Shown: positions 1 through 64,000 of the stretch, piece after piece
Layout of the letters: every line of letters begins with the position of its first letter
Position numbering within the stretch: the stretch's first letter is position 1
Source of the DNA: Sphingopyxis macrogoltabida
GTDB lineage: Bacteria; Pseudomonadota; Alphaproteobacteria; Sphingomonadales; Sphingomonadaceae
Direction of reading: 5' to 3'
Assembly: GCF_001314325.1 (NCBI RefSeq)
Contig: NZ_CP009429.1
Location: 1,364,501-1,428,500, forward strand
DNA: 64,000 bases
Made by a program: the position numbers and the translations under genes
The notes under the pieces: model-generated
What the model was told of the DNA's origin: nothing
The model's input: the letters and a program-made list of their open reading frames with translations, nothing else
Database searches by the model: none

Positions 1-1032
1 CGTTCGCTGGATACCCGGGTAGGCACGCTGAACCTGAAAATCCCCAAGCTGCGTGCTGGGTCCTACTTTCCGGGCTTCCTTGAGCCCCGCAAGATGGTCG
101 AGAAAGCGCTGGTTGCGGTGATCCAGGAAGCGTGGATCGGCGGGGTCAGCACCCGGCGGGTCGATGAACTCGTCCAGGCCATGGGCATGACCGGCATCTC
201 CAAGTCCACCGTCTCCAAGCTTTGCAAGGACATTGACGAGCGCGTCCATGCCTTTCTGAAACGCCCGCTCACCGGCGAATGGCCGTATCTCTGGCTCGAT
301 GCCACCTATCTCAAGGTACGCGAAGGCGGGCGGATCATCAGCGTTGCCGCAATAATCGCCATGGCCGTCAACACCGAGGGCCGGCGCGAGATCGTCGGCC
401 TGCATATCGGCCCCTCGGAAGCGGAGGTCTTCTGGTCCGACTTCCTGAAGGACCTTGTTCGGCGCGGTCTTACCGGCGTGAAGCTGGTCATCTCCGATGC
501 TCACGAGGGCCTCAAGGGCGCGATCACCCGCGTCATGGGCGCCACCTGGCAGCGCTGCCGGGTGCACTTCATGCGCAATGCCCTGTCCTATGTGCCCAAG
601 GGCCAGAACACTGTCGTCGCCGCCGCGATCCGCCAGGTCTTCCTGCAGCCCGATCAGAAAAGCGCAACGCAGGTCTGGCGACAGGTCGCCGACCAGTTGC
701 GCACCCGTTGGCCCAAGCTCGGCGCCTGCATGGACGAGGCCGAAACCGACGTGCTCGCCTACACCGGCTTTCCCACCCAGCACCGCACGAAGTTACACTC
801 AACCAATCCGCTCGAGCGGCTCAACAAGGAGGTCAAGCGCCGCGCCGACGTCGTCGGAATCTTCCCGAACGAAGACAGCATCATCCGCCTCGTCGGGGCT
901 GTGCTGATGGAGCAGAACGACGAGTGGCAGCTCCAGCACCGATACATGCAGATCGAAGGCATGGCCGAACTCAACCAACCCATGATCGAGGAGGAAAATC
1001 AGCCCCTACACATCACCGCCAAAGCCGCCTGA
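1..1032 (+). CDS. IS256-family transposase, 5' end outside window
   Basis: This is a mutator-type (IS256) DDE transposase that cuts and pastes its own element. The reading frame is open from base 1, so the start lies upstream; 343 residues are seen of the roughly 400 usual for the family. The catalytic triad is visible: Asp in WLDATYLKV, Asp in SDAHEGLKG, and Glu in NPLERLN near the C terminus, followed by the typical KRR stretch. It stops about 25 bases before the probable terminal inverted repeat. The element has landed in the phage leftward operon, and its right end supplies the stop codon of the cut phage gene. Confidence 0.93.
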   Translation, partial: RSLDTRVGTLNLKIPKLRAGSYFPGFLEPRKMVEKALVAVIQEAWIGGVSTRRVDELVQAMGMTGISKSTVSKLCKDIDERVHAFLKRPLTGEWPYLWLDATYLKVREGGRIISVAAIIAMAVNTEGRREIVGLHIGPSEAEVFWSDFLKDLVRRGLTGVKLVISDAHEGLKGAITRVMGATWQRCRVHFMRNALSYVPKGQNTVVAAAIRQVFLQPDQKSATQVWRQVADQLRTRWPKLGACMDEAETDVLAYTGFPTQHRTKLHSTNPLERLNKEVKRRADVVGIFPNEDSIIRLVGAVLMEQNDEWQLQHRYMQIEGMAELNQPMIEEENQPLHITAKAA

Positions 1033-1083
1033 CGATGGCCCACGGCCACAGCCGAAATTACACCACCTTGACGGACGCGACCA
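1..1083 (+). mobile_element. Right part of an IS256-family insertion sequence
   Basis: The transposase gene is followed by a short tail containing a candidate terminal repeat at about 1055-1083 (AAATTACACCACC then a GACGGACGCGACC stretch). The exact edge and the target duplication cannot be fixed because the left end is outside the window. The phage reading frame on the minus strand runs cleanly up to about 1083 and then ends in the repeat. Confidence 0.6.
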
Positions 1084-1156
1084 ATCGCCCTCCCATGCGA
1101 GAGGCCAGCTTTTCGGCTGTCGCAATGATTTCTGCGCGTTCATCGGTTCGGGTCAT
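1058..1156 (-). pseudogene. Phage early gene truncated by the IS element
   Basis: The start ATG overlaps the stop of the upstream gene as ATGA, as elsewhere in this operon. Only 32 codons follow (MTRTDERAEIIATAEKLA...), ending at a TAA inside the presumed IS terminal repeat. The sequence is helical and protein-like up to about residue 25, where phage DNA seems to stop. I do not recognise the family. The downstream half should lie on the other side of the IS. Confidence 0.55.
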
Positions 1157-1500
1157 TCTCCCTCTCCCGCATCGCCGGTCGGTTCAGCCGTGGGGGTAGA
1201 TAGAGAGGCGAGGGCTTGGCGTAGGCGCGCGACGCTGCGGCGCGAGGCCTGTCCATATCCGCATACGTCCGTAGCGGCGGCGATCAATTCCCCCACCGAG
1301 GCAGCATTACTGCTCTGGCGGTGGCGCTGGTTCCATGCTGCGAAGGCTTTTTCGGGCTCATCTTTTCGGGCCTGAACGAACGGCTCAGCCTCACAGCGGC
1401 ACCCGATGCCGCAATGGCCGTAACTGTCGTCGGGGCAGAATTTAGGCGCGCCGCCGCAAAACGGACACGGCTCAAGCGCCTGCTTAGGGGTGGGGGTCAT
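1153..1500 (-). CDS. Lar-like restriction-alleviation zinc protein
   Basis: A 115-residue protein with the Lar-type signature: CPFCGG at residues 12-17, a second cysteine pair in GIGCRCEAE, then AFAAWNQRH. Lar of the Rac prophage dampens type I restriction; the same role here is inference. The C-terminal half (from SVGELIAAA) is unrelated to Lar and helical. Start and stop both overlap neighbours by 4 bases, so it belongs to the leftward operon. It is the last intact gene before the IS. Confidence 0.6.
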   Translation of the reverse strand: MTPTPKQALEPCPFCGGAPKFCPDDSYGHCGIGCRCEAEPFVQARKDEPEKAFAAWNQRHRQSSNAASVGELIAAATDVCGYGQASRRSVARLRQALASLSTPTAEPTGDAGEGE

Positions 1501-1763
1501 GATTTTGCTCCGTCGATGACGCGAAACGGGACCAGCCGGACGCCATGCTCGCTGGGGATTGCCCGAACACGGCCTTCATCGAACCATTTGTCCACATCGC
1601 GGGTCTCGTCGTAACTGGCGCAAGTCGGAGCCAGGCAGCCGCTCCACTGGTCGTCCTGCTCGGGCTCCGGCGCAGGGCAGATGGTGAATGTCTCACCGCA
1701 GCTTTCGCACCGGTACTCGACGACCGGTGTGCCATATTCGTTGGTGGTTTCGCGCAGTCTCAT
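1497..1763 (-). CDS. Small zinc-binding phage protein
   Basis: 88 residues starting MRLRETTNEYG. This start forms an ATGA overlap with the upstream gene, so I prefer it to an ATG nine codons earlier. A CESC pair (YRCESCGETF) and a later CLAPTC look like a zinc ribbon. The C-terminal half has an aromatic DVDKWFDEGRV stretch. No family recognised; probably a host-takeover or regulatory mini-protein of the early operon. Confidence 0.6.
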   Translation of the reverse strand: MRLRETTNEYGTPVVEYRCESCGETFTICPAPEPEQDDQWSGCLAPTCASYDETRDVDKWFDEGRVRAIPSEHGVRLVPFRVIDGAKS

Positions 1764-2029
1764 CGACGCAACTCCTGCTTCTGCCGCCATGCGGCCTCGT
1801 AATGCTCTTGCATCGACACCGGCGGCTCTCCGCTGGCAGCATCTTCCGCCTGACGCTCGGCCATGTTGGCAAGTTCGTCGTCAGTCGGCGCGCGCCAGCC
1901 CTTGCCGTCGCAGGCGGGGCAAGGATCGTCTGCCGTCCGAAGCGTCATCAAGCCCGACGCGCTCTTGACCACCGTAGAACCCCACCCGTCGCATTGTGGG
2001 CATTCGATTTCGATCTCGCTGCTACTCAT
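1760..2029 (-). CDS. DnaJ-type zinc-finger mini-protein
   Basis: 89 residues starting MSSSEIEIE. Two CxxCxGxG motifs (CPQCDGWG and CPACDGKG) near the N terminus match half of a DnaJ cysteine-rich domain; there is no J domain. The rest is charged and helical. It overlaps its neighbours on both sides. A DnaJ-like zinc finger alone can bind protein clients or partners, but no function can be given from sequence. Confidence 0.65.
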   Translation of the reverse strand: MSSSEIEIECPQCDGWGSTVVKSASGLMTLRTADDPCPACDGKGWRAPTDDELANMAERQAEDAASGEPPVSMQEHYEAAWRQKQELRR

Positions 2030-2237
2030 GGGGGTGGACTCCGGTGGCTTGGGCGCGCTTGGCTTCCACGGCGGCAATGTATCCGGGCCGGTTCTGATTG
2101 GTCGGGATCAGGTGATAGGCATCGGTGCAAACCTCGACCTCGCCCTCAAATGCCATCGCCGGGTGACGATGAGGGTCGGGGCTGTCGCAGGTCGGACAAC
2201 GGTGGCCGGGGTGCAGCGCATAGCGGGCGTTATTCAT
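2022..2237 (-). CDS. Small phage protein with Cys/His-rich N terminus
   Basis: 71 residues starting MNNARYALHPGH. HRCPTCDSPDPHRH early in the protein could hold one metal ion. A second half (YHLIPTNQNRPGYIAAVEA) ends in a hydrophilic tail. The start lies inside the end of the upstream gene (8-base overlap), which supports coupling. Unrecognised. Confidence 0.5.
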   Translation of the reverse strand: MNNARYALHPGHRCPTCDSPDPHRHPAMAFEGEVEVCTDAYHLIPTNQNRPGYIAAVEAKRAQATGVHPHE

Positions 2238-2505
2238 CGGGCGATTCCTTTCGGGCTGCGGCCGACGCCAACAGGCGGTCGAGGTTGCCGGGCTTGAGCA
2301 TGAAGCGGATTGCCGCGCGGGCCTGCTTCGTGGCGTGCTTGCGGGCGCGAAATGCGGCATCGCTATTGCGCTTCGACCGGCGGCGGCCATCGAACGCGCA
2401 GGGGTCGAGATACCGTGCAAGGTTCTCGTGGAGAGGCCGCACGCGATCATCTGCCGATGCATCCGGCCTATGCCCTCCTACAGGGGGAGTGATGGAATCG
2501 GTCAT
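2230..2505 (-). CDS. Basic phage protein, unknown function
   Basis: 91 residues starting MTDSITPPVGG. The start overlaps the stop of the small membrane protein gene as ATGA, which favours it over an in-frame ATG 18 codons upstream. Strongly basic central region (DGRRRSKRNSDAAFRARKHATKQARAA) with no cysteines, suggesting nucleic-acid contact. Unrecognised. Confidence 0.5.
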   Translation of the reverse strand: MTDSITPPVGGHRPDASADDRVRPLHENLARYLDPCAFDGRRRSKRNSDAAFRARKHATKQARAAIRFMLKPGNLDRLLASAAARKESPDE

Positions 2506-2675
2506 GAGGGGGTGCCCTGCTTGGCGGCGCGGAGGCGGTGAATCTCGATAAAGCCGCAAAGGCCGAGCGCGACGCCCATCTCCGCAAGGGTCGCGTCATT
2601 GCCCATGACCCGCGTGACGATGGCATAGACTGCGATGACGAACAGTCCGTGCAGGAGACCGAAAACCGCGCTCAC
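2502..2675 (-). CDS. Small membrane protein, GTG start
   Basis: 57 residues. The GTG start shares bases with the TGA of the preceding gene (GTGA), the same junction seen repeatedly in this operon. One clear membrane span (LLHGLFVIAVYAIVTRV) and a second weaker one (MGVALGLCGFIEI). No family recognised; expected in the inner membrane. Confidence 0.55.
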   Translation of the reverse strand: MSAVFGLLHGLFVIAVYAIVTRVMGNDATLAEMGVALGLCGFIEIHRLRAAKQGTPS

Positions 2676-3070
2676 TTGCCCGCTCCCTTCACCGGAGCCT
2701 TGGCTGCCCGCTTTGCTGCCTTCTGCTCGCGATCCCGTTTCAGGCGGGCGCGGTGGGCGAGGGCATCGGGTTTCAGAGAGGCAATGGCGCGCTCTAGGCC
2801 AGCAACCATTCCAGTCTGGGCGATGGCCCCACGGATGCGCTCGCTGCGGGAATGGGAACACCCTTCGATCCCGCCGCATATCGGGCACGGCCCGGAGAGG
2901 CTGAACCCGAGCGCGCTTTCGTAGCCAGCCACATCATCCTGTGCCGCAGCAAGGTCGGTGATGGCCTTCTTGAATTTGGCCTCGAAGTCGTCGCGCTCGG
3001 TTTCTGCTGTCGCAAGACGCTCCTTGAGGCTGGCGTGCGCCGCTTCGTGGGTGCTTTTGAGCATGAACAT
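2672..3070 (-). CDS. Coiled-coil protein with a CPICGG motif
   Basis: 132 residues. Residues 1-50 form a heptad-like helix (KERLATAETERDDFEAKFKKA), followed by CPICGG and a nearby CSH, then a Lys/Arg/Ala-rich tail. The layout resembles small Zn-hook proteins but no family is recognised. Its own start follows a 92-base gap with a strong hairpin, so it may begin a sub-operon. Confidence 0.6.
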   Translation of the reverse strand: MFMLKSTHEAAHASLKERLATAETERDDFEAKFKKAITDLAAAQDDVAGYESALGFSLSGPCPICGGIEGCSHSRSERIRGAIAQTGMVAGLERAIASLKPDALAHRARLKRDREQKAAKRAAKAPVKGAGK

Positions 3071-3090
3071 CGGTCAAATCCTTGTTTCTA

Positions 3091-3134
3091 CCGCCGGTCC
3101 TAAATCGGGGGCAATTTGCGAGCAGGACCGGCGG
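3091..3134 (-). other. Perfect 11-bp inverted repeat in an operon gap
   Basis: CCGCCGGTCCT at 3091-3101 is repeated as its exact complement at 3124-3134, enclosing 22 bases. There is no T-run on the minus-strand side, so it is not a standard terminator. It fills the only sizeable gap between the recombination genes and the small downstream genes. It could be an RNA processing or attenuation element. Confidence 0.45.
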
Positions 3135-3162
3135 ATTGTTCGCGCTCGCGGCGGGGTGAAAT

Positions 3163-3573
3163 TCAGGCGGCTTCCTGCGAGAGCATCTCGGGGTCAGCCC
3201 CGAGCGCCTCGGTCAGAAGCCGGATCGTGTCGGAATAAAGCCGCTCGAAGTCCTCTCGGGTCATCGAGGCAACGGCCATTGAATGCGGGATCTGGACGAT
3301 CTCGCCGGTGAATTCGTTGACGTACTCGTCGTACCGATGAAGGCTGATCAGGATGTCGCGGCGCAGATGCTCGGTCGATGTCCAGCGGCCGGTTGCTTCG
3401 ACGACGTTGTTGAGGATCGCGAAATATTTCCGATGCTGGGCCATATTCCGCGGCGACCAGACTTCGACGAGAACCGCATCGCCGTCCTTGACGCCAGACA
3501 GAAGTTCTCGCGCGTCGCGGTTCGCGGGGGCGAGCGCCAATCCGGCGCGGCGGAAAAGTGCGTTGCCCTTCAT
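3163..3573 (-). CDS. DUF1367-family phage protein
   Basis: 136 residues starting MKGNALFRR; this ATG overlaps the upstream stop as ATGA. The segment VWSPRNMAQHRKYFAIL and the later HRYDEYVNEFTGE with SMTREDFERLY are typical of DUF1367, a phage family often found next to recombination and junction-processing genes. Biochemical role unknown. It sits directly downstream of the HNH nuclease. Confidence 0.7.
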   Translation of the reverse strand: MKGNALFRRAGLALAPANRDARELLSGVKDGDAVLVEVWSPRNMAQHRKYFAILNNVVEATGRWTSTEHLRRDILISLHRYDEYVNEFTGEIVQIPHSMAVASMTREDFERLYSDTIRLLTEALGADPEMLSQEAA

Positions 3574-3908
3574 GAGAGAATTCCCATCGCATAGCTTTCG
3601 GCGCGGATGGTCTCGGCGGCGCGAACGTCGACGTTGTTGCGCGCGCACCAGGTCATTTCGTTGCCGATGCCGTGGATGCCGTTCGGCCCTTGGTGGCAAT
3701 CTGGGCAGACCGGCACGAGAAACTCGTGATCGCGGCGCCAGCGCTTAGCCGGAAACGACAACATCGTATGATGAGCGTCGGAACGGCCAACCACGCCGCA
3801 GCCGACGCAAGGCAGCGATTTGACGCGCGCCTTGTGCCGTTTCTCGGCCGCGTTCATCACGGGCGAGTATTTCGGCTTCATGCGCTTATGATTGACCGGC
3901 GCGCCCAT
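3570..3908 (-). CDS. Ref-like HNH nuclease
   Basis: 112 residues. Zinc pairs CVGC (about residue 34) and CPDC, with DAHHT and a downstream HGIG, match the P1 Ref / RecA-dependent nuclease family of HNH-like enzymes. Ref cuts DNA in RecA displacement loops. It is encoded next to the Bet annealing protein, so a role in recombination or double-strand break formation is likely. The basic N terminus (KRHKARVKSLPC) fits DNA binding. Confidence 0.7.
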   Translation of the reverse strand: MGAPVNHKRMKPKYSPVMNAAEKRHKARVKSLPCVGCGVVGRSDAHHTMLSFPAKRWRRDHEFLVPVCPDCHQGPNGIHGIGNEMTWCARNNVDVRAAETIRAESYAMGILS

Positions 3909-3909
3909 C

Positions 3910-4836
3910 TTATTTGCCCTCGAGATGCTCGCGGCGCACGCTCACGGCGGCGTCGATGCGGGCGTTCTCGCCGTCGGGCAGGGCCTCCATATGCTTCTGC
4001 CAGTCCTTTTCGACCGCTTTCAGGTCGATGATGGTCCCGGCGCCGGCGGCGCGTTCGATCAGTTCGGCGACGATTGCGGCGTGCGGTTCTTCGCTGCCGT
4101 CATGCTGGTCGCCGTGGTCGGCATCGGCGCGGCCCTCGGCGGCGTTCGGATTGTCAGCCGTCACGGTATCGATGATTTCGCCGGTGTCTTGGTCGATCAT
4201 CTGCGCGCGCGTCGGCGGCGTGACGTTCCGGGCCTCGACAGGATCGCCGATGATCTGGATTTCAACCTCGTCGTCGGCGTAGATGCCCGAGAAGCCGAAG
4301 GCATAGCGGGCGCCTTGGATCAGCGCGCGGTGGCGCAGCATCCGGTTCGGCGACTTGTTCCACGGATCGGTGTTGCGCTTGCACTCGTCGAGATATTCGG
4401 TGACCTTGATCGGGCGGCTGCGATCCTTGCGCCAGATGATGCTTTCGATCGCGTAGAGCTTGCCCTTTTCGTCAACGATATCCTCGAACTCGATGCCGTC
4501 GAACTGCGGATGCTCGTTCATGATGCGAACCCATCCGTCGATCGACACGAGCGGAACAATGCCGCCGCCCTTCGCTGCGAAGGCGTAAATCTCCTTGGTG
4601 AGCGGGTTCAGCTTATATTCGTTCGCCACGACGATCAGTGCCGCGAACTCGGAATCATTCGCCCCCTTGAAGACCGTCGCGCGGAGCGTTTCCTGCAGCT
4701 TCGCGGGCGAGAGGTTGAGGCGCTGGGCCATCGCCTGAATAGCAGTCGGGCGCATCTTCGCCTCTTCGATCTGGGCGATGTTATTCTGGATGGCATCCTC
4801 TTGCGTGGCGAGGGCGCGGCTGCGGGCGGTATTCAT
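3910..4836 (-). CDS. bet: Bet/RecT-type single-strand annealing protein
   Basis: 308 residues. The conserved core runs LRATVFKGANDSEFAALIVVANEY, NPLTKEIYAF, GIVPLVSIDGWVRI, HPQFDG, YRxDRSRPIxVTEYLDECKR and a WNKSPNRMLRHRALIQGARYAFGF block, which is lambda Redbeta-like. It would coat and anneal single strands in recombination-dependent replication. The C-terminal 90 residues are variable. No Exo, YqaJ or Gam partner is recognisable nearby. The next genes upstream are a 119-residue protein and a coiled-coil protein. Confidence 0.92.
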   Translation of the reverse strand: MNTARSRALATQEDAIQNNIAQIEEAKMRPTAIQAMAQRLNLSPAKLQETLRATVFKGANDSEFAALIVVANEYKLNPLTKEIYAFAAKGGGIVPLVSIDGWVRIMNEHPQFDGIEFEDIVDEKGKLYAIESIIWRKDRSRPIKVTEYLDECKRNTDPWNKSPNRMLRHRALIQGARYAFGFSGIYADDEVEIQIIGDPVEARNVTPPTRAQMIDQDTGEIIDTVTADNPNAAEGRADADHGDQHDGSEEPHAAIVAELIERAAGAGTIIDLKAVEKDWQKHMEALPDGENARIDAAVSVRREHLEGK

Positions 4837-4847
4837 GTCGGTTCCTT

Positions 4848-5207
4848 TCAGAAGGGAATTTCGTCGCCGCGGCGCGCGGCAAGGTCTTCGGCGCGGTATT
4901 GGGCGAGCACGTCTTCTATGACCTGGCGGGCGACCTTGACCTCGCTCTGTCGCGGGACGCGGACGGCATCGACCAAGCGCTCGAACTCGGCGAACGACAG
5001 GATGACAGCCGTTTCATCGCCCATCCGGCGAACGCTCGCGTTGTTGATGTGGGTCAGAAAGATGCGGACGTCGTTGAGCTGGGATTCAAGCCGCAGATGT
5101 TCACCCGCCCCTTCGTCGATCGACGCCGGGCGCGCGGCGGCAAAGCCCTTGAGCCACCAGATGGCGTCGGCGAGCTTGTCGCGCGCGGTTTCGATGTCGG
5201 TGATCAT
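4848..5207 (-). CDS. Unknown protein next to bet
   Basis: 119 residues, acidic, all-helical (ETARDKLADAIWWLKGFAAARP, then HLRLESQLNDVRIFLTHI). Start overlaps the stop of the coiled-coil gene by 4 bases and the gene ends 11 bases before bet, so it is co-expressed with both. No nuclease motif is visible. It could be an accessory of the annealing protein but I do not recognise it. Confidence 0.65.
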   Translation of the reverse strand: MITDIETARDKLADAIWWLKGFAAARPASIDEGAGEHLRLESQLNDVRIFLTHINNASVRRMGDETAVILSFAEFERLVDAVRVPRQSEVKVARQVIEDVLAQYRAEDLAARRGDEIPF

Positions 5208-6058
5208 CGGATCGCCGTCCCGGTTTCGGAATAAATCCGAACGCCCTTCATTTCGCGCGTGCCGCCGCGAACCTGCGCCGCGATCACCTTGTCGATAGCC
5301 TCGACGACCTTGGCGTGTTTCAAGATGCTGTCGGGAAGCTGGCGCACGCTCAGGATTTCGTGCTTCCAGTTCGTCGTGCGGACCACCTTGGCGCCGTAGT
5401 CGCCGCGCACGATTGGCGCTGTCGTCTCGGGCTCGGGCTCCGGCTCGACCTCAACGACTGGCGCGGCGACTTCGACGGCAACGGCCTCGCGGGCTTCGGC
5501 GGCGGCGCGCTCGTTCTCGATGGCTTGCAGCCGCTCGCGTTCCTTCCGCGCTTCCTCGTCGGCGATGGCCTGCAACCGCTGGCGCTCCGCCTCCTGCTCG
5601 CGGCGGATTTCCGCCTGGCGCTGCCGTTCCTTTTCCTGCTCGGCGTCGTCGAACGCTTTGACCCGAGCTCGCGCGGTTCGCTCAGCTTCGGCGAGCGGCT
5701 GGACGATCGCGTCGGCGCGGCCTTTGAGTGCGCGCTGCGCTATCAGGAGCGGACGGTTGAGCTTTTCGCGCTCGCCCTCAACCGCTTTCCCGGCGGCGAC
5801 CATCTGCTTGATCAGGTCGGCATAGCTGCCTGCCATTTCAGCATCGGCGATGACGACCGGGGCGCGGCCGGCGCTCGCGAGCAAGTCGGCGATGCGCTTC
5901 GAGATGCCCCCAACCTCAAGCGCTTCGGCAAGGTCGACGACGATCTGCTCTTCGATGGGCGGATTGTTGTGGCCGATGCTGGCCGCAACGGCGGCAATGT
6001 TTTCGCTACGCTGAGCGTCGTCGCGATGTTTTTCAGCAAGGCGCTGGACAATGGCCAT
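5204..6058 (-). CDS. Long coiled-coil phage protein of the recombination cluster
   Basis: 284 residues. Residues about 95-200 are a nearly unbroken coiled coil rich in Glu/Arg/Ala. A Val/Pro/Glu spacer follows, then a compact C-terminal domain (RGDYGAKVVRTTNWKHEI ... MKGVRIYSETG). The same C-terminal domain is common in phage genomes beside single-strand annealing proteins, in my recollection; its role is unknown. Translation is probably coupled to the downstream gene by ATGA. Confidence 0.7.
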   Translation of the reverse strand: MAIVQRLAEKHRDDAQRSENIAAVAASIGHNNPPIEEQIVVDLAEALEVGGISKRIADLLASAGRAPVVIADAEMAGSYADLIKQMVAAGKAVEGEREKLNRPLLIAQRALKGRADAIVQPLAEAERTARARVKAFDDAEQEKERQRQAEIRREQEAERQRLQAIADEEARKERERLQAIENERAAAEAREAVAVEVAAPVVEVEPEPEPETTAPIVRGDYGAKVVRTTNWKHEILSVRQLPDSILKHAKVVEAIDKVIAAQVRGGTREMKGVRIYSETGTAIR

Positions 6059-6071
6059 TCTTCTTCTCCTG

Positions 6072-6461
6072 TCAAAACGGGGGAGGCGCGGTCATCGGAT
6101 CGATGCGCCGGGTCGGGTTGGCGTGAGGGCTGGTCGGCGCATTTTCGCGCGCCCAAGCCGCTCGCTCGGTCAGGAAGCGATATTCTCGGCCGTCGATCGC
6201 CTCGCGGGCGCAGCGGGGCCAGACCTGCTCAAGGTCGATCGGTTCGCCGTTCGCCGCCGCCTGCCAGCGGTGACCGCGGTCCATTTCCTCGCCGATGACC
6301 GGATCGAGCGGCGGCCCGAACCATATGCGGATGCCGACGGGCGCCGCCCCGCTGCGCAGGGCCATCCGATAGAAACCCGCGACAGGGGTCTCGACGTCGA
6401 GGCCATCGAACGGGCGCGCATTCTCCGCACCGGCGGCATAAGGGCGAGCCGATCGCGTCAC
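6072..6461 (-). CDS. Unknown early phage protein, GTG start
   Basis: 129 residues from a GTG that overlaps the preceding TGA (GTGA). The middle part reads PVAGFYRMALRSGAAPVGIRIWFGPPLDPV, then RGHRWQAAANGEPIDLEQVWP and EYRFLTERAAWA, a pattern I associate with uncharacterised phage proteins of alphaproteobacteria. No catalytic motif seen. Confidence 0.6.
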   Translation of the reverse strand: MTRSARPYAAGAENARPFDGLDVETPVAGFYRMALRSGAAPVGIRIWFGPPLDPVIGEEMDRGHRWQAAANGEPIDLEQVWPRCAREAIDGREYRFLTERAAWARENAPTSPHANPTRRIDPMTAPPPF

Positions 6462-6652
6462 AGCACATTCGCCCAAACAATCGGCAGCAGCATCCCCAGC
6501 ACAAAGGCCATCGGCACAGCGACCCAGCAATGGCTACCGGCGATGGGCTGCTCGACCTGCAGCGTCTCAGCCGGCGCAAGTTCGAGTTCCGGCGTCTGCG
6601 GGTCGAAGGTTGCTCGGTTCCATGCTTCGAGGGCGGCGGGGTGCGGGGTCAT
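6458..6652 (-). CDS. Small single-span membrane protein
   Basis: 64 residues starting MTPHPAALEAWN; this ATG gives the usual ATGA junction, so I reject one two codons upstream. Residues about 42-63 (CWVAVPMAFVLGMLLPIVWANVL) form a C-terminal membrane anchor; the N-terminal 40 residues would be cytoplasmic. Unrecognised. Confidence 0.5.
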   Translation of the reverse strand: MTPHPAALEAWNRATFDPQTPELELAPAETLQVEQPIAGSHCWVAVPMAFVLGMLLPIVWANVL

Positions 6653-6873
6653 TGCCATTGTCCGTGATCGTGAAGTTCGGCGGGGTGCATCGGGCGGCAG
6701 CCGTCATCATCGACAGGCCTGCCGCCGCGGCCGATGCCGGTTCGCTGCGTCTGGCGGATCGCCTTGCAGGACTTCGAGCAGAAGCGAGCCCATCCGCGTT
6801 TGCGGTCGGCGGTGCGGGCGCGGAACGGATCGCCGCAGCGCGCGCATTTGTAGATTCCGGTCGCGCCCCTCAC
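6649..6873 (-). CDS. Zinc-ribbon mini-protein, GTG start
   Basis: 74 residues from a GTG in a GTGA overlap. YKCARCGDPF and FCSKSCKAIRQ form a CxxC...CxxxC zinc ribbon with a basic linker (RTADRKRGWAR). Such ribbons usually bind nucleic acid or RNA polymerase parts; the function here is unknown. The tail (GRPVDDDGCRPMHP) is probably disordered. Confidence 0.6.
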   Translation of the reverse strand: MRGATGIYKCARCGDPFRARTADRKRGWARFCSKSCKAIRQTQRTGIGRGGRPVDDDGCRPMHPAELHDHGQWQ

Positions 6874-7115
6874 TGTCCGCGCCCCCGTTCGGCCAGCATG
6901 GCGTCAGCAATCGAATACGCCCACACCACCGCTTTTTCTTCGACGACCACGAATCCTTGGCTCGGGCCCTCTTCGTCAAATGCTTGTTTCACGGTCGCTG
7001 AGAGAGCCTGCCCCGCGAACCAGTCTCGAAGCCCCATCCCGGGGACGCTCGCCGGGTGCTCGGGATCGTTGAGGCAGACGCTCGGGAAGGCTAGCGGATC
7101 GTAATGCTTGCTCAT
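6870..7115 (-). CDS. Unknown early phage protein
   Basis: 81 residues starting MSKHYDPLAFPS, in an ATGA junction with the 57-residue gene upstream. The sequence GLRDWFAGQALSA is shared by many phage hypothetical proteins (a short phage family beginning with a variable N terminus and this motif). No function known. Confidence 0.6.
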   Translation of the reverse strand: MSKHYDPLAFPSVCLNDPEHPASVPGMGLRDWFAGQALSATVKQAFDEEGPSQGFVVVEEKAVVWAYSIADAMLAERGRGQ

Positions 7116-7285
7116 GCTTTCGGCTCCCGCGAAGCCGCCTCGACCGCATGGATAGCGTCGTCGATCAAGCAGGCGGCAAGGTTGGCGTCCCGGCGAACCA
7201 GCATGTCGCGCAGGCGGGACAGGGCGAGGAGGGCAGCATCTGCGTGCGCTTCCTCGGCTTCGGTGATGCGGAGGGCGAGGGTCAT
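7112..7285 (-). CDS. 57-residue helical early phage protein
   Basis: Start ATG overlaps the upstream stop (TCAT on the plus strand) and its own stop overlaps the next start, so it fits the operon exactly. The product MTLALRITEAEEAHADAA... is entirely helical, alternating Leu/Ala/Arg/Glu, with no cysteine cluster. Unrecognised. Confidence 0.6.
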   Translation of the reverse strand: MTLALRITEAEEAHADAALLALSRLRDMLVRRDANLAACLIDDAIHAVEAASREPKA

Positions 7286-7611
7286 GCTGCACCTCGGGCT
7301 TTGACGATGGCAGCGGCAATCCGGCGCAGTTCGCCCATGGTCACATCAAGCGGCACAACGGTGCTGTCAGGGATGTTCGGGTTGGTCAGGCAAAGGTTGC
7401 GCGGCAGCATCTCGCAAGCGACCGCGAGAAGGTCAGGTGCGGCGGCGACCAAAAATGCGTTGGCAGAAACCTCGGACGGATCGCGCATGTTGCTGACCAC
7501 GGCAGCGACCGCGCGGCAGTCGTTGGCGCTGCTCAGAAGCACGATGTTGTGATCGCCGAACACATCGGCCGCCTCGGCAAGCCACGGCCCCGACGTGTGC
7601 CGCTCCCTCAC
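7282..7611 (-). CDS. Conserved phage protein with AAAPDLLAVACEML motif
   Basis: 109 residues from GTG in a GTGA overlap. The AAAPDLLAVACEML stretch together with SGPWLAEAADVFG and DCRAVAAVVSNM recurs in small uncharacterised phage proteins that start with HTPGPW-like residues. Probable single domain; role unknown. Confidence 0.65.
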   Translation of the reverse strand: MRERHTSGPWLAEAADVFGDHNIVLLSSANDCRAVAAVVSNMRDPSEVSANAFLVAAAPDLLAVACEMLPRNLCLTNPNIPDSTVVPLDVTMGELRRIAAAIVKARGAA

Positions 7612-8072
7612 TGGACCGCTCCCATCACCGGAAAGTCCTCGTCAACGAACTCCTCCACGCTCGGCATGTGCTGGATAAGCCAGTGGCAGACCTTGCCTTC
7701 GTGGCTCGGCATCCGAACCTTCGGCTTATCGGCATAGAGCCAGTCGATCAGGCGCTTCTCGTACTCGCGGCGGATACCGCGCAGGGCCTCCGCAGCCTCG
7801 CCGCCATAGCGCCGGGTGTCCTCGTGATAACGGACGGTCTCGTAATAGACCGGCATTTCATCGGTGAGCTGGACCGCGAACACGCGCGGGTCGAAACGCC
7901 AGTCTGCAATCGGCGCGCCAAGGTCGAGCAAGCGACCGACGACCATGCGGAAGTCGATGCTGCCGGGCTCGATATCATGGAAGAGGTGGAAGTTCGCCGA
8001 ACCGATTACGGCCTCGGCATAGTCCAGCGTCGACCGGAGTTCGTTGGCGGGGATGCGATCGTGGCGGGCCAC
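7608..8072 (-). CDS. First gene of the leftward early operon, unknown function
   Basis: 154 residues from a GTG preceded by GGAG eight bases upstream, about 32 bases after the predicted transcription start. Contents: ANELRSTLDYAEAVIGSANFHLFHD, an LIDWLYADKPKVRMPSHEGKVCHWLI stretch, acidic C terminus. No family recognised. As the promoter-proximal gene it would be the earliest and most strongly made product of lytic induction. An open frame upstream runs through the operator but lacks a ribosome site. Confidence 0.65.
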   Translation of the reverse strand: MARHDRIPANELRSTLDYAEAVIGSANFHLFHDIEPGSIDFRMVVGRLLDLGAPIADWRFDPRVFAVQLTDEMPVYYETVRYHEDTRRYGGEAAEALRGIRREYEKRLIDWLYADKPKVRMPSHEGKVCHWLIQHMPSVEEFVDEDFPVMGAVQ

Positions 8073-8110
8073 TTGGGTTTCTCCATCTGCCGTGATTGGC
8101 TGATGGAGGT

Positions 8111-8139
8111 GTTGTACAAACCTTTTGCACACTGTGCAA
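8111..8139 (-). promoter_or_regulatory. Leftward early promoter (PL-like)
   Basis: On the minus strand: -35 TTGCAC at 8139-8134, a 17-base spacer, -10 TACAAC at 8116-8111. Transcription would start near 8104. The -35 box lies inside the perfect palindrome at 8125-8139, so repressor binding would block polymerase. The same -35 and spacing occur at the rightward promoter near 11.4 kb. Confidence 0.75.
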
Positions 8140-8166
8140 CAGAAAAGTTGCACAAGAATTTGCACA
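8125..8166. promoter_or_regulatory. Left operator: 15-bp palindrome plus two half-sites
   Basis: TTGCACACTGTGCAA at 8125-8139 is a perfect palindrome (7-bp arms, 1-bp centre). Extra TTGCACA half-sites follow at 8148-8154 and 8160-8166, 12 bp apart. The exact complement of the full palindrome recurs at 11432-11446 between cI and cro, which makes it the probable cI binding site. Confidence 0.75.
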
Positions 8167-8170
8167 CACC

Positions 8171-8202
8171 AAAAACCCCGCCCAACGAAAGCCGGGCGGG
8201 GT
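8171..8202 (-). terminator. Leftward rho-independent terminator 1
   Basis: Stem ACCCCGCCC (8175-8183) pairs with GGGCGGGGT (8194-8202). On the minus-strand transcript it is followed directly by five U residues. It shields the leftward promoter from transcripts arriving from the right. Confidence 0.8.
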
Positions 8203-8296
8203 CAGGAGCGGATCGTCGAGAAGACGGCTAACAGCGATCCGGCTCGGTGCTTTGGAGGAGCGATGGGGAACGCGTGATGTCGGGTTGGGTTGCTGC

Positions 8297-8335
8297 AAAA
8301 ATCCCCGCCGGAGAGACATTTGCCCGGCGGGGATT
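8297..8335 (-). terminator. Leftward rho-independent terminator 2
   Basis: A 12-bp stem: AATCCCCGCCGG at 8300-8311 with CCGGCGGGGATT at 8324-8335, loop of 12. The minus-strand RNA continues into a U-run (complement of 8296-8301). Confidence 0.75.
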
Positions 8336-8446
8336 AGTTTAGCCCAGCGCCCATCAGAAGACAGGAGGACGGGCGCGGTCGGGTAACGCGGCGCGATCGG
8401 CATAGTTGCCGCAGCGTTGGCGAAATCAAGTTTAGGTGTGGGACGC

Positions 8447-8475
8447 AGAAAAGGCCCTGCTGTCCGACAGGGCCT
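8447..8475 (-). terminator. Leftward rho-independent terminator 3
   Basis: AGGCCCTG at 8452-8459 pairs with CAGGGCCT at 8468-8475 and is followed on the minus strand by UUUUC. It is the first terminator met by leftward transcripts leaving the moron genes. Confidence 0.65.
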
Positions 8476-8632
8476 CTTCCATCCTCTGTGCTCTTGACCA
8501 AAGGAAGCCCCATCGGCTTTCCGGGTCGCAGGAAAGCCTTTGTGGAGAGACCCTAGGCCTATTCGGGCGGGAGTCGAGTCGTAACCCTGCCGGGTGAGGG
8601 CTGGGACGTCAGTTTGGTAATGATTAACGAGG

Positions 8633-9106
8633 TTAGGGCTTCAGAAAATCAGCCATCTGTACGGTATACGCCAACATGCCGATTACCAGTGCCGCCATAC
8701 CAATGAACGCGCCAATTAGCGTCGTCACGATGATCGTTTTGGAACTGAAGGCCTTCGCTTCAACAGCTTCAAGCTTCCCGTCGAACCCGTCCATGCGGCG
8801 ATCTAGCTGGCGCACGTCATCCTTCACACCGGCCACGGATTCGATGAGCGTCTCAATCTTGCCCATGAGTTGGGCAAACTTCGTTTCCGTTCGAGCTTCG
8901 ACGGCCTCAAGCTTGGCATCAAGTAAGCGGTCATCAATTGCCTGAATCGCCGCTGTGGTGGGCGCGGGCGCGTAAACGGGAGGCGGGGCCTTTGTCATTT
9001 CGGCATCTATATTAGCATTGAATGACGAAAATGTAACCGCCGCCGCCGTGGCCGGCAGCCCGATTCCCCATGCCGCCGTCGGCTTATTTTTCTTCGAGAT
9101 GTCCAT
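8633..9106 (-). CDS. Coiled-coil membrane-anchored moron protein
   Basis: 157 residues if started at MDISKKNKP, inside the end of the upstream gene; a later ATG at 8998 (MTKAPPPVY) is the alternative, and neither has a clear ribosome site. Domains: a weak hydrophobic N-terminal patch, Pro/Ala linker, a coiled coil over about residues 60-125, and a strong C-terminal span (TTLIGAFIGMAALVIGML). The layout resembles phage proteins that sit in the inner membrane with a cytoplasmic coil, including some superinfection-exclusion proteins. Function is inference. Confidence 0.6.
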   Translation of the reverse strand: MDISKKNKPTAAWGIGLPATAAAVTFSSFNANIDAEMTKAPPPVYAPAPTTAAIQAIDDRLLDAKLEAVEARTETKFAQLMGKIETLIESVAGVKDDVRQLDRRMDGFDGKLEAVEAKAFSSKTIIVTTLIGAFIGMAALVIGMLAYTVQMADFLKP

Positions 9107-9377
9107 TGGCCGCCAATTGATCCCCCAGCACCGAATGAATTTGAACAGCAACCTCGATCGGCATAACCATGCTGGCGACATTCTTGAGCACTACCGTCGT
9201 CGTTCCCTTGTCAGGATCGTTGATCAGATTCTGCTCCCGAAAAACAATAAGAGCGTGGTCGCTGTTCAGGAAGACCTGGGCCCCCGTTGCCCACTCCCTC
9301 GGAATATCGCTCGCGATGAGAAACTCAGGGCCCTTTTCCTTAAGCGCCTCTGCCATTAACTTTTGAGCGTCGTCCAT
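9084..9377 (-). CDS. Small cytosolic moron protein, DUF3467-like
   Basis: 97 residues with ribosome site GGAG five to six bases before the ATG. Pattern: EFLIASDIPREWATGAQVFLNSDHALIVFR, then TTTVVLKNVASMVMPIEVAVQIHSVL; the second half recalls DUF3467 (a beta strand then an MSPxxAxxL helix), but this is a weak match. It is first in a two-gene unit with its own promoter at 9397-9424. Confidence 0.65.
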   Translation of the reverse strand: MDDAQKLMAEALKEKGPEFLIASDIPREWATGAQVFLNSDHALIVFREQNLINDPDKGTTTVVLKNVASMVMPIEVAVQIHSVLGDQLAANGHLEEK

Positions 9378-9396
9378 GTTTTCTCCTGTCCCGCGA

Positions 9397-9424
9397 CCAA
9401 TATCCCCAGTCGAGTAAGAGTCAA
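9397..9424 (-). promoter_or_regulatory. Moron promoter
   Basis: Minus strand -35 TTGACT (9424-9419), 16-base spacer, -10 TATTGG (9402-9397), start near 9390, just upstream of the ribosome site of the 97-residue gene. It is not overlapped by the operator palindrome, so the genes could be expressed in the lysogen. Confidence 0.55.
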
Positions 9425-9455
9425 TTCAGTTCCGCCCCACAAAAGAAGCGCAGGG

Positions 9456-9854
9456 CTACGGCTTACTCCCCGCCACCACCGGACTAACCTCCTTCCGCTC
9501 GAACTCGCCGGCCTTGGCCTCGAAGCTGGCTCGATCGGAAATCTGAAGATCCGCACGGCCGGTCATGAAGCCCATCTTGATCGCGCAGCGGACATAGCGC
9601 GTCTCGCCGGGCGCCACCGTCACCTCGAGGCCCGCGGTCTTGTTCATGAAGATGTAGCGGCCCGGCGGCACTTCCCATTCCGCATATTTGTTGCGGCCCA
9701 GCTCGACGATCTCCTTGCCCTCATATCGGATCGGGCAGGCGACAGCTAAGCCGACCATCGCACCGGGCCGGTAGAAGATGATCTTGCCGGGCTGCTCTTG
9801 AGCGGCCGCGGTGACTGATGCCAGCGCGAGGCTAGCGGCTAGAATGTATCGCAT
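9456..9854 (-). CDS. Exported DUF2846-like protein
   Basis: 132 residues. A signal peptide (MRYILAASLALASVTAAAQ, cut after AAA) is followed by a beta-rich domain with FYRPGAMVGLAVACPIRYEG, WEVPPGRYIFMNKTAG and VAPGETRYVRC, the pattern of DUF2846-type periplasmic or lipoprotein domains. There is no lipobox Cys, so it should be soluble periplasmic. It is the last gene of the cI operon (start and upstream stop share a base, TAATG). A lysogenic-conversion role is likely. Confidence 0.75.
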   Translation of the reverse strand: MRYILAASLALASVTAAAQEQPGKIIFYRPGAMVGLAVACPIRYEGKEIVELGRNKYAEWEVPPGRYIFMNKTAGLEVTVAPGETRYVRCAIKMGFMTGRADLQISDRASFEAKAGEFERKEVSPVVAGSKP

Positions 9855-10285
9855 TAGAACTTCACCTCGAATTGCGGGAAGCCGGAAAAGGACTTCCGTT
9901 CACATTGCCCGTCCCATGTCCACATAGCGAAACTTACGATCCGCGATTCCAGCGTCATCGTCCCCGTATATTTCCCCGTCACCCTGTCGACGGATATGGA
10001 AATGTCACTCTTGCGACCCGGCTCGGCGACGTGCTCTTTCTGCAGCATAAGAAAGGCTGGCGCGATTTCGGCCAATTTTCGGGTCGATCGGCATTGCTCC
10101 TCGCAATATACGCCCTTCGATAGGTCAACTCGAAATTGCTTCTCGAATTGCTTGGTACTTTTACCAGTGCCCGACGAGTTCACATTCTCAATGCCTCGGC
10201 AAAGCAGATCGAATTGCTCCGGCGATGCCGCCCCTGCTGACGTCGATATCAACGTGATCAGAGCCAAAAACACCCGCTTCATCAT
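9854..10285 (-). CDS. Exported protein of the cI operon, unknown function
   Basis: 143 residues. Signal peptide MMKRVFLALITLISTSAGAA; mature part has four cysteines that could make disulphides (LLCRG, YCEEQCRST, GQCERK). No family recognised. Its ATG overlaps the stop of the HIRAN gene, so it is made from the lysogenic transcript and probably changes the cell envelope of the lysogen. Confidence 0.7.
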   Translation of the reverse strand: MMKRVFLALITLISTSAGAASPEQFDLLCRGIENVNSSGTGKSTKQFEKQFRVDLSKGVYCEEQCRSTRKLAEIAPAFLMLQKEHVAEPGRKSDISISVDRVTGKYTGTMTLESRIVSFAMWTWDGQCERKSFSGFPQFEVKF

Positions 10286-10686
10286 TCATCCTCCCAAATT
10301 TCGTCCGGCCACCAGTCCTGATCTTCTCCGCCGCGGCTGTGCGACGGACTTGCCGCCTTCTCCGCGATTGCGGGAAGGGTGGGCTCGTCACCTTCCAAAT
10401 TGGCTCGGATGGTCGCGCCCCACGCTTCCGGCTGCTGGAATATAGCGGTCACGATACCGCGGCGCATGGCCGCGCCGATCATTGGCGCCCGCTCCGCCCG
10501 CAGGTAGCCGATCTGGATATCCCGAGCCGAAAAGACCGCGACCGCGTTCGGGTCGGCCGGATTTCGGGGTTCGTGGACCAGCTTCACCGGTTCGCCAGGT
10601 GTGCACATCGCGATCTCGAATTGCCGCGGCGGGCCCTTCTTGTTGTCGTGCGCGATGCCGACGACCGCGAGCGACAATTCACGCAC
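10282..10686 (-). CDS. HIRAN-domain protein, GTG start
   Basis: 134 residues from a GTG five bases after the cI stop. The HIRAN fold is seen as VVGIAHDN (about residues 7-14), VKLVHEPRNPADPNAVAVF (about 34-52) and IGYLRAERAPM (about 59-69). HIRAN domains in HLTF/Rad5 bind free 3' ends of single-stranded DNA. Here the domain stands alone with an acidic Trp-rich tail (DQDWWPDEIWEDE). Co-expression with cI suggests a task in the lysogen such as end sensing or exclusion; this is inference. Confidence 0.8.
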   Translation of the reverse strand: MRELSLAVVGIAHDNKKGPPRQFEIAMCTPGEPVKLVHEPRNPADPNAVAVFSARDIQIGYLRAERAPMIGAAMRRGIVTAIFQQPEAWGATIRANLEGDEPTLPAIAEKAASPSHSRGGEDQDWWPDEIWEDE

Positions 10687-10691
10687 CGCTG

Positions 10692-11384
10692 TCAGGTCTT
10701 CCGGACAATCGCGACGACGCGGCCGACGACATGCAATTCGCCGTCGTAAGCCACCTCCTGCGGCACCGATGGATTGTCGGAGAGGATTTTGACGCTGCCG
10801 TCCGGCGAAGGCCGAAGTCGCTTTATGATTCCAACCTGCCCGAACGCGGCTGCCCATATGCGATCGGCCATGCGAACCTCGCGCTGCGTCGTGTCGATCA
10901 TCACCTTGTCGGCGTCGAGGATCGTCGGGAACATCGAATCACCGGTCCCATCGGCGAGGAATATCTTCTCGGGCGGAGCCGACGTAAATTGCCGGAGCCA
11001 CGACCGGGAGAACTTGTGTCGTTCCCCGGTCGTCGGAAGGTCGAGATAGCCGCCGGCGCCCATGCCATATGCAACATCCCATTGCTCGATTTCTACATCG
11101 TCGTCGTCGGTGGTCGCCGGCAAGATAGGGCGGGGCGCTTCGTCGTCCTCGACGAGTTCAGCAAGCTTCATCACTTCGTCGCGATCGATCCCGTACTTTT
11201 CGAAAACATCGGCAAAATCGCGCGCCAAGTGCAGCGGTAGCGTCGGCTTGGAGAAGCCCTTCTCATAATAATTGTACTTGTTGTGGTTGTCCCCATAGCC
11301 AAGCTCTTCCGCCATTTTGCGAACCGAGAGGGCGGGCCGGGCGCTTTCGCGAATGGCCTTTAATCGGGCGGCGACTGATTCCAT
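10692..11384 (-). CDS. cI-type lysogeny repressor (HTH + S24 peptidase)
   Basis: 230 residues. Residues 5-60 form an XRE-like helix-turn-helix (KMAEELGYGDNHNKYNYYEKGF). The C-terminal domain is an S24/LexA-type self-cleaving peptidase: cleavage site Ala110-Gly111 in YGMGAGGYL, Ser150 in GTGDSMFPTI and Lys188 in GIIKRL, 38 residues apart as in LexA. RecA-triggered self-cleavage after DNA damage would induce the phage. The start ATG is only a few bases from the predicted transcript start. It heads a four-gene lysogenic operon. Confidence 0.93.
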   Translation of the reverse strand: MESVAARLKAIRESARPALSVRKMAEELGYGDNHNKYNYYEKGFSKPTLPLHLARDFADVFEKYGIDRDEVMKLAELVEDDEAPRPILPATTDDDDVEIEQWDVAYGMGAGGYLDLPTTGERHKFSRSWLRQFTSAPPEKIFLADGTGDSMFPTILDADKVMIDTTQREVRMADRIWAAAFGQVGIIKRLRPSPDGSVKILSDNPSVPQEVAYDGELHVVGRVVAIVRKT

Positions 11385-11394
11385 TCCGCACCTG

Positions 11395-11423
11395 TACAAA
11401 ATATTCGAACAGTGTCTGTGCAA
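11395..11423 (-). promoter_or_regulatory. cI promoter (PRM-like)
   Basis: Minus strand -35 TTGCAC (11423-11418), 17-base spacer, weak -10 TTTGTA (11400-11395). The start near 11388 leaves an untranslated leader of about 4 bases before the cI ATG. The -35 is itself part of a TTGCACA half-site, so cI could activate or repress its own gene. Confidence 0.5.
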
Positions 11424-11431
11424 AACTCCTG

Positions 11432-11460
11432 TTGCACAGTGTGCAAGTTCGTTGTACATC
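11432..11460 (+). promoter_or_regulatory. Rightward early promoter (PR-like) with operator
   Basis: -35 TTGCAC (11432-11437), 17-base spacer, -10 TACATC (11455-11460). The -35 is embedded in TTGCACAGTGTGCAA (11432-11446), a perfect palindrome and the exact complement of the left operator. Start is expected near 11467, two bases before the cro ATG. Confidence 0.78.
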
Positions 11461-11468
11461 AGTTGCCC

Positions 11469-11696
11469 ATGACCCACATAGCATCAGTGCTCGCCCGGTT
11501 CGGCAACGTCCGCGAAGCCGCAACCAAGATCGGCCGCCCTCCGTCGGTCATCCAGTATTGGCGGACGACAGGGCGAATTCCGGCCACCGCCATGGGACAG
11601 GTTCTCGACGCCGCGCGACGACACGAGATTGCCGTTGACCCGGCTGAGCTTATCCCCGGCGCGTCCGATGCGCCGACCCACGGCGCCGCGGCATGA
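11469..11696 (+). CDS. Cro/YdaS-like repressor
   Basis: 75 residues starting MTHIASVLARFGNV. A YdaS/Cro-type helix-turn-helix: NVREAATKIGRPPSVIQYWRTTGRIP. Position divergent from cI under the shared operator indicates the lytic-switch repressor. The ATG lies about two bases from the predicted +1, so the message may be leaderless; an in-frame codon 19 residues upstream falls inside the promoter and is rejected. The stop overlaps the next gene as ATGA. Confidence 0.8.
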   Translation: MTHIASVLARFGNVREAATKIGRPPSVIQYWRTTGRIPATAMGQVLDAARRHEIAVDPAELIPGASDAPTHGAAA

Positions 11697-12211
11697 AGGG
11701 GTTCGCGTTCGCCTATGTCGTGCAACTCGACCTGCCCGGCGGCCCGGTAAAGATCGGGCGTTCGGCACGACCCCGCTCGCGTTTTAAGCAGTTCGAACTC
11801 GGTACTCCGGTCAACGCGCGCCTCGTGGGCATCACGTTCGACGGCTATGAGCGGGAAGCCGAGATGCTCGCGGCGACCGCTGATCGCACGATCAAGGGAG
11901 AGTGGCGCTACCCGACCCGGGAGCTTTACCGCCTCATCTCGAAATATCACAGTTCCGGGGAATGGTTTGTCCCCGCAGTCGATCATCAAGCGCACTTCGA
12001 TGCCGCAGATGTAGAGGCTCGCGTCCATCGCATTATCCCCAAAACGGCCCATCCGGTTTCGCCCAGTGCGCTCAATTACTTCTGGTCCAAGGAAGTGCTT
12101 GCAGCCGTCACCGTTCACGACCGCATGATCCCGGTCGATTGGGCGGGCTTCACGCTCGCCACGGACGCGCCGTCGCTTTCGTGGCCCGAGGCCGACCGGA
12201 AGGCCGCCTGA
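11693..12211 (+). CDS. GIY-YIG (T5orf172/MUG113-type) protein
   Basis: 172 residues. The N-terminal domain has the strand pair AYVVQL and KIGRSARP, a basic RFKQFE helix, and EREAEMLAATADRTIKGEWRY, which is a GIY-YIG-like core of the T5orf172/MUG113 type (YVxxx...VKIGxS..P..R). The C-terminal half is unrelated. It may nick DNA near replication start or be a defence or counter-defence nuclease. It is the second gene after PR and is coupled to cro. Confidence 0.72.
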   Translation: MKGFAFAYVVQLDLPGGPVKIGRSARPRSRFKQFELGTPVNARLVGITFDGYEREAEMLAATADRTIKGEWRYPTRELYRLISKYHSSGEWFVPAVDHQAHFDAADVEARVHRIIPKTAHPVSPSALNYFWSKEVLAAVTVHDRMIPVDWAGFTLATDAPSLSWPEADRKAA

Positions 12212-12217
12212 CCCATG

Positions 12218-12469
12218 TCAAGCCGTCCAAACCTCCCTGGCCACATCGAACCCGTCGCACCGTCTAACCGGAGCGCCGCTTTCGAGCACGATGTCACCGG
12301 CAAGCCCGCGCAGGTCTTCGAGATCGGCCGGGCTGAGCATATCCGACGGCTCCTTGAAGAATTCGACCATCGACCTGCCGACGCGTTCCATCTGCCTCGG
12401 GCTGATAATGCCTGCGTCCCTGAGTCCGGTGACGAGCGCGAGGCCCATTTGCGCCGCTGCGTGCTCCAT
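12218..12469 (-). CDS. Small helical protein encoded against the early operon
   Basis: 83 residues, opposite to its neighbours. A near-perfect ribosome site (AAGGAGG, six bases before ATG) supports it. Sequence: ALVTGLRDAGIISPRQMERVGRSMVEFFKEP, then LSPADLEDLRGLAGDIV. No family recognised. It lies between two rightward early genes, so its transcript would run antisense into the GIY-YIG gene. Confidence 0.6.
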   Translation of the reverse strand: MEHAAAQMGLALVTGLRDAGIISPRQMERVGRSMVEFFKEPSDMLSPADLEDLRGLAGDIVLESGAPVRRCDGFDVAREVWTA

Positions 12470-12495
12470 CTTTCCTCCTTCGTTTCGGTGCTCGC

Positions 12496-12870
12496 GTGAG
12501 CGTCGACGGTTCCCCCCAGCTCGCCACCCTGGCGAGCGCCCCGGCTGATCGGCCCGCTACGGTCAGCCGGGGCATTGGGCTGACCGAGCGACAGCGCGAA
12601 ACGCTCCGGTACATCGACGCCTATCAGCAGGCTTCGGATGGAATCTCGCCGTCGTTCGTCGAAATCCGCGACCGCCTTCGCCTCAACGCCAAGTCCGGCG
12701 TGCACCGCCTCCTGTCGGGGCTGGAAGAGCGCGGGCACATCCGCCGCAGCCGCACACATTTCACGCGCCATCGCGCCCTTGAGGTTGTCGACCCGCAGCC
12801 GTTTCCCCGGCCTTCGCTCAACGGCGAGCCCCTTCTTCTCGTACCTGTTCATGGAGGCAATAATGGCTGA
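12496..12870 (+). CDS. LexA-type winged-helix regulator without peptidase
   Basis: 124 residues from a GTG with no clear ribosome site. Residues about 28-85 match the LexA DNA-binding domain: GLTERQRETLRYIDAYQQ, GISPSFVEIRDRL, KSGVHRLLSGLEERGHIRR. The C-terminal 40 residues contain no S24 Ser/Lys pair, so it cannot self-cleave. It probably binds phage or host SOS-like sites. It overlaps the next gene by 8 bases. Confidence 0.78.
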   Translation: MSVDGSPQLATLASAPADRPATVSRGIGLTERQRETLRYIDAYQQASDGISPSFVEIRDRLRLNAKSGVHRLLSGLEERGHIRRSRTHFTRHRALEVVDPQPFPRPSLNGEPLLLVPVHGGNNG

Positions 12871-13360
12871 GGCCAGCAACCCTGTCGTTCCGCAAAAACA
12901 GCCTCTTACGGAAGAGGATTTCCACAACGCGATGATGGAGTCGCTGAGCCGCCTCTATCGCAAGCACGGGAAGCCGCGCGTCGCGGAATGGCTCGGCGTC
13001 TCGGTTCGCCAGCTCGCCAATATCGCGGGCGGCTCCCTCCCGGCGCCGCATCGGCTGTTCAACCTCGTCCTGCACGACGACGACGCGCTCGACCCGATCG
13101 ACCGGGAATATGGCCTGCGCCGGGTGCCGCGGAACGCGGTCTGCTCCTCCGATCCGGTATCAACCCGTCTGGCCATGCTGCTGACCAGCACGATCGACAT
13201 GGAGCACCCGGACAGCGACGGGGGTGTCGACGCCACGCTCTCCGAGCTGCTGGACCTGCCCGAAGACGTGCTGCGCGCGGTCGCGCACAAGTTCAACGGC
13301 TGGGTCGAGCGGATCGACGTTCACCGGCATGGAAAGCCCAAAGCTGTGGTGAACGGCTGA
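12863..13360 (+). CDS. Phage early protein with a putative HTH
   Basis: 165 residues starting MAEASNPVV, preceded by GGAGG. Residues about 35-65 (HGKPRVAEWLGVSVRQLANIAGGSLPAPHRLFNLV) look like a helix-turn-helix followed by an aromatic helix; the C terminus (LLDLPEDVLRAVAHKFNGWVERI) is helical. By position and size it could play a CII-like or replication-control part, but no family is recognised. Confidence 0.6.
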   Translation: MAEASNPVVPQKQPLTEEDFHNAMMESLSRLYRKHGKPRVAEWLGVSVRQLANIAGGSLPAPHRLFNLVLHDDDALDPIDREYGLRRVPRNAVCSSDPVSTRLAMLLTSTIDMEHPDSDGGVDATLSELLDLPEDVLRAVAHKFNGWVERIDVHRHGKPKAVVNG

Positions 13361-13361
13361 T

Positions 13362-14726
13362 ATGGGCGTCCAAATCCTCATCGGCGACGTCATGGATCGC
13401 CTGCGCGCTCTCCCCGATGAAAGCGTCGACTGCGTGATCACCAGTCCGCCCTATTGGGGGCTGCGCGATTACGATGTCGAAGGTCAGATCGGCATGGAGC
13501 CGACGCTGGCCGAGCATCTGGCGATCATGGTCGAGATTTTCGAGGAAATCCGGCGGGTGCTGAAGCCGACGGGCACCGTCTGGCTGAACTATGGCGATTG
13601 CTATGCCACCGCGCCGAACGGGCGCAGCGCGGCCGATACCAAGGCCGAAGGCAGTGACGACCGGACGTTTCGCGACAAGCCGTTTTCGACGGTCGGGCCG
13701 GTGTTCGGCGCGCATCCGGGCGGGTCGACCGATGCAAGTGGCGCGCGCCGTCCCGGCCCTCCACTGAACGGAACCGGTCGACGGGGCGGCGGGAACAACC
13801 CCGCCGGCGGATATCTGAAACCCAAAGACCTGTGCATGTTGCCGAACCGGCTGGCGATCGCCCTGCAGGAGGCGGGCTGGTGGGTGCGGTCCGAAATCAT
13901 CTGGGGCAAGCCGAACGCGATGCCCGACAGCAGCGGCAAATATCGCCCGTCGACCGCGCATGAGAAGATTTTCCTGCTGACCAAGAGCGGCGATGCCGAC
14001 GTGTGGGTTGCGCGCGACACCGGCGAAATCAGTTTCTCACCCGACCTGTCCGAGCAATGCCCGCTGGTGACGAAGCCGAAGGAGCTTGGCGCGCGCTGGA
14101 TGCGGTTGGGCGCTCACTATGACGCGGGCGCGGTCAAGCTGCCCGTCTCGGGAAACAGCAACGCCCGCTGCGCGAAGGTCAAGGCGCCCGATAGCTGGGA
14201 CACCGGCCCCGGCGCCCACGGCAGCTATCACCGCAATGGCCGCGAAAAGGGCAAGGTACTCGGCGGCGGTCCGAAGACCGTTCCGGTCGGCACCTTCAAA
14301 ACCAAGTCGAACGAGAGCATGCATGCCGCGCTGGTCGATCAGGTCGGTGAACGCCTGCTCCGCAATTTCGAGACGGCCGAGACCATCGCCGAACTGGTGC
14401 CGCCCGATATCATGGCGTGGGAAATTGCCATTGCGGGCTTTTCGGGGGCGCATTTCGCGACCTTTCCCCCGGCACTGGTCGTGCCGTGTGTGCTGGCAGG
14501 CTGTCCGAAAGGCGGAACCGTTCTGGACCCGTTCGGCGGCGCTGGGACGACTGGAATGGTCGCTGACCGGCTTGGCCGTGAAGCCATCCTGATCGAACTC
14601 AACCATGGATATGCCGAGATCGCGCGGGACCGGCTTCGCAATGCTCTTTGCCGCGTGACCCTCGATGGCGAACAGGCGCGGGCGCAATCCGCTGGACCGC
14701 TGTTCGACGACGCGGTGGCCGCATGA
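13362..14726 (+). CDS. DNA methyltransferase, beta class (N4-cytosine/N6-adenine)
   Basis: 454 residues. Catalytic motif IV TSPPYW is at residues 28-33; the SAM-binding FxGxG motif is near the C terminus (VLDPFGGAGTTGMVADRL ... ILIELN). Motif IV before motif I is the beta-class order. SPPY with Trp favours N4-cytosine, but N6-adenine is possible. About 250 residues between the motifs hold the target-recognition region. No restriction gene adjoins it, so it is an orphan enzyme, presumably protecting phage DNA. Confidence 0.88.
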   Translation: MGVQILIGDVMDRLRALPDESVDCVITSPPYWGLRDYDVEGQIGMEPTLAEHLAIMVEIFEEIRRVLKPTGTVWLNYGDCYATAPNGRSAADTKAEGSDDRTFRDKPFSTVGPVFGAHPGGSTDASGARRPGPPLNGTGRRGGGNNPAGGYLKPKDLCMLPNRLAIALQEAGWWVRSEIIWGKPNAMPDSSGKYRPSTAHEKIFLLTKSGDADVWVARDTGEISFSPDLSEQCPLVTKPKELGARWMRLGAHYDAGAVKLPVSGNSNARCAKVKAPDSWDTGPGAHGSYHRNGREKGKVLGGGPKTVPVGTFKTKSNESMHAALVDQVGERLLRNFETAETIAELVPPDIMAWEIAIAGFSGAHFATFPPALVVPCVLAGCPKGGTVLDPFGGAGTTGMVADRLGREAILIELNHGYAEIARDRLRNALCRVTLDGEQARAQSAGPLFDDAVAA

Positions 14727-14914
14727 CGCTCCTCTCCACCCTCCGCACCATCTTCCGCCGCCCTCAGCCGGTCACCTGCGCTGACGCAGGACGCCTCGGC
14801 AATCTCGTCCGCCACGAAAAGGAGCGGGCGAAGATCCGCGCGAAGACGATCGCGCTGGCCGAGCAGATCGGCAAGCCCGAGCTGGCCGAGCCCCTGAAGG
14901 GAGCGGTAGAATGA
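14723..14914 (+). CDS. Small basic helical phage protein
   Basis: 63 residues starting MTLLSTLRTIFRRPQ, in an ATGA overlap with the methyltransferase and another with the next gene. The N terminus is amphipathic; the rest is a Lys/Arg/Glu helix (VRHEKERAKIRAKTIALAEQIG). Unrecognised; possibly an accessory of one of its neighbours. Confidence 0.6.
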   Translation: MTLLSTLRTIFRRPQPVTCADAGRLGNLVRHEKERAKIRAKTIALAEQIGKPELAEPLKGAVE

Positions 14915-15771
14915 AAGGCGCAACCAAATCGCCGAAGGTCGATGCCTGGGGCCACGACAACCTCGCCAACGACCTTGCGCGCCGTCTCCGCGATGGCGGG
15001 AAGCTCTGGACATGGACGAACCTGACCGTCGGCGCATGGTCGGGACCGCGTCCGGATATCATGTCATTCGCCCGCTGGCGCTACGACAATCCCCAGATCG
15101 CGGCCTTTGAAATCAAGGTACAGCGCAGCGACCTCCTGTCTGACCTGAACAGCGACAAGTGGCGGAAATACCTTGAGCACTGCCAGTCGGTGACATTTGC
15201 GATGCCGCATGGTCTCGCGACCAAGGATGAAATCCCCGCCGAATGCGGTGTGATGTTCCGCACCGGTCGCGGCTGGCGCACCGAGCGGCGCCCGACGAAT
15301 ATCGGCAGCCCATGCTCGATTCAGGCGATGGCGAAGCTGCTGACCTGCCACCCGGATCGCGAACCCTATCCCGGCATGGACAAATGGCAGGCGGATGCCG
15401 AGCGTCAGCGTTGCCAGGACAAGTTCCGGCAACAGGCCGGGCATCGGTTCGGCCACGCGCTCGCACGCCTCGCCAGCGACGTCGCCGAAGGCAAAGACCC
15501 CGCCGAAGAAGCCCGCAAGCGCGCTGACCAGATCATCGCTGAGGCGAGGGCGGAAGCCGAAACCATAGCGGCCGACATCAAGCCGCTTCTCGCGGCGCTC
15601 GGCATCCCCGAATCGTCGGGCAGTTATGCCGTCAAAGACGCCGTGCGCCGAGCGATCACGGACCTGTCAGCCGATGGCCGGGTCCAGCGGGCAGAAGGCG
15701 CGATCGCTGAGATCGAACGTGCGCTCGCCCGCGCAAAATCTTCCCTGTCCCCCGAAGCAATAGGAGCCTGA
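14911..15771 (+). CDS. MmcB-like PD-(D/E)XK nuclease with helical tail
   Basis: 286 residues. The N-terminal half has the restriction-nuclease fold motif Asp49 (RPDI), Glu67-x-Lys69 ([23 protein letters not shown]), and [11 protein letters not shown], closely resembling the MmcB DNA-repair family of alphaproteobacteria. Residues about 150-285 add a long charged helix not found in MmcB. It may act on branched or damaged DNA, or supply the nuclease that the bet cluster lacks; the second idea is speculation. Confidence 0.75.
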
Positions 15772-15772
15772 C

Positions 15773-16039
15773 ATGGCCGAAGTCACCGATCCCCAACTGC
15801 GCCTTTTCATCGAGAGGATCCAGCGCCTTGAGGAAGAAAAGAAGGGCATCAGCGATGATGTCCGCGACACGTACAATGAGGCCAAGTCGCAGGGCTACGA
15901 CCCGAAGATCATGCGCCAGATTATCCGGCTGCTCAAAATGCCCGCCCACGACCGCAAGGAAATGGAAGCGCTCCTCGACGTCTATAAGTGCGCGCTCGGC
16001 ATGGAGCAGATGAGCTTGCCGCTGGGCGTGGCTGCGTGA
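15773..16039 (+). CDS. gapR: GapR-like nucleoid protein (DUF2312)
   Basis: 88 residues. The motif [29 protein letters not shown] and the IIRLLK ... [14 protein letters not shown] block match DUF2312/GapR almost residue for residue. In Caulobacter GapR clamps overtwisted DNA ahead of replication forks and helps gyrase and topo IV. A phage copy in the replication block would serve phage DNA or compete with host GapR. It starts one base after the preceding stop. Confidence 0.9.
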
Positions 16040-16416
16040 TCACCTTGCCTTGGCCTCATCCCTCGACGTTCCCGAACGCGAAGCGCCGGTTGCACTGGTC
16101 GCGCTACCAGCCGCACTGCAACCGCGCGCGGGGTGAGGCGAGGCTGGTCACGCGCGGATGGCTGAACGGCAATCCCGGCCAGCGTCCGCCCGCCGACGCG
16201 CCCCTGCCGCTGCGCGTGACCTTCACGCCGCCCAACCGGATCCGCCGCGACGATGACGGCATGATCGGGGCCTTCAAGCATTATCGCGATGGAATCGCCG
16301 ACGCCCTCGGCATGGATGACGCCCTGTTCCGGCCTGAATATCGGTTCGCCGATCCTGCGAAGCCCGGCTGCGTCATCGTCGAGTTTCCGCCGCTGATCGA
16401 AGGGGTGGGGGCGTGA
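16036..16416 (+). CDS. RusA-like Holliday-junction resolvase, GTG start
   Basis: 126 residues from a GTG overlapping the gapR-like stop (GTGA). It begins with [18 protein letters not shown], like the PLPPSxN opening of RusA, and has [29 protein letters not shown], equivalent to the RusA core helix with its acidic catalytic cluster. It would cut recombination or replication junctions before packaging. Confidence 0.72.
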
Positions 16417-17171
16417 CGAAGCTTCGCGTCCTCGATCTGTTCAGCGGCATTGGCGGCTTTTCGTTGGGCCTTGAACGCACTGGCGGTTTCGAGACCGTCG
16501 CCTTCTGTGAAATAGAGGAGTTCCCCCGCCGTGTCCTTGCAGAGCATTGGCCAGCCGTCCCTTGTTACGGAGACGTGCGAACCCTCACCGCAGACCGGCT
16601 TTCTGCCGATGGAATTGCCGTTGATGTCATCTGCGGAGGGTTCCCCTGCCAGGATCTATCAGCCAGCGGCAGTGGGCTCGGACTTGCCGGCGCCAGAAGC
16701 GGATTGTGGTTCGAATATGAGCGCCTCATTGGCGAGCTTCGACCGCGCTACATCATCGTGGAGAACAGCCCAGAACTGCTTGATCGATGGCTTGGCGTTA
16801 TTCTCGGAGCGCTGGCCTCGCTCGGGTACGATGCGGAATGGCATTGCGTTCCGGCTTCCGCCGTTGGTGCGCCTCACCGCCGAGACCGGGCTTGGATTGT
16901 TGCCCACGCCATTGGCGAGCGACAACCGGGATCGCGGCAACTTATCGAATCCGTCCATTCAACGTCGCTTCCGTTTAGGGAAGCAGACGCACTTGTCGCA
17001 TCGCTTCAAGGGCCCGTCGTGCCCTTCATGTGTGGAAGGCATGATGGGGTTCCCCGCCGGCTGGGTCAATTGCAGCTTCACGCCCTCGGAAACGCCGTAG
17101 TCCCTCAAATTCCCGAACTGATCGGCCGCGCGATCATCGCCTCGATCGAGCGCGAAAGGCTCGTAGCATGA
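16413..17171 (+). CDS. DNA (cytosine-5) methyltransferase, Dcm type
   Basis: 252 residues, short for the family because the target-recognition part is small. Motif I DLFSGIGGFSLGLE (residues 8-21), catalytic Cys79 in GGFPCQDLS, motif VI ENS (117-119; Ser where Val is usual), motif VIII GAPHRRDRAWIVA (152-164) and motif X LGNAVVPQIPELIG near the C terminus. All parts for catalysis are present. No restriction partner adjoins it. A second frame across 16531-17100 also appears to be coding. Confidence 0.9.
   Translation: MTKLRVLDLFSGIGGFSLGLERTGGFETVAFCEIEEFPRRVLAEHWPAVPCYGDVRTLTADRLSADGIAVDVICGGFPCQDLSASGSGLGLAGARSGLWFEYERLIGELRPRYIIVENSPELLDRWLGVILGALASLGYDAEWHCVPASAVGAPHRRDRAWIVAHAIGERQPGSRQLIESVHSTSLPFREADALVASLQGPVVPFMCGRHDGVPRRLGQLQLHALGNAVVPQIPELIGRAIIASIERERLVA
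16531..17100 (+). CDS. Overprinted phage protein inside the dcm-like gene (+1 frame)
   Basis: 189 residues from a GTG with GAGGAG ten bases upstream, entirely inside the methyltransferase gene but in the +1 frame. It carries a set of motifs I recognise from an uncharacterised phage family: SSWRTAQNC (75-83), WPRSGTMRNG (95-104), LLPTPLASDNRDRG (123-136) and EGMMGFPAGW (169-178). LLPTP is read from the same bases that encode WIVAHA of methyltransferase motif VIII. Long open second frames are common at this GC; it is the motifs, not the length, that support this call. Confidence 0.55.
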   Translation: MSLQSIGQPSLVTETCEPSPQTGFLPMELPLMSSAEGSPARIYQPAAVGSDLPAPEADCGSNMSASLASFDRATSSWRTAQNCLIDGLALFSERWPRSGTMRNGIAFRLPPLVRLTAETGLGLLPTPLASDNRDRGNLSNPSIQRRFRLGKQTHLSHRFKGPSCPSCVEGMMGFPAGWVNCSFTPSETP

Positions 17172-17344
17172 AACCCGAAGCCCTGAAACTCCAGCGCACG
17201 ATCGCGCTCAATGAGGTCGCCCGCTGCCGTGCGGCGGAAGAACGTCACCCGATGTCGGAACATCGCATCGCGAATGTCGCGGCCCGCGCGTGCGGAGCCT
17301 CACCCGATCAGGTGTTGAAATGGATGCGGGAGGCGAGGGTATGA
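17168..17344 (+). CDS. 58-residue basic helical protein
   Basis: Starts and ends in ATGA overlaps (with the methyltransferase gene and the HTH gene), which is strong evidence for a short gene. Product MKPEALKLQRTIALNEVARC... has an HTH-like second half: RIANVAARACGASPDQVLKWM. Probably a small DNA-binding regulator; unrecognised. Confidence 0.6.
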   Translation: MKPEALKLQRTIALNEVARCRAAEERHPMSEHRIANVAARACGASPDQVLKWMREARV

Positions 17345-17838
17345 CGATCCCTGCCGACTTCAACCCTGCGCTGACGATGAAGCAATCCGCCAAAATCCAC
17401 GGCGTATCGCCGACCGCGATCTTCAAATGGCGCAAAAAGCTGGGGTATGTCGCCCGCGATGACCTCTGGACTGATGATGACATCCGCCGTCTCAAGTCTC
17501 TCTATTCCGGCAGCAGCCTGAACGACATCGCCGCGGCCCTTGGTCGATCGGTATCGGCGGTAAAGTCGAAAGCCGTCTCGCTTGGTCTGCGGCGGGCGAC
17601 CGGGCAGTTCGCGCCTGACCGCGCGCCGAAAATCAGCGGACGGGTACAAGGCGTCGCCGATATGGCCGCGCAACACCTTCGCCGGGACGCGCCGACATTT
17701 CGCTGTGACGCGAACGGGAAAGCCAACCCCAAGGGCAAATTCTGGCGCTTCGGCAATATCACGCTGACCGAAGACGACATGCTCGCGAAGGCGGAGCGCA
17801 AGGGCTGGTCGGCCGATGCGTGGCGGGAGATCGCTTGA
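17341..17838 (+). CDS. Two-HTH DNA-binding protein
   Basis: 165 residues starting MTIPADFNPAL. First HTH: MKQSAKIHGVSPTAIFKWRKKLG; second, SANT/GcrA-like: WTDDDIRRLKSLYSGSSLNDIAAALGRSVSAVKSKAVSLGLRR. The C terminus holds GKFWRFGNITLTEDDML. GcrA-type proteins in alphaproteobacteria recruit RNA polymerase, so this could be an activator of later phage genes; that is inference. Confidence 0.7.
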   Translation: MTIPADFNPALTMKQSAKIHGVSPTAIFKWRKKLGYVARDDLWTDDDIRRLKSLYSGSSLNDIAAALGRSVSAVKSKAVSLGLRRATGQFAPDRAPKISGRVQGVADMAAQHLRRDAPTFRCDANGKANPKGKFWRFGNITLTEDDMLAKAERKGWSADAWREIA

Positions 17839-18089
17839 TGCTGCCCGCCTGGTATCGCCCACCGCCATATGCGGCTCACACCGGCCTCGAGATTGTCTCG
17901 TTGATCGCGCGCGAGCACGGCCTGACCTTGGGCGACCTCACGGGCCCGTCGCGGGTCCGCACCGTCTGCATCGTCCGCTGGCGCGCCATGAAGGCATTGC
18001 GAGACAAGGGCCGGTCGCTCTCTTCGATCGGGCGGACGTTCAATCGAGATCATTCCAGCGTCGCGCACGGGCTGCGGAGGGCGGGGTGA
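17838..18089 (+). CDS. Stand-alone DnaA domain IV-like protein
   Basis: 83 residues. IVSLIAREHGLTLGDLTGPSRVRTVCIVRWRAMKAL followed by RSLSSIGRTFNRDHSSVAHGLRR matches the DnaA DNA-binding domain IV, including the RDHSSV form of its signature. There is no AAA+ domain. It could bind DnaA boxes in the phage origin or block host initiation. Start and upstream stop share one base (TGATG). It is followed by an 11-codon frame (18086-18121) linking it to the next gene. Confidence 0.78.
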   Translation: MLPAWYRPPPYAAHTGLEIVSLIAREHGLTLGDLTGPSRVRTVCIVRWRAMKALRDKGRSLSSIGRTFNRDHSSVAHGLRRAG

Positions 18090-18120
18090 GCTTCATCATC
18101 ACATTCAAGGAGGCCGAATA

Positions 18121-18984
18121 GTGGCTCGCATCCGTTCGGTTCATCCCGGCTTTTTCACTGACGAAGGCGTCGTCTCCGTCAGCATGGTCGCGCGCGTCTG
18201 CGTCATAGGCCTTGGCATCGAGGCCGACGACAAGGGTATTTTCGAATGGAAGCCGCTCATGCTCAAAATGCGGCTGTTCCCTGCCGACAATATCGACATG
18301 AGCGAGGTGCTTGCGGAATTGCAGGCCGCTGACCTCATCCGCCAATATGAATTTGGCGGCAAACAATATGGCGCGGTTCGGAATTTCCGGAAGTTCCAGA
18401 AGCCGAAAACCCCCAATGACATACACCCTGCACCCGATGATATCCGAAATTACGTAGGGTTGGATGCCGCAACTTCCGAAACAGGCGACGGTGAAGGAAC
18501 TCCATTTCCCCCAAAAGGAGAAAAGCCTCCGCTGATGGAGGATGGAGGAGGGAAGAGGAGTTCCGAACCTATCGGTTCGGGCGCCGCGACCGGCGCCGTG
18601 GACTTGACGAAAGCAGTCTTCGATTCCGGGTTGAAGCTCCTGATGACCACTGGCCTGCCCGAACCGCGCGCCCGGTCGATGATCGGAAAATGGCGGAGCC
18701 AGTACGGCGACGGCGCGACCCTCGCTGTCATCTCTCGCGCCGAGATCGTCCGCCCCGAAGTCCCAATCGAATGGATCACCGAAGGCCTGAAAGCCGAAAG
18801 GAACCGCAGCAATGGCCAGCCAATCCAACCTCTCACGCGGGGCACAACCCTCGACGCAATCCGGGGAGCCATTGACGCTACAGGCGGCGCGGAGGGCGGC
18901 GGCTCCCCTGCCGAGGGAGCAGGCGATTGGGGAGCTTGGGATATGCCTGACCCTATGCTCGCCCTCGGGCATGTCGAACGATGA
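18121..18984 (+). CDS. Phage replication-initiation-type protein
   Basis: 287 residues from a GTG with AAGGAGG seven bases upstream. The opening MARIRSVHPGFFTDEGVVSVSMVARVCVIGLGIEADDKGIFEWKP ... YGAVRNFRKFQKPKTPN is the winged-helix domain of phage replisome-organiser proteins. A low-complexity linker leads to a helical C-terminal part (PRARSMIGKWRSQYGDGATLAVI), likely for helicase loading. The 11-codon leader frame ends on the first base of the start codon (TAGTG), suggesting translational coupling. Confidence 0.75.
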   Translation: MARIRSVHPGFFTDEGVVSVSMVARVCVIGLGIEADDKGIFEWKPLMLKMRLFPADNIDMSEVLAELQAADLIRQYEFGGKQYGAVRNFRKFQKPKTPNDIHPAPDDIRNYVGLDAATSETGDGEGTPFPPKGEKPPLMEDGGGKRSSEPIGSGAATGAVDLTKAVFDSGLKLLMTTGLPEPRARSMIGKWRSQYGDGATLAVISRAEIVRPEVPIEWITEGLKAERNRSNGQPIQPLTRGTTLDAIRGAIDATGGAEGGGSPAEGAGDWGAWDMPDPMLALGHVER

Positions 18985-19297
18985 GCGTAAAATCTGGCTC
19001 ATGGCTGCTTGGGCTGTCGTCCGCGACATCCCTGCCGAGCCGTTCCGAAGCGCGTGCGCGCGTGCTCAGCGGATTGTCGAGCATCCGGCCAAGCTTGTCC
19101 CGACCATCGTTCGCGAAAGCCAGGAACTCGCCGACCTCTACCGCAAGCGCCTCGCCCGCGAAGAGGCCGCATGGGCGAACCGCAATGCGCCGCGGCTCGG
19201 ACACGCTCCGGAGCGCCGGCAGTCGCCCAGCGAAACCGCAGAGGTTGGATCGATGATGTCCGACCTGATCGCCAAGCTGAAAGGGCAGGCCGAATGA
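18812..19297 (+). CDS. Phage replication-associated protein overlapping the previous gene
   Basis: 161 residues. The first 170 bases overlap the upstream gene in another frame; AAGGAA nine bases before the ATG supports this start. The core ELGICLTLCSPSGMSNDERKIWLMAAWAVVRDIP followed by VEHPAKLVPTIV is shared by phage proteins next to replication genes. A shorter version from Met 54 (18971) would avoid most of the overlap but drop the conserved start of the core. Confidence 0.62.
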   Translation: MASQSNLSRGAQPSTQSGEPLTLQAARRAAAPLPREQAIGELGICLTLCSPSGMSNDERKIWLMAAWAVVRDIPAEPFRSACARAQRIVEHPAKLVPTIVRESQELADLYRKRLAREEAAWANRNAPRLGHAPERRQSPSETAEVGSMMSDLIAKLKGQAE

Positions 19298-19596
19298 AAA
19301 AGTACGACGCCCAAGAGGTGATCGATCGCATCGCCGCAGTCGCGACCGCAGTCGGCGAACAAGCCGGTGTCGGCGCCATGGAAACGGCGGGCGGTATCAT
19401 CGGCTATCTCGCCGAGAACCCGCGCGACCTCGAGCCCTTCATGAACGGCGGCATCTTCGAACTGCCGTTGGATTGGCACGAGCGCCACAGCCTCACTTGG
19501 CACGACAGCAAGGGCATCGTCCGCCACCCCGCCGATGTCCGCCGCGCGCGCCAAGTCCGCGACCTTATCAAGACCGCCGCAACAGGAGTGCAATGA
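19294..19596 (+). CDS. Unknown phage protein
   Basis: 100 residues starting MKKYDAQEVIDRI, in ATGA overlaps at both ends. It has a helical N-terminal part and a DWHERHSLTWHDSKGIVRHP segment rich in His and Trp. No motif recognised. It belongs to the rightward early operon. Confidence 0.6.
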   Translation: MKKYDAQEVIDRIAAVATAVGEQAGVGAMETAGGIIGYLAENPRDLEPFMNGGIFELPLDWHERHSLTWHDSKGIVRHPADVRRARQVRDLIKTAATGVQ

Positions 19597-19838
19597 CCGT
19601 GCTGACCGTCACCGACCATGCGATTACGCGCTACCGCGAGCGGGTGGAGGACATCCCCGACGAGTGCATCATCGAGCGCCGTACCGGCCCGATGTTCGAC
19701 CTTGCCGCTCGGATGGGCGGCGGGTCCGTCATTCTCGCCAGCGGCCATCGGGTCGTGTGCAGCAGCATCGCGATCATCACCGTCCTGCCCCGCGGCGCGA
19801 AGTGCCTGGCGCGGCCGGGCTATAGCGGGAGGGATTGA
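19593..19838 (+). CDS. Small phage protein, DUF4258-like pattern
   Basis: 81 residues: TVTDHAITRYRERVEDIP at the start and a final beta hairpin (SVILASGHRVVCSSIAIITVLPRG). The HAxxRYxER opening recalls small RelE-fold or DUF4258-type proteins, but length and context give no toxin partner. Unknown function. Confidence 0.55.
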   Translation: MTVLTVTDHAITRYRERVEDIPDECIIERRTGPMFDLAARMGGGSVILASGHRVVCSSIAIITVLPRGAKCLARPGYSGRD

Positions 19839-19839
19839 G

Positions 19840-20142
19840 ATGGCCGCGCTTGAAACTCTGGATGCGGCAACTTGCGCGTTGACCGCCACGCTCCGCAACC
19901 ACGGCGTTGAGATGCACCCGGACGATGTCCGCGGCCTCGCGATCGACGCCTTCGGGCTGGCGCCGATCAACTGGCGCGTCGGCCTATCGCGGATGCCGAT
20001 TGATCGCCTCGACGGTCGCGAGATGCTTCTGTGGGCAGGATATGCCGTCCTTTGCTCATGGTGCGACGGGTGGCGCGATCCCGTCGGTCGTCCGGTTCGG
20101 GGCGCGACGCATTGGGCCGATGTAGAAGGGCCGGGGGTATGA
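19840..20142 (+). CDS. Unknown phage protein
   Basis: 100 residues starting MAALETLDAATC. Contains NWRVGLSRMPIDRLDGREMLLWAGYAVLCSWCDGWRDP. It begins one base after the previous stop and overlaps the next gene as ATGA. No family recognised. Confidence 0.58.
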   Translation: MAALETLDAATCALTATLRNHGVEMHPDDVRGLAIDAFGLAPINWRVGLSRMPIDRLDGREMLLWAGYAVLCSWCDGWRDPVGRPVRGATHWADVEGPGV

Positions 20143-20312
20143 AAGACTGCGCAATCATCATCGGCACATTGTGCGCCCTCAGCATCGTGTCGGGTTTGTT
20201 CGGGCAGAGCGTTTCATTGTGGCTGGCGTCGGTATTGCTGGCGTTCTCTGTCGGCGTGCTTTGGGGCGCGGGCAATGAGATCGGGAAGCAGCGCAACGGA
20301 GGCGGAAAATGA
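20139..20312 (+). CDS. 57-residue membrane protein
   Basis: Two membrane segments (CAIIIGTLCALSIVSGL and SLWLASVLLAFSVGVLWGAG) with a short loop and a basic tail, which puts both ends in the cytoplasm. ATGA junctions on both sides. It is too far from the lysis genes to be called a holin. Confidence 0.6.
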   Translation: MKDCAIIIGTLCALSIVSGLFGQSVSLWLASVLLAFSVGVLWGAGNEIGKQRNGGGK

Positions 20313-20938
20313 CTCGCCCCTATCCGCCAACCCACCTTGTCGAACCGGCGTTCATTGACGCTCCCGACCGCTTCGAACCCGACGCCGAACTGACGAGCTG
20401 GATCATGGACACCTTCATCAACGGCAGCGGCCCGCTCGTGAACCCGGAGCACGTTCACCTGTCGGATGCGCATCTCGGCTTCCTCTGGACGAACAGCTAC
20501 AACGCGAAACAGATGCGCGTGGTCCTTGGCCAGACCGAGATCATGCCGCCGATGGCCATGGGTAAATGGCAGCGCGCCCGCGCGATCCAGCAGATTGAGG
20601 AATGGTTCGGCGGGGAGATGCCGGACTTCCTCATCACCTTCAGCGCGCCCGCGTGCGACGGAATGAACGACGCCAGCTTCTGCGCGCTCGTTGAACACGA
20701 ACTCTACCATTGCGCGCAGGCACTCGACGCATTCGGGATGCCGAAGTTCAACAAGGCGGGCCAGCCAATCTACGCGATGCGCGGGCACGACGTGGAAGAG
20801 TTCGTCGGCGTCGTCCGGCGATATGGTGCAGAGGCCGCCGGCGTCCAGCCGATGATCGATGCAGCGAATGCGAAGCCGCTGATTGCTGGTGCTGAGATTG
20901 ATGGCATCTGCGGCACCTGCGCTTTGAAGGCGGCTTGA
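20309..20938 (+). CDS. Putative phage metallopeptidase
   Basis: 209 residues. A zinc-peptidase motif HELYH (residues 130-134) is followed by a GHDVEEFVGVVRRYG helix that could give the third ligand. The pattern matches the putative metallopeptidase family found just before terminase genes in many phages. No signal peptide, so it acts in the cytoplasm; its substrate is unknown. Confidence 0.75.
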   Translation: MTRPYPPTHLVEPAFIDAPDRFEPDAELTSWIMDTFINGSGPLVNPEHVHLSDAHLGFLWTNSYNAKQMRVVLGQTEIMPPMAMGKWQRARAIQQIEEWFGGEMPDFLITFSAPACDGMNDASFCALVEHELYHCAQALDAFGMPKFNKAGQPIYAMRGHDVEEFVGVVRRYGAEAAGVQPMIDAANAKPLIAGAEIDGICGTCALKAA

Positions 20939-20940
20939 CC

Positions 20941-21438
20941 ATGGCAGCAAATCGATCCGACATGACCGACGAGATTAAAGCCTTTGTGGTTCAAGGGCTT
21001 GCGTCGTTCGACACGCCGACGCAGGTCGTGGAGGCGGTAAAGGCGGAATATGGGGTCGTGCTCACCCCACAGGCTGTGCAGGCCTATGACCCGACGAAGT
21101 ATGCCGGTCGCAAACTAGCGGCGAAGTGGAAGCTCTATTTCGAACAGGCGCGGAAGTCGTTTGTCGAAGACACGAGCACGATCCCGATCGCGCATCGTTC
21201 GACGCGGCTGCGCGCCCTCTATCGCATGGCGGCGAAGGCCGAAGCGAAAGGCAATTTCCCGCTTGCCGCGGCCCTCAACAAGCAGGCGGCCGAAGAGATG
21301 GGCAATGCATACACCAACGAACGCCGCCTCGCCGGACCGAATGGCGGGCCAATCCTGACTGAGGACCGAACTCAAGCATCTCTCATCGAGGAGGCAAAGC
21401 GCCTTGGCATTGATCCAGCCTCGCTCGGCCTCGAATGA
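20941..21438 (+). CDS. DUF2280 protein, probable terminase small subunit
   Basis: 165 residues. FVVQGLASFDTPTQVVEAVKAEYGVVLTPQAVQAYDPTKYAGRKL and IPIAHRSTRLRALYRM define DUF2280. The N-terminal HTH and the position directly before TerL indicate the small subunit that recognises the packaging site. I take the ATG rather than the TTG two codons upstream. The end overlaps TerL by 35 bases. Confidence 0.8.
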   Translation: MAANRSDMTDEIKAFVVQGLASFDTPTQVVEAVKAEYGVVLTPQAVQAYDPTKYAGRKLAAKWKLYFEQARKSFVEDTSTIPIAHRSTRLRALYRMAAKAEAKGNFPLAAALNKQAAEEMGNAYTNERRLAGPNGGPILTEDRTQASLIEEAKRLGIDPASLGLE

Positions 21439-22915
21439 CGATCGCGCCGCCCGCCTTTCGCTGCTTGCGGCTGTCGTCGCCAAGCGGAAGGCGGCGGCGC
21501 TCGCCCCCGAAGGAAAGGTTCTCGACTTCACGCGCTGGTTCTTCCCCGAACGCGAGGGGATGGAATTCATCGAGGGGCCGCATCACCGCGTCATAGGCGA
21601 CACGCTGGACCTCGTTCTGGCAGGAGAGATCGCACGCCTGATCATCACCGTCCCGCCTGGCTACACGAAGACCGAAGCGGCCGTCGTCAACTTCATCGCC
21701 AAGGGCTTCCACATCAACCCCGGCGCCCGGTTCATCCACTCGACCTTTTCCGACGACCTCGCCCGCGAAAACAGCGACAAGGTGCTGCAGCTCATCGCGC
21801 TCGACGGCTACCAGTCGGTCAGGGCCGTCTCGGTTCGCGTCGATAGCAAGGCCAAGGATCGCTGGAAGACGAGCGAGGGCGGCGGAGTGCTCGCCAAGGC
21901 CGCGGGCGGCCCGATCACCGGCTTCCGCGCCGGCACGATGGACCGTGCCATATTCACGGGCGCGCTCGTAATCGACGACCCGCTGAAACCGGATGACGCG
22001 TTCTCGCCGACGAAGCGGAAAAACGTGAACCAGCGTGCGACGAACACCTTCCGCTCGCGTCTGGCGCATGAGGGTGTGCCGATCATTGTCATCATGCAGC
22101 GTCTGCATTCGGATGATTTCGTCGGCCATCTGCTGACCGGCGGGACCGGCGAGAAATGGCATCACCTCAATCTGCCCGTCGTCATCAACAATGCCGAGGA
22201 ATATCCGCCGGAATGGACGCACGGCATACCCATCGCGCACGGATTGCCCGACGGCCCCCTGTGGGAAGACAAGCACAACGCGGATGAAATCGAAGTCCTG
22301 AAGGCCGATGCCTACACTTTCGCCAGCCAATACATGCAGCGCCCCGTCTCAGCCGAGGGTGCGCTGTTCAACATGGACGGCTTCAAATGGTGGCACGAAC
22401 TGCCGCCGATCGAATATTACGCGATCTACGCGGACACGGCCCAGAAGACCGGCGAGCGTAACGACTATTCCGTCTTCCAGCTATGGGGGAAGGCTGAGAC
22501 CGGGATTTATCTCGTCGACCAGATCCGCGACAAATGGGAGGCGCCCCAGCTCGAGAAGATGGCCATCACCTTCTGGGAGAAGCACAAGGGTAAATATATT
22601 CGCGGCTTCAACGTCGAGGACAAGGCTTCGGGAACGGGCCTGATCCAGTCGCTCCGCAAGAAGACGATTCCAGTCATCGGCATCCCGCGAGACCGCGATA
22701 AATATACGCGCGGCCTAGATGCAGCACCTTGGGTCGCGACCGGAATGGTCCACCTTCCCGCCGACGCAGAATATACCGTCGCGCTACGCGCCGAATTGCA
22801 GATGTTCGACGGGCTCGGGACAGGTTGGGACGATCAGGTTGACCCGCTCATGGACGCCATTTCCGACATGCTAGCAGAGACCAACGCGCAACAGGGCTGG
22901 ATCCTCACTCGGTAA
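21404..22915 (+). CDS. terL: Terminase large subunit
   Basis: 503 residues from a TTG inside the end of the small-subunit gene. ATPase: Walker A-like VPPGYTKTE (83-91), Walker B ALVIDDPL. Nuclease: YADTAQKTG, NVEDKASGTGLIQ, and a final WDDQVDPLMDAISD. It drives DNA into the prohead and cuts the concatemer. Length is normal for the family. Confidence 0.95.
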   Translation: MALIQPRSASNDDRAARLSLLAAVVAKRKAAALAPEGKVLDFTRWFFPEREGMEFIEGPHHRVIGDTLDLVLAGEIARLIITVPPGYTKTEAAVVNFIAKGFHINPGARFIHSTFSDDLARENSDKVLQLIALDGYQSVRAVSVRVDSKAKDRWKTSEGGGVLAKAAGGPITGFRAGTMDRAIFTGALVIDDPLKPDDAFSPTKRKNVNQRATNTFRSRLAHEGVPIIVIMQRLHSDDFVGHLLTGGTGEKWHHLNLPVVINNAEEYPPEWTHGIPIAHGLPDGPLWEDKHNADEIEVLKADAYTFASQYMQRPVSAEGALFNMDGFKWWHELPPIEYYAIYADTAQKTGERNDYSVFQLWGKAETGIYLVDQIRDKWEAPQLEKMAITFWEKHKGKYIRGFNVEDKASGTGLIQSLRKKTIPVIGIPRDRDKYTRGLDAAPWVATGMVHLPADAEYTVALRAELQMFDGLGTGWDDQVDPLMDAISDMLAETNAQQGWILTR

Positions 22916-22955
22916 TATTATTGCGCGATTACGCAACATCGCGTAACTAAGCGTC

Positions 22956-24350
22956 ATGTCGGCGCAACCATCTCTCATCGCGAACGCCTATGATCGAGGC
23001 CGGGATTTGCTCCGCCGGTTTTGGCCCTTCGCATATGGGCTGAACACCAAGCACGACTATGCGAAGGACTATGGCTGGCCTGAAACGCTTGGGTTCGACC
23101 AGTTCCATCGCATGTACTGCCGCTCGGGCCTCGCCGCTGCGGCCGTAGACAAGACCATCGGCAAGACATGGCAGACCATGCCCGCGCTCTGGGAGGGGGA
23201 GAAGCCAGCCGAGAGCCCCGCCGAAGCCGCGATCCGCAAGCACTTCACAAAGCGCAAAATCTGGCGCTCGCTCATGGATGCCGATCGCCGGTCGATGGTC
23301 GGCGAATATGCGGGCGCAATCATCCTGCTTCGGGATGGCATGGCGCTGGACCAGCCCGTCACCGCCGTGCGTCGCGGCATCGAGAATGTCGTCGGCGTCA
23401 TCCCGGCGTGGCAGGGCCAACTTGAGCCGGTCGAGTGGGACGAGGTTCCGACCAGCGAGACCTATGGCGACCCGCTCTACTACCAGTTCAACGAGCAGGC
23501 CGTCGGCAATCCCACCACCGCGAAGAAGAGCCAGGTCCGCATCCACCGCGACCGCGTGCTGATCTGGTCGGACGACGGGACGCTGAACTGCAACTCCGCG
23601 CTCGAACCCGGCTTCAACGACGTCGCCGATGCTGAGAAGATCAAGGGCGCCGGGGGCGAAGGCTTCTGGAAGTCATCGCGTGGCGCTCCGATCATCGAGG
23701 CGCCGAAAGGTGTAACGCCCGCTGACGTGCAGCGGGGGATGGGCGCCAGCACACCCGCCGATGTCATCGACAAGCTCAACGAACAGGTCGGCGAATTCCA
23801 GTCCGGCCACGACAATATGCTGATGCTCGGCGGTTTCAGTGTCTCGCCCCTGACAATCACGCTCCCCCAGCCCAAGGAGCTTTGGGAGCCCTGCGTTCAG
23901 TCGTTCGCGGCCTCCATGGGCATCCCGTTCAAGATCCTCGTCGGCAACATCACCGGCGAGCGCGCCAGCACCGAAGACAAGACCGAATGGGCCGAGACCT
24001 GCATGTCCCGCCGCGAGAACCGCGTACTGCCGATCCTGCAGGACTTCATCGACCGCCTCGTTGCATGGGGCGTGCTCGAAAAGAAGGATTGGACCATCGG
24101 CTGGACTTCGCTCCTCGAAGCTTCGCCCGACGACAAGCTCGACCGCGCAACGAAGATGTCGGCCATCAACCAGCAGGCCGGTGCCGAACCCGTCTTCCTC
24201 CCCGACGAAATCAGGGAAGAGGCTGGTTACAAGCCCGGCGATGAGGTCGAAGGCTTTGCCGAATATCTCGCCGAACGCGAGGCGAAGGCGCGCGAGAGGG
24301 CCGAGGATGGGCCGACGCAGACGATTCCCGATGATGAGGTAGAACCATGA
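22956..24350 (+). CDS. Portal protein (PF06381/DUF1073-like)
   Basis: 464 residues. FDQFHRMYCRSGLAAAAVDKTIGKTWQTMP, KIWRSLMDADRRSMVGEYAGAIILL, and GIPFKILVGNITGERASTEDKTEWAETCMSRRENRVLP are typical of this portal family. It forms the dodecamer through which DNA enters. The Acb1 phosphodiesterase domain that shares this Pfam name is absent. The 40 bases before it are AT-richer with a short inverted repeat. Confidence 0.88.
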   Translation: MSAQPSLIANAYDRGRDLLRRFWPFAYGLNTKHDYAKDYGWPETLGFDQFHRMYCRSGLAAAAVDKTIGKTWQTMPALWEGEKPAESPAEAAIRKHFTKRKIWRSLMDADRRSMVGEYAGAIILLRDGMALDQPVTAVRRGIENVVGVIPAWQGQLEPVEWDEVPTSETYGDPLYYQFNEQAVGNPTTAKKSQVRIHRDRVLIWSDDGTLNCNSALEPGFNDVADAEKIKGAGGEGFWKSSRGAPIIEAPKGVTPADVQRGMGASTPADVIDKLNEQVGEFQSGHDNMLMLGGFSVSPLTITLPQPKELWEPCVQSFAASMGIPFKILVGNITGERASTEDKTEWAETCMSRRENRVLPILQDFIDRLVAWGVLEKKDWTIGWTSLLEASPDDKLDRATKMSAINQQAGAEPVFLPDEIREEAGYKPGDEVEGFAEYLAEREAKARERAEDGPTQTIPDDEVEP

Positions 24351-25498
24351 CGCAGATTCGCGTGAACGTCGCTACGCTGGTCAATGCCAGCAAAATCCGT
24401 CGCGAGATGCGCGATGGCCGTGAAGTGATTGTCGTGCCGAGCGCGACCCTTCCCGACGATGTCGTGATGCACGGCAAGGGCAACGGCAGCCATCAAGGCG
24501 GCATCATGTACCCCGCCGAAGAAATCGAGAAGGCCTACAAGGCGCTGGAAGGCGCGCCGGCTCCTCTCGGGCACCCCGTCGTCAACGGCAAGTTCGTGCT
24601 GGCGCGTAGTCCCGAGGGATTGGCCCGCTCCTATGTCGGCGCCCACAATGAGAATGTGCGCCGGGAGAACGGCCGCGTCTTCTTGGACAAGGCGATCGAC
24701 GTCCAAGTCGCCAACCAATCGCAGGGCGGCCGCGAACTTCTTGAACGCATCGAGCAGGAACAGCCGATTCACACCAGCACGTGCGTGCTCGCCAACCTTG
24801 AGGCGGCCCCGGCGGGCAAGGAATATAGCTTCATCGCGCGAGACATGTTCCTCGAGCATGACGCGATTCTCCTGAACGAGGCGGGCGCTGCCAATCCCGA
24901 CGACGGCGTTGGTATTTTTGTCAACGCTGCTGGCGATGAGATCGAAGTCGTCAACTGCACGCTCGCTGATGACATCGACCGCGATCTGGGCTGGTCTGTT
25001 GAAAGTATGTTGCGTGCTATTGAACGAAAAGAACGATTATCGTTGATTGAACGCATCAAAAGTTTTATCAGTGGCATCGTGCAGGGCGACCCGACGCCCG
25101 AAACCACCAAGGGCGCTGCCCTGAATGCAAGCGAGGACGACATGGACAAAGCGCAGTTTGACGCACTTTCGGGGGAGGTGAAGACGCTGTCCGAAACCGT
25201 CGCCTCGATCCCGGAAACGATCGCGAATGCTGTCAGCACCGCGCTCAAGCCCTTCACCGATGCGCAGGCCGCACGCGATGCCGCCGATAAGGCCAAGGCC
25301 GACGCCGAGCATGCCGCTCTGGTCAACGAGGCCGTCGAGGCTGGCGTGCTCGAAGAGGCGGTCGCGAAGGAAACCCCCGCGATCGTGCTGAACGCCCTTC
25401 TCGAAAAGGCGAAGCAGCCGACCACCGCCTTCCGCGTGAACAGCGCGTTCAAGCCTTCCGGCGAAAAGCCGGATTACAAGCTGCCCGAGGGGGACTGA
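24347..25498 (+). CDS. DUF2213 prohead protease/scaffold
   Basis: 383 residues. Residues 1-190 match DUF2213 (GGIMYPAEEIEKAYKALEGAPAPLGHP ... FLEHDAILLNEAGAANPDDGVGIF), the protease-like half. Residues about 260-350 are a long helix with A/D/E/K repeats, typical of a scaffold. MDKAQFDAL at residue 266 could be an internal start giving free scaffold. Located between portal and capsid as expected. Confidence 0.82.
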   Translation: MTQIRVNVATLVNASKIRREMRDGREVIVVPSATLPDDVVMHGKGNGSHQGGIMYPAEEIEKAYKALEGAPAPLGHPVVNGKFVLARSPEGLARSYVGAHNENVRRENGRVFLDKAIDVQVANQSQGGRELLERIEQEQPIHTSTCVLANLEAAPAGKEYSFIARDMFLEHDAILLNEAGAANPDDGVGIFVNAAGDEIEVVNCTLADDIDRDLGWSVESMLRAIERKERLSLIERIKSFISGIVQGDPTPETTKGAALNASEDDMDKAQFDALSGEVKTLSETVASIPETIANAVSTALKPFTDAQAARDAADKAKADAEHAALVNEAVEAGVLEEAVAKETPAIVLNALLEKAKQPTTAFRVNSAFKPSGEKPDYKLPEGD

Positions 25499-25501
25499 TC
25501 C

Positions 25502-25990
25502 ATGGCACGCTACACCCGCATCCACCTTGGCCCGGCTCGTCGTAACGACCCGCAGGTCCGAGAAGCCGAGGCCGGCGCGGCGATCACGCCGGGCTGCCTC
25601 ATTGTTCTGTCGAGCGGCCGTTTCGCCCTCGCTGGAGCAGCCACCGTCGGCAAGGTCTGGCTCGCGCAGGAAAACTACCTCGCGCAGAAGAACGTCGATG
25701 CCGCCTACAAGGCGTATGCCGCCGGCCCGCCCGAAGTGCGCGGCGACCGCGTTATCGGTCTCGAACTGGAAGATGACACCCATTACGCGGCCCGCGTCGC
25801 GAATGGCGTGAACATCACCGCGGTCGGCACGCCGCTGACCCCGGCAGCCAACGGCACGCTCGGGATCGCCAGCACGTCGGACCTGATCGTCGCCTATTCG
25901 GACGAGATCTACAACAACAACACCGGCAGCACCCAGCTCGTCCGCATCCGCCCGGCGGGTTCGGCAAGCTACCTGTCCGCGGCGTCGTAA
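25502..25990 (+). CDS. Capsid decoration/stabilising protein
   Basis: 162 residues of beta-rich sequence (ITPGCLIVLSSGRFALAGAATVGKVWLAQENYLAQKNVDAAY, then VNITAVGTPLTPAANGTLG). Its place immediately before the major capsid gene and its size fit a capsid cement or head-decoration protein. Three bases separate it from the previous stop. Confidence 0.65.
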   Translation: MARYTRIHLGPARRNDPQVREAEAGAAITPGCLIVLSSGRFALAGAATVGKVWLAQENYLAQKNVDAAYKAYAAGPPEVRGDRVIGLELEDDTHYAARVANGVNITAVGTPLTPAANGTLGIASTSDLIVAYSDEIYNNNTGSTQLVRIRPAGSASYLSAAS

Positions 25991-26002
25991 GGGGGCATCG
26001 AA

Positions 26003-27085
26003 ATGCGTTATTTCTCACAGAACCTCATGGCAAACAGCCGCCCGCATCAGGCATGGTGGGCTGAGGTATCGGCGCAGCGCGAGGCCTTCCGCATGGGCGA
26101 GGATGCCATGGCGCCGCTCATGGCCAATATGGCGCGCAACTACGGTCTGGTGACCAACGCCGCCGCAGTCCTGCCGCGCGATGCCTGGCTCGAAATGGAC
26201 ACCATCACCCGCCGCGTTATGCGCGACGACGAAGGTCAGACCTATATGGCCGACCTCATGGCGCTGGCCCGCCCGATCCACATCGGCAAGATCGCCTTCA
26301 AATATCGCGTGGCCAGCGATTCGGGCACGGTCCGCCGCTCGCTGTCGGGCAAGGTCCCCGAAGTGCTCGGCAAGACCGATTACGACTATCGTGGCACGCT
26401 CGTCCCGATCTTCAACACCGGTTATGGCCGGTCTTGGCGCGAATGGAACTCGCTGCAGAGCGAGAACTTCGACGCGCTGTCGGATGACCAGGAATCGCAC
26501 ACCGCTGCGATCCGCGAGGACATGGCCGACTATGCGCTCGACGGCGACACGACCCTGACCTTCGAGGGCGAAGTCGGTTACGGCATCCGCAACCACCCCT
26601 ATGCCAAGTCGATCAACCTCGGCTCGGCTGTGGGCGGCGCGAATATCGACCTCGCCGATCCGAACACGACCGCCGACGATATCGACGAATTCTTCACGCA
26701 AACGTTCGGCGCGATGCTGGACGCCAACCTCGTGACGGAAGCTGTCAATCTCTACATCTCGCCCGAGATCGCTCGCAACTGGGATCGCCAGTACAGCGGC
26801 TCGGCCGGCTTTAAGGGCGGCCGCATCTTCGACTTCATGCTGACCAACCGTCGCATCAAGTCGATCAAGGTCACGCACAAGCTTTCGGGCAACCAGTTCT
26901 TCGGTTTCGTCCCGAGCAGCAACTACATCCGCCCGCTGATCGGCATGGCCGCTTCGACGACCGCCGCCGTCCGCCTCAACCCCGTCGATGACTATAACTT
27001 CCTCGTCATGGCGGCGATGGGCATCGACATCCGTTCCGACTGGAACGGCAAGAGCGGCGTCTTCTACAGCGTCGTGGTCAACTGA
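26003..27085 (+). CDS. Major capsid protein
   Basis: 360 residues. NAAAVLPRDAWLEMDTITRRVMRDDEG, LARPIHIGKIAFKYRVASDSG and RPLIGMAASTTAAVRLNPVDDYNFLVMAAMGIDIR are typical of the HK97-fold capsid type often found after DUF2213 and a decoration protein (DUF6260-like). It makes the icosahedral shell. Confidence 0.88.
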   Translation: MRYFSQNLMANSRPHQAWWAEVSAQREAFRMGEDAMAPLMANMARNYGLVTNAAAVLPRDAWLEMDTITRRVMRDDEGQTYMADLMALARPIHIGKIAFKYRVASDSGTVRRSLSGKVPEVLGKTDYDYRGTLVPIFNTGYGRSWREWNSLQSENFDALSDDQESHTAAIREDMADYALDGDTTLTFEGEVGYGIRNHPYAKSINLGSAVGGANIDLADPNTTADDIDEFFTQTFGAMLDANLVTEAVNLYISPEIARNWDRQYSGSAGFKGGRIFDFMLTNRRIKSIKVTHKLSGNQFFGFVPSSNYIRPLIGMAASTTAAVRLNPVDDYNFLVMAAMGIDIRSDWNGKSGVFYSVVVN

Positions 27086-27099
27086 TCGGAGGCCGGGTG

Positions 27100-27684
27100 A
27101 TGGCAAAGGAAAAGCTCGTTCGCGTGATTGGTCCCGGCATCTATGGTGTCGCGACCGCGGAAAACCCGACGGGTGAAGTTCCCCTCGGAACCGAGTTCAG
27201 CATGTCGGGCGATATTCCCGTCGGCTGGCAGGGTCGCGTTGCTATCGTCGGGGCAGAACCCGCCGAGGGTGCCGAACTCATCGTCAACGACGATGACGAC
27301 AGCGACGTTGGCCGGGCGCGCCGCGAGGTGATCGCCAAGGCGCAGGAGCACATCGACGGCCTGAAGGCTGACCATGCGACCGCGATCACCGCTCTCACGG
27401 CACGCGCCGAGACGGCGGAAACCGCCCTCGCGACCGCCAACGAGCACATCGACGGCCTGAAGGCTCAGATCGTCGAACTGCTCAAGGGCAAGGAGCCTTC
27501 GACCGACCCCGCCACCGCGGACGAGATCAAGGCAGCGGTCGATCTGCTCGATGCCAAGAACGGTGAGCACTGGACCAAGGCCGGGCTTCCTGCGGTCGAG
27601 GTCGTCGCCGAGATCACCGGCAAGGTCGTGACGCGCGAGGCGATCGAAGCTGCGGCACCGGACGCGAAGCGCCCGACCGAATAA
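27100..27684 (+). CDS. Head-associated coiled-coil protein
   Basis: 194 residues from ATG (a GTG one codon earlier is also possible). N-terminal beta domain (VRVIGPGIYGVATAENPTGEVPLGTEF), a central helix with a repeated block: EHIDGLKADHATAITAL and NEHIDGLKAQIVELL, then a small C-terminal domain. Probably a head fibre or completion protein. A terminator follows. Confidence 0.6.
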   Translation: MAKEKLVRVIGPGIYGVATAENPTGEVPLGTEFSMSGDIPVGWQGRVAIVGAEPAEGAELIVNDDDDSDVGRARREVIAKAQEHIDGLKADHATAITALTARAETAETALATANEHIDGLKAQIVELLKGKEPSTDPATADEIKAAVDLLDAKNGEHWTKAGLPAVEVVAEITGKVVTREAIEAAAPDAKRPTE

Positions 27685-27706
27685 CCACCCGCTTCATTCC
27701 GGGGCG

Positions 27707-27743
27707 AAGGGCGGGCCGCGTGAAAACGTCGCCCGCCCTTTTT
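27707..27743 (+). terminator. Rho-independent terminator after the capsid gene block
   Basis: AAGGGCGGGC (27707-27716) pairs with GCCCGCCCTT (27731-27740), followed by five T residues. A partial terminator here would set high capsid and lower connector and tail expression. Confidence 0.8.
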
Positions 27744-27757
27744 CGTAGGACCGACCC

Positions 27758-28255
27758 ATGGCCGCATATGGCACCGACCAAGGCTTCACCGACTGGCTCG
27801 CGGAACAGGGCTATGAACTGCCCGACGGTGCGCCTGCGCCGGCGGTCTTGCGCGCACGCGGCAGCGCCTATGTCGACGGATACGAACGGTTCTGGACCGG
27901 CCAGCGCGTCGGCGGGGTGATGCAGGAACTCGGCTGGCCGCGCACCGGGGCGACGGTAAACTGCACCGTCCCCGTCCCCGATGATGTGATTCCGCCTGCG
28001 GTCATCACCGCCTCCTATCGCGCGGGCTGGTTGGACGCGCAGGCGCCCGGCATCCTCACCGGTGGGACCGGAACGGCCGGTGAGCGCGTGAAGCGCCAGA
28101 AGGTCGACGTGATCGAGCGCGAATTCTTCGACGACGGCAAGGCCGAGATCGGCGGCGGGCCGTCTTTCATCGACAGCCAGATCGATGGGCTGCTCTCGCA
28201 ATTCGTCTGCGACGATACCGGCGCGGCCTTCCTCTGGACGCTGGGTGGCTGCTAA
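27758..28255 (+). CDS. Head-tail connector adaptor (DnaT-like family)
   Basis: 165 residues. VLRARGSAYVDGYERFWTGQRVGGVMQELGWPRTGATVNC and IPPAVITASYRAGWLDA match the phage adaptor family annotated as putative DnaT-like ssDNA-binding protein. Position after the capsid genes favours a head-tail connector role. Stop and next start share one base (TAATG). Confidence 0.75.
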   Translation: MAAYGTDQGFTDWLAEQGYELPDGAPAPAVLRARGSAYVDGYERFWTGQRVGGVMQELGWPRTGATVNCTVPVPDDVIPPAVITASYRAGWLDAQAPGILTGGTGTAGERVKRQKVDVIEREFFDDGKAEIGGGPSFIDSQIDGLLSQFVCDDTGAAFLWTLGGC

Positions 28256-28647
28256 TGGGCGAATTCTACGCCGATATGCGCGCCATGGCGACGGAACTGC
28301 TCGCCCCGACCAGTGAGGGAGGACTGGGGCAGGGATCGATAGCGCTCGTCCGTGAAACACCCGGCGCGCCCGGTGCGAACCCATGGGATCCGCCTGCACC
28401 CTCGACGTATGTCCGTACCCCCCTCAACGGCGCAGCGCGCGGCGTCGCGAAGGAGTTGATCGGCGCCCCGGTCGAAACCGGTGGCCAGATCGTCGCCACC
28501 GATAAGCAGGTCATCGTCGCACCGTGGGGCGCGGCCTATGACCCCGGCGACGTGCTCGAACTCGACGGCGCGCCGGTGACAGTCCTCAAGATCGACAACA
28601 TTCCCGCGGTCGGCGTCGTCTGCGCGATCAGGTTCATCGTGCGATGA
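28255..28647 (+). CDS. Head closure/connector protein
   Basis: 130 residues: SIALVRETPGAPGANPWDPPAPSTYVRTPLNGAARGV, then VIVAPWGAAYDPGDVLELDGAPVTVLKIDNIPAVG. The beta-barrel-like ending resembles head-closure proteins that plug the filled capsid. Call rests on gene order and fold pattern only. Confidence 0.65.
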   Translation: MGEFYADMRAMATELLAPTSEGGLGQGSIALVRETPGAPGANPWDPPAPSTYVRTPLNGAARGVAKELIGAPVETGGQIVATDKQVIVAPWGAAYDPGDVLELDGAPVTVLKIDNIPAVGVVCAIRFIVR

Positions 28648-29819
28648 ACGACGAGCTGCAGTCCCTGATCGATAAGCTCGAGCCGCGGCTGCGGGATGCC
28701 TTCCTCGCTGCCATCCGGGACTTGCGCAACGGCATCGATATGCCAGCTCTGGAAGCGGCTCTGCGCGCCGGCGACATTGATCGCGCTGTTGCCGCGCTGA
28801 ATATCGAGAACTCGGCCTTTTCGTCGTACCTGATCGAGCGCCAGGCGGGATATGCGGACGCGGGCGCGGCGGTGTCCGAACAGATCACGAAACGCCGCGC
28901 AGCCTTGCCGAAGCGCGAGACGACGGACCTGCCTTCGATCAGCTCGCCGTTGATCCCGCCAACCGACGAGCCGCCGCATCCGCCGACATTGGCCGCCCCC
29001 GGCGGTGGGAACGTGAATTTCCGGTTCGATATGTCGAATCCACGCGCGGCAGAGAAAATCCGCAGCGAGGCCGCGTCGCGCGTCGTCGGATATGTATCCG
29101 AACAGGTCGACACGGCCCGAAAAGTGATCGCCGATGGTTTCGCGCGGGGCGAGGGTCCGACGACAATTGCGACGGATATTGCCGGGCGTGTCAATCCGCT
29201 AAGCGGTCGCCGGGAGGGCGGGATAATCGGCCTTTCCGACCCCCAGGCTGGGTATGTTGAGAATATGCGTCGACGCCTCCAATCGGGCGATGCCGACGAA
29301 ATGATGAAGGTTCTCGGCCGCTTCGACAAGCAGGGCAAATGGGTACCGGGTTCTGGCATGACGCTGCGCGATCGTCGGTTCGATCCAGCGATCAAGAAAG
29401 CCATCACCGCGGTTGCTGCCGGCAAGCCAAATCCGCTGTCCGATGACAAGATCAGTGAGATGGTCGCGAAATATTCGGATCGGCTGGTCGCCCGCCGCGC
29501 CGAGGATATCGCTCGGACAGAAACGGCGCAGGGCGTGATGTCGGCCCGCGCCGAAGCCTATCAGCAAGCCCTCGACAAGGAGGGACTGCCCGCCGAGGCC
29601 GTGGAAAAGACGTGGCGCCACTACGGCGACCCGGAGAACGCACGCGACACCCACGAGGCAATCGACGGAAAGACCGTCACCGGGATCAACGCCCCGTTCT
29701 TTCTCCCCGACGGCAGCGTCATGCTTCACAGCCACGACCCGGCTGGTGGTGTCAAGAATAACGCTAACTGCCGATGTGGGACCGATTTTTTCCTGAACTT
29801 TGCATACGGTTTAACCTGA
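28644..29819 (+). CDS. Mu gpF-like head morphogenesis protein
   Basis: 391 residues. The C-terminal domain has RTETAQGVMSARAEAYQQAL, RDTHEAIDGKTV and HDPAGGVKNNANCRCG, the Mu F / SPP1 gp7 minor head protein signature (with a CxC near the end that can bind metal). The N-terminal 200 residues are helical with a proline-rich link. Present in few copies in the head, often near the portal. Confidence 0.88.
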   Translation: MNDELQSLIDKLEPRLRDAFLAAIRDLRNGIDMPALEAALRAGDIDRAVAALNIENSAFSSYLIERQAGYADAGAAVSEQITKRRAALPKRETTDLPSISSPLIPPTDEPPHPPTLAAPGGGNVNFRFDMSNPRAAEKIRSEAASRVVGYVSEQVDTARKVIADGFARGEGPTTIATDIAGRVNPLSGRREGGIIGLSDPQAGYVENMRRRLQSGDADEMMKVLGRFDKQGKWVPGSGMTLRDRRFDPAIKKAITAVAAGKPNPLSDDKISEMVAKYSDRLVARRAEDIARTETAQGVMSARAEAYQQALDKEGLPAEAVEKTWRHYGDPENARDTHEAIDGKTVTGINAPFFLPDGSVMLHSHDPAGGVKNNANCRCGTDFFLNFAYGLT

Positions 29820-29830
29820 GGAGAACGACA

Positions 29831-30049
29831 ATGGCTTGCCAGAACTGTCAGAAAATTCGCACGGCGATCCTGCATGGTCGCATGGCCGAAGCAGCCGGCA
29901 TCACGGTGGAAGTGCTGCGCGAGAAGATCGGCTTCAAGGCGCCCGAAGATGCGCCGCCGGCCATCGCCGCGATCGGCGAAGTTCCGCAGGAATGGACGGC
30001 AGACCATAAGCTGCAGCCCGCCGAACCGAAAGCCGCCAAGGGCAAGTAA
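29831..30049 (+). CDS. Small CxxC phage protein
   Basis: 72 residues starting MACQNCQKI with GAGGAG upstream. Only the N-terminal CQNC could bind metal. The rest is helical with an Ala/Pro/Lys tail. It lies between head and tail genes and its stop overlaps the next start (TAATG). Function unknown. Confidence 0.65.
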   Translation: MACQNCQKIRTAILHGRMAEAAGITVEVLREKIGFKAPEDAPPAIAAIGEVPQEWTADHKLQPAEPKAAKGK

Positions 30050-30471
30050 TGGCGACCGGCTGGACAGGCATTAACCCCGCCGCGTGGGCTGAGAACGCAG
30101 AGAAGCGCATGACGGCGCTGCTCAAGAACTCCGTCCAGAAGCTCGGCGAGGCGGCCGCCGCCGAGGTTCCTGTCAGGTCAGGAAACCTCGCGCGGTCGGT
30201 CGTCATCGACGACAAGCCGCCGAAGCGCGGGGAGCCTGATCAGAAATTCACCGCGCAGGACTTCGTGCTCGGGGTGTCCAAGCTCGTGCCAGGCGGAGAG
30301 GCGTATGTCGGCTGGCAGGCGATCTACTCTGCCCGCGTCAACTATGGCTTCAAGGGCGAGGACAGTTTGGGGCGGACCTATAATCAGAGCGCAAATGGCT
30401 TTGCCGAGCGGGTGGCAGCCAAATGGCCCGCGATCCTCAAAGCCGAAGCCGCGCGGCTCGGAGGGAAATAA
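30049..30471 (+). CDS. HK97 gp10-like tail-completion protein
   Basis: 140 residues. AEVPVRSGNLARSVVIDD, VPGGEAYVGWQAIYSARVNYGFKGEDSLGRTY and GFAERVAAKWPAILKAEAARLG fit the HK97 gp10 family of head-tail joining/tail completion proteins. Order is as expected. Confidence 0.78.
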   Translation: MATGWTGINPAAWAENAEKRMTALLKNSVQKLGEAAAAEVPVRSGNLARSVVIDDKPPKRGEPDQKFTAQDFVLGVSKLVPGGEAYVGWQAIYSARVNYGFKGEDSLGRTYNQSANGFAERVAAKWPAILKAEAARLGGK

Positions 30472-30899
30472 TGCCATCTATACAGACCACCGACTGGCTC
30501 GCGCTGAAATCCCGCATCGATACGCTGGTGACGGATCCGGTGATGCCGCGCTTCGAGCCGGGGGACATCTTCACGCCGCCCACTGACGATGGCAATCCTG
30601 CGCCCTACTTGCTGCTCAGCGACGTGACCAACACGCCCGATCGCGTCGGCATCGATCCTCGTTTGCATATCCGCAGCGGGACGTTGATGATCACCGTCCA
30701 GTGGCCAATTGCGCGGGCGATCGAGCACACGCAGCTCAAGGAAATCGCGGGCCAGATCGCCGCCCACTTCCCCGCGGATCAGTGCATGTCGTTCGGCCCG
30801 TCGCGGTTGCGCGTGACGCAGGATTCGGAAGTGATGCAGCCGTTCGTCGATGGGGCGGTTAGGGTTTGTGTGGTCAGGGTGTTTTGGGCGTCGACTTAG
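30471..30899 (+). CDS. Tail terminator protein
   Basis: 142 residues. PRFEPGDIFTPPTDDGNPAPYLLLSDVTNTP, then SGTLMITVQWPIARAIEHTQLKEIAGQIAAHFP and DGAVRVCVVRVFW: a small alpha/beta protein like lambda gpU and DUF4128, which caps the tail tube. Its TAG overlaps the stop of the opposing moron gene. Confidence 0.72.
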   Translation: MPSIQTTDWLALKSRIDTLVTDPVMPRFEPGDIFTPPTDDGNPAPYLLLSDVTNTPDRVGIDPRLHIRSGTLMITVQWPIARAIEHTQLKEIAGQIAAHFPADQCMSFGPSRLRVTQDSEVMQPFVDGAVRVCVVRVFWAST

Positions 30900-31369
30900 G
30901 ATATAACCCCTATTTTACTTGCACGAGCAAGAATTCTACAGTTTTTGGGTGTCGTAAATGGCGTCATGTAGTGGCGGATAAACGCGGCCAGAAAGTCGCG
31001 CTCCAATTCGAACTCCTTGGCCTTCCTCAGTAAAACGCATATTCGGTCGGGCCAATGGGGCGGCATGAAATGAGCGTTGGCGAACCAATCATCCAGCAAG
31101 CGACCGAGAAATTGTACGTTCCAGCCCAAATCTTGATCAGCCATCTTCCCAAAAAATTCACCGTGCTTTGGCGCGATATCGAAGGCTCTCGCCCGATAGC
31201 GCGCACGGTGTCGCTCCAATATAGCGGGACCGATGTCCGTTCCGCTCCAATCAAATAGATGGGCGCCTCGCATCGCCTCTGACTGATTCCAGTTGAGTGG
31301 TTCGGTAGTATTGAGTCGATCAATCAATCCGCGAAGGGCTCGAGTCTCATCCTCGCTGACTTGGGCCAA
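30896..31369 (-). CDS. Moron gene in the tail module, unknown function
   Basis: 157 residues on the strand opposite to all late genes, in a patch of visibly lower GC. The start used is TTG (AAGG ten bases upstream); a shorter version from MRGAHLFDW is possible. Contents: ETRALRGLIDRLNTTEPLNWNQS, YRARAFDIAPKHGEFFGKMADQDLGWNVQFLGRLLDDWF, FELERDFLAAFIRHYM. No known family. It follows the exported-protein gene by 3 bases, so the two form one unit. Confidence 0.65.
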   Translation of the reverse strand: MAQVSEDETRALRGLIDRLNTTEPLNWNQSEAMRGAHLFDWSGTDIGPAILERHRARYRARAFDIAPKHGEFFGKMADQDLGWNVQFLGRLLDDWFANAHFMPPHWPDRICVLLRKAKEFELERDFLAAFIRHYMTPFTTPKNCRILARASKIGVIS

Positions 31370-31372
31370 GGA

Positions 31373-31741
31373 TCAGTCGCCTTGGGTTTTCACCCATTTG
31401 GACATATCGCAGGCCTCATCCGATGACGAAATCTCGCCCATGTCTTGCTTTAGACGAGCGGTACGGCATTCAATTGCCGGGATGAGATAGAGCCCGCCCT
31501 TAGGGGTGGTGGTTGGCAGACTGCACTTGTGTGCCACCATCAGATTTAGCGTTTGCTGCGCCTCGGCCAATACGTTCGCATCTTGAGTTTCACGCATTGT
31601 TTTGCGAATTGCGCTAGTGTCTCCGAGACCGTCGGCCATCGACATTGCCAGCTTTTTACTGGCACCCTCATATTCCTCGGCGAGCTTGTCGCATGTCCCT
31701 GACGCTGGGACGGCGCCTACCAGAAGTATCGCAAGAATCAT
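31373..31741 (-). CDS. Exported moron protein
   Basis: 122 residues with GGAGG six bases before the ATG. A short signal sequence (MILAILLVGAVPASGT) precedes a helical, cysteine-containing mature part: CDKLAEEYEGASKKLAM, VAHKCSLPTT, IECRTARLKQDM, EACDMSKWV; four Cys could pair. It looks like a small periplasmic protein. No family recognised. Confidence 0.65.
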   Translation of the reverse strand: MILAILLVGAVPASGTCDKLAEEYEGASKKLAMSMADGLGDTSAIRKTMRETQDANVLAEAQQTLNLMVAHKCSLPTTTPKGGLYLIPAIECRTARLKQDMGEISSSDEACDMSKWVKTQGD

Positions 31742-31936
31742 GAGGGGCCTCCGAAAACAAGCCGCAGGCTACTCGGCCGCGGGACCCAATTCAATCAGCC
31801 AACGAGCGGCGGCAATCGAATGCCCCGGTAGCGACTTAAAAATTCTCCACGACGTAAGAATATTGCGCATATGGGGCTTCTGATGTAACGTTCGGCAACT
31901 TTGGAGCCGCATTGGCGGTCAACAGGAGCGACGAAC

Positions 31937-32665
31937 ATGTTGCAGCGGATTGGCGGATCAAAAATCTATATCGGGACGAAAGTCGCATTGCCGACCGATC
32001 TTCGCGTCACCCTCGCCGACTTCACGGCACAGGAATCCGAATGGCTCGAAATCAACGGCTGGACCAACTCGGGGCCGCTCGGCGATGCGCGCGCCGCCAT
32101 CACTCAGAGTTTCATCGGCGCTGATCGCGACGCCACCATTGCAGGCACGGCAAATTCCCCGGCGATGGAAAACGTTTTCGCGCCGCTTCCCACGGACCCC
32201 GGCCAGATCCGCCTGCGTCAGGCTGTCGATGGCTGCGCGAATTACGCCTTCAAAGTCGAATGGGGCGCCGGTTGCGCATCGGAAGGGCCGGTCACGATCA
32301 GCGTAGCTGCGCCCGGCATTGTGACATGGCCCGGTGGGCACGGGCTTGCGGCGGGATCGCCCGTCATCTTCGAGCCTGAGGGCGGCAACCTGCCCACCGG
32401 ACTCACCGCTGGGACCGTATATTACGTCCGCGAAACCGGACTGACCCCGACAAGCTTCTCGGTTTCGGCGACGCCAGGCGGGGCCGGCATCACGACCACG
32501 CTCGCGGCAACGGCTGACGAGATCATCGCTACCGCACAGCCGGCGGGCGAAACCGACCTCTTTTACGGCATTGTGCTCTCGAAGAGCAAAAACGGCGGTG
32601 AAGCCAACGCCGCCCGAATGGCGACGCATTCGATCAAGCCCAACACGAACATCGTCGAAGTCTAA
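31937..32665 (+). CDS. Major tail tube protein with inserted beta domain
   Basis: 242 residues from ATG with AGGAG upstream. The tube fold is at both ends (GSKIYIGTKVALPTDLRV, EWLEINGWTNSGPLGDARAAITQSFIGADRD; SKSKNGGEANAARMATHSIKP). Residues about 112-208 hold an inserted module: TWPGGHGLAAGSPVIFEPEGG, LPTGLTAGTVYYVRETG, SFSVSATPGG, common in phage structural proteins and probably exposed on the tube surface. Confidence 0.82.
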   Translation: MLQRIGGSKIYIGTKVALPTDLRVTLADFTAQESEWLEINGWTNSGPLGDARAAITQSFIGADRDATIAGTANSPAMENVFAPLPTDPGQIRLRQAVDGCANYAFKVEWGAGCASEGPVTISVAAPGIVTWPGGHGLAAGSPVIFEPEGGNLPTGLTAGTVYYVRETGLTPTSFSVSATPGGAGITTTLAATADEIIATAQPAGETDLFYGIVLSKSKNGGEANAARMATHSIKPNTNIVEV

Positions 32666-32735
32666 CCAGCTAAGGGCGGCGGCAATTCGGGCTGCCGTCG
32701 TCCTTAGGCCCGAACCTGCCCGAGCGAGAAGAGCT

Positions 32736-33149
32736 ATGGATATTGGAAATCTCGGCAAGAAAATCGACTTGAACCCCGGCACGTGGATCGAAGACGTTCC
32801 GGACATGGAAGGCGTCCGGTTCCTCGTCCGCTCGACCAACTTCAAGCCGTTCAAGATTGCCAGCGCCGGCCTTGCGCGGCGAAGCGGCAAGAAGCTGCGT
32901 ACCGATGCCGGCGTCGTCAATTTCGCTGTCACCATGGGCAGCGCGCTCGCCGAACACATCCTGCTTGATTGGGATGGCGTGACCGAGAACGGCAAGCCGC
33001 TCAAATATGACGCGAAAAAGGCGCTGGCGTTGCTCACGGCCGACGATGATTTCGGGATCGGCGATGCATACCGCCGGGCCGTTGAATGGGCCGGCGATCA
33101 GGTCGCTGAACGCATCGCCGAGACGGCCGAGGAAGCGGCGGGAAACTAA
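32736..33149 (+). CDS. Tail assembly chaperone, short form (gpG-like)
   Basis: 137 residues. Begins MDIGNLGKKIDLNPGTWIEDVPDMEGVRFLVRS and ends with AERIAETAEEAAGN. Its last codons are GCG GGA AAC TAA, which form the slippery heptamer G GGA AAC at 33140-33146. It keeps the tape measure soluble during tail assembly. Confidence 0.85.
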   Translation: MDIGNLGKKIDLNPGTWIEDVPDMEGVRFLVRSTNFKPFKIASAGLARRSGKKLRTDAGVVNFAVTMGSALAEHILLDWDGVTENGKPLKYDAKKALALLTADDDFGIGDAYRRAVEWAGDQVAERIAETAEEAAGN

Positions 33150-33529
33150 CCGCTGCCCTCCTCTGGTCGCTCGATCGTCATGAAGAATGGAAGGCGGCAC
33201 GGGAAAGCGAAGAGGAGCACGGAACGGAAATCCCGGAAGACCTCTATCCGCCCGAAATATTGGAAGGGTACGATGTCTGGCTTGGCGACTTCTGGCGGCT
33301 CTCCACCGAAAGGCAGATCGGCTTCGGCTACGGCCCCATCCCGGCGAGTGCGATTGCAGCGCATGTCTCGGGATGGGGCGACGAAGATGCTCATCTGTTC
33401 GAGCACTGCATCCGCGCCCTCGATCGCGTTTTTCTCATGAAGGCCAACCAGTCAGAAGACGAGCCGCTCGCCACAGGATCTCCGATGGAAGCCTGGCGCT
33501 CAGCCACGAACCGGCAGAGGGAGAAGTGA
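32736..33529 (+). CDS. Tail assembly chaperone, -1 frameshift product (gpGT-like)
   Basis: 264 residues: the 137 of the short form, then 127 read after a -1 slip at 33146. The T part starts LTAALLWSLDRHEEWKAARE and continues YDVWLGDFWRLSTERQIGFG and GWGDEDAHLFEHCIRALDRVF. The -1 frame is open from before the slip site to the TGA at 33527, with no good independent start. The only ATG candidate (33260) would cut the domain. The pattern equals lambda G/GT. Confidence 0.82.
33140..33146 (+). promoter_or_regulatory. Programmed -1 ribosomal frameshift site GGGAAAC
   Basis: X-XXY-YYZ heptamer G-GGA-AAC in the reading frame of the short chaperone, one codon before its TAA. After slipping, GGG and AAA keep the wobble pairing rules. 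It is nearly the lambda site (GGGAAAG). A downstream stimulator was not identified by eye. Confidence 0.85.
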
Positions 33530-33530
33530 C

Positions 33531-36050
33531 GTGGATGTCGCCGCGCTAAATCTCAGCGTCGAAAGCAAGGATGTCGTCAGCGCGACGACGGATCTCGACA
33601 AGTTCAGCGCCTCGGCTGATCGGGCAGCGGCATCGGCCGGGAAGCTGTCCGGCAATGGGAATGCCGCGAAGCTCGCGCAGGATTACGCTCGCGCCGCTCG
33701 CGCCGCCGATCAGGCGGGCGGGTCTGTCGCGAAGGCCACGCAGATGGTCGCCGCGGCTAATGCCCACGTCGTGACATATCGCAATCATCTTCAGGGCATT
33801 GTCACGGCGTCGGGGCATGCCGCCACCGCGCAGACGGCGCTCGCTGGGGCTGTTTCGCGAACCTCTACGGCAACACAGCAATCTGACGCGCACGTCATAG
33901 CATACCGGAACAATCTCGAGCGGCTGGCGACAGCGAACAAATCGGCTGGGACTGCGTCAACGAGTGCAGCTACGGGGGTCGCGGCGGTGGGCACGGCGTC
34001 TCGTGCCACATCGGCAATCGTTTCCGGCCTCGCCGGAATTTTGGGCGGGCTCATTGGCGTTATCATCGGCGGCATGCTCGACGCACTGTTGCAGATGGTC
34101 GCGGGCCTGTTTGAGGCCGACAAGGCCATGGAGCGTGTCGAACTGGCATCTGACGGTCTCAGCGATGCGCAAGGCGTGCTCGGCAAGATGTTCGATTTGA
34201 CCACGGGCAAGATCAAATCGCAGAACGAAATGCTCATCCTTAACGCGCGCCTGATGGCGGCGAATCTGCGTGGCGAGGCCGCGCGGGATAAGGAAGCCGC
34301 AGCGTCCGGTTTGCAGGATGCCGTGAATTCCCCCGTGCGAGGCTATGGCGGCGTCCTGCAATCGATCTTCAATCCAAGGGGATATGATGCGTCTCAGTTC
34401 GAGCGCGAGAAATTGCGGGACATCGCGCGCCGAGTGGATATCGGCATCCTTGGGGAAAGTGCTGCCGCCCGTGAGGCCAAGAACATCGATTTTTCGAAGA
34501 CCGGGATTTCGGAAAGTGACTTCCTGACGACGCTCGCCAAGCGGTATTCTTCGGCGGCAAAGGTGAAGATCGCCGATGAAATCGAAAAGTCGATCGACAC
34601 CGGAACTTTGTCCGACGTTTTCCGCGAGGAGGCTTCCGCCGGTCGCAAGGCGCGGGAGCGTTCCGGACGTCGGGGCGGCAAGACCGATGCTGAAAAGACG
34701 GCCGATCTCATCCGCAATGCCGAAGCCGAGATCACTGTCGAGCAGAACCGTTCCAGGGCGGTTGAAATGTCGGCGGAGGCGGCCGCAGAACTTGAGCAAA
34801 AAACGAAGCTGCTCAATGCCGCCGCATCGGCTGGCATTAAGGTTACGCCCGAACTGACGAAGAAAATCGAGGATCTGGCGGCCACCTACGCTGGCGCCAA
34901 GGTCGCCGCCGATATGTCTGAGGTCATCACGTCCAACACTGACGACATCCGTAAGCAGACTGATGCAATGGAAGATCAGCGGAAGCTGGTTGGTCTCTAC
35001 GGAGACGATTTGGCCCGCGCGACAAGGGAGATGGAAGCCCAAAAGAAGATCCGCGATGCTTTGCCTAAAGGCGCAATTTGGGTCGTCGGCAAGCCCATCA
35101 CTGGCGGCCTGTCCGATCAAATTGAGGCGGATGCCCAAGCGAAGCGAATCGCTGATCTTAAAAAATGGTCGGAAGACACAGCGTATGCCATGGACCTTGA
35201 GCGGTCCGGGCTTCAACTGACCGGAGAGGCAGCGCTTGAATATGCCTTCATCTCGGAGCGGCTCAACGAGGCGCAGCGCGCGCGTGTTAGGCAATCCCCT
35301 GAAGAGATCGCCGCCATACGAGAAGCCGGCGCCGCATACGCGAAAGCCCGGTACGCCATCGACCAGCAGGCGAAGGCAATCGCAGATGCGCGCGAGGTGA
35401 CGCGGGGCTTCTTTTCGGATTGGGCCTACGGTGTCCGACAGGGCGAAAACATTTTCAAGGCGTTCGCCGATAGCGTCGTCAATGGCCTAAACCGCATAAT
35501 CGACAAGCTCATGGATCGTGCGTTTGAGAACATGTTCTCGGGCGGCGGAGGCGGCGGGTTTCTGGGAAAATTGTTCGGCAGTTTCAGCGGTCTTTTTGGA
35601 GGCTCCAGTCTCCAATCAGCGTCGTTGAACCTCATCGCCGCGAACCCCGGCATCTTCGCCAAAGGCGCTGCTTTCGACCGCGCGCACTATTTTGCGAATG
35701 GCGCGGCATTCAGCAATTCGATCCTCAACAGCCCGACCCTCTTCAAATTCGCGAATGGAGGCAAACTGGGCGTGGCCGGCGAGGCCGGGCCAGAAGCTGT
35801 TATGCCGCTCACGCGCGGTAGCGACGGCAAGCTTGGCGTGCAGGCGCACGGCGGAGGCGGCGGCCGGGGCGGCCCGCCGCCCATCATCATGGGCGACATC
35901 AATCAGGAAATCAGGATTGACGGCGGTTTCACACCGGAATCAGCGGTCGCGATGATCAAGCAAGGCGGCGAAGCGACAATCGCGCAGATAAAACGCGAGC
36001 TGCAATCGCTGCTCGAGCAGCTCGAGCGCGACGGGGTGCTAGTGGGATGA
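33531..36050 (+). CDS. Tape measure protein
   Basis: 839 residues from a GTG one base after the chaperone stop. N-terminal coiled coil with AxxAAA repeats, a hydrophobic stretch at about 162-196 (VSGLAGILGGLIGVIIGGMLDALL), long central helices, and a C-terminal glycine-rich part with GGKLGVAGEAGPEAVMPLTRG, a common tape-measure ending. At about 0.15 nm per residue the tail would be near 125 nm (family rule). Confidence 0.9.
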   Translation: MDVAALNLSVESKDVVSATTDLDKFSASADRAAASAGKLSGNGNAAKLAQDYARAARAADQAGGSVAKATQMVAAANAHVVTYRNHLQGIVTASGHAATAQTALAGAVSRTSTATQQSDAHVIAYRNNLERLATANKSAGTASTSAATGVAAVGTASRATSAIVSGLAGILGGLIGVIIGGMLDALLQMVAGLFEADKAMERVELASDGLSDAQGVLGKMFDLTTGKIKSQNEMLILNARLMAANLRGEAARDKEAAASGLQDAVNSPVRGYGGVLQSIFNPRGYDASQFEREKLRDIARRVDIGILGESAAAREAKNIDFSKTGISESDFLTTLAKRYSSAAKVKIADEIEKSIDTGTLSDVFREEASAGRKARERSGRRGGKTDAEKTADLIRNAEAEITVEQNRSRAVEMSAEAAAELEQKTKLLNAAASAGIKVTPELTKKIEDLAATYAGAKVAADMSEVITSNTDDIRKQTDAMEDQRKLVGLYGDDLARATREMEAQKKIRDALPKGAIWVVGKPITGGLSDQIEADAQAKRIADLKKWSEDTAYAMDLERSGLQLTGEAALEYAFISERLNEAQRARVRQSPEEIAAIREAGAAYAKARYAIDQQAKAIADAREVTRGFFSDWAYGVRQGENIFKAFADSVVNGLNRIIDKLMDRAFENMFSGGGGGGFLGKLFGSFSGLFGGSSLQSASLNLIAANPGIFAKGAAFDRAHYFANGAAFSNSILNSPTLFKFANGGKLGVAGEAGPEAVMPLTRGSDGKLGVQAHGGGGGRGGPPPIIMGDINQEIRIDGGFTPESAVAMIKQGGEATIAQIKRELQSLLEQLERDGVLVG

Positions 36051-36706
36051 AAATTTACCAGTTCCCGACCTTTCGCATCGAAAACCAGCTCTTTCATACG
36101 CCGGGCGCCGGATATGACGGCGGCCTGACCTCGGGCGGCGCGCAGTTCATCACGCCCGAGCCCGGCGGCTTCGGCGTTCTCGAGATGCAGCCGGCGATCA
36201 TTGACACCGAATGGGACGCCCCGCTCGCATCGTGGATCATGTCGAAGATCAGCGGGCAGGTCTTCCGCGCCCGCCTCGCTCCCTCGCCGCAGGTCGCATA
36301 CAGCCGCAAGCGCGGCATGCTCGCACTGCCGTGGGATAATGGCGAAACATGGTCCAATCAGGAGAATTGGGACGGCGACTTCACGGCCGTCTATACCGCC
36401 CCCGCGCTCCGCGGCTCGCTCGTCGTCGAATTCGACCTGACCGGCGTCGGCCAGATCGTCTCGCCCGGGCATGTCATCGGTCATGATTACGACTGCTATC
36501 TGGTCGATGAGGTCATCTATTCCGGGGACATCGCCGCCGCGACAGTGACCACGCCGCTGTGCCGTGATATCGCGCCGGGCGACAACTGCTATCTTCGCCC
36601 TTGGTTCACCGGGCGCATCAGCAACGGCGCCGATATTCGCTCGGCCTATAATAGCCTCGGCCATGTGAAGCCCGGCAACATCATCCTGCAGCAGGCGATC
36701 GTATGA
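36047..36706 (+). CDS. Distal tail protein
   Basis: 219 residues, mostly beta (SRKRGMLALPWDNGETWSNQENWDGDFTAVYTAP ... HDYDCYLVDEVIYSGDIAAATVTTPLCRDI). It follows the tape measure with an ATGA overlap, where the distal tail or minor tail protein belongs. The family is not certain. Confidence 0.68.
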   Translation: MKIYQFPTFRIENQLFHTPGAGYDGGLTSGGAQFITPEPGGFGVLEMQPAIIDTEWDAPLASWIMSKISGQVFRARLAPSPQVAYSRKRGMLALPWDNGETWSNQENWDGDFTAVYTAPALRGSLVVEFDLTGVGQIVSPGHVIGHDYDCYLVDEVIYSGDIAAATVTTPLCRDIAPGDNCYLRPWFTGRISNGADIRSAYNSLGHVKPGNIILQQAIV

Positions 36707-37362
36707 GCGCCTTCTACGACATGATCGACGAAATCCTCGGCGATGCCGACGATGTGACCGATATCGTCGCGACCGCGCGGAAGTGCTGGCACTACGAATT
36801 CGCCGACGAGCCCGTTCGTCTCTGGGACGGTCAGGGCAATGCTATCGACAGCAACGGGAATGAATGGCTCGGGACGATCAACGCGAACGGTGGCAATCTA
36901 CACAAGACCCCCTCGCTTCAGGATGGTCGCGACGGAACGGCGGCGTCCTACAATTTTGCGCTGAACATCCCAACGATTCCCGGCGAAGACACGCTTGAAC
37001 TCTACAACTCTCTGAAGGCCGATCAGGCTCAGGTCTTCGGCCGCAAGCTGACCTGTTATCTCGTGCTCTTTGTCGAGGGCGAGGGCCTGCGTCCGAACAC
37101 GCCGGTCAGCTTCTATAAAGAGATGATCATGTTCTCGCCGAAGTTCGACGAGCAGATCCAGCGCGCCGCATCTGGAACGATTGTCAAGAATTACACGGCC
37201 TCGATCACGGCCAAGGACAACAATCACGGTCGCAGCGAAACGCCCGGACGCACCTATGCCGACACCATGCAGAAGCGCCGCGCACAGCAGCTTGGCGTTT
37301 CCGTCGATCGCGGGGCCGAATATCTGGCGCTGCTCGCGAACCGAACCTACCAGGTGCCATGA
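36703..37362 (+). CDS. Tail tip protein (DUF2163-like)
   Basis: 219 residues. KCWHYEFADEPVRLWDGQGNAIDSNGNEWLGTI and GRKLTCYLVLFVEGEGLRPNTPVSFYKEMIMF, ending GVSVDRGAEYLALLANRTYQVP. The order distal tail - this - peptidase - large tip protein copies the baseplate block of gene transfer agents and many alphaproteobacterial siphoviruses. Confidence 0.7.
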   Translation: MSAFYDMIDEILGDADDVTDIVATARKCWHYEFADEPVRLWDGQGNAIDSNGNEWLGTINANGGNLHKTPSLQDGRDGTAASYNFALNIPTIPGEDTLELYNSLKADQAQVFGRKLTCYLVLFVEGEGLRPNTPVSFYKEMIMFSPKFDEQIQRAASGTIVKNYTASITAKDNNHGRSETPGRTYADTMQKRRAQQLGVSVDRGAEYLALLANRTYQVP

Positions 37363-37751
37363 TGGATGTGGTCGACGAAACGCTGCGCGAGTGGCGGCGA
37401 TCGGCCTTCGTCTATGGCCAGTCGGATTGCATGTTGTCGATCGGGCAGTACCTCGCGCGAACCGGACACCGGGACGTCACCGGGCAATTTCTCAGCCAAT
37501 ATTCGACGGCAGAAGGCGCAGAGGCGCAGATGGCCGCCCATGGAGGCATTCCGGGTTTGCTGGCGCTTGCCGGCGCTGTCGTGAAGACCGGCGCCCCCTC
37601 GCGCGGCGACGTGCTTGAGATCGCCTATGATGACGGTTCCATCGGCGGCCTTTGCACCGGTGATAGCGCGGCCGTGAGGCTGGAACGCGGGGTGGTGGAA
37701 CTCAAGCTCCGATTTTTGACCATCCTCGGCGTCTGGGCGGGGTCGGCCTGA
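37359..37751 (+). CDS. NlpC/P60-like tail peptidase (DUF6950-like)
   Basis: 130 residues. SAFVYGQSDCMLSIGQYLARTGHRDV carries the candidate catalytic Cys after GQSD as in small NlpC/P60-related phage proteins; SRGDVLEI and GLCTGDSAAV are the following strands. It probably cuts peptidoglycan during DNA entry or helps tip assembly. Confidence 0.72.
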   Translation: MMDVVDETLREWRRSAFVYGQSDCMLSIGQYLARTGHRDVTGQFLSQYSTAEGAEAQMAAHGGIPGLLALAGAVVKTGAPSRGDVLEIAYDDGSIGGLCTGDSAAVRLERGVVELKLRFLTILGVWAGSA

Positions 37752-39841
37752 TGGCGGCCGTCAAGAAGATCGTGGGTCTCGTCGCGCTCGCCGCTCTGGC
37801 TGTGTTTGTGCCCTATGTTGCGCTGATCGTCGGCCCGAAATTGCTCGGCGCCGCGATCGGCGCTGTGTTCGGCAACAAGTCTCGGTCCAAGATGGAGGCG
37901 AGCAAGGTCAATGTGAAAATCCCCGAGCCGCCGCGCTGGCTGAATTGCGGCACGGCCCGGCAGGGCGGGGGCGTCCTATTCGCCGAATTCGATGATCAGG
38001 GCCGCTGGTGGTATGTCGTCGTCCACAGTGACGAAATCCTGCATCCGGGCTATTCCTATTATCTCGACGACGAACCGGTCACGCTCGACGGGTCGGGCTA
38101 CGTCTACCAAAAGGAATTCCGCCTCAAGACGAACAAGGCGAAAGACCCTGCCGAAACCGACGGCGAGGGCAAAGGCTATATTCGCATCTGGACGACGACC
38201 TATAGCGAGACCGACCCTGTGCCGCCGCGCATTGCCGCGCTCGATGCCGCCTTCCCAACAAAATGGACCGCGGATCACAAACTGGTCGGCACGACATTCA
38301 GCGTCGTTTGCATGGATGCGCTCGAAATCGAGCATCGCTACAAGATCTATCGCTGGCGCGGGCCGATCGGGCTGGGCGAGGCCGCGCTGAGCGTGCGCGG
38401 GGATTGGGCGAATGCTTACGACCCGCGCGACGAAGAACAGGTTCTGGGCGACCGCACCACATATAAGCCGACGCGCAACGCGGCGCTGGTCTGGGCGTGG
38501 TTTCGCACGCACCCGTTCGGCCGCGGGAAGCCTGAAAGCTCGATCGATTGGACGCGCATGGCGACCGAAGCCGACATTTGCGATCAGGACGTCGAGGGCA
38601 TCGAGGGAACGCAGAAGCGATATGAAGCGGGCGTCGCAATCGTCGACGAGGCGCGCCGCGTCGATGCCGAGCAAGAAATTCTCGCAGCCTGTGACGGCTT
38701 CATCCTGTTCGGCGAGGATGGAAAGTCATGGGTGAGCGTCGGCCATTATGCGGCGCCGACGGTCGCCCTCTCTCGAAACCGGGATATTATGGCTCTGTCC
38801 AGCATCGAGGCGCAGGACGGCGAGAGCGAAACGCAGGGCGTCATCGTGCGCTATACCGAGCCGGCGGCTAATTATACGGTCCAGCCGTCGGCAGCGTGGA
38901 TCAATCCGCTCTATTACGACCCGCTGACGACGCCGAAATTCCTGACCGTCGACATTCTGCCGTGCCAGAATCACAATCAGGCGATGCGCCTCGCCAAGGC
39001 GATCGGTCAGCGGGTGCAGCCTCGGCACAAGATCGCTCCGATCACCAACCTTCGCGGCCTGAAATGCCGCCACGAACGCATCGTCAACATCAACTATGAC
39101 AACACCTTCGCCGGGGATTATGAGATCGCGACCCCTGTCGAACTTGACGGCGCCGGCATCTTCACCGGATTCGGCGCGGTCCCGGTCAACGCCAGCCGCT
39201 GGACCCTGCTGCCCGGCGAGGAACAGCCGAAGCCGGTTGTCGATGGCAGCGAGGGCACGGTTTCCTTCCCCGCGATCAGCGGCGAGAGCGTCTATTACAG
39301 CGACGGTTCGATCAAGATCGACTTCCCCCCGATTCCCCGCGACGATGCCACCTATGTCGCAGAGTATATCCTGACCTCGGAAATCACGGGCGACGAAAAC
39401 GACCCCTGGACCTCGATGACGATCAACGTCGACAAGGCGGTCAGCGGGCCGGTCCAAGGCGGGGGCGGCTATACGGTGCGGTATCGCTATGTCGTCTCGT
39501 CGGGGCGGGGTTCGGCCTATGAATATGGCGTCATCACGCCGGAAGATGCGATGCCGCCCGCGACCAACCTTTCGACTGTCGATGGCGTTGGCCAAGCCGG
39601 GTTCTCATGGAAGAACCCGAACGACCTCCGATTCTTCTCGTCGGATATTTATCGTGGGACCACGAACGTCTTCGGCTCCGCAACCAAGATTGCGGATAGC
39701 TATGGCGGTGGCGTGGGTGAGGTGCAGTCCATCGTCGACACGCCGCTGAGCGCGGGGACATATTACTACTGGAATGTTGCAACCGATGGCGGATCGCTTG
39801 AGGCAACTCCTGCCGGTCCGGTATCCGCTGTCGTCACCTAG
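37751..39841 (+). CDS. Central tail tip/fibre-hub protein
   Basis: 696 residues. An N-terminal hydrophobic segment (IVGLVALAALAVFVPYVALIVGPKLLGAAIGAVFG) resembles the membrane-penetrating start of gpJ/gpI-like tip proteins. A large beta body follows, with FNIII-like C-terminal repeats (PPATNLSTVDGVGQAGFSWKNPND, AGTYYYWNVATDGG). It links tip to receptor-binding fibre. Confidence 0.75.
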   Translation: MAAVKKIVGLVALAALAVFVPYVALIVGPKLLGAAIGAVFGNKSRSKMEASKVNVKIPEPPRWLNCGTARQGGGVLFAEFDDQGRWWYVVVHSDEILHPGYSYYLDDEPVTLDGSGYVYQKEFRLKTNKAKDPAETDGEGKGYIRIWTTTYSETDPVPPRIAALDAAFPTKWTADHKLVGTTFSVVCMDALEIEHRYKIYRWRGPIGLGEAALSVRGDWANAYDPRDEEQVLGDRTTYKPTRNAALVWAWFRTHPFGRGKPESSIDWTRMATEADICDQDVEGIEGTQKRYEAGVAIVDEARRVDAEQEILAACDGFILFGEDGKSWVSVGHYAAPTVALSRNRDIMALSSIEAQDGESETQGVIVRYTEPAANYTVQPSAAWINPLYYDPLTTPKFLTVDILPCQNHNQAMRLAKAIGQRVQPRHKIAPITNLRGLKCRHERIVNINYDNTFAGDYEIATPVELDGAGIFTGFGAVPVNASRWTLLPGEEQPKPVVDGSEGTVSFPAISGESVYYSDGSIKIDFPPIPRDDATYVAEYILTSEITGDENDPWTSMTINVDKAVSGPVQGGGGYTVRYRYVVSSGRGSAYEYGVITPEDAMPPATNLSTVDGVGQAGFSWKNPNDLRFFSSDIYRGTTNVFGSATKIADSYGGGVGEVQSIVDTPLSAGTYYYWNVATDGGSLEATPAGPVSAVVT

Positions 39842-39922
39842 GCTTTCCGAATATTTCAACAAGCTTGTCTAAAATTACGTCACTTGATATGACGGCGTAA
39901 TATTATTTCAGGCAGGTGGAAT
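39842..39922 (+). promoter_or_regulatory. AT-rich gap before the fibre gene
   Basis: An 81-base gap, unusual in this otherwise overlapping late operon, with AT-rich runs (TAATATTATTT near 39898). It could hold a promoter for fibre and lysis genes, but no clear -35/-10 pair is seen. Confidence 0.3.
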
Positions 39923-42304
39923 ATGGGCGCAGTCGAAACCGCGAGGGACGCACTTTTCGGCAATCCGCCGCAGCCCAATATGGAGCCCTCGCGCGAAGGG
40001 TTGCTGGCGGCGATCACCGAACTGCAGCAGAACATCACCGGCATTGTCAGTGGAATCCCGGCCTACGAGGATGTGGCTGATTTGCCCGCTGTCACAGTGG
40101 ACGACAACGGGAAGCAGGGCCGCGTTTACGACGCCGTGGACCCGGAAAATAACGGCTTCTGGATCGTCCAGAGCGGGGCGTGGGTCGTTGATACGTCATT
40201 TCAGGACGCGCTCGAAGGTGCCGTCCAACCCCTCGTAGACGAAGCCCAAGCATGGGCCGAAGGCACCGAGCCGGGCGGTCCGGGAACCTATAGCGCCAAG
40301 GAGGGCGCAGAACTGTCCGAAGCATGGGCAACCGGCACCGAACCCGGCGGCCCCGGCACGAAGAGCGCGCAGCAAATCGTCGACGAGATCGACACCGGGA
40401 CCATGCTCCGTCAGGCCGAGAGCCCCGAAGCTGGTTTGCTGATCACCAATAGCGGTGAAGCCTTTGCCGTGGTTTCCGATCCTGAGGCCGGCGGTGCCAT
40501 CTATCGCAACACGCCAAGCTCGAACCTATATAACACCGCGGCGAAGGTGACCGGCTATTACATCCAGTCGTCGACCGGCGCGCTGTCCCCGAACGTATCC
40601 GCAGCGGTCAGCGCCGACATCCCTTGCTCGCCGGGCGATCAGTTCACCATCTCGACCAACGGTAACCGGCAGGCCGAAGTTGCCTTCTACACCGGGCCGA
40701 ATGCGACCGGGCCCATCTTGCCGGTCAACACCACGCTCGATCCCAAAACGGTGACCGCGCCTGCCACTGCAGCATTTATGAAGCTGACGGTGGCGTTTCC
40801 GGGCAAACCCGAGCCGTCGCAGATCATGGTCAACGCCGGGGCCGTCGCGCTGCCCTATGAGCCGTTCGGCAGCACGGCTGAACTGGTTTCGGTCTGGCCG
40901 CCCTCGTCTGCGGGTGCGACGCTGCATCTTGCCGGGAGCGGGATCAGCTATGTCGAAAGCGCGCGATCGGGAACGCTGATCCGCAACGGATTTGTCGCAT
41001 TCCCTGTGCCGAACCTGACTGCCGCGCCGTGCCGCGTGAACCTGCGCGACAACCGGATTGGCGGGGTGCAGCTTCGCGACGGGTCGGACGATTCCGCGCC
41101 CGACAAGATCCTTGGTACCGATCTGGGCGGCAACCACGGCTATCGCATCAGCGAATGCACCGCGAACGGGCATGGCAAGGTCACCGCCGACGAAGGATCG
41201 GTATGGGCGCAATCGGGCGTTGAGTCTGTGCTGGTCAAGGTGCTGGACGCGAACAAGCTGTTGATGGCGCGCCGGACGACGAACGCTTTCATGACGACCG
41301 GGACGTGGACGCATGTTTCGGGTGCGACCAACACCGGCAATATCGTCATCACCGCGCAGCTCGGCAAATCTTGGTTCCCGCCGCACAAGAATTACAGCAT
41401 CCGCGTCATGGTCGATGGCGTCACCATCGAAGATCAGACGGGGGACTGGCCCTATTCGAGGGACGTCAAAATTGTCGAAAGCTGCGATTTCATCTCGCGC
41501 CCCGACTATATCGCGTGGTGGGTCGCGAACGGCGGCGCATCGGGCGCCCCGGTCAACGCTGCGGCGAGCTATACGCAGACGCTGACCCATTATTTCGACC
41601 GCGACGGCCAACTGACGATCTATTGCGACTGGCTGGTCCTGAAATCGACGGCGATGGAATATCTGCGCGGCTTTCAGGTCGGGCTCCTCGGCTCGCCGCT
41701 CAGCATCGTCGTACCCGGTGCGGTGCCGTTCACCTATCAGGGCAACAGCATCGATTACAGTCGGGGGGCCGCCGCCAACCTGACCGTCGCTGGTAACGAG
41801 GCGATCAAGTTCGACGCGGCAAAGCTGCAGGCGACGGGCGAATATGGATCGCGGGCGCTGACGCTGTGGTCCGATGCGATCTTTGCGACCGGCTTCCTGC
41901 CAATCGGCGATGTCGCCCCCGGCGTCCGCCGCACGCGGGTGGCCAATCTTGCGCTCGAAATCGAGACGTCGGGCAAAATCTATGGCCGCGTCCTCGACAT
42001 CGGCGCCCGCACCGCAGCGGCGGGCGAGCGGTACAGCATGGCGGCCTATCGCCATATTATCCCGCGCAGTTCGGCGCGTCTCAGTCTCTACACCGTCCGC
42101 ACCCCGGATGGTGGAGCTTATGTCTATGCCGACTGGATCGACAAGCCTGGCCTCGATCGGCTGCCGCTGCCCGATGACCTGATCGGCCGCAACTTCACGG
42201 TCGTGGAGGCGCGCGGCGTAACCCTCTCGGCGGGCATTGTCGCCGGGTCGCTGCCTGTCGTCGTTGCCAACGGTGTCGCGGCGCTTATCCTGCGGGTGGA
42301 CTGA
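39923..42304 (+). CDS. Tail fibre / receptor-binding protein
   Basis: 793 residues. N-terminal helical attachment part, then two copies of an AWAEGTEPGGPGTYSA-type repeat (about residues 108-150) seen in fibres of many phages. Long beta-rich shaft and head follow, with jelly-roll-like segments (NNRIGGVQLRDGSDDS-like, WANGGASGAP region). It would set host range. Confidence 0.75.
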   Translation: MGAVETARDALFGNPPQPNMEPSREGLLAAITELQQNITGIVSGIPAYEDVADLPAVTVDDNGKQGRVYDAVDPENNGFWIVQSGAWVVDTSFQDALEGAVQPLVDEAQAWAEGTEPGGPGTYSAKEGAELSEAWATGTEPGGPGTKSAQQIVDEIDTGTMLRQAESPEAGLLITNSGEAFAVVSDPEAGGAIYRNTPSSNLYNTAAKVTGYYIQSSTGALSPNVSAAVSADIPCSPGDQFTISTNGNRQAEVAFYTGPNATGPILPVNTTLDPKTVTAPATAAFMKLTVAFPGKPEPSQIMVNAGAVALPYEPFGSTAELVSVWPPSSAGATLHLAGSGISYVESARSGTLIRNGFVAFPVPNLTAAPCRVNLRDNRIGGVQLRDGSDDSAPDKILGTDLGGNHGYRISECTANGHGKVTADEGSVWAQSGVESVLVKVLDANKLLMARRTTNAFMTTGTWTHVSGATNTGNIVITAQLGKSWFPPHKNYSIRVMVDGVTIEDQTGDWPYSRDVKIVESCDFISRPDYIAWWVANGGASGAPVNAAASYTQTLTHYFDRDGQLTIYCDWLVLKSTAMEYLRGFQVGLLGSPLSIVVPGAVPFTYQGNSIDYSRGAAANLTVAGNEAIKFDAAKLQATGEYGSRALTLWSDAIFATGFLPIGDVAPGVRRTRVANLALEIETSGKIYGRVLDIGARTAAAGERYSMAAYRHIIPRSSARLSLYTVRTPDGGAYVYADWIDKPGLDRLPLPDDLIGRNFTVVEARGVTLSAGIVAGSLPVVVANGVAALILRVD

Positions 42305-42343
42305 GATGACCGACGGCACCGGCAACACCGAAATGGTCCGGTC

Positions 42344-42700
42344 ATGACCCAGAGCCTCGGAGACGCCGCAACGACCCGCGCCATCGCCGAACAAGTCGGC
42401 AAGGCTTCGGCCGAAATAGCGATCAGGGAATTTGTGCAGACCCATCCCCATTTCGCGCCCGCTGCGCCGAAGCCTGACACGCCCACCTATGTGAAGTGGG
42501 GCGCCGGTATCGGGGCCACCCTCGTTGCTGCCGCGATACTCTGGATGGCCAATACGCTGAACCAGCTTCAGATCACCGTCGCGCGCATCGACGAGCGGCA
42601 AATCACCGACACGACGAAGGCCGACATCATCGAACTGCGGAAGCGGGTGACAGACCTCGAATCCTACCACCGGACACAGCCGACGGAGCGCAAGCAATGA
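42344..42700 (+). CDS. Membrane protein with coiled-coil tail, holin-associated
   Basis: 118 residues. One membrane span (KWGAGIGATLVAAAILWMANTL, about 49-70) and a C-terminal coiled coil (VARIDERQITDTTKADIIELRKRVTDLESY), like XhlA/Bdr-type phage lysis-cassette proteins. A 13-codon frame (42306-42347) overlaps its start as ATGA and may couple translation to the fibre gene. Confidence 0.65.
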   Translation: MTQSLGDAATTRAIAEQVGKASAEIAIREFVQTHPHFAPAAPKPDTPTYVKWGAGIGATLVAAAILWMANTLNQLQITVARIDERQITDTTKADIIELRKRVTDLESYHRTQPTERKQ

Positions 42701-43485
42701 CCCCGATCCAGATGCTCGACATGGCCCGTCTCGCGGCGGCGAAGGTGCTGGTCCCAACCCCGAAGCCCGTCGTTATCCAGCCCCGCCCGGAACCGCGGAT
42801 CGCGCAAGACCTGTCGTTTGCGCAGCGCCAGATCGATATCGACTTCCTCTGCCTCGCTTTCCCGCAGAACAAGCGAGCGAACCTCCTCCAGTGGGTGAAG
42901 CCGACGCAGGACGCCTGCTATCGCTGGGGAATCGACACCTTCCGCGAGGTCGCGAGCTTCCTTGCAAATATCAGCGTCGAGAGCATGGGCCTGACCCGCC
43001 TAGAAGAGAACCTGAACTATTCAGCGCGCCGCATGGCCGAAGTCTGGCCGGGGCGCTATGCGATCGGCGGCAAGGCGGCGAACGGGCCGAACGCGCTCGC
43101 GCACAGCCTCGCGCACAACCCTGAAAAACTGGCGAACAATGTCTATGCGAACCGCATGGGCAACGGGCCGCCGGCGTCTGGCGATGGATGGCGTCATCGC
43201 GGCTTCGGGCCAAAGCAGACGACGGGGAAGAAAAACCAGCAGGCGTTCGCCGACGCGGCGGGCATTCCGCTCGCCGACGTGCCTGCCTACATTCGCACGC
43301 CCGAGGGCGGGATGATGTCGGCAGGCTATTACTGGAAGGCCAACAATCTGGACGCCAAGGCGGCGACGCCCGGGTGGAAGGATGATCGGATCGCCGTCAA
43401 CGGTGGCACCATCGGCCTCGCCGCTGTGGAAGCGATCGCAGACGACCTGATCGAAGAGTTGCTGCGGCGGGAGGCTATGGCATGA
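42697..43485 (+). CDS. Endolysin, GH19 (chitinase-like) family
   Basis: 262 residues. REVASFLANISVESMGLTRLEENLNYSARRMAEVWPGRY and LANNVYANRMGNGPPASGDGWRHRGFG are GH19 hallmarks; Glu95 (in VES) and Glu104 (in EENLNY) are the probable catalytic pair. No signal peptide, so it needs a holin. It hydrolyses peptidoglycan glycan chains. Confidence 0.88.
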   Translation: MTPIQMLDMARLAAAKVLVPTPKPVVIQPRPEPRIAQDLSFAQRQIDIDFLCLAFPQNKRANLLQWVKPTQDACYRWGIDTFREVASFLANISVESMGLTRLEENLNYSARRMAEVWPGRYAIGGKAANGPNALAHSLAHNPEKLANNVYANRMGNGPPASGDGWRHRGFGPKQTTGKKNQQAFADAAGIPLADVPAYIRTPEGGMMSAGYYWKANNLDAKAATPGWKDDRIAVNGGTIGLAAVEAIADDLIEELLRREAMA

Positions 43486-43841
43486 CCAACCGCACCCCCG
43501 TCGAGCAGATCGAGCGCACCCGCAACATCCTCGCCTTCCTTCTGGTCGGCGCTTTCGTGGCGGTGATCCCCTTCCTGCTGTTCAAGGTGATCCCCGAGAA
43601 GAACGAGCAGATCATCACCTACATGGTGGGCCAGCTCAGCGGCATGGCCGTCATGGCTCTCGGCTTCTACTTCGTGAACAAGGTCGGGCAGGACGCGATC
43701 GATGCGACCAAGGCTGAGAACAGCCGGAAGTTCGCTGATGCCGTGGTTGCCGTCGCGCAGGCGACTGGATCCTCGACCCCCGAGCCCGATGTCATCCTGA
43801 GGCCGGGAGAGACGGCGCAGGCGGAGGAGCCGAAGTCATGA
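43482..43841 (+). CDS. Probable holin, two membrane spans
   Basis: 119 residues. Spans ILAFLLVGAFVAVIPFLLFKVI and YMVGQLSGMAVMALGFYFVNKV with a charged loop between them and a hydrophilic tail, the layout of class II holins. It lies between endolysin and spanins and overlaps both by 4 bases. Confidence 0.7.
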   Translation: MTNRTPVEQIERTRNILAFLLVGAFVAVIPFLLFKVIPEKNEQIITYMVGQLSGMAVMALGFYFVNKVGQDAIDATKAENSRKFADAVVAVAQATGSSTPEPDVILRPGETAQAEEPKS

Positions 43842-44200
43842 TCAGCCTCATTGCCTATGCGCTCGCGCCCCGTCTCGGCGCTCGCATGGCGACTGTCACC
43901 GCATGGGCGCTCACCATCGGACTCGCCTTCCTCGCGCTGTACCTGGCCTATTGCTGGGCATGGGATCAGGGGCGGGACCACGAACGGGCGAAATGGGAAT
44001 CCGCTGCCGAAATGCTCGAAGACGCCGACGCCGCGGCCGATGCCGAGGCGCTGGACGTCGCCCACGACACGAAAGGAACGGTCGATGCGCAAAACGAACG
44101 CGCGCGCGATGCCGCTGCCGCTTCTGATGATCCCCTTCGCGTTGGCCTCGACAGCCTGCGGGGAGAAGGTGCACGTCAAGGCAACGAAGCCGCCCGCTGA
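43838..44200 (+). CDS. Inner-membrane spanin subunit (Rz-like)
   Basis: 120 residues: an N-terminal signal anchor (VTAWALTIGLAFLALYLAYCWAW) followed by a periplasmic helix rich in Ala/Asp/Glu (AEMLEDADAAADAEALDVAHD). The outer-membrane partner is nested in its 3' end. With that partner it fuses inner and outer membranes at the last lysis step. Confidence 0.72.
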   Translation: MISLIAYALAPRLGARMATVTAWALTIGLAFLALYLAYCWAWDQGRDHERAKWESAAEMLEDADAAADAEALDVAHDTKGTVDAQNERARDAAAASDDPLRVGLDSLRGEGARQGNEAAR

Positions 44201-44429
44201 GCTTTTGGCATGCGCCGGGGAGCCTGTCGCGCCCGCGCTGCCGCCCTACGAGTGGGACAAGATCGCAGCCGCCCCTTCGGTCGCTGTGGCGGTCGATATG
44301 GCGAAGGCGATCACCGGCAAGCGCGATGGGCTGATGCTACCCTATGTGCTCGATATGCGGGCTGCGCTCGGCGATTGCGCTGCGAAGGTGGCCGGGGTCA
44401 GAGCGTGGGCTGATCGATTGCCGGAATAG
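44085..44429 (+). CDS. Outer-membrane spanin lipoprotein (Rz1-like)
   Basis: 114 residues in a different frame, overlapping Rz by 116 bases. MRKTNARAMPLPLLMIPFALASTAC is a lipoprotein signal with lipobox Cys25. The mature part begins GEKVHVKATKPPAELLACAGEP; it is longer and less proline-rich than lambda Rz1. Nested position in Rz supports the call. Confidence 0.7.
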   Translation: MRKTNARAMPLPLLMIPFALASTACGEKVHVKATKPPAELLACAGEPVAPALPPYEWDKIAAAPSVAVAVDMAKAITGKRDGLMLPYVLDMRAALGDCAAKVAGVRAWADRLPE

Positions 44430-44831
44430 CTTGGCTGGCGAGCCCGACCCTCCGAAGAGTCCCGACGCCGCGCCCTGAGGCCCCCGCTTCTCACGACAGG
44501 CGCCGACCAGCCGGGGCGAACTTGTGCAAAATCTGCACTGGTTCGCAAGCGGAGATAGAACCGAATTTGGATGCATCCGCCTCAGGATTCTGCTATGAAA
44601 ATCGTGCGCGGCGGCGGGAGCAAAACCATGCACGTCCGGGCTGGTGGCGTGTGTACGGGAAACCGGAAAAGCGCCTAGACCGATAAGCCCCCGACAAGGA
44701 CACCGGGGCATCCGCTACGCAGGGCGGCGAGTTATGCGACGGGGGGCTGTTCCCATCGGGCTCGCCGCCTTCGCTGCCTGCATTGAGCTGGCAGAGGGAT
44801 GGGGTGCATGATCCCGCGATCCCGCTCTTTC
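44430..44831. other. Gene-free stretch between converging phage operons
   Basis: 402 bases with no convincing gene; a 27-codon frame at 44595-44678 is the best candidate. It contains the palindrome GGATGCATCC (about 44566-44575) and a potential long stem, AGCCCCC (44686-44692) with GGGGGCT (44742-44748), enclosing about 50 structured bases. No clean T-run terminator is seen although two operons converge here. It may encode a small RNA. Confidence 0.4.
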
Positions 44832-45119
44832 TCATCCCGCCAACCACCGATCCGCAGCGGCAGCATCCCTGAACGGCAACCAAACTCCCGACCTATCGTG
44901 AAGGAAATAATTCCACCCCTGACACCCCGGAAGCAGCTTGCACCGGCACCGCCTGTTAAACAGTGAGTAGGACGGACCGACCTTCGCGATCAACATCTCA
45001 AGGTTTATGACCCGCTCGCACTGGCAGCGATTACACGCCACTTTGGCGCCCACGCCTATCCTCAGCATATCCCCGAGCGTCGGCTGAAAGAATCGATTGA
45101 AGCCGCTGCGGTCTGCCAT
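44832..45119 (-). CDS. Cysteine-rich zinc protein at the end of the right operon
   Basis: 95 residues: VACNRCQCERVINLEMLIAKVGPSYSLFNRRCRCKL. CxxCxC and CxC can form one zinc site. The rest is aromatic (GWNYFLHDRSGVWLPFRD). It resembles small proteins found in both phage and chromosome of sphingomonads; function unknown. Last gene of the leftward right-arm operon. Confidence 0.6.
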   Translation of the reverse strand: MADRSGFNRFFQPTLGDMLRIGVGAKVACNRCQCERVINLEMLIAKVGPSYSLFNRRCRCKLLPGCQGWNYFLHDRSGVWLPFRDAAAADRWLAG

Positions 45120-45163
45120 CCTTCAAGGGTAGCGATGTTCTCCGAATGTTCGCAAGCGATTCG

Positions 45164-45496
45164 TTAGCGCCAATCGCTCCTGATCACAGCCAGCCCCTCG
45201 GCAACAAGCTGATCACCGACATCCCGCCCGTTCACCGTGACCCTGCAAAGCCGTCTCCCGTATTTGTCCGAACCAGTGCAATGGAGTTTGGCCGGCTGGC
45301 TCAGGATTACGCGGAGGCGGTCTCGGGCGGCATATCCGGCGCGAGGGTCGCAGCGGTTGCAGCGAGGGCTACCGGGAAGCTCGGGAGCATCGACAGGGCC
45401 GGAGAGGGCGACGAGGCGGACGCGGGTCCCGTCACAGAGGCGCAGGCTATCTCCGTCATGGACCGATCCTAGGCAGAGGGCGAGGGCTTCAAGCAT
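45164..45496 (-). CDS. Staphylococcal-nuclease-like (thermonuclease) protein
   Basis: 110 residues. VHDGDSLRLCDGTRVRLVALSGPVDAPEL, then GSDKYGRRLCRVTVNGRDVGDQLVAEGLA: metal-site Asp, VRL Arg, Glu of APEL and YGR Arg are in SNase order. Four Cys in the middle (SPRCNRCDP) are unusual. No signal peptide is seen, so it should act on DNA or RNA inside the cell. Confidence 0.8.
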   Translation of the reverse strand: MLEALALCLGSVHDGDSLRLCDGTRVRLVALSGPVDAPELPGSPRCNRCDPRAGYAARDRLRVILSQPAKLHCTGSDKYGRRLCRVTVNGRDVGDQLVAEGLAVIRSDWR

Positions 45497-45722
45497 CTGG
45501 GTTCCTTAGCAGAGCTTCTCGAACCTCGCTGCCGAATGGCGTCAATCGCCTGAACCAAGGCCAACCGCCGGCCTCTGTGAACTTCGTCAGTCGGATGCGC
45601 GTCGATCGATTCCCAGGAGCGTCTTTTTGATGCCAGTCCCTGAATTCCTCACCGTTAAGCCAGACAATGAGCGCGGCTTGCGCCACAGAGAGGCTGTTCG
45701 CCACATCTTCGGCATCAGCCAT
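45489..45722 (-). CDS. Small phage protein, unknown
   Basis: 77 residues starting MADAEDVANSLSVAQAALIVWL. C-terminal part TKFTEAGGWPWFRRLTPFGSEVREALL looks like a compact winged or RNA-binding motif that also occurs in other phage hypothetical proteins. Both ends overlap neighbours by 8 bases. Confidence 0.55.
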   Translation of the reverse strand: MADAEDVANSLSVAQAALIVWLNGEEFRDWHQKDAPGNRSTRIRLTKFTEAGGWPWFRRLTPFGSEVREALLRNPDA

Positions 45723-45987
45723 GATCGTCACCAAGGGCGTTCCTTGCCGCGATGATCTCGACGAAGGCATGTCGGATGCTTTCCGAGACCGCGCCGATGA
45801 CCGTAGGTCCAAGGCCCCGTGGCAGCAATTGGCTCTCCACGCGATCAAGGTCTTGGGCGATGCACATTTCAATACCATCCATTTTGCACTGCTCGCCGGT
45901 GACGGGATCGAGGCGCCAAGCCTCTTCATAGCTCAAAGCAGCAATCGCGGCGTCTAGATGCGCGCGGGCGTTCTCCACCTCACCCAC
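45715..45987 (-). CDS. Helical phage protein, unknown; start uncertain
   Basis: About 90 residues from GTG at 45987 (GGAGG six bases upstream); GTG at 45978 is also possible. Core: ENARAHLDAAIAALSYEEAWRLDPVTGEQCKMDGIEMCIAQDLDRVE, then SESIRHAFVEIIAARNAL. An in-frame ATG at 46080 lies within the upstream gene and is less likely. Unrecognised. Confidence 0.5.
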   Translation of the reverse strand: MGEVENARAHLDAAIAALSYEEAWRLDPVTGEQCKMDGIEMCIAQDLDRVESQLLPRGLGPTVIGAVSESIRHAFVEIIAARNALGDDHG

Positions 45988-46183
45988 GCCCACCTCCAAT
46001 ATCTTCCCCAACAGCGGCAGACAGGGAGGCGCAAGTCTGACAGTCGCAAGACTTTCGTACGGTTCGCCGCCCGCACACATTATGGAATACCGCGACGCAG
46101 CCGCTCAGCGGTGGAGGGTGCCCGTAGAATGTGTCTCCGTCGCTTCCCGGTATTGGACTCGCCAATTTATCCTGCTTATCCAT
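45980..46183 (-). CDS. 67-residue cysteine-containing phage protein
   Basis: MDKQDKLASPIPGS..., with CGRRTVRKSCDCQTC in the second half as possible metal ligands. Start lies in the stop region of the preceding gene (8-base overlap). No family recognised. Confidence 0.45.
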   Translation of the reverse strand: MDKQDKLASPIPGSDGDTFYGHPPPLSGCVAVFHNVCGRRTVRKSCDCQTCASLSAAVGEDIGGGRG

Positions 46184-46532
46184 TATCGCTCTCCGGGGTG
46201 AGAAGGTGTGCGTCGATACGCTTAATGATGCGCGCGCTCTCCGGTTCTTTCATGTATTGAAGGTGATCGATCAAACAGCCGCGCGCGTCTCGCAATATCT
46301 CCCTGAGGGCGGTGATTTCGTCGGCGGCTTCCTGACTCGCGAACTTCGCGTTCATTGCGTCCGCGATCCAATGGGCGCTCTTCTCGGTAAAGCCACCATC
46401 GCCGCTATCATCGACTTCATTGCCGCTCGCATTTGTAATGATCCACCAACCACTGTCGTGCCGTTCCGCCTTAAACGGACCATCATCGACCGATGACGGC
46501 CACGCGCTATCGAAGTCGATCAGGTCAGACAT
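46176..46532 (-). CDS. Unknown acidic phage protein
   Basis: 118 residues starting MSDLIDFDSAWP. FKAERHDSGWWIITNASGNEVDD then GGFTEKSAHWIADAMNA suggests a small beta-alpha domain (similar to phage proteins that end ...A..ia..mN...), followed by a helical tail. Unknown function. Confidence 0.55.
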   Translation of the reverse strand: MSDLIDFDSAWPSSVDDGPFKAERHDSGWWIITNASGNEVDDSGDGGFTEKSAHWIADAMNAKFASQEAADEITALREILRDARGCLIDHLQYMKEPESARIIKRIDAHLLTPESDNG

Positions 46533-46806
46533 GATTGCTATCCTTGAGGTGGTCGGCGGAGCGGAGCCTTTCAGCCCACTCCCAACCGTAGAGATTGTCG
46601 CCGTTGCCGAGCATGTTCGCCGCCATCTCGCTCGTCTCCATGATGGCAGCGAGGGGGCCAAGAACGAGCGCCTCGTTGTCCGCCTCGCCCCGAATGATGC
46701 TTTCATACATGCCCGCCTTGACCCCCGGCTTCCATTTTTCAGGACCGCAAAGAGCGTGAGCCGCAATCCTCCGCGCCATGCGCTTCATTTCCTCTGTCGG
46801 TTCCAT
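46525..46806 (-). CDS. Unknown phage protein
   Basis: 93 residues starting MEPTEEMKRMARRIAAHALCGPEKW. Helical; ends WEWAERLRSADHLKDSNHV. Start follows the previous stop by three bases. Unrecognised. Confidence 0.55.
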   Translation of the reverse strand: MEPTEEMKRMARRIAAHALCGPEKWKPGVKAGMYESIIRGEADNEALVLGPLAAIMETSEMAANMLGNGDNLYGWEWAERLRSADHLKDSNHV

Positions 46807-46808
46807 TG

Positions 46809-47138
46809 CTAGGCTCCTGTGGATAGGTGGGCGCGAAGGGAGGCTGCGACGAGGGCGAGGGCCCATGTCTCTCCGCGTGCATGAACCTCGCGGTCGGCGC
46901 TCGGTGTCTCGCCCTCGAACTCCAGCCGAGCGAGCGCGTCTCCGTTGTCGGCGTCGAACATAGAGCGCGTCCAACCCTTCGGAACCAGCGTCATCGCGGC
47001 GTCTATGGAGGCGGAATAAGCAGGCCAGCTTTCGCGATCAGGGCGAAGTGCCTGGCCAATCGCGCAGTCCAGTGCGAACAACGGCCCTTCCGCCCGCTCC
47101 ACCCTCTCGATCAGATCCCTTATTGCATCATTGGTCAT
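46809..47138 (-). CDS. Conserved phage protein, unknown
   Basis: 109 residues starting MTNDAIRDLIERVERAEGPLFALDCAIGQAL. The pattern LIERVExAxGPxxxLDxxI is common in phage mini-proteins that then have a PxYTxSxDAAxxLVP segment, here PAYSASIDAAMTLVPKGW, and end with ALxAAxLRA. Role unknown. Confidence 0.65.
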   Translation of the reverse strand: MTNDAIRDLIERVERAEGPLFALDCAIGQALRPDRESWPAYSASIDAAMTLVPKGWTRSMFDADNGDALARLEFEGETPSADREVHARGETWALALVAASLRAHLSTGA

Positions 47139-47461
47139 TGTTCGGACTTTCGGGTTGGGGTAGAAACATCGATGGCGAACACCTGAACGGCGTCGGGACC
47201 GAAATGGGGATGGGTGATCCAGCGCACCTGATAGCCTCGCCACTGTCGCGTCAGGCGGGTGGCGCCTTCGATGCCGCCGCCTTTCGGATAGCCGCGCGTC
47301 AGGACGATGCGGTCATATTCGCGACCGGCGATCCGACGAGCCCAGAAGTCGTTCGCGAGCCGAAACTCCTCGGGCTTAGTCCCCGCAGCGATGGCGTCGA
47401 AATACTCGCCCTTGAGCGGAAGTGTCAGAACCCGGTCGGACAAGGCAGAGGAATCGGTCAT
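47135..47461 (-). CDS. ASCH/PUA-like domain protein
   Basis: 108 residues: RVLTLPLKGEYFDAIAAGTKPEEFRLANDFWARRI, DRIVLTRGYP and WITHPHFGPDAVQVFAIDV match the ASCH fold (LxLxxxYxxxIxxGxKxxExR). ASCH proteins bind or cleave RNA and modified nucleotides; in a phage it may act on tRNA or mRNA. ATGA junction with the next gene. Confidence 0.72.
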   Translation of the reverse strand: MTDSSALSDRVLTLPLKGEYFDAIAAGTKPEEFRLANDFWARRIAGREYDRIVLTRGYPKGGGIEGATRLTRQWRGYQVRWITHPHFGPDAVQVFAIDVSTPTRKSEQ

Positions 47462-47769
47462 CACGGTTTCTCCTCTGATACAGGGGGAGGGGGTAGGGGC
47501 ATCCAGTGGGTAGGCTGCACGGACTGGTCGCCATCCTCGTTGACCGCCCAGCAATAGCCATCGGTCCAACAATCCGGTGGCTCTTGATCGCGCGTGAAGG
47601 CCCATCCTCCACAGTAATCTCCGTTACTGTCGATGAGGTCGTCGACCCATGCGATCACGTTGTCTTCGCCGTTGCCCGGGATGCGCGCTTGAAACTCGGT
47701 TCCATCCTTCGGCGCCGTCGAAATGTCCTGCCACCCATCCAGTCGGGTATCTGAGTTAGGGGAGGTCAT
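47461..47769 (-). CDS. DUF551-like phage protein
   Basis: 102 residues starting MTSPNSDTRLDGW (ATGA with the upstream stop). GWQDISTAPKDGTEFQARI and PTHWMPLPPPP are the DUF551 hallmarks (W..I..APkDGt ... THWmpLP.PP). Widespread in temperate phages; function unknown. Confidence 0.72.
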   Translation of the reverse strand: MTSPNSDTRLDGWQDISTAPKDGTEFQARIPGNGEDNVIAWVDDLIDSNGDYCGGWAFTRDQEPPDCWTDGYCWAVNEDGDQSVQPTHWMPLPPPPVSEEKP

Positions 47770-48038
47770 GACACGCACTCGCATTCGTGCCGACCATCAT
47801 AGGCGGCGGGGCATTCGATAAACCCGCTGTTGCCGCAGGACTTGCACAGGAAGCGGGACGGCCAGAAGTCGCACGACGTGAAGCCCTTCCGCACCGCGCC
47901 AAACAGAGCATCACAGCGGGGGCCGTGTTTGCAATCGGCGCACGACAGACCTTCCGGCAGCCTCATCTCGGCAGCGTAATTGGGCTCACGCCCCACCCCT
48001 TCCCGGTCAGAGTCCGAGCGTACAGTAGAGTTAGTCAT
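47766..48038 (-). CDS. Cysteine-rich phage protein
   Basis: 90 residues with nine cysteines: SCADCKHGPRCDALFG, SCDFWPSRF, LCKSCGNSGFIECP and the C-terminal CECVS. CxxC pairs suggest two zinc sites. Unknown function. It resembles zinc-ribbon mini-proteins of the left operon in style. Confidence 0.6.
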   Translation of the reverse strand: MTNSTVRSDSDREGVGREPNYAAEMRLPEGLSCADCKHGPRCDALFGAVRKGFTSCDFWPSRFLCKSCGNSGFIECPAAYDGRHECECVS

Positions 48039-48210
48039 GGTGGGGCTCCGGGGTGGCTATCGCTGTAAGAGCTAAGAACATCACCAGTTCGCTGGGCGTG
48101 GGCGCACCGACGCCGCCGCAGTCCTCGACCTTGCACCGGATGCCGCTGCGTAGTTCTAAGTGCCAACCGATCCGATTAAGGGTCTCGCGGGCGATCTCTG
48201 CGGCGCTCAT
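48031..48210 (-). CDS. 59-residue phage protein
   Basis: Starts MSAAEIARETLNRIGWHLEL (ATGA with the upstream stop). Two Cys in RCKVEDCGGVG, then a hydrophobic LVMFLALTAIA ending. Unrecognised. Confidence 0.5.
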   Translation of the reverse strand: MSAAEIARETLNRIGWHLELRSGIRCKVEDCGGVGAPTPSELVMFLALTAIATPEPHHD

Positions 48211-48449
48211 GCCGCACACTGTAGGGCCGCCTTGCGCTCGTTGAGGCGGGTTTCATCATGAAAAGCCTGCCATGCTTCCGAATGAGGCGGCAGCGACGGG
48301 CCGCGCAACGCATGGCCGAACGACTTGGTCACATCGACCTCGTTCTCAAAGATGCGCCAGCGATAGGGCGATCTGAACGCAACCGTCACATCGCGACCGT
48401 GGACGGTCGTCCAGACTTTGACGCCGATAATGCGGTTGGGAGTTTCCAT
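48207..48449 (-). CDS. Small phage protein, unknown
   Basis: 80 residues starting METPNRIIGVKVWTTVHGRDVTVAFRSPYRWRIFENE. It begins one base after the previous stop region and ends with a Cys-containing basic helix. A beta-rich N terminus is likely. Unrecognised. Confidence 0.5.
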   Translation of the reverse strand: METPNRIIGVKVWTTVHGRDVTVAFRSPYRWRIFENEVDVTKSFGHALRGPSLPPHSEAWQAFHDETRLNERKAALQCAA

Positions 48450-48450
48450 C

Positions 48451-48792
48451 TCATTGTCCTCCAATTCGCGCGCCAGCCGCTTCAATCGCAGCGATCCACG
48501 CATCAGCCCCTCCGCCATCGGGGCCAAAGAAACGGTTGAGGGCATCCGGGCTGAGAACGGCTTTGGCTGCCTCGATGTCTTCCGGCACGTCGGCGCGGAA
48601 AGTGGCGATGGGCTTCGGTTCGTCAGGGAAGGCGGCGGCATAACCAGCGGCCAGTTCTTCCTCTGTCGCCTCGCGATAGATATTTCCGCCCGCTTGGCAG
48701 ATCGGTGGGGCCTCCCGGCGCTGGCGATGATAGCTGTACGGCTCCATACAATTGCCGCATCGGCCAAGAATCTGTACGGGGTTGTCACCCAT
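48451..48792 (-). CDS. First gene of the right-arm leftward operon
   Basis: 113 residues: ILGRCGNCMEPYSYHRQRREAPPICQAGG could bind zinc; the C-terminal half (DVPEDIEAAKAVLSPDALNRFFG) is helical. There is no further phage gene upstream, so its promoter and the phage end must lie in 48793-48963. Confidence 0.55.
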   Translation of the reverse strand: MGDNPVQILGRCGNCMEPYSYHRQRREAPPICQAGGNIYREATEEELAAGYAAAFPDEPKPIATFRADVPEDIEAAKAVLSPDALNRFFGPDGGGADAWIAAIEAAGARIGGQ

Positions 48793-48963
48793 GGCGAACT
48801 ACCTTTCGCTTTGGCAGGGCCGGGTGAGATTGCCGTCTCATTCCGGCCCGATTAAACAATCCTATTCCGCCGAGATTTACGGCACCACCCGCCAAGCTAT
48901 TGGAAAAAATAGCCGAGCGAGTCCGGCCAGGGGCACCATCATCGGCTTTCAACGTCATTTCGT
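48793..48963. other. Prophage right junction region
   Basis: 171 bases between the last phage gene and the first host gene, AT-richer in the centre (about 48850-48915, e.g. GATTAAACAATCC and TTGGAAAAAATAGCC). It should contain attR and the promoter of the leftward operon. No tRNA or recognisable core repeat was found, and the left junction is outside the window. Confidence 0.4.
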
Positions 48964-49815
48964 TCATAGGTTGCGATTGCGCGCCGTTACGATCCATGCC
49001 GCGCCGTCGATCAGCACCGAAGTTTCGCCGGGCTGCGCCGAAAAGGCGGCGCGGACGGCGGCGGCAGCTTTCGCCCGGATGTCGTCGGGCTGCCCGGCCA
49101 GCGCGCGCGACAGCGGACCGACGGCGAAGGCCAGCGCCAGCGCATCGTCGACCGCTTCGGCGCGCGTTTTGCCGTAGCCATAGGATATGGTGGTATCGAA
49201 GGGCGCAATCCCGATATCGTCGAATCCCGCAGTCGCGAGGATGTCCGACACGCGATCACGGTCGGCGAAGGCAAAGGGCCCGGGGGCAAGGGGATCGGCG
49301 GGCGCCGGCGTGACAAGGTCGCGGATTGCCGCCATCGGGAGGCGGACCCAGTCGTTCTCCTGTGCGCTGCGCCAGCAAACGAATGCCACCCGGCCGCCGG
49401 GCTTGAGCGCTGCCCGCATATGGGCAAAAGCGGCGACGGGGTCGTCAAAGAACATCACGCCGAAGCGCGAGAAGAGCAGGTCGAATGCCTGCCCGGGCAA
49501 AGAGGCACGGGCGGCATCGGCAAGGTCGAACGTCACAGGCACACCATCCGGTTGTGCCGATCGCGCGCGGGCGATCAATTGTGCCGAGATGTCGACGCCG
49601 AGCACATGGCCGTTCGAACCGACACGTTCTGCCAGCGCAAGGCTGGTCGCGCCCGCTCCGCATCCTATGTCGAGAACATGCTCGCCCGGCTGCGCATTGG
49701 CGGCAGCGATTGCCGCGGCGCCGAAATCTTCGAGCATAAGGTCGAGACGGAGCTGGTGAACCACCCAATTTTCGCCGCTCGTTCCGTCCCAGTCGTGCGT
49801 CGGTGCGATCGTCAT
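48964..49815 (-). CDS. SAM-dependent methyltransferase, class I
   Basis: 283 residues. SAM-binding motif VLDIGCGAGATSLALAERVG, GVDISAQLIARAR, and post-motif LLFSRFGVMFFDDPVAAFAHMRAALKPGGRVAFVCWR. UbiE-like type; substrate unknown. A Fur box lies about 18 bases upstream of its start, pointing to iron-dependent control. First host gene right of the prophage. Confidence 0.85.
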   Translation of the reverse strand: MTIAPTHDWDGTSGENWVVHQLRLDLMLEDFGAAAIAAANAQPGEHVLDIGCGAGATSLALAERVGSNGHVLGVDISAQLIARARSAQPDGVPVTFDLADAARASLPGQAFDLLFSRFGVMFFDDPVAAFAHMRAALKPGGRVAFVCWRSAQENDWVRLPMAAIRDLVTPAPADPLAPGPFAFADRDRVSDILATAGFDDIGIAPFDTTISYGYGKTRAEAVDDALALAFAVGPLSRALAGQPDDIRAKAAAAVRAAFSAQPGETSVLIDGAAWIVTARNRNL

Positions 49816-49832
49816 TGCCTAACTTTCATTAT

Positions 49833-49847
49833 TGAGAATGATTCGCA
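49833..49847. promoter_or_regulatory. Candidate Fur box
   Basis: TGAGAATGATTCGCA matches the 7-1-7 Fur consensus TGATAATNATTATCA at 12 of 14 informative positions. It lies between the methyltransferase (minus) and glucokinase (plus) genes and closer to the former. Confidence 0.55.
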
Positions 49848-49958
49848 AATAGGCGCCGTCTGCGGGCGAAGCAAGCACGCATAGCTATGCCTTGTTGCAT
49901 CGATGCGACCCATGCGACATGCCTTCGTCAACCCGGCGGCTGCCGGCAAGGGAGAGTC

Positions 49959-50930
49959 ATGAGCGAAGCCATCGTCACGGTCGATATCGGGGGCACCCAT
50001 GCGCGCTTTGCGATTGCCGGGGTCGAAGGCGGCCGGGTCGTCTCGCTTGGCGAGGAAACGACGTTACACACCAGCGATCATGCGAGTTTCCAGACCGCCT
50101 GGCAGGATTTTGCGCGCCAGCAGGGCGGAAGCCTGCCGCGTGGTGTCGCGATCGCGATCGCCGGGCCGACGCGTGGCGAAATCATTCGCTTCACCAACAA
50201 CCCCTGGATCATTCGCCCGGCCCTGATCGGCGAAAAGCTGGGTGTCGACCGCCACATACTCGTCAATGATTTCGAAGCCGTGGGGCACGCCGTTGCACAG
50301 GCCGATGTCGGCTATTTCGAGCGGCTTTGCGGTCCTGACGAACCGCTGCCCGAAACCGGTACGATCAGCATTATCGGTCCTGGCACCGGGCTCGGCGTCG
50401 CGCATGTCTGGCGCGACGGCGGCGCCTATCGCGTCCAGGCGACCGAGGGCGGCCATATCGATTTCGCGCCGCTCGATAGCATCGAGGATGCGATCCTTGC
50501 GCGGCTGCGCAAGCGGCACCGGCGGGTGTCGATCGAACGGGTTGTGTCGGGGCCGGGTATCGTCGATATTTATGAGACGCTCGCCGCGCTCGAAGGCCGC
50601 GCGGTGACGCCGCTCGACGACAAGGCGATCTGGACCAATGCGTTGAGCGGACAGGACAGCCTTGCCGCCGCGGCAGTCGATCGTTTCTGCCTGTCGCTCG
50701 GTAGCGTGTCGGGCGACCTCGCGCTCGCGCAGGGGGCGAGCGGGGTGGTGATTGCGGGGGGCCTCGGCTTACGGATTCGCAGCAGCCTCGTGCAATCGGG
50801 TTTTCCCGAGCGCTTCGTCGAGAAGGGGCGGTTCGAGGGCTTCATGTCGGCGCTGCCGGTGAAGCTCATCACCCATCCGCAGCCCGGCCTGTTCGGGGCG
50901 GCCGCGGCTTTCGCGCGCCAATACGCCTGA
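49959..50930 (+). CDS. glk: Glucokinase
   Basis: 323 residues from ATG with AAGGGAG upstream. ATP motif TVDIGGTHARFAI, GVAIAIAGPTRGE, NDFEAVGHAV, SIIGPGTGLGVAHVWRDGG and EGGHIDFAP are the bacterial Glk (ROK-independent) signatures. Phosphorylates glucose with ATP for Entner-Doudoroff use. Catalytic Asp in the NDFEA motif. Alone on its strand before the putrescine genes. Confidence 0.92.
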   Translation: MSEAIVTVDIGGTHARFAIAGVEGGRVVSLGEETTLHTSDHASFQTAWQDFARQQGGSLPRGVAIAIAGPTRGEIIRFTNNPWIIRPALIGEKLGVDRHILVNDFEAVGHAVAQADVGYFERLCGPDEPLPETGTISIIGPGTGLGVAHVWRDGGAYRVQATEGGHIDFAPLDSIEDAILARLRKRHRRVSIERVVSGPGIVDIYETLAALEGRAVTPLDDKAIWTNALSGQDSLAAAAVDRFCLSLGSVSGDLALAQGASGVVIAGGLGLRIRSSLVQSGFPERFVEKGRFEGFMSALPVKLITHPQPGLFGAAAAFARQYA

Positions 50931-50995
50931 CGCAAATATCGCTGGCGTCGCGCCGCGAAAGACGGCAGCTATGAGGCGAAAGGAAAGCGCCTCCG

Positions 50996-51736
50996 ATGTC
51001 CGCCCGTCCCGTCCTTGGCATCATCGCCTGCAACCGGCAGGTCGGAGCGGAATATGCGCAGGCGGTGATGAACCGCTATGCGACGGCGGCGATGCGCCAC
51101 GCCGATTGCGCGGCGCTCCTGATCCCGTCGCTGCCCGAATATATGCGCGCCGGCGAGATCGTCGGCCGTCTGGACGGCGTGCTGCTCACCGGATCGCCGT
51201 CGAATGTCGAGCCGGCGCGCTATGGCGAGGATGATGCCGGCGAGGGACCGTTCGACCCCGACCGCGACCGGATGATGCGCGATCTTGTCGAGGCGGTGAT
51301 TGCGGCGCAGCGCCCGCTGTTCGGCATCTGCCGGGGGTTTCAGGACATCAACGTCGCGCTCGGCGGGACGTTGCGGCGCGACACGGCGACAAATGGCGAG
51401 CTGCTGCGCCACCATACCCCCGACGGGACGCTGTTCGACGCGATGTTCGACCATCGCCATCATGTCGACCTAGCCGAGGGCGGGATGCTGGCATCGGCCT
51501 ATGGCGCTTCGTCGCTCGACGTCAATTCGGTGCATTATCAAGGCATCGGCCGGCTCGGCGACGGCCTGTCGGTCGAGGCACGTGCCCCCGACGGGCTGGT
51601 CGAGGCGTTCAGTGCGCGGCCGAACGGCGCGCCCCTGCTCGCGGTGCAGTGGCACCCCGAATGGGCGGTCGACGGCAACGGCGAAAGCCAGACCTATTTC
51701 CACCTCCTCGGACGCGGGTTAAGGGGGGAATTATGA
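50996..51736 (+). CDS. puuD: Gamma-glutamyl-GABA hydrolase (PuuD-like)
   Basis: 246 residues, class I glutamine amidotransferase fold: Cys112 in FGICRGFQ, His in VQWHPEW and DGVLLTGSPSNVEPARYG. PuuD cleaves gamma-glutamyl-GABA to glutamate and GABA, the release step of the putrescine pathway. It is just upstream of an aminotransferase and faces the ligase/oxidase/transporter operon. A 19-codon frame overlaps its stop (51733) but is unlikely to matter. Confidence 0.87.
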   Translation: MSARPVLGIIACNRQVGAEYAQAVMNRYATAAMRHADCAALLIPSLPEYMRAGEIVGRLDGVLLTGSPSNVEPARYGEDDAGEGPFDPDRDRMMRDLVEAVIAAQRPLFGICRGFQDINVALGGTLRRDTATNGELLRHHTPDGTLFDAMFDHRHHVDLAEGGMLASAYGASSLDVNSVHYQGIGRLGDGLSVEARAPDGLVEAFSARPNGAPLLAVQWHPEWAVDGNGESQTYFHLLGRGLRGEL

Positions 51737-51821
51737 ACCGCCGCGTCTCCCGCTACGATCGCTATCTCGCACGGCTCTGCTTCTCGCCCTGATGATTTCG
51801 GGACCGGTCTCTTCTCTGTTC

Positions 51822-51895
51822 GTGTCGAGCGAAGTCGAGACACCCATCGTCGTAGCGCAAGATCGAGGGGCATCTCGACTTCGCTCGATGCAAAC
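51822..51895. repeat. REP-like inverted repeat, copy 1
   Basis: TCGAGCGAAGTCGAGA (51825-51840) is inversely repeated at 51873-51888 across 32 bases. A second copy with the same flanks lies at 55455-55526. Common intergenic repeat type in sphingomonad genomes. Confidence 0.75.
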
Positions 51896-51920
51896 GGATC
51901 TTGGAATTCAGGAGTTTCTT

Positions 51921-53294
51921 ATGCCCCGCAATCACGACATCGCCGAACTGCGCCGCCTCGACGTCGCGCACCATCTTCCCGCACAGGCCGACTGGGCCGA
52001 GATCGAGAGGCTCGGCGGCAGCCGGATCATCACCCATGCCGAGGGATGCTATATCCACGACGGCGACGGGCACCGTATCCTCGACGGGATGGCGGGCCTT
52101 TGGTGCGTCAACGTCGGTTATGGCCGCGAGGAACTGGTGGAGGCCGCGGCGGCGCAGATGCGCGAGCTGCCTTTCTACAACACCTTTTTCAAGACCGCGA
52201 CGCCGCCGACGGTAACGCTGGCGGCGAAGATCGCCAGCCTGACCGGCAACCGCCTGCCGCACGTCTTTTTCAACGCGTCGGGCAGCGAAGCGAACGACAC
52301 GGTGTTCCGCATGGTCCGCCACTATTGGAAGCTGAAGGGCGAACCGAAGCGCACCGTCTTCATCAGCCGCTGGAACGCCTATCACGGTTCGACCGTCGCC
52401 GGTGTCTCGCTTGGGGGCATGAAGGCGATGCATGCGCAGGGCGACCTGCCGATCCCCGGCGTCGAACATGTCCGCCAGCCCTATGCCTTTAACGAAGGGC
52501 AGGGGATGACCGAGGAGGAGTTCTGCGACGCCTGCGTGCAGGCGATCGAGGACAGGATAATTGAGGTCGGCCCCGAAAATTGCGCCGCGTTCATCGGCGA
52601 GCCGGTGCAAGGCGCCGGCGGGGTGATCATCCCGCCGAAAGGCTATTGGCCCAAGGTCGAGGCAGTGGCGCGCAAATATGGCCTGCTGATCGTCGCCGAC
52701 GAAGTGATCTGCGGTTTCGGCCGCACCGGCAAGATGTGGGGCCACGAAACGATGGGCTTTACGCCCGACCTGATGCCGATGGCGAAGGGGCTGTCGTCGG
52801 GTTATCTGCCGATTTCAGCGACCGCCGTCGCGAGCCATGTCGTCGACGTGCTGAAGACCGGCGGCGATTTCGTGCACGGCTTCACCTATTCGGGGCATCC
52901 CGTCTGCGCCGCCGTCGCGCTTCGGAATATCGAGATCATCGAACGCGAAGGACTTGTCGAGCGCACCGGTAGCGTCACCGGGCCGCATCTCGCTAAAGCG
53001 CTCGCGACGCTGAACGATCACCCGCTGGTCGGTGAAACACGCTCGATCGGTCTGCTCGGCGCGGTCGAGATCGTGGCCGACAAGGAGAGCCGCGCGCGCT
53101 TCGGCGGCGCCGAGGGCACCGCCGGACCGATGGCGCGCGATGCGTGCATCGCCAATGGTTTGATGGTCCGCGGTATCCGCGACAGCCTGGTCATGTGTCC
53201 GCCGCTGATCATCACCACCGACCAGATCGACGAGATGGTTGCCATCATCCGCAAATCGCTGGATGAGGCGATGCCCAAACTCCGCGCTCTCTAA
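51921..53294 (+). CDS. Class III aminotransferase, putrescine-pyruvate type (SpuC-like)
   Basis: 457 residues starting MPRNHDIAELR; an upstream in-frame ATG (51792) would translate the REP repeat and is rejected. Fold-type I features: FFNASGSEANDTVFRMVRHYW, YHGSTVAGVSLGG, DEVICGFGRTGKMWG and PLP Lys in MAKGLSSGYLP. SpuC-type enzymes transaminate putrescine or GABA using pyruvate. Its context in the polyamine locus supports that. Confidence 0.88.
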   Translation: MPRNHDIAELRRLDVAHHLPAQADWAEIERLGGSRIITHAEGCYIHDGDGHRILDGMAGLWCVNVGYGREELVEAAAAQMRELPFYNTFFKTATPPTVTLAAKIASLTGNRLPHVFFNASGSEANDTVFRMVRHYWKLKGEPKRTVFISRWNAYHGSTVAGVSLGGMKAMHAQGDLPIPGVEHVRQPYAFNEGQGMTEEEFCDACVQAIEDRIIEVGPENCAAFIGEPVQGAGGVIIPPKGYWPKVEAVARKYGLLIVADEVICGFGRTGKMWGHETMGFTPDLMPMAKGLSSGYLPISATAVASHVVDVLKTGGDFVHGFTYSGHPVCAAVALRNIEIIEREGLVERTGSVTGPHLAKALATLNDHPLVGETRSIGLLGAVEIVADKESRARFGGAEGTAGPMARDACIANGLMVRGIRDSLVMCPPLIITTDQIDEMVAIIRKSLDEAMPKLRAL

Positions 53295-53314
53295 ACAGGA
53301 AAGACCCAGCCCCT

Positions 53315-54253
53315 ATGCCCTCCGGCCTTTTTGCCCTGCTCGACGATATTGCGACGATCGCCAAGGTCGCCGCGGCGAGCATCGACGATATCGGCGCCGC
53401 GGCGTCGAAGGCCGGGGTCAAGGCGGCGGGGGTGGTCGTCGACGATACGGCGGTGACGCCGCGCTATGTCACCGGCTTCACCCCCGACCGCGAACTGCCG
53501 ATCATCTGGCGGATCACCAAGGGGTCGATCTTCAACAAGCTGGTGCTGATCCTGCCGGCGCTGCTCTTGCTGTCGACCTTCGTGCCGTGGGCGATCACGC
53601 CGCTGTTGATGCTGGGCGGCGCCTATCTCTGCTTCGAGGGCGCCGAAAAGGTGATCCATTCGTTGCAGGAGGACAAGACGAGCCTTGCCGAGGATGCCGA
53701 GATCGTGGCCGACAAGGATCATGAAGAGGCGATGGTGAAGGGCGCGGTACGCACCGACTTCATCCTGTCGGCCGAGATCATGGTGATCGCCCTCAACGAA
53801 GTGCTCGACGAGCATTTCGCGATGCGCGCGGCGACGCTGGCGGTCGTGGCGGTGGCGATCACCGTTGCGGTTTACGGCGTCGTCGGGCTGATCGTGAAGA
53901 TGGACGATATCGGCCTGCATATGGCGAAGGAAGGCAATAGCGCGCGCCGGGCGATCGGCCGCGGGTTGGTGTCTTTCATGCCCAAGCTGCTGTCGGCACT
54001 GGCGGTGATCGGCACCGCGGCGATGCTGTGGGTCGGCGGGCAGATCGTCCTGCACGGCCTGCACGAATATCATATCGGCGGCATCGCCGAGGCGCTGGAA
54101 TCGCTGGCGCATTCGATCGCCGGCGGCCTGCCGCTCGAGGGGCTGTGGACCTGGCTGGTCAAGGCGACCGGCGACGGCATCTTCGGGCTGTTGCTCGGCG
54201 GTGTGATCGTCGGGGTGATGCACCTGCTTCCGGGGAAGAAAGCCGCACACTAA
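53315..54253 (+). CDS. DUF808 inner-membrane protein
   Basis: 312 residues: MPSGLFALLDDIATIAKVAAASIDDIGAAASKAG and VVDDTAVTPRYVTGFTPDRELPIIWRI are DUF808 (YedI) hallmarks, with five or so membrane spans after residue 80. Function unknown. It starts 20 bases after the aminotransferase, so it may be co-transcribed by accident of location. Confidence 0.88.
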   Translation: MPSGLFALLDDIATIAKVAAASIDDIGAAASKAGVKAAGVVVDDTAVTPRYVTGFTPDRELPIIWRITKGSIFNKLVLILPALLLLSTFVPWAITPLLMLGGAYLCFEGAEKVIHSLQEDKTSLAEDAEIVADKDHEEAMVKGAVRTDFILSAEIMVIALNEVLDEHFAMRAATLAVVAVAITVAVYGVVGLIVKMDDIGLHMAKEGNSARRAIGRGLVSFMPKLLSALAVIGTAAMLWVGGQIVLHGLHEYHIGGIAEALESLAHSIAGGLPLEGLWTWLVKATGDGIFGLLLGGVIVGVMHLLPGKKAAH

Positions 54254-54257
54254 AATT

Positions 54258-54286
54258 CGTCATCCCGGACTTGATCCGGGATGACG
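54258..54286. terminator. REP hairpin / bidirectional terminator between converging genes
   Basis: A 12-bp perfect stem (CGTCATCCCGGA with its complement) and a 5-base loop, lying in the 50-base gap between two converging genes. The CATCCCGGACTTGATCC core is the typical alphaproteobacterial REP sequence. Confidence 0.75.
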
Positions 54287-54303
54287 ATGGTTTGACGGTC
54301 CAA

Positions 54304-55434
54304 TTATCCCAGCAGCACCACCGGACTGTCCGCGCGCCAGTGCATGCTGACCTTGTCGTCCCAGGTGAAATCTTCCTGGTCGTGGCGCGACAGGTTGGGA
54401 CGCGAGACGCGGATGCGCGCGCCGGACTCCAGCTCGATCTCGAACAGCGTGATGTCGCCGAGGTAGCTCATGCCTTTGATCTTGCCGCGGGCGAAATTAT
54501 AGCCGTCGGGTGCGTCCTGCGCCGCCGCCTTGACCGCTTTGCCTTCGCCCGGAACGTGCAGGTAAATCTTCTCGGGACGCAACGCGACCCAGACGTCGGC
54601 GCCGTGCGGGCCGGTGACGCCATGATTGAGATAGACCTTGCCGAGCCCGGGGCAATCGACCGCCGCCCGGTCGGGTTCGTCGAGTGTCAGCTTGCCCTCG
54701 AAGATGTTCACCGAGCCGACGAAATCGGCGACGAAGCGGTTCGCGGGATATTCGTAGAGGTCCGACGGCGTCGCGAGCTGCGATACTTCGCCCTTGTTGA
54801 TCACCGCGATGCGGCACGCCATCGACAGCGCTTCGTCCTGATCATGGGTGACGGTGACGAAGGTGATGCCGACCTTTTCCTGCAGTTCGCTGAGCTCGAA
54901 CTGCATCTGCGCGCGCAGCTTGGCGTCGAGCGCCGACAGCGGTTCGTCGAGCAGCAGCACCTTCGGCCGCATCACGAGGCTGCGGGCGAGGGCAACGCGC
55001 TGGCGCTGGCCGCCCGACATCTGGTCGGGCATGCGGGTTTCGAAGCCGCCCAGCTTGACGAGTTCGAGCGCCTCGGCGACGCGGTCGCGCGCTTCGCCGC
55101 CCTTCACGCCCGCGATCTTGAGGCCATAGGCGACATTGTCGGCGACGCTCATGTGCGGGAAGACGGCATAGCTCTGGAACACCATGTTCACCGGCCGCTT
55201 GTTCGGCGGAATGCCGGCCATGTCCTGCCCGTCGATCAGCACCTTGCCCTCGGTCGGCAGCTCGAAGCCCGCGATCATGCGCAGCAAGGTCGTCTTGCCG
55301 CATCCCGACGGGCCGAGGAGGACAAAGAATTCGCCCGCCTGGATGTCGAGGCTGACATTGTCGACCGCCGTCACCTTGCCGAAGCGTTTCGAGACATTCT
55401 GAATCTGGATGATCGGCGGTTTTGTATCGGTCAT
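54304..55434 (-). CDS. potG: Polyamine ABC transporter ATPase (PotG/PotA)
   Basis: 376 residues. Walker A GPSGCGKTTLL, signature MSGGQRQRVALARSL, Walker B LLLDEPLSALD, H-loop TVTHDQDEA, then a C-terminal TOBE domain. It energises uptake by the two permeases encoded just upstream. A REP element in the 109-base gap separates it from potI. Confidence 0.92.
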   Translation of the reverse strand: MTDTKPPIIQIQNVSKRFGKVTAVDNVSLDIQAGEFFVLLGPSGCGKTTLLRMIAGFELPTEGKVLIDGQDMAGIPPNKRPVNMVFQSYAVFPHMSVADNVAYGLKIAGVKGGEARDRVAEALELVKLGGFETRMPDQMSGGQRQRVALARSLVMRPKVLLLDEPLSALDAKLRAQMQFELSELQEKVGITFVTVTHDQDEALSMACRIAVINKGEVSQLATPSDLYEYPANRFVADFVGSVNIFEGKLTLDEPDRAAVDCPGLGKVYLNHGVTGPHGADVWVALRPEKIYLHVPGEGKAVKAAAQDAPDGYNFARGKIKGMSYLGDITLFEIELESGARIRVSRPNLSRHDQEDFTWDDKVSMHWRADSPVVLLG

Positions 55435-55454
55435 GGTCGGTCCTTAGTCCGCTC

Positions 55455-55526
55455 GTGTCGAGCGCAGTCGAGACACCCCAAAGGCGCGCACGACTGATGG
55501 GCATCTCGACTTCGCTCGATGCGAAC
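55455..55526. repeat. REP-like inverted repeat, copy 2
   Basis: TCGAGCGCAGTCGAGA (55458-55473) and its near-complement (55504-55519), same flanking bases as copy 1. It sits inside the transporter operon between potI and potG and might tune downstream message levels. Confidence 0.75.
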
Positions 55527-55543
55527 GGGGAAGGGAGAATGCA

Positions 55544-56386
55544 TCAATGGGTTTCCGCTATCGCCTTCACGCCCTGAAGCTTCAGTGCGACGGCGGTCAA
55601 AACGATGGTCAGGATGATCAGGATGGTCGAGGCGGCGTTGACTTCGGGGGTCACCGAGAAACGCACCATCGAATAGACCTTCACCGGGAAGGTGATCGTG
55701 TCGGGGCCGCTGGTGAAATAGGTGATGACGAAATCGTCGAGGCTGAGCGTGAAGGACAGCAGCGCCCCCGCGACGAGCGCGGGTTTCATGTGCGGGATCA
55801 ACACATCGCGGAACACCGCCCATTCGCCGGCGCCCAGATCCTTCGCCGCTTCTTCCTGTTCGCGGTTGAAGGTCGCGAGGCGCGAGCGCACGACCATCGT
55901 CACGAATGGGAAGCAGAAGGTGATGTGCGCGATGGTGATCGCGCCGAGATTGAACGGCCAGACAAGATCGGTCGGCCAGCCGATCGCGGCGAAGAACATC
56001 AGGAAGGCGACGCCCATGCAGATTTCGGGGACGATGATCGGCAGCGAGATCGTTCCGTCGATCGCCCCTTTCAGCGGGAAGCGGAAACGCCAGAGCATGA
56101 CCGCGGCGACCGCGCCGAGCATCAGGCTGACAATGGTCGCCAGCGCCGCGATGGTGAGCGAATTGACCAGCGCCTCGACAAGCTGGTCGTTACCCAGCGC
56201 CTTTTCATAATATTTGGTCGTGAAGCCGCGCCACACGACGTTGCGCTTGCTGTCGTTGAAGCTGAAGATCATCAGCACGAACAGCGGCGCATAGAGGAAC
56301 AGCATCACCAGCCCGACCCAGAGCCGCATCCACAGGGTGCGGCTATATTCGAGCGGAGCGATCGGGGTGCGACGGAAAAGCGCCAT
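55544..56386 (-). CDS. potI: Polyamine ABC permease (PotI/PotC)
   Basis: 280 residues, six membrane spans; the EAA loop is at EEAAKDLGAGEWAVFRDVLIPHMKPAL. N terminus MALFRRTPIAPLEYSRTLWM. It pairs with the PotH-like permease, whose stop shares a base with its start (TGATG). Confidence 0.9.
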   Translation of the reverse strand: MALFRRTPIAPLEYSRTLWMRLWVGLVMLFLYAPLFVLMIFSFNDSKRNVVWRGFTTKYYEKALGNDQLVEALVNSLTIAALATIVSLMLGAVAAVMLWRFRFPLKGAIDGTISLPIIVPEICMGVAFLMFFAAIGWPTDLVWPFNLGAITIAHITFCFPFVTMVVRSRLATFNREQEEAAKDLGAGEWAVFRDVLIPHMKPALVAGALLSFTLSLDDFVITYFTSGPDTITFPVKVYSMVRFSVTPEVNAASTILIILTIVLTAVALKLQGVKAIAETH

Positions 56387-57291
56387 CAGTGAACCTCCGG
56401 CACCTTCTTGCGCATCGCCTGCAGCGCGATGAGGATGAACATGGCGTAGATGAGCAGGAAGGAGAGGGCAGCGCCAAAGGGCCAGTCGTTTGCCTTCTTG
56501 AACTGGCGTTCGATCACATTGGCGATCATCTGGCTGTCGGTACCGCCCATCAGGTCGGGGGTGAGGTAGGCGCCCAGCGCGGGGATCAGGGTGATCATCA
56601 CCCCCGCGATGATCCCCGGCGCAGCGAGCGGAACGACGATGCGCATGATCGTGCGGAAATGCCCGGCGCCGAGATCGAGACTGGCCTCGATCAGGCTGCG
56701 GTCGAGCCGGTCGAGCGCGGCGTAAAGCGGCAGCACCATGAAGGGCAGGTGGACATAGACGAGCCCGAAGACGACGGCGAAATTATTGAAGAGGAGTTGC
56801 ACCGGTTCCCATGTCGGCAGCGGCTGCATGCCGACGAGCGTACGAAACCAGCTCGCGCCGCCCCACAGGGTTTCGAGCCCCTTGTTCGCATAGCCCTGCG
56901 TGCCGAGCAGCATCATCAGCGCATAGGTGCGGATGAGGAGATTGGTCCAGAAGGGCAGCATGATGCCGAGGAGCAGCCACGGCCGCCATTTCTCGCTGGC
57001 AAAGGTGATCGCCATCGCGACCGGAAATCCGATGATCAGACAGATCAGCGTCACCAGCGCCGCGACCGCGAAACTCTTGCCGAAGATGGTGACGTAAAGC
57101 CATTCGGTCGCGCGCTTGTAATTTTCGAGGGTGCCCGAAAATTCGATGTCGGTCAGGCCCCGGTTCTCGCCGAAGCTGTAGACCCAGACGATCGCCATAG
57201 GGATCAGGAAAAACAGCAGCACCCACAGGATCGTCGGCAGCGAAACCGCCGCGAAGACCCGTTTATTGGATTTCCAGTCCTGTTCGGCCAC
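56386..57291 (-). CDS. potH: Polyamine ABC permease (PotH/PotB)
   Basis: 301 residues. Six spans starting FAAVSLPTILWVLLFFLIPMAIVW; EAA motif IEASLDLGAGHFRTIMRIVVPLAAPG; LMGGTDSQMIANVIERQF is typical of PotH/PotB. With PotI it forms the channel through the inner membrane. Confidence 0.9.
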   Translation of the reverse strand: MAEQDWKSNKRVFAAVSLPTILWVLLFFLIPMAIVWVYSFGENRGLTDIEFSGTLENYKRATEWLYVTIFGKSFAVAALVTLICLIIGFPVAMAITFASEKWRPWLLLGIMLPFWTNLLIRTYALMMLLGTQGYANKGLETLWGGASWFRTLVGMQPLPTWEPVQLLFNNFAVVFGLVYVHLPFMVLPLYAALDRLDRSLIEASLDLGAGHFRTIMRIVVPLAAPGIIAGVMITLIPALGAYLTPDLMGGTDSQMIANVIERQFKKANDWPFGAALSFLLIYAMFILIALQAMRKKVPEVH

Positions 57292-57314
57292 CCCCCGATG
57301 CCCCCTTCAGACCG

Positions 57315-58421
57315 TCAGGCTGCCCGCACCTTGGTGAAGGCTTCCTCGTACAGCGGCTGCAGCTTCTCGTTGAACTTCGCATATTCGCATTTCGCGAGCA
57401 CGTCCGCCGGCGGGAAAATGACCGGATTGTTCCGGTAGCTCTCGGGCATCAGCGCCTTCGCCGCCGAGTTGGGGGTCGGGAAGAGGATCGTTTCGGTGAT
57501 CTTCTTGTCGACCTCGCCATCGAGCAGATAGTTGATGAAGGCGTGGGCGTTCTTCGGATGCGGCGCGCCCTTCGGGATGCAGAGCGTGTCCGAATTGAGC
57601 TGGCTGCCTTCCTTGGGCACGATGAAATCGAGGTCGTTATCCTCGACCATCGCCTGTGCGATATCGCCATTATATTCGAGCACGACATCGCAGTCGCCCT
57701 TGAGCAGCAGGTCCTGCCCGTCGTCCTCGTGGAATTTCTTCACATAGGGCTTCTGCTTGATCATCATCGCCGAGATCGACTCGATATCCGCCGGGGTCAG
57801 CGCGTTGACCGACTTGCCGAGATATTTGCCATAGAGGCGGAACATGTCGCCGGCCTCCGACAGCCAGGCGATACGATCCTTATATTCGGGGCTGTCGAAC
57901 AGGACTTTCCAGCTGTCGGGTTTGGTCTTCACCTTCGACTTGCGATAGCCGATGCCGAGTACGAGCCAAGTATAGGGCAGCGAGAATTTGCGTCCCGGAT
58001 CATAATCGACGTTCATGAAGCTCGGTTCGATATTCTTGATGTTCGGAATCTGCGCATGGTCGAGCGGCTGGAGCATGTCGGCGCGCGCCATCCGCTCGAC
58101 AAAGTCGTTCGACGGGACGATCACGTCGTAGCCGGGGTTGCCCGCCTTGAACTTCGCGAACAGCGTGTCGTTGCTGTCGAAAAGGTCCATGGTGACGTCG
58201 ACGCCGCTGGTTTCCTTGAAATCGTCGAGCGTCGTCTCGCCGATATAGGTGTCCCAGTTGTAGAAGTTGAGCTTGGCTTCCTCGCCGTTCGCGAGCTTTT
58301 TGCCTTCCCCCTTGCTGCAGGCGGCGATGCCGCCGAAGCTGATCCCGACCGCTGCGACCCCCAGCGCCTGCAGCAGTGAGCGACGACCCCGAGTGGCTTT
58401 GAGCAGTTCGTTCAGATCCAT
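57315..58421 (-). CDS. potF: Polyamine-binding lipoprotein (PotF/PotD)
   Basis: 368 residues starting MDLNELLKATRGRRS with GGGAGG upstream. Tat-type twin-arginine motif RGRRSLLQ (11-18) and lipobox Cys35 (GGIAAC) suggest a Tat-exported lipoprotein. Mature part LNFYNWDTYIGETTLDDFKETSGV and CDVVLEYNGDIAQAM fit PotF/PotD polyamine-binding proteins. It delivers substrate to PotHI. Confidence 0.88.
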   Translation of the reverse strand: MDLNELLKATRGRRSLLQALGVAAVGISFGGIAACSKGEGKKLANGEEAKLNFYNWDTYIGETTLDDFKETSGVDVTMDLFDSNDTLFAKFKAGNPGYDVIVPSNDFVERMARADMLQPLDHAQIPNIKNIEPSFMNVDYDPGRKFSLPYTWLVLGIGYRKSKVKTKPDSWKVLFDSPEYKDRIAWLSEAGDMFRLYGKYLGKSVNALTPADIESISAMMIKQKPYVKKFHEDDGQDLLLKGDCDVVLEYNGDIAQAMVEDNDLDFIVPKEGSQLNSDTLCIPKGAPHPKNAHAFINYLLDGEVDKKITETILFPTPNSAAKALMPESYRNNPVIFPPADVLAKCEYAKFNEKLQPLYEEAFTKVRAA

Positions 58422-58526
58422 GGCTGGCCTCCCTGTATGTTGAGTCAAGCTGACCCAATATCGGCGGCTTGAAAAGGGGGTATTTTGCGGTGCAGCGCCG
58501 AATCTCTCAAAGAAACCGGCATCAAT

Positions 58527-59918
58527 TCATGCGTTGCGCAGATACCAGTCGTAATCGAGCGTCGGGACGACGCCGAAATAATTGTCCTGCTCGACGCGCT
58601 TGACGATGCTGAACATGTCGACGAACCGCTCGCCGAGATAGGCACGCATCAGTTTGGAGGCGTGGAAGCGGTCGACCGCGGCGAACCAGTTCGACGGTGG
58701 CTTGTCGTCGCCCGCGTTGTCGCGGTCATAGCCGTTGCCGACGACCGCGGCGCCGGGATCGGCCTGTGTCGCCATGCCGTGATGCATACCGGCGAGGACC
58801 GCGGCGACGGCGAGATAGGGGTTGGCGTCGGCGCCGCAGGCGCGATGTTCGACGTGGCGGCTCGGCGGCGGACCGGCGGGAATGCGGAACGATACGGTGC
58901 GGTTGTTGACGCCCCAGGTCGGCGCGACCGGGGCATAGCTGTTCGCCTTGAACCGCCGGTAGCTGTTTGCGTGTGGCGCGAAGAGCGCGAAGCCGTCGCC
59001 GACGCTGCCGATCATCCCGCCGATGGCGTGGCGGAGGGCCGGGGTGCCTTCGGGATCGTCGCTGGCGAAGATATTGGCGCCCTTGTCGTCGTTGACCGAG
59101 ACGTGGATGTGCATGCCGCTGCCCGCCTGCCCGGCGAAGGGCTTGGCCATGAAGGTCGCTTCGAGTCCCTGTTGCTGGGCGATCGCCTTGACGAGCCTTT
59201 TGTACATGATCGCATCGTCGCAGGCGCGCAGCGCGTCGGGCTTGTGGCGCAGCGTCAGTTCGAACTGGCCGGGCGCGAATTCGGAGATCGCGCTTTCGAG
59301 CGGCAGGTCCTGAACGTCGGTCGCGGCATAAAGCGCGTCGAAGAAGGGCCGGAAGTCGTCGAGTTCTCGCAGCCCGTAAACCTCGACATTGCGCGGGGTA
59401 TCACGGCTGTAGGCTGGGCGAGCAGGGCGGACGCTGCCGTCGCGGGCGCGGCGCGGATCGACGAGATAGAATTCGAGTTCGACCGCCAGCACCGGCGTCA
59501 GCCCGTCGGCGGTGAAACGGTCGACCACGCCGCCAAGCACATGGCGCGGATCGAGGTCGTGCGGTGTGCCGTCGAGCTCGTAGAAGTCGACGAGGAATTG
59601 CCCGGCGTGGTCGCCGCCCCACGGCGTGCGGACGAGCGTTCCCGGGATCGGCTTCATCGACCGGTCGGCATCGCCGTCTTCCCAGACAAGCCCGGTTTCG
59701 ACCGTGTCCTGACCGGTGATGTCGACAACGGTGATCGAACCGGGAAACATGCGGCCGCTTTCATAGACAGCGAGCACTTCGTGCTGGCGCAGCCGCTTGC
59801 CGCGCGGCACGCCGCCGAAGTCGGTGTAGATCATCTCGATCGAATCGACGTCGGGATTGGCCTTGAAGAAAGCCTCCGCTTCCGAACGCGGCGCGATCAC
59901 GCCCGATGATTTCGACAT
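58527..59918 (-). CDS. puuA: Gamma-glutamylputrescine synthetase-like ligase 1 (PuuA)
   Basis: 463 residues, glutamine synthetase fold: DFGGVPRGKRL, AVELEFYLVDPR, GQAGSGMHIHVSV, HRACGADANPYLAVAAVLAGMHHG. In the pathway it joins glutamate to the amino group of putrescine using ATP. No adenylylation region is needed. It follows the aminotransferase gene by 6 bases and is separated from potF by 105 bases. Confidence 0.85.
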   Translation of the reverse strand: MSKSSGVIAPRSEAEAFFKANPDVDSIEMIYTDFGGVPRGKRLRQHEVLAVYESGRMFPGSITVVDITGQDTVETGLVWEDGDADRSMKPIPGTLVRTPWGGDHAGQFLVDFYELDGTPHDLDPRHVLGGVVDRFTADGLTPVLAVELEFYLVDPRRARDGSVRPARPAYSRDTPRNVEVYGLRELDDFRPFFDALYAATDVQDLPLESAISEFAPGQFELTLRHKPDALRACDDAIMYKRLVKAIAQQQGLEATFMAKPFAGQAGSGMHIHVSVNDDKGANIFASDDPEGTPALRHAIGGMIGSVGDGFALFAPHANSYRRFKANSYAPVAPTWGVNNRTVSFRIPAGPPPSRHVEHRACGADANPYLAVAAVLAGMHHGMATQADPGAAVVGNGYDRDNAGDDKPPSNWFAAVDRFHASKLMRAYLGERFVDMFSIVKRVEQDNYFGVVPTLDYDWYLRNA

Positions 59919-59924
59919 CGCCCC

Positions 59925-61268
59925 TTACTCCTTCAACGCTTTCGTGCAGTCGGCGAACCCGCCGACAAGCCGGTCGATCTGATCGTCGCCGGTAACCGGG
60001 CTCACCAACATCATATTGTGAAACGGCGCCAGCAAAATCCCGCGGTTGGCGAGGAACAGATGGATCGCCGCCTCGAGTCCGGGATGCATCGCGGCCTTGG
60101 CTTCGCTGCCGTTCCGCGGCGGGACGGGACAGGTCAGGAATTCGACCCGGGCGCCGACGCTCGTCACATGCCAGTCGAGGTCCGCAGCCGCAATTTCCTG
60201 TTCGAGCCCGGCCACAAGCCGCGCGGCGCCGCGGAGCATTGTGGCATAGGCGGCGGGGGTAATGACCTCGTCCAGCATGGTGTCCATCGCGGTGATCGCC
60301 AGCGCGTTGGCGGACAGCGTCGTGCCGATGCCGCTGTGTCCCGCGGGACGCGAACGATTCAGCGCCGCCATCCGGTCGGCCACCGCGGCGCTGAAGCCAT
60401 AGACCGCGCACGGCACGCCGCCACCGATCGACTTGCCCACGACCAGCAGGTCGGGCTTGGGTCCATGGACGACACCGTGACCGCCATAGCCGGACGAGAT
60501 GGTGTGCGTTTCGTCGAACACCAGCAGCGTCCCGGTCTCGTCACACAGCGCGCGCAGCGTCGACAGGAAACCGGGTGCGTCCAGCACCATGCCGACGTTG
60601 GTCATCACCGGTTCGGCAAGGACGCAGGCGATATCGCCGCCGCGCAGGGCTCCGGCGAGCGCTTCTTCATCGTTGAACTCGATCACGGTCGTCGTGCCGC
60701 GAAGGTCGTGGACTTGCCCGATCAGGCTCGCGCGCATCGCCGCATCGCCGTCTTTCAGGTCGACGAAGGCGTCATCGACGGCGCCATGATAGGCGCCGTT
60801 GAAGGTCAGGATCCTGCGCCGCCCGCTGATCCCGCGGCACCAGCGGATGACGGCGCGGTTGGCCTCGCTGGCGGTCGTCGTGACCTGCCATTGCGGGAGG
60901 CCGAACATCGCCGCAAGCGTTCCGGAAAGCGCGGCGGCGCGCTCCGTCGGCAGCATGTAGCTCAGTCCTTCGTCCGCCTGTTTCGCCAGCGCGGCGGCGA
61001 GGGCAGGCGGCGAGTGGCCGAACAGGCTCGCCGTATCGCCGAGGCAGAAGTCGTCGTAGCGCTGGCCGTCGATGCTGGTCAGCGTCGCATCCTTTGCCGC
61101 GGCGGCGACGATCGGTACCGGGCTTGGCCAGTCGGCCATCCAGTGGAAAGGCACCGACTGGAACCAGCCCGTCGCCGCCGCGTGATGCGCGAAGGCGCGT
61201 GGATTGGCGGCACGGAAACGCTCTGCCTCGCGCGCCGCGACACGCGCAATGACAGCATCGGATATCAC
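59925..61268 (-). CDS. Class III aminotransferase of the putrescine operon
   Basis: 447 residues from GTG in a GTGA overlap with the oxidase stop; a longer start at 61331 lies within the oxidase gene. PLP fold-type I: TFNGAYHGAVDD, VFDETHTISSGYGGHG, PLP Lys in VGKSIGGGVPCAVYG, GTTLSANALAI. Closest in pattern to glutamate-1-semialdehyde-type aminotransferases; probable substrate is GABA or a glutamylated amine. Confidence 0.82.
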   Translation of the reverse strand: MISDAVIARVAAREAERFRAANPRAFAHHAAATGWFQSVPFHWMADWPSPVPIVAAAAKDATLTSIDGQRYDDFCLGDTASLFGHSPPALAAALAKQADEGLSYMLPTERAAALSGTLAAMFGLPQWQVTTTASEANRAVIRWCRGISGRRRILTFNGAYHGAVDDAFVDLKDGDAAMRASLIGQVHDLRGTTTVIEFNDEEALAGALRGGDIACVLAEPVMTNVGMVLDAPGFLSTLRALCDETGTLLVFDETHTISSGYGGHGVVHGPKPDLLVVGKSIGGGVPCAVYGFSAAVADRMAALNRSRPAGHSGIGTTLSANALAITAMDTMLDEVITPAAYATMLRGAARLVAGLEQEIAAADLDWHVTSVGARVEFLTCPVPPRNGSEAKAAMHPGLEAAIHLFLANRGILLAPFHNMMLVSPVTGDDQIDRLVGGFADCTKALKE

Positions 61269-62533
61269 CCGAGCTTGTCCTTCATCGCATAATAGAGCAG
61301 CCCCAGCGTCGCGAGCGGCCGGCGCAGCCATTTGCCGCCGGGGAAGGGCCTCGACGGCAGGTTCGCCAGCACATCGAAGCGCTCGGCGGTGCCCGCCATC
61401 GCCTCGGCGATCAATTCGCCCGCGAGCGTCGTCACCAGCGCGCCGTGACCCGAGAAGCCATGCGCGTAAAAGACATTCCCGCGCCGCCCGACATGCGGCA
61501 ACCGGTTCATCGTCACCGCGACCGCGCCGCCCCAGCCATAGTCGATCTTCGCATCGGCGATCTGCGGGAACACCTCGACCATGAACGGCCGCACGAACGC
61601 CGCGATGTCGCGCGGCGGGGTCTGCGAATAGCGTTCGCCGCCGCCGAAGATCAGGCGCCGGTCGGCCGAGAGGCGGAAATAGTTGAGGACGAAGCGGCTG
61701 TCGGCGACCGCGGCATCGCTCGGCAGCAGCGCGTCGGCATTCGCGAGCGGCTCGGTCGCGATATTATAGTTCATGATCGGCACGGTGTAGCGGCCGAGGT
61801 CGGGCTCGACGTCGCCGATCCAGCTATCGGTCGCGTCGATGACATAGCGCGCGCCGACGTGCGCGCGGTCGGTCATCACGCCAAGCTCCCCGGCGGTGCC
61901 GGTGATGCGGTGAGCATTCTCCTTTTCCCGGATGCGAACGCCGGCGGCCTCGGCCGCCCGCGCCAGGCCGATCGCATAGTTCAGCGGATGGAAATGCCCG
62001 CCCTGCGGATCATAGGCGCCGCCGTGATAGAGCGGGCTGGCGATATGCTCGCCCATATCGACTTTCGCGACGATGTCGGTCCGATAGCCGAAGCGGGTCC
62101 CCAGATAGTCGGCCTCGCGCGCGATCGCGTCAAAATCCTTCGGCGTCCACGCCGCCTCGAGATGCCCGGTTTTCAGGTCGCAATCGATGGCATGCTTTTC
62201 GATCCGCGCCTTGACGCGGTTGTCGCGCCAGCACAGGTCGAACAGCGCGTCGGTGCGTTCGCGTCCGAAGTCCGCCTCCAGTTCCGATGCGGTCCAGCGC
62301 AACCCCGGGATCAATTGCCCGCCGTTGCGTCCCGACGCGCCGAAGCCGATATGCTCGCGTTCGATCAGAATGACAGAAAAACCGCGCTCGGCGCAGGCTA
62401 GCGCGGCGCTCAGCCCGGTGAACCCGCCGCCGATCACGGCAACATCGCAACGGCAATCGTCGCCCTCGACTGGCCGTGGCGGTCGCGCGTGCGCGGTCGC
62501 CGCATAATAGCTGTGGTTCAGCGGGTCGGTCAT
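61265..62533 (-). CDS. puuB: Gamma-glutamylputrescine oxidase (PuuB)
   Basis: 422 residues. FAD motif VAVIGGGFTGLSAALACAERGFSVILIE, IGFGASGRNGGQLIPG, and C-terminal RLPHVGRRGNVFYAHGFSGHG are of the DadA/PuuB family. It oxidises gamma-glutamylputrescine to the aldehyde with release of ammonia and H2O2. Lies between the two aminating/transferring steps of the operon. Confidence 0.88.
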   Translation of the reverse strand: MTDPLNHSYYAATAHARPPRPVEGDDCRCDVAVIGGGFTGLSAALACAERGFSVILIEREHIGFGASGRNGGQLIPGLRWTASELEADFGRERTDALFDLCWRDNRVKARIEKHAIDCDLKTGHLEAAWTPKDFDAIAREADYLGTRFGYRTDIVAKVDMGEHIASPLYHGGAYDPQGGHFHPLNYAIGLARAAEAAGVRIREKENAHRITGTAGELGVMTDRAHVGARYVIDATDSWIGDVEPDLGRYTVPIMNYNIATEPLANADALLPSDAAVADSRFVLNYFRLSADRRLIFGGGERYSQTPPRDIAAFVRPFMVEVFPQIADAKIDYGWGGAVAVTMNRLPHVGRRGNVFYAHGFSGHGALVTTLAGELIAEAMAGTAERFDVLANLPSRPFPGGKWLRRPLATLGLLYYAMKDKLG

Positions 62534-63880
62534 TCAGACCCGCATCAGCAGATGTTCACGCTCCCAGCTCGACACCACCGACTGGTAGTTGAACAGTTCA
62601 TAGTCCTTCACGGCAAAGAAGATTTCGAAGAAATCGTCGCCCAGAAGATTGCGCACCTTCTTGCACGAGGCGAAGCGGTCGAGCGCTGCTTCCAGGGTCC
62701 GCGGCAGGGTGCGCGCGCGGTTGTACGCGCTGCCGGTGATCGGCTTCGGCGGCACCATCCGGTCGACCATCCCGATATAGCCGCAGACGAGCGACGCGGC
62801 GATCGCCAGATAGGGATTGCTGTCGGCACCGGGCAGGCGGTTCTCGACGCGGCGGTTGTTCTTGTCGGACACCGGGATACGGAACCCGCACGAGCGGTTG
62901 TCGACGCCCCACTGGACGTTGATCGGCGCCGCGCTGTCGGGCCGCATGCGCCGGAAACTGTTCACATTCGGCGCCCACATCGGCGAAATCTGCGGCATGA
63001 AGCGGATCAGGCCGGCGACATAGGAACGAAAGGCGGCGCTGTCGCGGCCGTTGGCGGTCGCGAACAGGTTGCGCCCCGTTTCGGCGTCGACGACCGACTG
63101 GTGGATATGCATCGCGCTGCCCGGCTGGCCCGCCATCGGGTTCGCCATAAAGGTCGCATAGACGTCGTGCTGTTTCGCGACGTTGCGCACGACGCGCTTG
63201 AACAGGAACACCTCGTCGGCGAGACGGAGGGGGTCGCCATGTTCGAAATTCACCTCGAGCTGCGCTGCGCCCATTTCGTGGATCATCGTATCGATATCGA
63301 GCCCCATCAGCTCGCAATCGTCATAGATATGATCGATGATATCCTCATATTCGTTCATCGCCTCGAGCCCGTAAGGCTGGCTCGCGGACTCGCTGCGGCC
63401 CGAGCGACCGGTGGGCGGAGTCAGCGGAAAGTCCGGGTCGGCATTCTGCGAGACAAGGTAGAATTCGACCTCGGGCGCGATGATCGGTTTCCAGCCCTTG
63501 TCGGCATAGAGCGCGAGCACTTTTTTGAGGATGGTCCGCGGCGCGATATCGACGTCGCTGCCGTCGCGGTTGTGGACGTCGGCGATCACGAACGCCGTGG
63601 GCGACGTGAAACCGGGGGCAACGCAGATCGTCGACGGGTCGGCGATCAATATCTTGTCGGGATCCTTGTCCCAGATATCGTCGATATCCTCGGGATAATG
63701 GCCGTCGATCGTGCAGATGAAGACGCTGCCCGGAATGCGCAGCGACTTGTCCTTCACCGATGACAGGAACTTCTTTGCCGGCAGCACCTTGCCGCGCTGG
63801 ACCCCGTTGATGTCGGGGATGATACATTCGACTTCGTCGATCTTATGTTCGCTGATCCATTGTTCCAGATTGACTGACAT
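62534..63880 (-). CDS. puuA: Gamma-glutamylputrescine synthetase-like ligase 2 (PuuA)
   Basis: 448 residues starting MSVNLEQWISEHKIDEVE; an in-frame start 29 codons upstream has no support. Features: IIPDINGVQRGKVLPA, APEVEFYLV, GQPGSAMHIHQSV, ENRLPGADSNPYLAIAASLVCGYIG. It is the first gene of the minus-strand operon and one base separates it from puuB. Substrate may differ from that of copy 1. Confidence 0.85.
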   Translation of the reverse strand: MSVNLEQWISEHKIDEVECIIPDINGVQRGKVLPAKKFLSSVKDKSLRIPGSVFICTIDGHYPEDIDDIWDKDPDKILIADPSTICVAPGFTSPTAFVIADVHNRDGSDVDIAPRTILKKVLALYADKGWKPIIAPEVEFYLVSQNADPDFPLTPPTGRSGRSESASQPYGLEAMNEYEDIIDHIYDDCELMGLDIDTMIHEMGAAQLEVNFEHGDPLRLADEVFLFKRVVRNVAKQHDVYATFMANPMAGQPGSAMHIHQSVVDAETGRNLFATANGRDSAAFRSYVAGLIRFMPQISPMWAPNVNSFRRMRPDSAAPINVQWGVDNRSCGFRIPVSDKNNRRVENRLPGADSNPYLAIAASLVCGYIGMVDRMVPPKPITGSAYNRARTLPRTLEAALDRFASCKKVRNLLGDDFFEIFFAVKDYELFNYQSVVSSWEREHLLMRV

Positions 63881-64000
63881 GTGCCCCCGATTGGGCGCAG
63901 AGACACGCCCGCTTGTGCAGGTACAGCCTATCGTGAAGTTCGGCGCAGCGCCAGAGGGGGCCGCCATCCGGGCATCGAGGGCATGATTTGATGCCGGATT

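Follow-up and report, generated by a model that had tools for sequence, protein, structure and literature searches.

A locus in Sphingopyxis macrogoltabida is predicted to specify, in two reading frames that overlap, a C5-cytosine DNA methyltransferase made of two polypeptides and split as in M.EcoHK31I, a reading to which we assign a probability of about 0.85. The locus was found in a window of 64,000 nucleotides (the whole stretch of DNA that was analyzed), where two genes, here called A and B, lie within a prophage-like region; the genome measures 5.7 Mb in three contigs. We propose that A makes the large catalytic domain with motifs I–VIII and X, while B, which has a ribosome-binding site (RBS) of its own and starts within A, makes a small-domain polypeptide that would supply motif IX at its C-terminus and, from LPTP to GFP, a variable region of blocks. 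Without B, A would be unable to recognize DNA; A and B would bind each other to form an active enzyme that recognizes DNA through the blocks of B and methylates phage DNA, presumably for evading host restriction. Comparison of related loci shows that both frames are selected, that initiation signals are enriched in the frame of B, that B ends in a motif-IX-like segment and that B replaces an in-frame motif IX.

Two genes sharing bases in a prophage-like region

The protein encoded by A is matched by phrog_363 (E 4.4e-72), by TIGR00675 of the dcm superfamily (111.2 bits; cut-off 100.65) and by PF00145 (E 1.3e-40), the last over residues 5–168 only, so that the Pfam match stops just past motif VIII. 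Motifs I (DLFSGIGG), IV (GGFPCQD), VI (ENS), VIII (HRRDR) and X (GNAV) were identified by pattern. For a C5 methyltransferase A is short, and no in-frame motif IX was seen in its C-terminus; a loose motif-IX pattern matched LPFREADALVASLQ in the window, which was judged not to be motif IX, and the later pattern used in the locus survey passed the window over. Because in-frame motif IX is not seen and the recognition region between motifs VIII and X is without constraint in frame A, A is considered to be an incomplete methyltransferase. In a conventional monomeric C5 methyltransferase, motif IX and a recognition domain under constraint share the frame of motifs I–VIII; A has the make-up of the large polypeptide of a split enzyme, with motifs I–VIII and X and without in-frame motif IX. 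The methyltransferase frame had been called complete in the initial annotation, where motifs I, IV, VI, VIII and X were correctly listed and completeness was not.

The start codon, RBS and length previously given for B agree with the list of open reading frames and with the sequence, as do the B motifs that had been named (Table 1). LLPTP of B and WIVAHA of A do share bases as described, right after motif VIII. The earlier recognition of B as a phage protein family is supported by its match to PHROG 1008 (E 3e-19). A protein search with B yielded 158 relatives (the 120 best-scoring being listed), and PHROG 1008 matched 120 of the 120 rows of the B alignment (window and 119 relatives). No match of B was found in Pfam (E up to 1), NCBIfam (E up to 0.1) or PADLOC, and no sequence match in the PDB (E up to 10).

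Relatives of B are present in 26 phage records. Among the six of them that were inspected, three have only A annotated, two only B or part of B and one both; coding in two frames explains why annotators sometimes call one frame and sometimes the other. For instance, the coding sequence at 1986–2486 of the Stenotrophomonas phage SOVA965 record (L006), annotated as "DNA-cytosine methyltransferase," corresponds to frame B, and no annotation is given for the catalytic half, A. In one relative of B (P0020) the N-terminal part is replaced by other sequence, which we take to resemble a homing endonuclease and which suggests an insertion into a two-frame gene. One of the 120 B members matches phrog_5046, an HNH endonuclease.

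Upstream of the A/B pair are, in order, genes for a DNA repair protein, a GapR-like protein and a RusA-like resolvase; downstream follow those for an HTH protein, a DnaA C-terminal-like protein and a replication initiator and, further on, terminase, portal, head, tape-measure and tail-fibre genes. Of 148 related genomes, 3 (including that of the window) have a match to B, as is expected for a mobile gene. The GapR-like DNA-binding protein and the lone DnaA C-terminal-domain-like protein are both encoded close to the pair. The same prophage also encodes a second DNA methyltransferase, of the N6/N4 type, in which the conserved parts lie far apart (220 profile positions spread over about 400 residues). 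No restriction enzyme was found among the subset of neighboring open reading frames that was scanned.

Table 1. Features of the A/B locus and selected neighbors (window positions).
Feature	Position	Strand	Remarks
A, C5 cytosine methyltransferase, putative catalytic subunit	16413..17171	+	252 aa, GTG start
B, overlapping gene in the +1 frame of A	16531..17100	+	PHROG 1008; GTG start, 189 aa
RBS GAGGAG (16515-16520) and GTG start (16531-16533) of B	16515..16533	+	ten bases apart
B motif SSWRTAQ	16753..16773	+	overlies IIVENSP (motif VI) of A
B motif WPRSGTMRNG	16813..16842	+	by sequence
WIVAHA of A	16893..16910	+	right after motif VIII
LLPTP of B	16897..16911	+	overlaps bases of WIVAHA
B "PTP" block LPTPLASDNRDRG...HRF, type T1	16900..17007	+	36 aa; A unconstrained; proposed target-recognition module
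B motif-IX-like segment GPSCPSCVEGMMGFPAGWVNC	17011..17073	+	A-frame shadow is GRHDGVPRRLGQ
A motif X (GNAVVPQI)	17088..17111	+	B terminates within motif X
Second DNA methyltransferase, N6/N4 type	13362..14726	+	PF01555, E 4e-38
GapR-like DNA-binding protein	15773..16039	+	PF10073
Lone DnaA C-terminal-domain-like protein	17820..18089	+	PF08299

Selection on both frames and initiation signals of B

Two samples of loci were compared. The B-found set, obtained mostly through one B pattern, consists of 136 loci (80 of 585 viral loci and 56 genome loci among the matches listed), to which the six inspected phage records and the window's own locus were added. In 143 of these 143 loci the B match overlaps a methyltransferase match in the +1 frame, and no standalone B gene was seen among them; rare standalone copies may exist outside the loci sampled. 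After removal of 31 of the 143 loci without a full-length single-ORF A with B, and of 8 of the remaining 112 as at least 80% identical, 104 diverged loci were used for the tests of selection. As the B-found loci came mostly through one B pattern, the survey was redone on an A-found sample, namely the 80 best among 595 viral loci and 30 loci from each of two genome searches, giving 137 loci once the window (found twice) and one duplicate place (L270) were subtracted from 140. Some contigs are common to both samples, and the A alignment used for two of the three A searches consisted of A proteins from loci that have B.

Across the 104 loci, conservation of synonymous sites of A (observed/expected) is 1.09 before B and 1.16 after B, and along B it is 1.28 (A 60–112), 1.74 (113–160) and 2.17 (161–217). 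No excess was found over the first ~20 codons of B (1.04–1.08 over A 35–57), and the values are 1.69–1.78 in the two windows covering SSWRTAQ and 1.92–2.36 in those touching WPRSGTMRNG. The proportions of differences at codon positions 1/2/3 of A are.25/.21/.61 before B and.25/.14/.61 after B, against.25/.17/.30 in the catalytic part of the overlap. In the recognition region they are.51/.37/.29 among 13 loci of the same length, which is the pattern of frame B, while the pattern over all 104 loci, whose lengths differ, is flat (.66/.60/.62), this region being too diverged to show one. Between motifs VIII and IX, position 1 of A (position 3 of B) differs more often than position 3 of A in 94 of 94 same-length pairs with at least 50% DNA identity (non-independent pairs from 31 loci), and residue identity in these pairs is 0.42 in A versus 0.67 in B. 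Given this B-frame codon pattern, the methyltransferase frame between motifs VIII and IX is regarded as a shadow.

These patterns bear on the reading that it is B which is the shadow, that is, an untranslated frame whose motifs merely mirror, in +1, conserved methyltransferase motifs in GC-rich DNA. The window gene by itself lends that reading some support: its +1 frame is open for 194 codons compared with a mean of 113 in synonymous shuffles, which is modestly unusual (p 0.045). Across relatives, unlike in the single window gene, openness of the +1 frame is far beyond chance, with 230 codons versus 114 in shuffles at the 104 B-found loci (p < 0.05 in 95) and p < 0.05 in 3 of them for the +2 frame as control. 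B-found loci are biased toward an open B frame, so that openness by itself is insufficient; the tests of synonymous sites, of codon positions and of initiation signals, and the comparison of A-found loci, are independent of this bias. Among A-found loci with B, the +1 frame is open for 238 codons versus 115 in shuffles (p < 0.05 in 77 of 91), whereas conventional methyltransferases found in the same way have no long +1 frame (83 versus 77 codons; p < 0.05 in 3 of 44).

An RBS followed by ATG or GTG occurs in the +1 frame at 50 of the 104 loci, with 15.6 ± 3.4 expected from 200 shuffles, and in the +2 frame at 13, with 16.3 expected; by the rule used, 54 of the 104 loci have no RBS. The GTG and GAGGAG at the start of B are identical in one relative (L008). 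When frames were scored by HMM relative to recoded sequences, the outcome lacked frame specificity: at 104 of 104 loci the +2 control exceeded all 20 recoded versions. In favor of the shadow reading, recoded sequences still score a median of 138 bits with a B profile. The +1 matches over motifs I–VIII in actinobacterial single-ORF relatives (L134, L136–L139, L142 and L143) may also be largely shadow, since motif IX of these proteins is in the A frame. With synonymous sites conserved under B and near background on either side of it, a codon-position pattern inverted in all pairs and RBSs enriched in +1 and not in +2, an untranslated B is nevertheless extremely improbable and was rejected. We conclude from these comparisons that B is a real gene and that both frames are under selection, in line with the true overlapping pair suggested by the initial annotation. 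That annotation had named two observations that together would speak against such a pair; one of them, the confinement of B homologues to methyltransferase genes, was indeed made in all the loci sampled, but substitutions do not protect the methyltransferase frame only.

Motif IX in one frame or the other

Of the 137 A-found loci, 91 have B and no in-frame motif IX and 44 have an in-frame motif IX and no B; one (L230) is an A/B fusion and one (L269) is cut by a contig end. Assignment by regular expression and profile had, before inspection, given motif IX only in +1 at 88 loci and only in frame at 41. Eight exceptional loci were settled by eye, at four of which the motif-IX pattern had misjudged: it missed an in-frame motif IX in L152, L153 and L291 and was falsely positive in L265. 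B is weak or diverged in L273 and L151. The mutual exclusion partly reflects kinship, since all 44 conventional methyltransferases come from genomes and B is present at 79 of the 80 viral loci.

The C-terminal consensus of B, LNPxWVEWLMGFPxGW, aligns to motif IX. In a direct profile comparison of B with conventional methyltransferases, the single best match falls on motif IX and is weak (E 0.0022, probability 13%). The match becomes strong when bridged by actinobacterial single-ORF relatives, in which the segment from the end of B stands in frame ahead of motif X: the B family matches their C-terminus with E 1.7e-10 (20 columns), and this C-terminus in turn matches motifs IX–X of conventional enzymes with E 2e-9. 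The C-terminus of the type found in Streptomyces phage Samy (L007), where A ends after motif VIII and IX- and X-like segments lie in the +1 frame, matches them with E 3e-7. In L230, LNPDWVEWLMGYPISW is in the methyltransferase frame ahead of motif X. The weak direct match, the strong bridged match, L230 and the mutual exclusion together suggest that motif IX is carried by the second polypeptide, as in a split methyltransferase.

B had been suggested to modulate the methyltransferase, and a regulatory or inhibitory protein, distinct from an enzyme already complete, would fit an open reading frame with its own start, given that the joint enzyme of A and B is deduced from sequence comparison. Two points speak against such a role: the incomplete appearance of A, without in-frame motif IX or a constrained recognition region, and the fact that B and an in-frame motif IX exclude one another in the loci sampled. 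Being present where A lacks motif IX and absent where A has it, B looks like the missing part of an enzyme rather than a regulator; the suggestion is therefore not sustained, and a modulator of a complete methyltransferase was rejected as very unlikely.

Variants that switch frame have been sequenced. At about 1992–3030 of L230, frame A itself includes a motif IX of the B type, and in L045 (2826–3720) and L067 (2694–3705) the N-terminal part of B and motif X of A are in one ORF, although assembly errors are possible in all three. Together with Samy-type loci, where B carries both IX and X after A has stopped, and with the 54 loci without a recognizable RBS, they would be compatible with ribosomal frameshifting that joins segments of B to A in one polypeptide. 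Synonymous sites of A are, however, already conserved under SSWRT and WPRSG-MRNG, far upstream of where a frameshift would be useful, and an RBS with a start codon is enriched in the frame of B. Moreover, motif X is back in frame A at the window locus, so that two shifts would be needed. We give a frameshift product a very small probability and reject it in favor of two polypeptides initiated separately. A protein of an Enterobacter hormaechei plasmid (L293, 1441–3663), annotated as a Dam-family adenine methyltransferase, contains an A-like C5 stretch and is probably a fusion of two methyltransferases.

PTP blocks and comparison with known enzymes

Between LPTP and GFP, B proteins contain one to six blocks per locus with a median length of 36 aa. 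A total of 335 blocks were obtained from 184 of 225 distinct B ORFs, and the other 41 yielded no block by pattern. Single-linkage clustering put 221 of the 335 blocks in one group; block types were defined in its place as star clusters at 60% identity. The 23 types common to at least three loci account for 136 blocks of the 335 and differ in position and combination from locus to locus, and 199 blocks belong to no shared type. The one block of the window's B is of type T1, which is found in 28 loci as the sole block (13), the second of two (12) or the third of three (3). The LPTPTAHNAKEG... type occurs in seven loci; among those of their catalytic halves that were compared, median identity is 34%. 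On the basis of their position, their modularity and the lack of constraint in A, the PTP blocks of about 36 aa are probably swappable recognition modules, and B, as the putative subunit for recognition and motif IX, probably selects the target sequence in DNA.

According to PMC3404938, motifs VIII and X of conventional C5 methyltransferases are separated by a variable region for recognition and by motif IX, and M.AquI and M.EcoHK31I are natural two-polypeptide enzymes. In M.EcoHK31I (YGGCCR), which is called naturally split in PMC3439449, the large polypeptide has motifs I–VIII and X and the small one has motif IX alone (PMC3404938), the same division as proposed for A and B. The predicted recognition domain of M.EcoHK31I is placed in the large subunit (PMC3404938), whereas the recognition region at the window locus is constrained in B and not in A. 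The A/B pair differs further in its prophage or phage setting, with no restriction enzyme among those neighboring reading frames that were scanned. M.AquI (alpha/beta, CYCGRG) is likewise a natural C5 split with motif IX on the smaller polypeptide; its small subunit carries both IX and X (PMC3404938), while at the window locus the large frame keeps motif X. Closer to M.AquI are the Samy-type loci, in which A terminates past motif VIII and both IX and X belong to B.

The A/B locus has a further trait in common with M.EcoHK31I, in that its second polypeptide is nested in the first gene in another frame. Lee, Kam and Shaw reportedly described in 1995 that the small polypeptide of M.EcoHK31I is encoded in this way. 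The multispecific C5 methyltransferases of Bacillus phages, reportedly the topic of Trautner 1996, are single polypeptides with tandem short recognition modules between motifs VIII and IX. The blocks of the B family are similarly short, tandem and located between VIII and IX, but those of the Bacillus phage enzymes are in the methyltransferase frame and those of B are in the +1 frame on a separate polypeptide.

The PHROG 1008 label ("DNA methyltransferase," category "other") is silent on a +1 partnership with a C5 methyltransferase. In the literature searched (titles, abstracts and passages, with subscription papers mostly outside), no description of an overlapping-frame cytosine methyltransferase in phages was found, and the excerpts returned for phrog_1008 mention phrog_10089 only.

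More broadly, we give even odds to the idea that a large and widespread class of dual-coded phage cytosine methyltransferases has its specificity subunit in the +1 frame of the catalytic gene, with swappable PTP blocks of about 36 aa, so that phages would switch methylation specificity through exchange of cassettes whose sequence is mere noise to the catalytic frame. PHROG 1008, known only by its label, gains a testable role. In genes of this kind, what frame A encodes from motif VIII to motif X would be a shadow and should not be taken for a recognition domain. If our interpretation is true, the family would be a widespread case in which two parts of one enzyme share the same bases, with the catalytic frame constrained and the recognition frame free to change, and would provide a natural split methyltransferase with possibly exchangeable specificity modules.
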